From IMG/VR virus record IMGVR_UViG_3300032156_001598, positions 1 to 20,821 of that record: a stretch of 20,821 nucleotides of DNA; one strand, written 5' to 3'. The translations under genes and the position numbers were made by a program. This document shows positions 1-20,821 of the stretch, in pieces (within the stretch, counting starts at the first letter, position 1; every line of letters begins with the position of its first letter). A model generated the notes under the pieces. The model saw only the letters and a list, made by a program, of their open reading frames with translations. It was not told the origin of the DNA and made no database searches. The stretch is from a virus.

Positions 1-741
1 GCTGACGTGATATTTCTTGGCCAAATTAAAAGCGTCTCTTTTAAGGGGATCCAGGCCGATGTCGAGTGCGTCGGGTTTGAGCACTTTTTAAAGATGCCGA
101 TCCCGACCGAAAGATATCAGATCACCTGCAACTGGAAGGTGTTTGATTCAAAGTGCAACGGCGTCTCCGTATCAAGCGTAAATCGCGGGAGAGCGGGCAA
201 TGTCGCCACCATAGAAACTAAGATTGCTCACGAACTCGTTCCTGGAGATTGGGCCGTTATTTCTGAGATGGGGAGCGCGGGTTATGATGGAACGTGGGAG
301 GTCGCTTCTATTCCCGACACGATGCATTTTACTTATGTTAATGCAGGGGCAAATGAAGGGGAAACTGCTGACACCGGAGGAGCAATAGTTCGTGATATGA
401 AGATAAAATATAAAGTTCCGGTTACGGTAACACTTGATCCTACAAAGACTATATTGACGGCCATTATCTTTGGCACATATACCGCAGGTTATTTTATTGG
501 GGGCACTGTGGAATTTGGAGTTGAAAAAAGAACCATAGTTGCTCACTCAGTTAATACAATTACTATGTCTTATCGCATGATTAACCTTGATCTTAATAAC
601 GATGATATTTCTGATGGCGATGTGGATGTTTATCCAGGATGTGATGGGCGGGCGGCGACGTGCAGAGATAAGTTTGATAATATCTTTAACTTTTTTGGGC
701 ATCCATACATTCCGATCGAAAATCCGGCGATGAGGACGTGA
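1..741 (+). CDS. Phage BR0599/DUF2163-family tail assembly protein (5' partial)
   Basis: The frame is open to the left edge, so the GTG at 7 is probably not the true start and the gene begins outside the window. The C-terminus shows the family hallmark GCDGRAATCRDKFDNIFNFF followed by GHPYIPIENPA. This corresponds to the Cys-x-kFxN-xxNFxGxPxiP ending of BR0599-type proteins, which sit before NlpC/P60 peptidases in GTA-like and siphophage tail-tip clusters. Residues about 55-128 (counted from the GTG) hold a beta-rich segment with GYDGTWEVASIP and HFTYVNAG. It interrupts the usual run between FDSKCNG and IKYKVPVTV and looks like an inserted Ig-like or decoration domain. The stop overlaps the start of the peptidase gene, implying translational coupling. 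The family call is firm; the exact structural role in the distal tail is inferred from synteny. Confidence 0.8.
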   Translation, partial: ADVIFLGQIKSVSFKGIQADVECVGFEHFLKMPIPTERYQITCNWKVFDSKCNGVSVSSVNRGRAGNVATIETKIAHELVPGDWAVISEMGSAGYDGTWEVASIPDTMHFTYVNAGANEGETADTGGAIVRDMKIKYKVPVTVTLDPTKTILTAIIFGTYTAGYFIGGTVEFGVEKRTIVAHSVNTITMSYRMINLDLNNDDISDGDVDVYPGCDGRAATCRDKFDNIFNFFGHPYIPIENPAMRT

Positions 742-1199
742 TGGAATATTTTTTTGACGATAAAGAAAAACAGAGAGAGTTGAAAAAGATACTGGATAGT
801 TGGATCGACCCCCCCACTCCCTTCCGGCACCAGTGTGGTGTGAAAGGCCTTGGATGCGATTGCGCCTATTTTGTGGCAAGAGTTTTTGAAGAGATTGGCG
901 TCTTGCAATGGAGAAAGAATCTAATGCCTGACTATCCGAAGGACTGGCATCTTCACAACACGAGGGAGTTGCTGAAAGAAACGATCGAGAAAGAATTTAG
1001 GTGCGAGAGCATCGGGTTTGAATCCTTTCTTAATGGAGACATGGTTCTTCTTCACTATAGGAAGGCGGCCTCACACGTTGGGATATTTTTTGATGGCCAT
1101 TTATATCAGGCGATTGAGATGGTTGGGGTATGTCGAGCCTCTGCTCAGGAGAAAGGTCTGAGAAAACGGATGCGGTTCGCTTATCGAATTTTAGTGTGA
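741..1199 (+). CDS. NlpC/P60-family phage tail peptidase
   Basis: A predicted cysteine peptidase of about 152 residues, of the kind phage tail tips carry to open peptidoglycan during DNA entry. The nucleophile lies in GLGCDCAYFV (the second Cys of the pair, in the family DC motif) and the catalytic His in ASHVGIFFDG. The NGDMVLLHY segment matches the usual GD-x-V strand before the His. The length is normal for the phage NlpC family. A GTG at 738 directly precedes the ATG at 741; I prefer the ATG, which overlaps the upstream TGA by one base. The order BR0599 protein, NlpC peptidase, tail hub is conserved in many siphophages and GTAs. Here an endonuclease gene separates the peptidase from the hub. 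Confidence 0.85.
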   Translation: MEYFFDDKEKQRELKKILDSWIDPPTPFRHQCGVKGLGCDCAYFVARVFEEIGVLQWRKNLMPDYPKDWHLHNTRELLKETIEKEFRCESIGFESFLNGDMVLLHYRKAASHVGIFFDGHLYQAIEMVGVCRASAQEKGLRKRMRFAYRILV

Positions 1200-1213
1200 T
1201 TTTTGGGGATTGT

Positions 1214-1741
1214 ATGAAAGAATTATGTTTGAAAGGCAAATATTCAAATTTTACCACTAAACTTGATGATGTTTGGTTTGATTTCTTTAAAGATTGGAAT
1301 ATAACTGGGTTGGCCGGAAAAACAGGTATTATTTATGCTTGGGGACGTCCTAAGCATGCTCCCTTTGACACCCCATCTCGATATCTCCATCGTATCATTT
1401 TAAATGCTCCTAAAGGTATCTTCACCGATCACAAAGACCGGAATGGTTTAAACAATCAAGAAGATAATCTTCGTCTTTGTACTAATCGTCAAAACCAATT
1501 GAATTCTAAGAAACGTATGGGAACTTCTTCTCGTTTCAGAAATGTTTGCTTTAACTATAAAAATCACAGATGGCAGGCTTCAGCAAAATTAAAGGAAAAA
1601 TTAATATATCTTGGATGTTTTGTAACTGAAGAGCAAGCCGCTATTGCTTATAATGATTTTGCAGTAGAAAACTATGATCCTGAATTTGTGATTTATAATC
1701 AAGTGGACTCTATATGTAATGAATTGGGGATATTAAAATGA
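1214..1741 (+). CDS. HNH-AP2 homing endonuclease
   Basis: A 175-residue freestanding homing endonuclease. An HNH core lies at residues about 57-90 (YLHRIILNA, then TDHKDRNGLNNQEDNLRLCT, giving the His, Asp-His and Asn positions). It is followed by an AP2-type DNA-binding domain at about 105-160 (SSRFRNVCFNYKNHRWQAS and LGCFVTEEQAAIAYNDFA). The open frame extends upstream to 1130 inside the peptidase gene, but the ATG at 1214 with GGGGA just before it is the sensible start. The TGA overlaps the ATG of the next gene at 1738. The octamer TTGGGGAT occurs at both 1203-1210 and 1724-1731, which may mark the insertion limits. Its likely role is selfish spread within phage genomes; target not determined. 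Confidence 0.85.
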   Translation: MKELCLKGKYSNFTTKLDDVWFDFFKDWNITGLAGKTGIIYAWGRPKHAPFDTPSRYLHRIILNAPKGIFTDHKDRNGLNNQEDNLRLCTNRQNQLNSKKRMGTSSRFRNVCFNYKNHRWQASAKLKEKLIYLGCFVTEEQAAIAYNDFAVENYDPEFVIYNQVDSICNELGILK

Positions 1742-3885
1742 GCACGGGACAATGGATCGGCGCAATCCTTGGCGCCATCGTAGGGTTTATTATTGGTGGT
1801 TGGTATGGTGCTATTTATGGTGCCATCATAGGTTATTCTCTCGGCGGCATCGTTGACCCTGTTAAACCGGATGTTAAACAACCCGGTGCTCCCGCACCGC
1901 AAGGGCTTCAGATCATGACCAACGTGATTGGGAACCCGATCTTTGACGTGCTCGGAACGGCGAAGATCACGGGGCAACTGTTATTTTTTGGAAAGGAGTT
2001 TAATCGACCTATCTGGTATCGGCCAGCAAAAGGAGTTCGGGCAATCAGCGGGTATAAGTATTATGCTTCTTGGGCATTGGGCATCTGCATGGGGCCAGCA
2101 GATTGTTTATACACTGTCTTTAGGGATCAAGACCCAATTTGGGAAGGGGAGTTAACACGCCCTGAATCTGGTGGAGAGGCGACGATCCAGATCGAGGGAG
2201 GAGGGACGATGGTTTTTTACTTTGGCACGGATGACCAAATGCCAAACGTTAATGCTGGAACTCTTATTCCTGATCCGACCCTAAACACGGGATACCGCCA
2301 TCTTTGTTGGGCATTCTTTGACGCTTTCTTTATGAACGAATATAACCGGATGCCATCAATGTCGTTTGTGGTGAAAAAAATTCCACCAATGTTTGATGAA
2401 CCTACGAGCCAGATCCAGACCTATGACATAAATCCTGCCCATGCACTGTGGCACACGTTAATAGAAAAGGCGGGACTTCCGGTAGAATGGGTTGATCCAG
2501 TAGATTTTTTGGCGGTTGCAACAGAATTGTTTGGAGAAGGACGAGGGATTAGCATTCTTTTTGACGTTCATCAAGCCACCTTGAATTATCTTGAGGCAAT
2601 CAACAGCCACGTAGATTGTATCTTGCGCTATGGGTCAGATGGAAAATTTCACCCTAAACTAATACGGTACGTTGATCCGACCGATTTGCCTATTATCAAC
2701 GAATCAAAGTTGCTTGAAGAACCGACCTTTTCCCGTAGAAGTTGGATCGACACCATCAACGAGGTGAAGGTGCAATACTCGGAGATTCTTGGAGAAAGAC
2801 CGTCCCCTTACACCCATGTTTATGGAGTTCAAGGGTATCCATCGAGTAGTCCTTGGGCTGGACAGACAAAACTTGTGAAGCGAAATATGAGTGATTTAAG
2901 TTTTGTCTCTGAGGTTAATCTTGGGGATTATTCTCAGAGTGGAATAGCCAACCGGCCTGGAATTAAATATGTTCCTTCGGAGGATACACTCATAGTATTG
3001 TCGCATGACATTAGTCTTGGGGGAGCAGATCCAGATTGGAGAATCCAAAAGAGAAAAGCCTCTGACTTATCTTCAATATATAGTTTTATCTATGATCCAG
3101 GTTTACCCACTAACTATTCTGGCCGAACATGGTCGCATATTCTTTTAAGCGATGATGGAGTTTCATTTTATTGTTGGATGACAGACGATAGTTCACTTTC
3201 ACAAGTATTCCAGAAAAGAAATATCTCAGACGGGTCTTTAGTGTGGTCAAGAGTTTTTGGGACATTCCCTGGGTATCATGGATATAAGGATGTTTGTCTT
3301 TATGGTGGGAATATTTATGCGATTGGGAAGGATTACTATAATCGCTTGTATCTATGCAAATTTACAGAAGGCAATGTGGATGTTTGGGCATGGCGGGATA
3401 CCGTAAACATGGATTATTATTATGGTGCAGGTATCTACGTAGATGCAGGCGGAATCTATGTAGGTTATTATAAGGGCACGACCGATTACTGGACAGTTCA
3501 AAAATGGACTGATAAGAGTATTCCAACTTTAGTTTGGACTCAATCTCCAGGTGCCAATCGAATCCCATATAAAATCATCGATGATGGAACTGGGGCCAAT
3601 ATTATCATTGTTGGTGGTTCAGGAGCAGCTCTTTATGAAAAGCGAGCGAAAGCTGATGGAACTCTTATCTGTACTGGAGGATGGCAGGTTGGCAACACAA
3701 ACTGTGCTTTGGATTTAACCCCTGTCTATGATGGAATATTCTATGTTGGTGGAGATGATTTTGGAGGGTCAACTGGCTCTTACAGAGCCAGATATGAGAA
3801 AGTACGTTCCAGTGATTTAGTAACAGAGGCTTTTGTGGTTGACATAGATAGGCCAGTAACCTCTGGAATTACAATTGGTTTATGA
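1738..3885 (+). CDS. Phage tail hub/tip protein with propeller-like C-terminal half
   Basis: A 715-residue structural protein. Residues about 7-38 form a Gly-rich hydrophobic stretch (IGAILGAIVGFIIGG onward), as in the N-termini of tail-tip fibre/hub proteins. The middle, with SRRSWIDTINEVKVQYSE near residue 340, matches the part of phage tail hub proteins where a WxxTxNEVxVxY strand occurs. From about residue 375 the sequence changes to a six-fold degenerate repeat (LVKRNMSDLS, IQKRKASDLSS, FQKRNISDGSLVW, VQKWTDKSIPTLVW, YEKRAKADGTLI, YEKVRSSDLVT). This looks like a beta-propeller. The ORF then stops, and the usual continuation of the hub fold appears in the next ORF in another frame. The propeller therefore looks inserted, and may have split an ancestral single gene. 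The family assignment comes from motifs and synteny; receptor or glycan binding is inference. Confidence 0.7.
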   Translation: MSTGQWIGAILGAIVGFIIGGWYGAIYGAIIGYSLGGIVDPVKPDVKQPGAPAPQGLQIMTNVIGNPIFDVLGTAKITGQLLFFGKEFNRPIWYRPAKGVRAISGYKYYASWALGICMGPADCLYTVFRDQDPIWEGELTRPESGGEATIQIEGGGTMVFYFGTDDQMPNVNAGTLIPDPTLNTGYRHLCWAFFDAFFMNEYNRMPSMSFVVKKIPPMFDEPTSQIQTYDINPAHALWHTLIEKAGLPVEWVDPVDFLAVATELFGEGRGISILFDVHQATLNYLEAINSHVDCILRYGSDGKFHPKLIRYVDPTDLPIINESKLLEEPTFSRRSWIDTINEVKVQYSEILGERPSPYTHVYGVQGYPSSSPWAGQTKLVKRNMSDLSFVSEVNLGDYSQSGIANRPGIKYVPSEDTLIVLSHDISLGGADPDWRIQKRKASDLSSIYSFIYDPGLPTNYSGRTWSHILLSDDGVSFYCWMTDDSSLSQVFQKRNISDGSLVWSRVFGTFPGYHGYKDVCLYGGNIYAIGKDYYNRLYLCKFTEGNVDVWAWRDTVNMDYYYGAGIYVDAGGIYVGYYKGTTDYWTVQKWTDKSIPTLVWTQSPGANRIPYKIIDDGTGANIIIVGGSGAALYEKRAKADGTLICTGGWQVGNTNCALDLTPVYDGIFYVGGDDFGGSTGSYRARYEKVRSSDLVTEAFVVDIDRPVTSGITIGL

Positions 3886-3911
3886 GTACAGATGGAGCAC
3901 TTATAATATTA

Positions 3912-5326
3912 TGACGGTGGAAATTCGACAATCAACGGCTGACCCGATCGCGGTGGATACGGGAAACATCGGTGTTCAGGGAAGAGTTGTCTCAAAGACA
4001 ATTCAACTGGCGCTATTTACTACAAATAAAAATGCCGTCTGGGGCGGGCGCCAGCATCTTCTTAAATCTTCTTATCCCTTTGCTATGTTGCAGTTGGTGG
4101 CAAATCGGAAGGCATTTCAGTTGGAGGTTGGGGATTGCTTCAAATATACTTATTTAAAACACGGGATTAGTAACGCTGTTTTTAGGGTGCTTCAAAAGGA
4201 GGAGCAGGAACTTGAGTCTGAGAACATCGTCATCAGCGCCATTGAGGACTTCTACTTCATCTCTCGGGTGATCGATGAGTACACGATCCCAACGGACAAC
4301 ACTATTCCAAGACCCGATTATACTTTGATCCCATTCACTAAGCAGATGGCAATGGAGGTTCCTTATGCGATGACTGATAACATTGACCCTGAAATTATTT
4401 TGGTCGCAAGCCGGGAAGGTCTGTTTGATCTTGGTTTCGATGCCTACATAAGCATTGACAATGGAGTCTCATATTCTCTCTTATCAAATAATGTGGGCAA
4501 CCTTGTCTCGTTTGGGCAGGTGGTCAATTTTGCTTATTCTGAGACTTATATGATCGATGATACCGAGATTGGATTTATCGTGGAATTTAGGAATGAGGCG
4601 GACGCCGCTCTTGTGGAGACGACGACGTGGGTGAACACGATCGCTGGGATTGAGAACATTGCTTTAATGGGAAGTGAGATCATATTTTTTAAGACTATAG
4701 TTCCTGTGTCTGGGCTGAAGTATAGGATCACGAACATCATCCGTGGAAGAATGGACACGGTGAAAGCCAACCATGTGATAGGGACGAACTTTTATATGTT
4801 GAGCAGGGATTTAATGTTTTTATCCCATGAGGAGATTGTGGTAGGCGTGAACAGGGATTTTAAACTCGTCCCTTACAACGTTCGGAAGCGAGGGGACATA
4901 TCGCTTGCCACGCCGATTGACTTTAACATTATAGGCAGGTGGCGAACGCCCTATATCCCAGGAAATTTTAATTCGAATGGGGGAAACTTTGCCGCAAGAT
5001 ACGATGACGATATCATCCTAACTTGGTCTCCTCGTTATAGAGGGAAAGGAGCGGGGATTGGAGTTCCGGGGGTCGTCACCTCCGAATCGGATAGAGAAGG
5101 TTTATTTAAGATTGAAATTTGGGTGGGTGGGATCAAAGTTGATACGGTCAACGCCATCGATGCGGCTTCATGGACTTATACCGAGGCGATGAACCTCTTT
5201 GATAATGGCTCGCTTGCCGAAGAGGTCTTGTTTAAGATTTCAAACTATCGGGCGGAGAACGGCGTCCTATATGAATCCGCTCAGGCGGAGGTCGTTTGCA
5301 AAAGGAACTATGTCCCATCATCGTAA
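3912..5326 (+). CDS. Phage tail hub protein, C-terminal part
   Basis: The frame is open from TTG 3875, overlapping the previous gene by 11 bases. The ATG at 3912 (MTVEIRQSTADPIAVD) has GGAG about 15 bases upstream; the start is uncertain. The segment DTGNIGVQGRVVSKTIQLAL, then SSYPFAMLQLVANRKAFQLEVGD, follows the pattern of tail hub/tip proteins in which a region reading 'sP...l..nrka..levGD' follows the NEVxVxY strand. In this genome that strand sits in the preceding ORF, so the two ORFs together resemble one ancestral gene interrupted by the propeller segment. The rest is beta-rich, ending in fibronectin-like strands (EGLFKIEIWVGG, AEEVLFKISNYRAENG). An AGGAGG-like site follows the stop and precedes the next short ORF. 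Confidence 0.7.
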
Positions 5327-5341
5327 AATCGGAGGAGCAAG

Positions 5342-5548
5342 ATGACCACAGTCGCTCCCCGTACGGGAGCGTGGATTGAAACTATAATATTTAACTCCCA
5401 TGTTGATCATATCATACCCTTAAGCAAAGGAGGATTACATCATCCTGATAATCTTCAGATACTTGATGGAAAATTAAATGACTCAAAGAAAGATAAGTGG
5501 CCTTTATCAGAAGAAGAAAACAAAAGATACAAAGGGTTAAGACTCTAA
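5342..5548 (+). CDS. Short HNH nuclease ORF whose N-terminus is a CRISPR repeat
   Basis: A 68-codon ORF with a good Shine-Dalgarno (CGGAGGAGCAAG) before ATG 5342. Codons 4-14 (VAPRTGAWIET) are simply the translation of the 32-bp CRISPR repeat at 5351-5382, so that part is probably not a protein domain. From residue 19 the sequence is an HNH core, HVDHIIPLSKGGLHHPDNLQ then ILDGKLNDSKKDKW, retaining Asp22-His23, Asn37 and Asn46. The upstream zinc-knuckle or strand half normally seen in phage HNH proteins is missing. It could be a decayed homing endonuclease truncated by arrival of the repeat, or a minimal ORF kept as an mRNA context for the repeat. The flanking starts look alike: this ORF begins MTT, and so does the next gene at 5565. 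Confidence 0.55.
   Translation: MTTVAPRTGAWIETIIFNSHVDHIIPLSKGGLHHPDNLQILDGKLNDSKKDKWPLSEEENKRYKGLRL
5351..5382 (+). CRISPR. Solitary type I-C CRISPR repeat unit (copy 1)
   Basis: A 32-bp sequence with the form of a type I-C repeat: GTC, stem CGCTCCC, loop CGTAC, stem GGGAGCG, then the 3' segment TGGATTGAAAC. No second repeat or spacer lies nearby, so this is not an array. It is sense to the late operon and lies within the first codons of the short HNH ORF. Known Cas5d (type I-C) processing cuts at the stem base after position 21. In this copy that would leave an 11-nt handle joined to downstream mRNA. A base-for-base identical copy is at 18939-18970 on the other strand. Confidence 0.88.
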
Positions 5549-5564
5549 ATAAAAGGAGAAGTTT

Positions 5565-6689
5565 ATGACAACACCTCGTTACGATTTGCATACCATAGAT
5601 TACTCGGTGCAAGGTTGGGACGTAATCATGGCCACCGATATGGAAAAGATCGACGACATGATGCCAACCAGAATCATTGGAATGCTCGGGGAAACGGTGA
5701 CGGCGCATCAGCCTCTCTACCTTAAAGCAGCAGATAGCAAATGGTATAAGGCGCAGGCCAATGGAGCAAAACAGCCGTGCCAAGGTTTGGCAGTTGAGGG
5801 TGGAGATGCTTCTGATGAGATCAGAATCCATCGGATGGGTGAGATCATCAATGCCGGGTGGGCTTGGGGAACGATTGGTGGTGCAATATATCTCGATCCA
5901 TTAAACGCTGGGGCATTGACTCAAACTCCACCAGATGCAAATATCCAGATCATTGGTTATGCCTTGTCAGCGACTAAGATGCTTGTGATGATCGAATCCG
6001 TTGGGGTGGCTGGAGGGGCAAGTCTTACTGCTGACAATAGGTTTACGGGGCATCAAACCTTTCAAGGACGTGTGAACGTCGCCGTTTCAGTTGGCGGCAC
6101 GGTGGATGCGATCACCGCTGTGTTCTCTCCAACCTTCACAGCCCTTGTAGATAAAATGGAAGTGATAATTAGGGCAGCGGGAGCTAATACAATTACAACG
6201 CCGACTTTTGCACCAGATGGACTTGTTGCAAAAACAATCGTTAAAGAGAATCTTGCTGCGCTTGCCGCAAGTGATATTATAGGTGCAGGCCATGAGTTGC
6301 ATCTAATTTATAATGTTACGGCTGATAAATGGGTATTATTCAACCCGAAGGGGTATGTCGCCGCTTCTCAAACTATCAGTCGTGGTGGAACGATTCTTTC
6401 CCCAACAGGAGCTATCAACGTAATTGTCTGGCGAGCACCATATGCCTGCACCGTGACCAACGTTAGAGGATATCGGGTTGGCGGAACTGGGGCAACGATC
6501 AACGCGAGATTGAATGGGGCAAGTAACCATCTGGCTGCTGCCTTGTCCCTCACCAATGCGGATGAGTGGATGGATGGTGGCGCGGTGCAGAACACAGCTT
6601 ATGTCGCGGGAGATAAACTTGAGATCATGGTCGTAACGGTGGCTGGATCTCCAACACAGGTTGCTATTCAGGTTGATCTAACAATATAA
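5565..6689 (+). CDS. Phage tail fibre-like structural protein
   Basis: A 374-residue protein with a strong ribosome site (AAAAGGAGAAGTTT) before ATG 5565. Residues about 30-145 (GMLGETVTAHQPLYLKAADS onward to IIGYALSATKMLVMIES) resemble the small beta-barrel module found in phage fibre and decoration proteins: 'place-holder' strands carrying value/status sites (GLAVEGGDASDEIRIHRMGE). A central Ala/Thr-rich beta region follows. The C-terminal 100 residues (SRGGTILSPTGAINVIVWRA, TVTNVRGYRVGGTGATINAR) look like a beta-sandwich receptor-binding tip. There is no signal peptide or membrane segment. It lies between the tail hub genes and the spike gene. I recognise the type, not a named family; adhesion is inferred. 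Confidence 0.65.
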   Translation: MTTPRYDLHTIDYSVQGWDVIMATDMEKIDDMMPTRIIGMLGETVTAHQPLYLKAADSKWYKAQANGAKQPCQGLAVEGGDASDEIRIHRMGEIINAGWAWGTIGGAIYLDPLNAGALTQTPPDANIQIIGYALSATKMLVMIESVGVAGGASLTADNRFTGHQTFQGRVNVAVSVGGTVDAITAVFSPTFTALVDKMEVIIRAAGANTITTPTFAPDGLVAKTIVKENLAALAASDIIGAGHELHLIYNVTADKWVLFNPKGYVAASQTISRGGTILSPTGAINVIVWRAPYACTVTNVRGYRVGGTGATINARLNGASNHLAAALSLTNADEWMDGGAVQNTAYVAGDKLEIMVVTVAGSPTQVAIQVDLTI

Positions 6690-6698
6690 GGAGAAATT

Positions 6699-8798
6699 AT
6701 GGCTTGGCTCTCTGGGTATTCATATCGAAAATTGCAGCCGATAACTGCTTCTGGTTCAATAGCTGGAACCGTTGCTGTTACCAATGGAAATGCTGCCGTT
6801 GTTGGAACCAGCACTTTTTTCTTACAGTGGATACTTGGAGATAAGATCCAATTACCTGATAGCAATTGGTATACCATAGCCACCATAACCGACAACACCC
6901 ACCTTACCATCAGCATAGTTTATCCCGGGGCAAATGCCTCTGGTCAGACCTATGACATGCAACACATTAATTATCAGATGAAACTTCTGGTCGGTGAGAG
7001 TGCAGGGGCGACAGGTGAGAATGTTGACTGCAATTCTCATTGTCGGTCTGATTTCGATGATCTTCGTTTTACCGCTGCCGATGGAACGACTCTTCTTGAT
7101 CATTCGTTTGAGTCCATCACAGGCGCTTCCCCAAATCGATTAGCGACAGTTTGGATTGAGTTTGATTTGATTGGAGTCACGCCAACTAACTTCTATATGT
7201 ATTACGGATGGGGTGCCGTTGGCGATCCTTCAACCGTCGGTGTAAACTGGGGAAAGTCTTGCAATAACCCATGTCTTACTCCTGGGGCAAGTGGACAGTG
7301 GGACGATGCTTGGGTTGCCATCCATTCAATCTGGAATGAAGGCGGCACTTACTATGCTTATTATAATGGCTGGAGGTCATCTACTCAGTGCCAAATCGGC
7401 CTCGCCACCTCCACGGATGGAATCACATGGACTAAGCACGGTAGTAACCCTATACTTGCTTTCGGAACGGCTGGTCAGTGGGATGATTATAACGTTGGCA
7501 ACCCTGTCGTTTGGAAAGAAGGTAGCACCTGGTATATGCTTTATGGTGGTGCGGCAGATGCTTCTGGAAATGTTTGCGTAGGGTTGGCTACGAGTTCAGA
7601 TGGAATTTCATGGACAAGAAGTGGAAGCAATCCAGTAATGAGTCCTGCTGGTTCAGGGTGGGAAATTAGTGTTGTCACTCCTGGGACAAATATATTTAAG
7701 GAAGATAGCACCTATTACCTATACTATACAGGAGGTACAAGGGGTAGTTTGACAACCATGAAGATTGGTTTGGCTACAAGTACCGATCTGATTACCTGGA
7801 CAAAAAGTGGGAATAACCCATTAGTTTCTACAACATCCCCAGAGGTTTTTGTTGGTGAACCGTGTGTTAAGAAGTTTGGTTCAACCTATTATATGTGGTA
7901 CTACAGAGGGGATGATGGCACAGTTTTTACTAACATTGGTCTTGCTACATCGGCTTCTAAAGATAGTGGTTGGATAAAATATGGAAGCAATCCTGTATTA
8001 AACTATACTCGTGGAGACTGGGATGGCTGTTGGGCTGAGACTCCCGTTTTAATCCAAGTTGGCGATTATTGGAGATTGTACTATTCATCTTCTCAAGATA
8101 ATAGTTATTATATTCAATCAGGTTATGCCACTGCTCATTTTTCAGGAGGGGCAAGTGGGTCGAAAACTTTTCTTTTGCATGATCATTTTAATGCGGGTTC
8201 TGTTAAGACCACGGGAGCAAATGAATGGACAAAGAGTGGGACACCCACCGAAGAAGGAACAATTTTAACGTTAAATCAAGCCTCTGAAGGAATAAAATCT
8301 AAAACGACATTTCAATATAAGAGATTCAGGGCCAGTATTAAATTCCCCGCCAATGCAAATGCAGCTTATCGGAATTGGGCGGGTTTTAAGGTTGTTTTTG
8401 ATCAGACTGCTGTTGAAAGTGTCATGGTCCTTACGGTAGGTGGTGCCACGACACTTTTATATACCTCTACATACTTGACTGGTTGGAACCAAATTAGCCA
8501 GGGTGGGGGTTATACGGATGCTTACGTCATTTTTCAAATAGATAGATTAAGTAATGCAAGTGTGAAGTTTTATTTTAATGATACTCTGGTAGAGGAGCAT
8601 ACGACCCAGATTCCTACGGCCAGTTTGCCGGCTTGGTTCATGGCCGCTGTAACAGCTAATTATTATTCGCCCATGTATGTTGATTGGATGTTTGTAGCGA
8701 ATCTTGCAGATCCAGAGCCAGCTTGGGGAGCTTGGGGAGCGGAAGAAGCAGCAGAACCACCGCCATCGGGAGTAAGTTTTGTGGCATGGATAAATTGA
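6699..8798 (+). CDS. Tailspike: DUF2341 domain, GH43/GH130-like propeller, lectin-like C-terminus
   Basis: A 699-residue protein with AAGGAGAAATT before ATG 6699. It starts GYSYRKLQPIT, the opening strand of DUF2341. A separate beta domain of about 70 residues (GTVAVTNGNAAVVGTSTFF, ATITDNTHLTISIVYPGA) interrupts before DUF2341 resumes at INYQMKLLVG, with DDLRFTAADGTTLL and NFYMYYGWGAVGDPS. Residues about 190-480 hold repeats of the form IGLATSTDGITWTK-x-G-x-NP, near 233, 294, 356 and 413. These are typical of five-bladed GH43/GH130/GH32-type propellers. Residues about 495-675 look like a concanavalin-A-type lectin sandwich. It probably binds or cleaves a surface glycan. I have not identified catalytic acids with confidence, so lectin-only function is possible. 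Confidence 0.75.
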   Translation: MAWLSGYSYRKLQPITASGSIAGTVAVTNGNAAVVGTSTFFLQWILGDKIQLPDSNWYTIATITDNTHLTISIVYPGANASGQTYDMQHINYQMKLLVGESAGATGENVDCNSHCRSDFDDLRFTAADGTTLLDHSFESITGASPNRLATVWIEFDLIGVTPTNFYMYYGWGAVGDPSTVGVNWGKSCNNPCLTPGASGQWDDAWVAIHSIWNEGGTYYAYYNGWRSSTQCQIGLATSTDGITWTKHGSNPILAFGTAGQWDDYNVGNPVVWKEGSTWYMLYGGAADASGNVCVGLATSSDGISWTRSGSNPVMSPAGSGWEISVVTPGTNIFKEDSTYYLYYTGGTRGSLTTMKIGLATSTDLITWTKSGNNPLVSTTSPEVFVGEPCVKKFGSTYYMWYYRGDDGTVFTNIGLATSASKDSGWIKYGSNPVLNYTRGDWDGCWAETPVLIQVGDYWRLYYSSSQDNSYYIQSGYATAHFSGGASGSKTFLLHDHFNAGSVKTTGANEWTKSGTPTEEGTILTLNQASEGIKSKTTFQYKRFRASIKFPANANAAYRNWAGFKVVFDQTAVESVMVLTVGGATTLLYTSTYLTGWNQISQGGGYTDAYVIFQIDRLSNASVKFYFNDTLVEEHTTQIPTASLPAWFMAAVTANYYSPMYVDWMFVANLADPEPAWGAWGAEEAAEPPPSGVSFVAWIN

Positions 8799-8811
8799 AA
8801 GGAGGTTTATC

Positions 8812-9177
8812 GTGGATGAAAAATGCCCTTTAGGAGAACATTCTAAAATAGAAGCTTTGTGCGAGAAATTTTGCAACGAGATTCAGAACCTAAAAGATGT
8901 TGGTGAGAAACAGTGGGACATCATCGCCAAAAAAGCCTCTACTTCTTCCGTTAAATGGGGGGTGGGGATTTTTGTAATGCTTATGTTGGCGACCGTCGGC
9001 TTTCTCTGGAATAATCAGAGGGAAGTCAGGAATGAGATAGTTGGAGAAATAAAATCTATTCAAATTTTAATTGCCGGTGAAGATGGGTTGAGAGATAGGA
9101 TAAAGGGGCTTGAGTGGAAGCTTGATGGTCGAAAAGAAAAACTCCCACACGAGAACAACCCTGAACCTAAAAAATAA
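8812..9177 (+). CDS. Small phage membrane protein
   Basis: 121 residues from GTG 8812 (MDEKCPLGEHSKIEALCEKF), with AAAGGAGGTTTATC immediately upstream fixing the start. A hydrophilic N-terminal 45 residues precedes one strong transmembrane segment (WGVGIFVMLMLATVGFLWNN, about 50-68) and a charged, helix-prone C-terminus (EIVGEIKSIQILIAGEDGLR). Similar one-TM proteins with flanking coiled coil sit just before holins in many siphophages (XhlA/hemolysin-like arrangement). I regard a haemolysin-XhlA-like role in lysis as plausible, not shown. Confidence 0.7.
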   Translation: MDEKCPLGEHSKIEALCEKFCNEIQNLKDVGEKQWDIIAKKASTSSVKWGVGIFVMLMLATVGFLWNNQREVRNEIVGEIKSIQILIAGEDGLRDRIKGLEWKLDGRKEKLPHENNPEPKK

Positions 9178-9181
9178 GACC

Positions 9182-9358
9182 ATGGAAAATGATAAAGCTG
9201 ACTTCATCAATAAGTTTTTACAGATCGAGCAATGGGCATATAGGGGAAGGCACCTCGTCGAAATAATGGATAGGGATAAGATGAAGTTCGTTTGCAAAAG
9301 AATTCGGTATGATCTTGAAGAATTGGAAGAAGTACTGGGGAAGGAGGTAAAGAAATAA
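9182..9358 (+). CDS. Small charged protein of the lysis region, unknown function
   Basis: 58 residues starting MENDKADFINKFLQIEQWAY, ending in ELEEVLGKEVKK. The frame is open upstream, but the earlier starts lie inside the preceding gene, so ATG 9182, four bases after its stop, is the likely start. There is no convincing Shine-Dalgarno, suggesting coupling to the upstream gene. It is predicted mostly alpha-helical and highly charged, with no membrane segment. The end of this gene contains the AGGAGG (9342-9347) that serves the downstream holin. I do not recognise the family. Confidence 0.6.
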   Translation: MENDKADFINKFLQIEQWAYRGRHLVEIMDRDKMKFVCKRIRYDLEELEEVLGKEVKK

Positions 9359-9684
9359 AGTTAAAAAGCGTCGCACCAATCAGAGCCGTTTTCACCGCGA
9401 AGTGGCTGTTCTTATTTCTTGTCCTGCTCTTTATGTTTTTTAAATTCGTGGCCACTCCAAACAGCATTGGACAGCTTGGCCTATGGAAACTTATGCTTGG
9501 GGTTGCCGCTGCTATCACTGGATACGTGACGAGCAAGGCCCTTCATCCTGAGATGAGCCTATCTAAACTGCTTGCGGAGGACAGAGCAAATGAGCTTTCG
9601 GACTCGATCAAGCTTTTGGGCATCCTTATCTATCGCGGCGCTATTATGGCTGCGTTTATAATTGGAGTTTTGCTCGGGGTATAA
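9355..9684 (+). CDS. Putative holin with non-canonical start
   Basis: Three hydrophobic segments are visible: LFLFLVLLFMFFKFVA, LMLGVAAAITGYV and IMAAFIIGVLLGV, with a charged linker between the last two. This is the size and topology of a class I-type holin. The first ATG in the frame (9433) lies inside the first membrane segment and would destroy it. The frame remains open upstream (KSVAPIRAVFTAKW) with no ATG, GTG or TTG. The only well-placed ribosome site is AGGAGG at 9342-9347, which points to ATA at 9355, seven bases downstream, giving 109 residues. The last nine codons are duplicated at 10355-10384. Holin assignment rests on topology and its position before a lytic transglycosylase. 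Confidence 0.65.
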   Translation: MKLKSVAPIRAVFTAKWLFLFLVLLFMFFKFVATPNSIGQLGLWKLMLGVAAAITGYVTSKALHPEMSLSKLLAEDRANELSDSIKLLGILIYRGAIMAAFIIGVLLGV

Positions 9685-9692
9685 ATTTATTT

Positions 9693-10988
9693 ATGATTGT
9701 CTATAAAACATCTAATCTCGTTAACAGCAAGTCCTATATTGGGCAGGACTCCAATAATGATCCAGATTATTTAGGTTCAGGGAGATATTTAAGAAGTGCA
9801 ATCCAGCAACACGGAAGAAAAAACTTTAAAAAAGAAATAATAGCTTGGTGTGATACAAAGGATAAATTGAATTTTTTAGAGAGATTCTTCATTGATTTTT
9901 TCAAAACCAAAGTTCCAAATGGTTATAACATTAGCGACGGTGGAGATGGCGGTAATCTTGGATCATTGGTTAATGAAAAAATCCGTAAAGCTATGAGGGG
10001 AACTTCCTGGAATAAGGGGAATAAGGGAGGACATCTATCGTTGGAAACAAGAAAGAAAATGAGTGAACGAAAAAGAGGAATCCCCATGTCTCTTGAAGCA
10101 AGAGAAAAAATTAGTAAGGGATTGAAAGGTCGTAAAACTCCTTGGTTGATGGGAGATCTTAATCCGGCCAAACGTCCAGAAGTGAGGAAGAAATTAAGTG
10201 GTGAGAATAATGTAGCCAAACGTCCAGAGGTAAGAGAAAAAATTAGTGCGACCATGAAAGGAAGGCATTTATCTGAAGAGCATAAAAGAAATCTAAGTAT
10301 ATCTCGTAGAATGATCAAAGTTAGTGTGATTGGTTGGATGATTCTATTTTTATTTTCATCATTGGCGTCTTGCTCGGTGTCTGAAATTAACGCAGTCAGT
10401 AATCAGCCAGCGATAGAAGAGCAGATTATTGATAGTATTCATGATCCCAGAATCTCGTCGCTTGCTTACGGGTTGAAACGAGCAGTTCGAGCGGAGGTGA
10501 ACTACTACTGGGGCCTTGAGCAAAGAGCGACTGTTTTCTATTCTCAGATACATCAAGAGAGCGGTTGGAACCCAGATGCCAAGAGTCAATATGCTTCTGG
10601 CCTTGCTCAATTTACGCCAGATACGGCAAAGTGGATTTCAAAATTGTATCCGGTAGATTTAGGAGAGAACAATCCCCTTGACGCTCGATGGGCGATTAGA
10701 GCTTGCGTGAAGTATGATCGTTGGATATATGATAAGTTATCAGAGGTTTATCAGGAACGCCAACGGTGGGCTATGACCTTGAGTTCATATAATGGTGGTA
10801 AGGGATGGCTTGATCGAGATCGTAAGTTATGTTTTGATGCTCCTTGTTGTTGTGATCAAATGAAGTGGTTTGAGAATGTCGAGATGTTTTCCAATAGAGC
10901 AGCATGGGCTATCAAGGAAAATAGAGATTATGTTGTAAAGATTTTAGATAGATGGTCTCCCATGTATGAAAAAGCGGGGTTCATCTAA
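9693..10988 (+). CDS. In-frame fusion ORF: GIY-YIG homing endonuclease plus lytic transglycosylase
   Basis: Residues 1-206 are a GIY-YIG homing endonuclease: IVY (2-4) and YIG (15-17) give the signature, DPDYLGSG follows, and FLERFFIDFF carries the conserved Glu near residue 63. Then come NUMOD3-like DNA-binding repeats (LSLETRKKMSERKRG, MSLEAREKISKGLKG, RPEVREKISATMKG, LSEEHKRNL). No stop codon ends this part; the frame runs straight into the lysin at 10311. The fusion may be translated, but the lysin has its own internal starts and signal peptide, so separate translation is more likely. The insertion separates holin from lysin, genes that normally abut or overlap. The upstream site is weak (no clear Shine-Dalgarno before ATG 9693). 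Confidence 0.8.
   Translation: MIVYKTSNLVNSKSYIGQDSNNDPDYLGSGRYLRSAIQQHGRKNFKKEIIAWCDTKDKLNFLERFFIDFFKTKVPNGYNISDGGDGGNLGSLVNEKIRKAMRGTSWNKGNKGGHLSLETRKKMSERKRGIPMSLEAREKISKGLKGRKTPWLMGDLNPAKRPEVRKKLSGENNVAKRPEVREKISATMKGRHLSEEHKRNLSISRRMIKVSVIGWMILFLFSSLASCSVSEINAVSNQPAIEEQIIDSIHDPRISSLAYGLKRAVRAEVNYYWGLEQRATVFYSQIHQESGWNPDAKSQYASGLAQFTPDTAKWISKLYPVDLGENNPLDARWAIRACVKYDRWIYDKLSEVYQERQRWAMTLSSYNGGKGWLDRDRKLCFDAPCCCDQMKWFENVEMFSNRAAWAIKENRDYVVKILDRWSPMYEKAGFI
10338..10988 (+). CDS. Lytic transglycosylase endolysin with lipobox-like signal (internal start)
   Basis: This is the lysin portion of the fused ORF. It starts at ATG 10338 (MILFLFSSLASC) or ATG 10311 (MIKVSVIGW). FSSLASC is a good lipobox, so the mature enzyme may be a lipoprotein or signal-anchored. 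The SLT-like catalytic Glu is in SQIHQESGWNPDAKS, followed by YASGLAQFTPDTAKW and SSYNGGKGWLDRD, in the usual motif order of family 1 transglycosylases. The product would cleave peptidoglycan after holin action. The first codons overlap, in another frame, a relic of the holin 3' end, which implies that lysin and holin overlapped before the endonuclease arrived. No strong ribosome site is visible at either start. Confidence 0.8.
   Translation: MILFLFSSLASCSVSEINAVSNQPAIEEQIIDSIHDPRISSLAYGLKRAVRAEVNYYWGLEQRATVFYSQIHQESGWNPDAKSQYASGLAQFTPDTAKWISKLYPVDLGENNPLDARWAIRACVKYDRWIYDKLSEVYQERQRWAMTLSSYNGGKGWLDRDRKLCFDAPCCCDQMKWFENVEMFSNRAAWAIKENRDYVVKILDRWSPMYEKAGFI
10355..10384 (+). pseudogene. Relic duplicate of holin 3' end
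   Basis: Read in the frame starting at 10355, the bases encode FIIGVLLGV and a TGA stop, the same peptide as the holin C-terminus at 9655-9684 (which ends TAA). Of 30 aligned bases 23 match. All mismatches are at third codon positions except one in the stop codon, so the two are synonymous variants of the same gene end. In the current arrangement this copy only overlaps the lysin signal peptide in a different frame. Confidence 0.75.
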
Positions 10989-11069
10989 ATGAAGGCAAAG
11001 ATATTGATGCTGGTTATTTCTTTCGGAATTTTGTTAGCTGTTTTAATAATTCTTTTTAAGGGGAGGTGA
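10989..11069 (+). CDS. 26-residue membrane micropeptide
   Basis: MKAKILMLVISFGILLAVLI followed by ILFKGR: essentially one transmembrane helix with basic ends. It starts at the base after the lysin stop codon, so translation is probably by reinitiation. Its end contains the GGGGAGG that serves the next micro-ORF. Size and position are like small lysis-region membrane peptides (antiholin or anchor-like), but there is no recognisable family. Confidence 0.5.
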   Translation: MKAKILMLVISFGILLAVLIILFKGR

Positions 11070-11074
11070 TTGAA

Positions 11075-11173
11075 ATGGGGTGGTATTTATTAGTGCTTGG
11101 AATTGGTTTCGTGGCTGGTGTTATTTTAGAGGGAAGGATCGCAACTGGAAGATGGTTCGTCTTTAAAAAGTAG
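11075..11173 (+). CDS. 32-residue membrane micropeptide
   Basis: ATG 11075 is preceded by AGGGGAGGTGATTGAA, a strong ribosome site. The peptide MGWYLLVLGIGFVAGVILEG continues RIATGRWFVFKK: one transmembrane helix and a basic tail. It lies in tandem with the preceding 26-residue peptide in the lysis operon. Function unknown; possible regulator of holin or spanin. Confidence 0.5.
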   Translation: MGWYLLVLGIGFVAGVILEGRIATGRWFVFKK

Positions 11174-11181
11174 GAAACTCT

Positions 11182-11574
11182 ATGATAAAAAAATGGTGGT
11201 TTTGGGTTGGGATTATCATTTTTGGGCTTTTCCTTTGGCAATACTTCTCAGGTTGGGCTATGTCCAGCAAGTTGTATAAAATAGCTCTGGACAATTTAAG
11301 GGAGGATCAGACCAGGATCGTAAAAACCTTAGAAGGGGAACTTAGTCAAAGAGAAACAGAGATTGCTGGATTGGAGAAGGAGAAGAAGCAACTTCAGAAA
11401 AATGTAGTCCTTTTGCAAAAGAGGGACGGAGAATCTGTCAAAGAGATAACAAGGCTTGAAGGAGTCGTTTATGACCTTCGTGTTAAACTTAAAAATGTGG
11501 TTGTTAGCACTGACCCTGATATTCTCATCGGGGATTTGCAAAAACGCTTTCCCTCAGTCAAGAGAAAGCGTTGA
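11182..11574 (+). CDS. Rz-like inner-membrane spanin candidate
   Basis: 130 residues: an N-terminal transmembrane anchor (WWFWVGIIIFGLFLWQYF, about 5-22), then a long charged coiled coil (TLEGELSQRETEIAGLEKEK, KKQLQKNVVLLQKRDGE) and a basic C-terminus (RFPSVKRKR). This is the architecture of i-spanins. Spanins usually act in fusion of inner and outer membranes at lysis in Gram-negative hosts. The 3' third overlaps the next gene in the +1 reading frame, the typical Rz/Rz1 layout. Sequence families of spanins are too diverse for naming. Confidence 0.65.
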   Translation: MIKKWWFWVGIIIFGLFLWQYFSGWAMSSKLYKIALDNLREDQTRIVKTLEGELSQRETEIAGLEKEKKQLQKNVVLLQKRDGESVKEITRLEGVVYDLRVKLKNVVVSTDPDILIGDLQKRFPSVKRKR

Positions 11575-11941
11575 GCAACCAATTTTTGAGATTGAAATAA
11601 ATCTTCCTGATTTAAGGAAATGGGATGAGGAATCTCAGAAATATCCCCTTCTGGAAGAGTTGGCTAAGGAACAATCGAATACCATAACCGCTCTTAAAAG
11701 TGATCTTGCAATCGTTAGGGAATTATTGGCTTTGGAGGAAAAGAAGAACGATTTGAATGAGAAGGTTATTGGTTTGAAGAATCAAGAGATCGCCGCTACT
11801 AATAAAGCCTTTGTAGAGATGAAAGACGTCACAGATCGAAGTTTGAAATTGGCTGAGATGTCAAAACCAAAGGGGAATTGGGAGGTTTATGGAATTGCGG
11901 GATTAGCTCTTTTTTTAATAGGTCTTTTAGCCGGGAAATAA
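11471..11941 (+). CDS. Embedded-start spanin-like protein with N-terminal signal and C-terminal TM
   Basis: ATG 11471 lies inside the preceding spanin-like gene, with AAGGAG at 11459-11464 setting the start; 104 bases are shared in different frames. The protein (156 residues) begins MTFVLNLKMWLLALTLIFSS GIC, a signal peptide with a Cys but an imperfect lipobox (Ile at -1). It continues with a periplasmic coiled coil (ALKSDLAIVRELLALEEKKN) and ends in a transmembrane segment (VYGIAGLALFLIGLLAGK). N-terminal signal or lipid plus C-terminal TM is the topology of unimolecular spanins such as T1 gp11. The overlap layout instead resembles Rz/Rz1. It is the last late gene before the convergent minus-strand genes. 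Confidence 0.6.
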   Translation: MTFVLNLKMWLLALTLIFSSGICKNAFPQSRESVEQPIFEIEINLPDLRKWDEESQKYPLLEELAKEQSNTITALKSDLAIVRELLALEEKKNDLNEKVIGLKNQEIAATNKAFVEMKDVTDRSLKLAEMSKPKGNWEVYGIAGLALFLIGLLAGK

Positions 11942-11944
11942 ACT

Positions 11945-12127
11945 TTATGGAATGCAGCCAGCGATCCCGGCATCTTTTGTCCATTTCCAGACAGCATACT
12001 TACTAAGTCCAAAATTTTTAGCAATCTCTATTGAACTTAATCCTTTCAGATATTCTTCTATGACCATTTTTTTCTTATCATCAGAATGCTTATAGATTAC
12101 TCTATTTGCCCATTTATTTTTACTCAT
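11945..12127 (-). CDS. Small helix-turn-helix DNA-binding protein
   Basis: 60 residues, MSKNKWANRVIYKHSDDKKK, then EEYLKGLSSIEIAKNFGLSK YAVWKWTKDAG. This is a homeodomain-like/HTH_23 helix-turn-helix as in transposase or repressor subunits. AAGGAG precedes the ATG. It lies between the convergent lysis operon (its stop is four bases from the last late gene) and attP, with its own possible promoter upstream. A role in lysogeny control or excision is plausible from location only. Confidence 0.6.
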   Translation of the reverse strand: MSKNKWANRVIYKHSDDKKKMVIEEYLKGLSSIEIAKNFGLSKYAVWKWTKDAGIAGCIP

Positions 12128-12148
12128 TTATATACTCCTTAATCTCTT

Positions 12149-12176
12149 GTTATAGGATATCCTTCCAATGGGGCAA
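12149..12176 (-). promoter_or_regulatory. Possible promoter for the small HTH gene
   Basis: On the minus strand TTGCCC (12171-12176) and TATAAC (12149-12154) are separated by 16 bases, a fair sigma-70-type pair. Transcription would start close upstream of the ribosome site (12135-12140) of the HTH gene. Visual match only. Confidence 0.3.
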
Positions 12177-12209
12177 TTTTTAAGACGAGATTCATTTTTT
12201 ATCTCCCCG

Positions 12210-12227
12210 GAAAGAGTTTGGAAAGAG
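12210..12227 (+). repeat. Integrase arm-type repeat, left copy
   Basis: GAAAGAGTTTGGAAAGAG occurs here and identically at 12382-12399, one on each side of the tRNA-like core. Each unit is itself two GAAAGAG heptads separated by TTTG. Arrangement fits P and P' arm sites of a tyrosine integrase. Confidence 0.55.
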
Positions 12228-12255
12228 AAATTAGGTCAAAATTCCGATCGTGTCT

Positions 12256-12287
12256 TCTAAATATATTAATGATTTTGATATATTAGA
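12256..12287. repeat. AT-rich inverted repeat beside attP core
   Basis: TCTAAATATAT and ATATATTAGA form a near-perfect inverted repeat (one extra A) around an 11-base centre, ending 11 bases from the tRNA-like core. Could be a site for integrase, Xis or a host bending protein. Confidence 0.35.
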
Positions 12288-12297
12288 AATTGATACA

Positions 12298-12350
12298 TGG
12301 CGGAGAGGGTGGGATTCGAACCCACGTCACCGCCCCTAATCTCCCGAAAT
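12298..12350 (-). other. attP core: 3' end of a tRNA-Ser gene
   Basis: The minus strand carries a T-stem GTGGG, loop TTCGAAT, T-stem CCCAC, acceptor CCTCTCC, discriminator G and CCA (complement of 12298-12325). The bases 12326-12350 continue as a long variable-arm-like GC-rich stretch. The acceptor half fits tRNA-Ser. There is no 5' half (no D-arm or matching GGAGAGG upstream), so it is a fragment, as in phage att sites that rebuild the tRNA 3' end on integration. It sits between arm-type repeats, near the integrase gene (12633-13856). Its presence between the lysis and integrase modules implies an excised/virion (attP) configuration. Confidence 0.75.
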
Positions 12351-12381
12351 CTTAACATTATTTTTTCTGGTTTCGCAATTA

Positions 12382-12399
12382 GAAAGAGTTTGGAAAGAG
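12382..12399 (+). repeat. Integrase arm-type repeat, right copy
   Basis: Identical to 12210-12227 in direct orientation, 172 bases apart, on the integrase-proximal side of the core. Confidence 0.55.
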
Positions 12400-12405
12400 G
12401 TTTGC

Positions 12406-12636
12406 TTATTTCTTAGGACTGATTTCATGTTCATCAATGGAAATTGGTCTCCGTGGGCTCTCCGGCAAATCCATTACGTATAATCCATCAAGTCCATTAC
12501 GTATAATCCATTTGGCGTTTTTAAACCATCTTACTTCTATTTTTCCGTTTACCAAATAAAATCCTCTTTCGATCTTCTTTATTGAAATACGATTATCACG
12601 ATTTTTGGGATAAAATATAGTTTCTCCTATTTTCAT
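12406..12636 (-). CDS. Small protein coupled to integrase, unknown function
   Basis: 76 residues, MKIGETIFYPKNRDNRISIK, then KKIERGFYLVNGKIEVRWFK. The ATG overlaps the integrase stop codon by four bases, so translation should be coupled. It resembles no excisionase I know (no HTH visible) and is beta-rich. Within it a 19-bp direct repeat (12470-12488 and 12493-12511, period 23 bases, not a multiple of three) encodes differing peptides, so it arose as a short duplication inside the coding sequence. By location, between integrase and attP, a recombination directionality role is possible but unsupported by sequence. Confidence 0.55.
   Translation of the reverse strand: MKIGETIFYPKNRDNRISIKKIERGFYLVNGKIEVRWFKNAKWIIRNGLDGLYVMDLPESPRRPISIDEHEISPKK
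12470..12511 (-). repeat. 19-bp tandem duplication within a CDS
   Basis: TCCATTACGTATAATCCAT appears at 12470-12488 and again at 12493-12511, four bases apart. Confidence 0.8.
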
Positions 12637-13856
12637 TTTTCCCTTAGTACCCTCTTCAATCCATTCACGTTCATCTTCGCATATCGTTTTGTCATACTTC
12701 TACTCGTGTGATGTAGAAATTCTTGAACGGAATCCACACCCACCCTGTTGACCGCTTCCGTTGCCGATGAATGGCGGGTTCCCTGATAAAGAGAAATTTC
12801 AACTCCTAACTGCTTAGAGGTTCGATTCCACAACTTTCTTGGCCATGACTCACTAAATGCCCTACCCTTCTTCTGGAAAACGAACGGGGAGGTAATATGC
12901 CGAGGGAGGCATTGAAGAGTCTTTTTTACCTCCCCGTCCAAGGGAAGGATTTTCACCTGTTTGGCTTTGGTCGTTTCCCTTATCTCATTGAGGGAGAAGT
13001 GCCTTTGTATAATCACTCTATCATGTTTTAGGTCGAGATCATCCCAGAAGAGAGCTCTTGTTTCTGAAGGACGAACCATCTGTCGGGCCGTAAAAAGAAT
13101 GAACGCCCTATCCATCTGGTCCGGAATGGCATTGATAATCATATCTTGTTGGTCGAGATCTATCGTCCTGATGAATGATTCACTCATTTCGATCTTCGGG
13201 AATTTGGGCATGATCTTAATGTCCCCCCAATCAAACCCATCATTGAGCATTTTGCGGAAGGTATCCATGATATTTTTGATATATTTCGGGGACCCATCAA
13301 GCCAGAGGTAGAAGTCATTGATTTGCCTATTCCCGATATCCCGGATATCCATGTCCTTAAAAAAATCTTTGAGTTTTGAAAGATGGACCTTGAGCATTTT
13401 TAGATACGAGGGGGCACGGAGCCTTTTTTGAACTTCTATCCGTTTGACTTCATACCATTTATCAGACCAAATAGTGAATCGGAGGGGCTTGATTTTCTCT
13501 GCCACGTATCTTGAAGGCTCGAAGTTGCCGGCCTTGATCTCCCGCCGCATTTTACCTAAGAGCTGATAGGCCTGCTCGTAAGAATAAAAACTTTCTCTCG
13601 TCTCGGGATCCGTGTAGACCTGAACGGTCTTATGTGAGAATTTATCATAGACCTGGATGAAGCAATGCTTAGGCCTTGTTAGGTGAGATGGGCAGAGGAG
13701 ATCATTCTTGACATTCTGAAAATTTCCTTGGCAGACAGGACACTTCTCCTTTGTATAGACTCCTCCCTTCATACATGCTGCCTCCCTCAAGAAAGGCAAG
13801 TTATCACCTATCCACGGAGAGGTCAAGGAAGATTTTTCTACCGTAAGAGATTCCAT
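12633..13856 (-). CDS. int: Tyrosine-recombinase integrase
   Basis: 407 residues. An N-terminal Cys cluster (CPVC at 39-42 and CPSH at 55-58) suggests a zinc-binding arm domain. A SAM-like core-binding domain (about 127-200) precedes the catalytic domain. Active-site residues: Arg262 (VRPSETRALFWDDLDL), Lys in TTKAKQVKILPL (about 297-302), Arg361-His362 in LYQGTRHSSAT, His382/383 (LHHTSRS) and Tyr392 (TKRYAK). The canonical first His of HxxR is Gln here, a variant seen in some phage and ICE integrases. It would integrate the phage at tRNA-Ser, given the adjacent tRNA 3' end. It lies downstream of ASCH in the early operon and is translationally coupled to the small gene after it. Confidence 0.93.
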   Translation of the reverse strand: MESLTVEKSSLTSPWIGDNLPFLREAACMKGGVYTKEKCPVCQGNFQNVKNDLLCPSHLTRPKHCFIQVYDKFSHKTVQVYTDPETRESFYSYEQAYQLLGKMRREIKAGNFEPSRYVAEKIKPLRFTIWSDKWYEVKRIEVQKRLRAPSYLKMLKVHLSKLKDFFKDMDIRDIGNRQINDFYLWLDGSPKYIKNIMDTFRKMLNDGFDWGDIKIMPKFPKIEMSESFIRTIDLDQQDMIINAIPDQMDRAFILFTARQMVRPSETRALFWDDLDLKHDRVIIQRHFSLNEIRETTKAKQVKILPLDGEVKKTLQCLPRHITSPFVFQKKGRAFSESWPRKLWNRTSKQLGVEISLYQGTRHSSATEAVNRVGVDSVQEFLHHTSRSMTKRYAKMNVNGLKRVLREK

Positions 13857-13863
13857 TTATTAA

Positions 13864-14361
13864 TCACTTCTTTTGGGATTTTAAAGATTCAAATCGAATC
13901 ATAGGTGTTGGAATTGGCAAAGGTGGATAGGTTTCAAGGTCTTTGATAAGGTCATCTGGGACATTGAAGATTCCTTGCCTGCCCATAATATATGGAGGAT
14001 TCACAAATCGTCGGATGTTCTGAAGTTTCCAGACATGGCGATTCGGAGAAAAATCCCCAAAATATAATTCGTCCCCCTGGGGCCAATTTTGATCAATCCC
14101 CTTTCCCTGAATCACGATATCATCTGTTCTTAGGATAGTGACAAGGTCAACGATCGCGACTGCCCGACCCGGACTAAGATCATTCCACGTAATCCCGGCC
14201 CGATAAAGAATTCCGATGATCTTATTAAGTGGAGGCCTCTTTTTTGATGCACAGATCAGCAGTGGCCCACGATAGGCAGTAGGCCAAGATCTGGTTTCGA
14301 ATTTTTTTAGGCGCAGGGCAATCAGGGTTGCCCAGGGTTCGAAAAGGCTGATGGCTTTCAT
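13864..14361 (-). CDS. ASCH-domain protein
   Basis: 165 residues beginning MKAISLFEPWATLIALRLKK then FETRSWPTAYRGPLLICASK, the signature of ASCH domains (PUA-like fold, thought to bind RNA or modified nucleotides; some have nuclease activity). The RG motif and GRAVAIVDLVTI are present. Phages often carry ASCH proteins in early operons. The start overlaps the stop of a 25-codon ORF (14358-14435), so translation is probably coupled to it. Confidence 0.8.
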   Translation of the reverse strand: MKAISLFEPWATLIALRLKKFETRSWPTAYRGPLLICASKKRPPLNKIIGILYRAGITWNDLSPGRAVAIVDLVTILRTDDIVIQGKGIDQNWPQGDELYFGDFSPNRHVWKLQNIRRFVNPPYIMGRQGIFNVPDDLIKDLETYPPLPIPTPMIRFESLKSQKK

Positions 14362-14435
14362 AGCAACTCCAGCACTACTGGGTTAAGTGATGATTCAAAG
14401 ACTTTTGCGATCGGTAAGATTTGAAATTGTTCCAT
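14358..14435 (-). CDS. 25-residue leader ORF coupled to the ASCH gene
   Basis: ATG (complement of 14433-14435) is preceded by AAAAAAAGGAGGCATT, the strongest ribosome site in this area. The ASCH gene itself has none, and its ATG overlaps this ORF's TGA (ATGA). The peptide, MEQFQILPIAKVFESSLNPV VLELL, has no recognised motif; it probably serves to deliver ribosomes to ASCH. Confidence 0.5.
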   Translation of the reverse strand: MEQFQILPIAKVFESSLNPVVLELL

Positions 14436-14480
14436 AATGCCTCCTTTTTTTATATGAGCATGGTGCACCTCTAAAAAATT

Positions 14481-14510
14481 GCCCCGCCTCGCCCCGCCTT
14501 GCCTCGCCGC
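14481..14510 (-). repeat. Three tandem GC-rich decamers
   Basis: Plus strand reads GCCCCGCCTC, GCCCCGCCTT, GCCTCGCCGC in tandem. The minus (mRNA) strand is G-rich with several GG/GGGG runs and lies between the MBL-fold stop (14548) and the leader ORF. Composition is sharply different from the surroundings. The rest of 14436-14547 shows no supported gene. Confidence 0.7.
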
Positions 14511-14547
14511 TATTTATCTTTCCCTCCATCTCCTTTCAATCTTTTTT

Positions 14548-15258
14548 CTACTTCAGAGGATAGGTAGGAATACCCGTCGCCGCTTCAACTTCTTGCCTCA
14601 TCCGTTTTTCGTCGCTGTTCCCGTCTGAAAGATGAAGCAAAAAGATTTGTCTACATTTAGAAAGATCGTTCGCTTTAAGCATTGCAATTAGATTTTCGAG
14701 GCTTAAATGATTGCGGCGGACCCTTTTGCTGATTATTGTAGGAAGATTGCCTTCCAAGATGTTCTTGCTGAGAATGTCCCCAATATAATTCGCCTCGATC
14801 ATAATGTGAGTAAGGCCCGCAAAACGATGCTCAACATAAGCACTATCTGTAAGATAGAGAAGCCGTTCTTCCCCACGACCAATAACAAAACCGAGACACG
14901 GAACATCATGAACCGCGGGAAAGGGAAGAATTGTCCAAGCACCGATTTGTTTTTGCACCCCTGGTTCCAAGATAAAAACTCTATGATGATCCTGCACTCC
15001 AAGAACTTCGGCACTTTGTCTCGACATTCCTACATCCATCCCTACCCTTAGAGCATCCTTGACCGCTTTAGAATGGTCCTGATGTCCATGGCTCACAAGG
15101 CATCCCGCCAGATCCGAAAGGCTTACTCCGCGTTCCCTCAACTTATCCCGGAGTTGCTTGATCGGGAGTCCTGCTTCCAAGAGAAGAGGAGATACACCAT
15201 CAGATTGAAGGAGATAGGCATTGCCCCGAGATGATGAGGCGAAGGAAGTGAATTTCAT
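14548..15258 (-). CDS. MBL-fold metallohydrolase (YycJ-like)
   Basis: 236 residues with SASSRGNAYLL-like opening (FASSSRGNAYLLQSD), the metal motif HGHQDH at 57-62, His117 (VHDVP), Asp138 (LTDSAY), His184 (RNHLS) and His209 (LLHLSDGNS). This is the YycJ/WalJ-type subgroup, predicted to be a nuclease or phosphodiesterase. In phages these genes commonly follow RecT, as here, ten bases downstream, hinting at a role in recombination as the exonuclease partner. The biochemical substrate is not evident from the sequence. Confidence 0.85.
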   Translation of the reverse strand: MKFTSFASSSRGNAYLLQSDGVSPLLLEAGLPIKQLRDKLRERGVSLSDLAGCLVSHGHQDHSKAVKDALRVGMDVGMSRQSAEVLGVQDHHRVFILEPGVQKQIGAWTILPFPAVHDVPCLGFVIGRGEERLLYLTDSAYVEHRFAGLTHIMIEANYIGDILSKNILEGNLPTIISKRVRRNHLSLENLIAMLKANDLSKCRQIFLLHLSDGNSDEKRMRQEVEAATGIPTYPLK

Positions 15259-15267
15259 TTTCGTTCC

Positions 15268-16308
15268 TTAGAAACCTGGATTTCTCCTGGCTTGCCCGCC
15301 GTTCGCCTTCTCTTTTGGGATCATCCCCTTTTTCTCCATCATTGCCTTTTCTTCTTCAGGGGAGGGAATGTCTTCGTCGGTTTCGGATTTTACCCCACCT
15401 TCCGGCACACCTTTCTTTTCCTCGAACAAGATTTCTCCCGTCGATATATTGATCACGTCTCCCTTATTGGCTTTGCTCTCAATTTCAGCCTGGACTATTC
15501 CAGCATCGGCGGTATCTTCCTGCTCTTCCACGAACCTGAAAGATGCGTTTACCTTCTCGGGATCTATCGGGATCTTTCCAGTCGCCCGGTTCACAATGGT
15601 CTTGTACTCCATCTGCTCTGGGTAGTCGTCCCAAAAAACTTTGCTCTGAGCCTTGGCCTTGGATTTATTGAAATCTGCTTCCGTGACGATGAAAAGACGG
15701 TTCTTCTTTGGATCTCCATAGACCATGTATGCGAATCCGCCAATGACTTTTCCACGATCGAAGGGTTTTGGTATTTCAAATTCGTAGGATTCAACAGGGT
15801 TTTTGAACGATGCCTTAGCCGGCTTAAAAACATCCTTTTCGTGAACGAGTTCATAGATAATATTTTCGGGAGGGTCAACGGCCATCTGCCGCCGATAGTA
15901 GTCCTTTCCGGCATATCCGATCCTCAGATCAAGATCGTATTTTTTCAGGCGGCTGTTAAAGTAGGGGATCGGAGAGATGTGATTCGGGATCAAGGCGTCC
16001 AACCCCAGTTCAATCCGGTGAATCGAATCGATAGCGAGCTTTTCAAGATTGATATTCGCCCATACAATCGGGAGTCCATCCTTGTCCTTTTCGGCCCTTT
16101 TCTTTTCCAGGTCTTTCAGGGATTGGTCAATCTTGATGAAAAGATGCTGAGCAAGACGGCGCTGATACGGAGACATATCAAGCTTTCCGACAGCACCCGA
16201 AAATTCTCTGATTATAATTGCGGTGAATCTTTCTGAAACCGACCCTTTATTCTCTGCGGGTAGATTTCTCTTTTCTTTCTTGCTTCCCTGTTCCACTTTC
16301 TGTTCCAT
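15268..16308 (-). CDS. recT: RecT-family single-strand annealing protein
   Basis: The start is ATG (complement of 16306-16308; MEQKVEQGSKKEKRN) with AAAAGGAGGCAATAAC upstream. The frame is open further upstream but without support. 346 residues: AIDSIHRIELGLDALIPNHI, SPIPYFNSRLKKYDLDLRIG YAGKDYYRR, SYEFEIPKPFDRGKVIGGFA YM and FWDDYPEQMEYKTIVNRATG match the RecT region and its conserved aromatic/acidic motifs. The last 80 residues are acidic and low complexity (typical variable tail). Function: annealing of single-stranded DNA for phage recombination, with the SbcC-like ATPase and MBL-fold protein encoded alongside. Its first 97 bases overlap the HNH homing endonuclease ORF. Confidence 0.85.
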   Translation of the reverse strand: MEQKVEQGSKKEKRNLPAENKGSVSERFTAIIIREFSGAVGKLDMSPYQRRLAQHLFIKIDQSLKDLEKKRAEKDKDGLPIVWANINLEKLAIDSIHRIELGLDALIPNHISPIPYFNSRLKKYDLDLRIGYAGKDYYRRQMAVDPPENIIYELVHEKDVFKPAKASFKNPVESYEFEIPKPFDRGKVIGGFAYMVYGDPKKNRLFIVTEADFNKSKAKAQSKVFWDDYPEQMEYKTIVNRATGKIPIDPEKVNASFRFVEEQEDTADAGIVQAEIESKANKGDVINISTGEILFEEKKGVPEGGVKSETDEDIPSPEEEKAMMEKKGMIPKEKANGGQARRNPGF

Positions 16309-16946
16309 GTTATTGCCTCCTTTTGAAATGCTTTTTCGATAGAATAGCCCTTTTGAAGTCTTGAATTGATAGTGGAATACTTTATTCCTAATTCTTTTGC
16401 CCAATCGGAAAGAATTTGAGTTCTTCCACCGTAAGTGATTTTTATTACTCTCCGATTATTTTTTCTTTGCTGGTTCCATGATATCCAGGTGCAATTTTCT
16501 GGTTCATAGTTTCTGTCGTTGTCAATCCGTTCAATCGTAAGCCCAGGAACATATCCCGCAGACATGGCCCAATCGTAAAATACCTTGAAGTCATCCCATG
16601 GAGCGAAGAAGGTTATTCCCCTGCCTCCATAGTCCTTAAACCCGCTGTCTCTTGGGTTTCTGCACCTTTGTTTTATTTGTGTCCATACATGATAGAGAGG
16701 GTTGACTTTTCCATTCGGAAGTTTTGAAAGACCATGTTTTAAATTAGTACGCTTGGTAAGTGCTTCTCTCGAAAGGCATCCGCAACTTTTGGTATGCCCA
16801 GTCCGAAGCGTATTGCTATTCCGAAGTGTCGTAACTCCACATTCACATTTACATTCCCAAAGTTTAACAGTGATAACCTTTTCAACCTGTTGAATTGCTG
16901 TCAATCTTCCAAACCGTTTTCCGGTTAGATCGATGAACTTAGGCAT
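16212..16946 (-). CDS. HNH homing endonuclease with zinc motif and NUMOD1-like tail
   Basis: 244 residues. N-terminal MPKFIDLTGKRFGRLTAIQQ and WECKCECG/SCGCL zinc motif (about 30-58); then the HNH-type region (YGGRGITFFAPWDDF, GLTIERIDNDRNYEPENCTW) and a NUMOD1-like HTH (RTQILSDWAKELGIKYSTIN, SRLQKGYSIEKAF). This is a common phage homing endonuclease form. The start overlaps the ATPase stop by eight bases and the last 97 bases overlap RecT in another frame, so it interrupts an ATPase-RecT operon. The AAGGAGGCAATAAC before RecT (16309-16322) is identical to the one before the ATPase (18913-18926). Confidence 0.85.
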   Translation of the reverse strand: MPKFIDLTGKRFGRLTAIQQVEKVITVKLWECKCECGVTTLRNSNTLRTGHTKSCGCLSREALTKRTNLKHGLSKLPNGKVNPLYHVWTQIKQRCRNPRDSGFKDYGGRGITFFAPWDDFKVFYDWAMSAGYVPGLTIERIDNDRNYEPENCTWISWNQQRKNNRRVIKITYGGRTQILSDWAKELGIKYSTINSRLQKGYSIEKAFQKEAITWNRKWNREARKKREIYPQRIKGRFQKDSPQL

Positions 16947-18909
16947 TAGAGCCTACCTCCACCCTTAAAATTTTATCCTCGGGCGATACAATAAGAGAAA
17001 TCAACTGGCACCCCAGCGACGGAAGGTCACTGACGCTTTCCCTGTTATCCACAAATACCGGCGCCCTCATTCCGAAATGCTGTTGCAGAGTCCTGATGAT
17101 GTCGCAACCTGCTTGAGTTCTGGCTCCTGAATTTAATCCGCCGTTAAATGGGACGCCATTGACGGTGATCTCGCAACAATCTTCGATCCCGCCATTGATG
17201 AGGGTATCGAACAGTTTAAATCTGACCATTTCGAATTTCCCATTGATCCTATCGGTGAGCATAGCGACTTTCGCTTTGATGAATTGCTCGATCAGATAGA
17301 GTTCCCCTTCCAGCTTTTCAAACTCGGCAGAAAGTTTCTTTTCCTCAATTTTAAGTTCCTCGATTCGCCTCTCTCCCCGCTCCCGGCGGGTGAACATATC
17401 AACTTTGGCCTTTGCGGCAAAGAATTCAGTCTGTAGGGCTGATATCTCCACCTTGACCTTCTCGATGTCCTGGGCCTTGCCTTCTCTTTCCTCCTTGATC
17501 AGAATTTCTGTGTTTTCGATCTCCTCAGAAAGTTCGGGCCAATGCGGGAGCCCCGTAAAATCCTCAGAGGATCGTTTCAGGGCGTCTCGTTCTTCGGTGA
17601 GGGTCTTTAGTTTTGTCTCTGTTTCTGGTAAGTTCGTTGTGATGACCTCACGTTCTTTCTTGAGGGCCTCGATTTCCCCCGCGAGTCGGTCGCGGTTAGC
17701 TTTTAGGTCCTTCCCCCCCGAATCGATCTCTCCTAATCTCTGGGCCTTACTTATGTTGAACGCTCCAAGAGCCTTATCTCGGGCCTCCTGGACCCGATCG
17801 GAGGGAAGGGCTTGGTTGCAAGTGGGGCAAGTATCGGAAGTGGTGTCTTTGAATATCTCGGCATCTACAGCCATCCATCTTTTTCTGAGTTCGGCAAGTT
17901 GGGAATCCGCAGTCTGAATGCCCCTATCTTTCGTTTTTAGATCTTCATAAATGGCCTGCATTCTCCGATGCTGACCATTGGCGTGAGCCTCAACTTCCGA
18001 AATCTGTTGGTTCAATCGGTTTTGGGTTGAAAGCGACCCAGAGCGGTGGGCATCTTCCATCTTTCGTAGATCGGCATTGAGTCCGGAAAGTTTCTTGGTG
18101 AGGTCTGCTATTTCGCCACCGCTATCTATTCCTTGAAGTTTTAACTTTTTCTTGTTTATCACTAATTCTAAACTTGAAACCTCATCTTCCAATTGCTTGC
18201 GATCCAAACCGGAAACATCAGGCATTCCACGGCGTACCTCGTCCACCCTAATTGTTATAGAGGGTAATTCCTTATTAATTTCAGCTCGTCTGACTGCAAT
18301 AATTTTTCTCATGTCATCGATGGTTCTTTTTCCGAGAATTGCGGGGAGTTTGGACAATCTTTCGTCAGAGGCGATAACATCTGAATCCTTCAGATCACCG
18401 ACTATGTCGAGTAAAATTGATCGTTGACGCTGCCATGGAAGCGCGGGAAATACAGTAGGACTCGTAAGCAATCTGAACGTCTCTTCCGGTCCCGCTATTT
18501 CAGCGACTTTCTCATCGAAAAGTTTCTTCTGAGTAGGGATTCCGTTAATATGGAATTCATTTGTGTGACCTGTGAACGTGGCCTGAGAAGACCCTCTCTT
18601 TCTTTGCCAGACTTCGGAATGAGTCTTCATTAAAGTAATCTGCTCTCCATCAACATCCAAGATTATTTCGACTGAGTGCTGAAGGTTATGCTCTGGTTCT
18701 CCCGTAGCATCGAGATTTTTTATTTGAAAATCCGCGCGGTTCATTGCGTCTTTTGAAAATAACAACCAGGACCACCCGCTAACCAACCTTGTTTTCCCTG
18801 AAGCATTCTCACCGCATACCGAAACGTCTTTCCCTTGCGGAATATCCAAAACAAAATTACCACCCTGAAAGTTGCGAAGCGTCAGATTATTAAGAGTTAT
18901 AGTTCTCAT
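16939..18909 (-). CDS. SbcC/Rad50-like SMC-family ATPase
   Basis: 656 residues. Walker A is CGENASGKT (32-40), a zinc-hook CPTC lies at 361-364 between two coiled coils (about 225-340 and 395-540), the ABC signature is LNSGARTQAG (592-601) and Walker B is APVFVDNRE (616-624). This is the SbcC/Rad50-type plan in a shortened phage form, which usually works with a nuclease and RecT in recombination. ATG at 18909 follows AAGGAGGCAATAACTTA. The solitary CRISPR repeat ends 29 bases before the start, within the 5' UTR, sense to the transcript. Next in the operon, overlapping by eight bases, is an HNH endonuclease gene. Confidence 0.9.
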   Translation of the reverse strand: MRTITLNNLTLRNFQGGNFVLDIPQGKDVSVCGENASGKTRLVSGWSWLLFSKDAMNRADFQIKNLDATGEPEHNLQHSVEIILDVDGEQITLMKTHSEVWQRKRGSSQATFTGHTNEFHINGIPTQKKLFDEKVAEIAGPEETFRLLTSPTVFPALPWQRQRSILLDIVGDLKDSDVIASDERLSKLPAILGKRTIDDMRKIIAVRRAEINKELPSITIRVDEVRRGMPDVSGLDRKQLEDEVSSLELVINKKKLKLQGIDSGGEIADLTKKLSGLNADLRKMEDAHRSGSLSTQNRLNQQISEVEAHANGQHRRMQAIYEDLKTKDRGIQTADSQLAELRKRWMAVDAEIFKDTTSDTCPTCNQALPSDRVQEARDKALGAFNISKAQRLGEIDSGGKDLKANRDRLAGEIEALKKEREVITTNLPETETKLKTLTEERDALKRSSEDFTGLPHWPELSEEIENTEILIKEEREGKAQDIEKVKVEISALQTEFFAAKAKVDMFTRRERGERRIEELKIEEKKLSAEFEKLEGELYLIEQFIKAKVAMLTDRINGKFEMVRFKLFDTLINGGIEDCCEITVNGVPFNGGLNSGARTQAGCDIIRTLQQHFGMRAPVFVDNRESVSDLPSLGCQLISLIVSPEDKILRVEVGSNA

Positions 18910-18938
18910 TAAGTTATTGCCTCCTTATCTTTTCCTAA

Positions 18939-18970
18939 GTTTCAATCCACGCTCCCGTACGGGGAGCGAC
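18939..18970 (-). CRISPR. Solitary type I-C CRISPR repeat unit (copy 2)
   Basis: Exactly the reverse complement of the 32 bases at 5351-5382: GTC, stem CGCTCCC, loop CGTAC, stem GGGAGCG and 3' TGGATTGAAAC. It is on the minus strand, sense to the early operon, 29 bases before the ATPase ATG and about 60 bases beyond the end of the IsrB hairpin. No array. If cut by host Cas5d the ATPase mRNA would begin with the 11-nt handle followed by TTAGGAAAAGATAAGGAGGC. Confidence 0.88.
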
Positions 18971-19030
18971 TAAGAACCTCCCCCTCATTCCTATGGGGAT
19001 TGATTAATGGTTGCTGTATCATAAAATTTT

Positions 19031-19074
19031 ACGAGGCGGAAACCCCGTCAGTTTACTGCGGGGAAGAGCCTCGT
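19031..19074 (-). repeat. Imperfect palindrome at IsrB 3' end (RE-like hairpin)
   Basis: Outer arms ACGAGGC (19031-19037) and GCCTCGT (19068-19074), inner arms CCCCG and CGGGG, then CAGT-ACTG, around the IsrB stop codon. A long branched hairpin of this type marks element ends in the IS200/IS605 superfamily. Confidence 0.7.
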
Positions 19075-20064
19075 CCTCCAAGAATTAAATGCCAGAAATC
19101 GGCAATCTTCTGGAATAGCATTCTGGCACAGCCGTTGACCATCGGTTAAAGAGTGTAGGCTAATCCGGTTTCTTGATGTTCCACCCACATAGGACAATCC
19201 CCAGGTTGGATGTTTTATCAAACTTCCACGTTTAAATCCAAGGCTTCTACTTCCACCATATGGCTTCCTAACTCCCCCGTTTGCGGGCTGAAGCATATGA
19301 AGTTGCCTTCTGTGAAATCTCAATGGGGTGATTAAAAGCATTTCCTTGTTATCGGGAATAATGTGACCGCCAACCCATGAATTCGCTAACACCCAACTAT
19401 CGACACAGTGGGCCTCAAAGGTCTCTGCCATCTTGCTCCCACTTTTTTTCAGACCTACGGTATCCCTCAATTCTTTCGTTTCAAATCCTTGTTTTGTTTC
19501 TACCCTTCCGATCTTTTTTAGTTCTTCGTAAAACCATTTTTTTCCTACCTCAAGCGGAGAAAATGATTTATCCCATCTTCTCTTTCCGGTCGTCCTGGCC
19601 TTGATGTCTTCAACAACAAACGAATCAATCGGGAGCATTTTTGTGATCCAATGACAAATCCTTAACTTCCATCCCCACCTTGCCTTTGTTGACGGAGGCA
19701 GTCCGCCCTTGGCTAAATTAAATCTTGGTTTTCTGCATGGGGTAGTTCTGAATCTTCTTGCTTTCCGCATTTCCCGTCTTGTCTTGACCGCATCTTTAAC
19801 CCAAGTCACTGCATCACTCTGAATATTAAGAAATGTATGGGCCTCAGACTTAACGGTGAATCCCTCTTTTTTACTTCCAGGATCAACCCCAACGGTTACA
19901 GATTGAATAACTCTTGCCGACGGTTCTATGTTCAAACGAACACAGAATATTCCCCTTTTCCAAAACGGAGTAGCTTTCCCGGATTTAACCCAGGTGGCCG
20001 CCCTGTTTGGGGTGGTCGCCATCAAGGGTTTCTGATTTAAATCTACTACGGGTACGAATAACAT
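19048..20064 (-). CDS. isrB: IsrB RNA-guided RuvC nuclease
   Basis: 338 residues. The N-terminal PLMP-like domain (VDLNQKPLMATTPNRAATWV) is characteristic of IscB/IsrB. RuvC-I GVDPGSKKEG has Asp61; an Arg-rich bridge-helix region (KTRREMRKARRFRTTPCRK) follows; RuvC-II FVVEDIKA has Glu152; RuvC-III AHCVDSWVLA has His219 and Asp222. Only about 67 residues separate RuvC-II from RuvC-III, with no HNH motif, so this is IsrB rather than IscB. IsrB nicks the non-target DNA strand under guidance of omegaRNA. The conserved C-terminal part (RRQLHMLQPANGGVRKPYGG, KRGSLIKHPTWGLSYVGGTS) matches the family. GGAGGTCTTACAGACT precedes the ATG. All RuvC acids are present, so it may be active. Confidence 0.88.
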   Translation of the reverse strand: MLFVPVVDLNQKPLMATTPNRAATWVKSGKATPFWKRGIFCVRLNIEPSARVIQSVTVGVDPGSKKEGFTVKSEAHTFLNIQSDAVTWVKDAVKTRREMRKARRFRTTPCRKPRFNLAKGGLPPSTKARWGWKLRICHWITKMLPIDSFVVEDIKARTTGKRRWDKSFSPLEVGKKWFYEELKKIGRVETKQGFETKELRDTVGLKKSGSKMAETFEAHCVDSWVLANSWVGGHIIPDNKEMLLITPLRFHRRQLHMLQPANGGVRKPYGGSRSLGFKRGSLIKHPTWGLSYVGGTSRNRISLHSLTDGQRLCQNAIPEDCRFLAFNSWRTRLFPAVN

Positions 20065-20281
20065 AGTCTGTAAGACCTCCTATATACGGCCCTTCCACAC
20101 TGACTGACGGAGAGGTTGAAAATTAGGGGCGGCGTTCTCAACATCCTTTGGCCTGCCACGGCCAGCCAGTTCAGCAAAAACTGTGTAGTCAATTTTTTAG
20201 TCTCTCTGGTCCCGATTGGCCTTCGGTTCCTTCAAGCCCCGTCCCTTTAGGGCAGGGTAGTTGACTGGGGATCTCCTTTTC
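20065..20281 (-). ncRNA. omegaRNA (HEARO) of IsrB with 5' guide
   Basis: Directly upstream of IsrB, as in IscB/IsrB loci. In the minus strand GTCAACTA is followed by a stem CCCTGCCC, loop TAAA, GGGACGGGG and GGGGCTTG, the typical HEARO 5' scaffold. GTCAA (20261-20265) pairs with TTGAC (20188-20192), closing the first domain, and GC-rich stems follow (CTGGCTGGCC/GGCAGGCC near 20150-20170). The guide would be the 16 or so bases just before GTCAA (20266-20281), ending GGAGATCCCCA, taken from the flanking gene. Total scaffold about 200 nt. Class call is firm by position and structure; the exact 5' end is not. Confidence 0.75.
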
Positions 20282-20542
20282 CAGGGGTTTGGCTTTTCCT
20301 GGGGGTTTGCATTCCTTGTGGTATTTTATCCCATCCTTGGTTTTGTTTTTCTCATCGGGCAGGATGAAGGTTTTGCATCTGCCACATTTCCAGACCTCTT
20401 GTTTGGCTCTGTTCTGCCATTCAAACGTATCATCGATGATCACGACATGAGAGACCCGGACATCGAGAGTAGAATAAACAGCTATCTTTCCATTAGTCAT
20501 TATCTCTGGAATTGCGGAGCGAAGTGCGTAGGCTTTTTCCAT
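20189..20542 (-). CDS. Small CxxC protein, 3' end altered by the IsrB insertion
   Basis: The ORF begins MEKAYALRSAIPEIMTNGKI AVYST and carries one zinc-ribbon-like WKCGRCKTFILPDE...YHKECKPPGK motif. The real coding sequence probably ends near residue 92 (EKEIP). The last 25 codons (SQLPCPKGTGLEGTEGQSGP onward) are read-through of the omegaRNA scaffold. The element therefore sits in this gene's 3' end. Possibly a small phage zinc protein of early operons; family not recognised. A GGGAGA lies upstream of the ATG. Confidence 0.55.
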   Translation of the reverse strand: MEKAYALRSAIPEIMTNGKIAVYSTLDVRVSHVVIIDDTFEWQNRAKQEVWKCGRCKTFILPDEKNKTKDGIKYHKECKPPGKAKPLEKEIPSQLPCPKGTGLEGTEGQSGPERLKN

Positions 20543-20561
20543 CGATTATTTCTCCCAATGG

Positions 20562-20648
20562 TCATTGATTATGGATACGCCACCAGCGGAAAAAAAATAA
20601 AAACAGCACCAAGAAAATGAGATAAACTCCGAGGTAGATGAAAGTCAT
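20562..20648 (-). CDS. 28-residue membrane micropeptide
   Basis: MTFIYLGVYLIFLVLFLFFF, then RWWRIHNQ. AGGGGGATCTG precedes the ATG. One hydrophobic helix with a basic-aromatic end. It lies between the CxxC gene and an upstream ORF in the same direction; no family recognised. Confidence 0.5.
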   Translation of the reverse strand: MTFIYLGVYLIFLVLFLFFFRWWRIHNQ

Positions 20649-20669
20649 CAGATCCCCCTGATGTAGAAT

Positions 20670-20821
20670 TTAAGGTGTTTTACCATAGAATTTATTTCCG
20701 GCATCGAGATCTGGCAGATCGGCTTTTTCTTTCCCCAAAGTGACCGATTCCCCACTTGGAGAAGAAAACGTCATGGTTGTTTCATCTTTTTTTAGATCGG
20801 CATCCATTTTTTTGATGGTAT
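20670..20821 (-). CDS. Hypothetical protein (5' partial at window edge)
   Basis: The frame is open from the right edge to the stop at 20670. The last 45 residues (MDADLKKDETTMTFSSPSGE onward to NKFYGKTP) are hydrophilic. No ribosome site precedes the internal ATG at 20807, so the gene probably starts beyond the window. The sense strand matches the rest of the early operon. Function unknown. Confidence 0.45.
   Translation of the reverse strand, partial: TIKKMDADLKKDETTMTFSSPSGESVTLGKEKADLPDLDAGNKFYGKTP

What the first reader, a model, noticed from the sequence alone, without database searches (positions are those of the whole stretch)
19031..20281. Complete-looking IsrB with omegaRNA in a phage early operon
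The locus has an IsrB-type protein with all RuvC acids, an Arg-rich bridge region, no HNH, an upstream HEARO-like scaffold with closing helix GTCAA/TTGAC, and a terminal hairpin. IsrB elements are known mainly from bacterial chromosomes; one within a phage recombination operon raises the possibility of use in phage-phage competition or in regulation rather than simple transposon maintenance.
Basis: partly seen in the sequence, partly recalled or inferred. Interest (0 to 1): 0.78.

Follow-up and report, generated by a model that had tools for sequence, protein, structure and literature searches.

The report
Phage-borne IsrB nickase with guide RNA
A bacterial virus carries a small mobile element that encodes an RNA-guided DNA-nicking protein (IsrB, a relative of the ancestor of Cas9) together with its guide RNA, inserted just in front of a gene's start codon; it is real and looks intact, but viral members of this family were already known.

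Summary
The ORF at 19048-20064(-) is a full-length IsrB: it matches DtIsrB along its whole length, keeps all RuvC, bridge-helix and TAM-reading residues, and has no HNH. Upstream lies an omegaRNA scaffold. Rfam HEARO matches it only weakly (27.2 bits, gathering score 83), but a covariance model built from 40 relatives without the window finds it at 82.1 bits (E about 3e-18), with strong covariation and a conserved pseudoknot. The element runs from about 20265 to 19023. Both ends fold into the same imperfect palindrome, the outer left flank is the guide (20285-20266), and the right flank begins ATGA, a known IsrB TAM. Joined flanks would give a good ribosome-binding site plus start codon; other viral copies also tend to sit at start codons. 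Best reading: a non-autonomous IS200/IS605-type element whose nickase targets its own empty insertion site (homing or retention). The premise that IsrB is mainly chromosomal is outdated: 25 viral relatives were found here, K2IsrB came from a viral metagenome, and over 16% of HEARO/IscB contigs were reported as viral. Nothing here shows phage-phage competition or regulation. In passing: two identical solitary type I-C CRISPR repeats, candidate RNA anti-CRISPRs.

The parts
19048..20064 (-). isrB ORF, 338 aa: PLMP/RRXRR domain, split RuvC (D61, E152, H219/D222), Arg-rich bridge region, TAM-interacting C-terminus (R311, Q314); no HNH
20064..20265 (-). omegaRNA (HEARO-like) scaffold forming the 5' leader of isrB
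20089..20174 (-). Conserved 3' domain of the omegaRNA: three helices plus pseudoknot between the apical loop and the stretch before the ORF
   Evidence: covariation; model hit
20266..20285 (-). Inferred 20-nt native guide (CCTGGAAAAGGAGATCCCCA), flanking DNA outside the element; contains a Shine-Dalgarno-like AAGGAG
   Evidence: guide length taken from DtIsrB (PMC9581776)
20237..20257 (-). 5'-end imperfect palindrome with bulged A (CCCUGCCC-UAAA-GGG-A-CGGGG)
19031..19074 (-). 3'-end imperfect palindrome of the same shape as the 5' end (CCCCGCAG-UAAA-CUG-A-CGGGG), nested in an outer stem, overlapping the isrB stop
   Evidence: z=-3.6
19019..19022 (-). ATGA at the inferred right boundary: TAM of the empty site and start codon of a 26-aa ORF remnant
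20266..20542 (-). Upstream phage ORF of unknown function whose 3' end is replaced by the element

Best explanation
This is an intact-looking IsrB-omegaRNA element of about 1.24 kb, a non-autonomous IS200/IS605-type mobile element (no TnpA seen in the contig, presumably moved by a TnpA in trans), inserted in front of an ATGA start codon in a temperate phage's recombination operon. Inferred function: the omegaRNA is made as the 5' leader of the isrB message and carries the 20 nt of phage DNA outside the left end as its guide. IsrB with this RNA nicks DNA that still has the uninterrupted site (guide followed by ATGA), such as a related phage without the element or a chromosome from which it has just excised. 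Repair or replication through the nick, helped by the phage's own RecT/SbcC-like genes, copies the element into that site. Its own locus is spared because the guide is followed by GTCA, not NTGA. Shown here: protein family, RNA family, ends, flank pattern. Inferred: guide use, nicking, homing.
For: Protein and fold are IsrB. The omegaRNA model built without the window hits at E=2.8e-18; 20 of 26 pairs have changes on both sides, pseudoknot included, and 96.4% of cells pair. TAM-reading residues R323/Q326 of DtIsrB correspond to R311/Q314 (PMC9581776). The right-end motif GTTTC[CT] is followed about 20 nt later by ATGA in 11 of 12 viral loci that have it, by ATGG in the other. Both ends fold into the same bulged palindrome, as expected for Y1-transposase ends. 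In the window the joined flanks give AAGGAG followed closely by ATG. In L012 the element's 3' end repeats the guide flank next to ATGG (GAGGCCGACCG|ATGG against GAGCCGACCG|GTCAAC), as if the original junction had been partly restored. The guide with NTG occurs nowhere else in the window. Phages lacking IsrB have the gene that follows IsrB in L014/L022. A lab-observed IsrB insertion into phage Mic1 occurred at ATGA with 207 bp upstream and 59 bp downstream (PMC11237433).
Against: No empty site identical to this guide was found: the one exact viral match is a chance hit inside an unrelated gene. No TnpA seen in the window, and clear TnpA in only 2 of 20 related viral records. Expression, processing and nicking are untested. 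IsrB nicks one strand, and I know of no demonstration of nick-driven homing by IsrB. The ORF after the element is only 26 aa here, so the right flank may have been rearranged.
Confidence: 0.62

Rival explanations
1. Plain passenger: the element was inserted by a TnpA in trans, and IsrB only promotes retention at the donor site after transposition, with no role in spread between phages.
For: Same anatomy and palindromic ends; the general view for OMEGA nucleases; TnpA present elsewhere in two related records.
Against: Viral and cellular copies are mixed over the tree with at least 6 forced changes, showing frequent spread, which retention alone does not explain.
Confidence: 0.22
2. Phage-phage competition or regulation: the RNP is retained because it nicks or represses the translation-start region of the matching gene in competing phages or in the host.
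For: The native guide covers a ribosome-binding site and the TAM is a start codon; viral copies are enriched at gene starts, 7 of 15 against 9.8% background, p=3e-4.
Against: Start-codon placement is equally explained by survival of non-disruptive insertions and by the TAM itself being ATGA; no target phage found; no signs of a dedicated regulatory gene.
Confidence: 0.12
3. Decayed element: IsrB or its RNA is no longer active.
For: The closing pseudoknot has one extra G and one lost pair relative to relatives; the 26-aa ORF after the element suggests a rearranged right flank.
Against: Open reading frame with every invariant residue retained, strong RNA model score, intact ends.
Confidence: 0.04

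Closest known systems
DtIsrB (Desulfovirgula thermocuniculi, PDB 8dmb)
   Same: Domain order, RuvC residues, TAM readers R/Q, size, upstream omegaRNA, NTGA-type TAM
   Different: About 27% identity; a 284-nt omegaRNA including guide (here about 222 nt); its pseudoknots are of group B, whereas the pseudoknot found here (hairpin loop with the stretch before the ORF) resembles the SL5 pseudoknot described for group A
K2IsrB (viral metagenome contig k249_576930, PMC9581776)
   Same: IsrB from viral sequence, probably the same omegaRNA group (A), active in vitro with an NTG TAM
   Different: Sequence not available here, so identity not measured
Microcystis IsrB orf2067 inserted into phage Mic1 gp49 (PMC11237433)
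   Same: IsrB element entering a phage at ATGA with similar upstream length (207 bp up, 59 bp down)
   Different: There it disrupted a tnpB-like gene; here it sits in front of a start codon
IscB (OgeuIscB, TbaIscB) and HEARO nucleases
   Same: PLMP domain, RuvC, bridge helix, 5'-leader guide RNA
   Different: They have an HNH domain and cut both strands; this protein lacks HNH and is below the NCBIfam IscB cut-off (94.7 against 175 bits)

Membership tests
IsrB | N-terminal PLMP/RRXRR domain | tested here: met
   Pfam RRXRR E=2.4e-29; PLMA in place of PLMP, aligned with DtIsrB
IsrB | RuvC I-III catalytic residues and Arg-rich bridge helix | tested here: met
   D61, E152, H219, D222, R100, R103, R104, R106 invariant in 13 sequences; bridge stretch has low pLDDT in the model
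IsrB | No HNH domain, about 350 aa | tested here: met
   338 aa; no HNH in Pfam or NCBIfam scans; best fold DtIsrB
IsrB | Groups with IsrB rather than IscB | tested here: met
   Full-length match to DtIsrB only, IscB matches mostly cover the N-terminal third to half; in the tree a Staphylococcus phage IscB-like protein falls outside (midpoint root, long branches)
IsrB | Structured omegaRNA directly upstream | tested here: met
IsrB | Guide at the left end, NTGA TAM at the right junction | tested here: met
   ATGA at the inferred right end; same in most viral relatives; anatomy only, no exact empty site
IsrB | RNA-guided nicking of the non-target strand | not testable with these tools
   needs biochemistry
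Rfam HEARO (RF02033) | Score above the curated gathering threshold | tested here: not met
   27.2 bits against 83, E=0.0035 in 1.9 kb; 18 relatives also below threshold
IscB (NF040563) | Score above NCBIfam cut-off, HNH present | tested here: not met
   94.7 against 175 bits; no HNH
Autonomous IS200/IS605 element | TnpA (Y1) transposase in cis | tested here: not met
   No TnpA ORF inside the element; the rest of the window was not searched with the Y1 profile; 2 of 20 related viral records over the cut-off, not next to isrB
Non-autonomous IS200/IS605-type element | Imperfect palindromes at both ends | tested here: met
   same bulged hairpin at both ends

The most novel reading that the evidence does not exclude
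Phages keep IsrB elements at gene starts as a standing RNA-guided weapon or switch: the native guide is the ribosome-binding site of a phage gene and the TAM is its start codon, so the RNP binds and nicks exactly the translation start of that gene in sibling phages that lack the element, giving marker exclusion or repression as well as homing.
Probability: 0.12. Interest if true: 0.72.

Novelty: new member of a known kind. Interest (0 to 1): 0.4.

Why it matters
It adds a complete viral IsrB with inferred guide, TAM and both ends in one locus, and shows that this IsrB branch moves repeatedly between viruses and cells. The start-codon placement of viral copies makes a concrete homing or exclusion test possible: the natural target can be written down from the flanks.

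Tried and rejected
Rfam HEARO at its curated cut-off: no match in the window or relatives, so a family model was built instead. Empty site for this exact guide: one exact viral match (L143), inside an unrelated phage gene with TTGC after the guide, rejected as chance. Relatives of the upstream ORF: none by peptide patterns; SbcC-like: one viral contig at 36%. Near-identical phages in INPHARED: none. Free-energy folding of the whole 202-nt leader is not better than shuffles (z=-0.88), so the RNA claim rests on covariation, not energy. The first count of start-codon placement (17 of 19 by ORF length) was replaced by the stricter 7 of 15 against a background of 84 of 858, since internal ATGs also open long frames. 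Spacers of two type I-C arrays with a 1-mismatch repeat do not match the window. BFVD fold search gave only RuvC-type hits at the top.

Full report
What was checked. The window is a whole 20,821-base virus record, possibly a fragment of a larger genome, with tail genes on the plus strand, an integrase, and a minus-strand operon of metallo-hydrolase, RecT, SbcC-like ATPase, the isrB ORF and an upstream ORF. The gene order SbcC-like, RecT, metallo-hydrolase recurs in Aeribacillus phage AP45. No near-identical phage is in the INPHARED collection.

Protein. The 338-aa ORF at 19048-20064(-) matches DtIsrB along its length (phmmer E=1.2e-31), has the RRXRR/PLMP domain (E=2.4e-29) and no HNH, and scores below the IscB cut-off. 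In 13 aligned relatives the RuvC residues D61, E152, H219, D222 and the bridge arginines are invariant. DtIsrB reads its TAM through R323 and Q326 (PMC9581776); the alignment puts window R311 and Q314 there. The AlphaFold2 model finds DtIsrB first among PDB entries (E=1.9e-24, TM 0.74/0.76).

RNA. Rfam HEARO aligns over its full length at 20265-20082(-) but weakly (27.2 bits, gathering 83, E=0.0035). That is not proof, and relatives do not reach the threshold either. The 3' domains of 40 relatives, viral and cellular, were therefore aligned without the window. A structure written by eye on that alignment has 26 pairs; 96.4% of cells pair, 20 pairs change on both sides, 220 cells do so against 56.5 in shuffles, and sliding the partners destroys the signal. 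One of the four helices is a pseudoknot between an apical loop and the stretch just before the ORF. This resembles the SL5 pseudoknot described for group A omegaRNAs such as that of K2IsrB (PMC9581776); the assignment is my inference. A covariance model from these rows finds the window at 20174-20089(-), 82.1 bits, E=2.8e-18. It also finds five relatives left out of the model, and nothing in seven other loci that do not hold an isrB leader.

Ends, guide and TAM. Most relatives share GTCAAC or a close variant at the left end, and many share GTTTCC at the right end, followed about 20 nt later by ATGA. In the window this places the element at about 20265-19023(-). Its two ends fold into the same bulged palindrome, as known for IS200/IS605 ends (from general knowledge of Y1 transposases). 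The left flank, the presumed guide, is CCTGGAAAAGGAGATCCCCA and the right flank starts ATGA; joined, they put AAGGAG at Shine-Dalgarno distance from an ATG. In L012 the element's 3' end repeats the guide flank in front of ATGG, which suggests that guide and start codon were contiguous before insertion. A stricter test of gene-start placement gave 7 of 15 viral loci against 84 of 858 background ATG[AG] sites, p=3e-4. In genomes related to L014 and L022, the gene that follows IsrB is present without IsrB, and in L135 it directly follows the homologue of L022's upstream gene. The left boundary in L022 is uncertain, because its upstream frame runs open into the following gene when the flanks are joined.

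Distribution. Twenty-five IMG/VR contigs and 267 matching stretches in bacterial and archaeal genomes, of which 80 were kept, mostly cyanobacterial and Chloroflexota, encode relatives; plasmids carry some too. In the tree, viral and cellular rows are mixed, with at least 6 forced changes. Some cellular rows come from short metagenomic contigs that could themselves be viral. The placement of outgroups rests on long branches. TnpA is clear in only 2 of 20 related viral records.

Function. The element is best read as a mobile element whose nickase acts on its own empty site. Protein family, RNA family, ends and flank pattern are shown; guide use, nicking and homing are inferred. Competition with other phages or regulation remains possible, because the guide covers a ribosome-binding site, but start-codon placement is also what survival of harmless insertions at an ATGA site would give.

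Novelty. Viral IsrB was already known: K2IsrB from a viral metagenome, IsrB in phage Mic1, an RRXRR-domain protein annotated in Microcystis phage LMM01, and a published survey calling over 16% of HEARO/IscB contigs viral. This is a new, well-preserved member.

Noticed in passing
window 18939-18970 (-) and 5351-5382 (+): Two identical solitary copies (34 identical bases, inverted, 13.5 kb apart) of GTCGCTCCCCGTACGGGAGCGTGGATTGAAAC, a type I-C CRISPR repeat, each in the sense of transcription; one lies between isrB and the sbcC-like gene, close upstream of its start codon. Matches at 90.6% an array next to cas2 on D. vulgaris pDVUL01 and at 90.3% a site beside cas7c/cas8c on a Lysinibacillus plasmid; two genomes in the phylum of the L028 genome (Thermodesulfobacteriota) have arrays one mismatch away. 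Candidate RNA anti-CRISPRs like RacrIC1 (PMC10651486)..
   Followed up: partly
window 5342-5548 (+): Short ORF that begins ATGACCACA, runs in frame through the CRISPR repeat (VAPRTGAWIET) and continues into an HNH-like fragment (HVDHIIPLSKGG), between two tail-region genes; looks like an inserted composite.
   Followed up: no
window 9693-10988 (+): GIY-YIG/NUMOD3 homing-endonuclease-like N-terminus fused in frame to an SLT transglycosylase; the latter seems to have its own start (MIKVSVIGW...) with a lipoprotein-like signal.
   Followed up: no
window 1130-1741 (+) and 16212-16946 (-): Further homing-endonuclease-like ORFs (HNH_3 in the first; no Pfam match in the second, resemblance from reading only). 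The first ends in an ATGA that overlaps the next gene's start, the same kind of junction as the IsrB element.
   Followed up: no
window 19022-18942 (-): The ORF that starts at the ATGA after the IsrB element (MIQQPLINPHRNEGEVL...) is only 26 aa and ends inside the CRISPR repeat, so the gene behind the element seems broken or replaced.
   Followed up: partly
L018, L021, L025, L004, L012: Element 3' ends directly before the downstream start codon carry strong Shine-Dalgarno-like stretches (dG -7.6 to -9.8), whereas several copies with the full right-end hairpin do not, as if some copies now supply a ribosome-binding site to the next gene.
   Followed up: no
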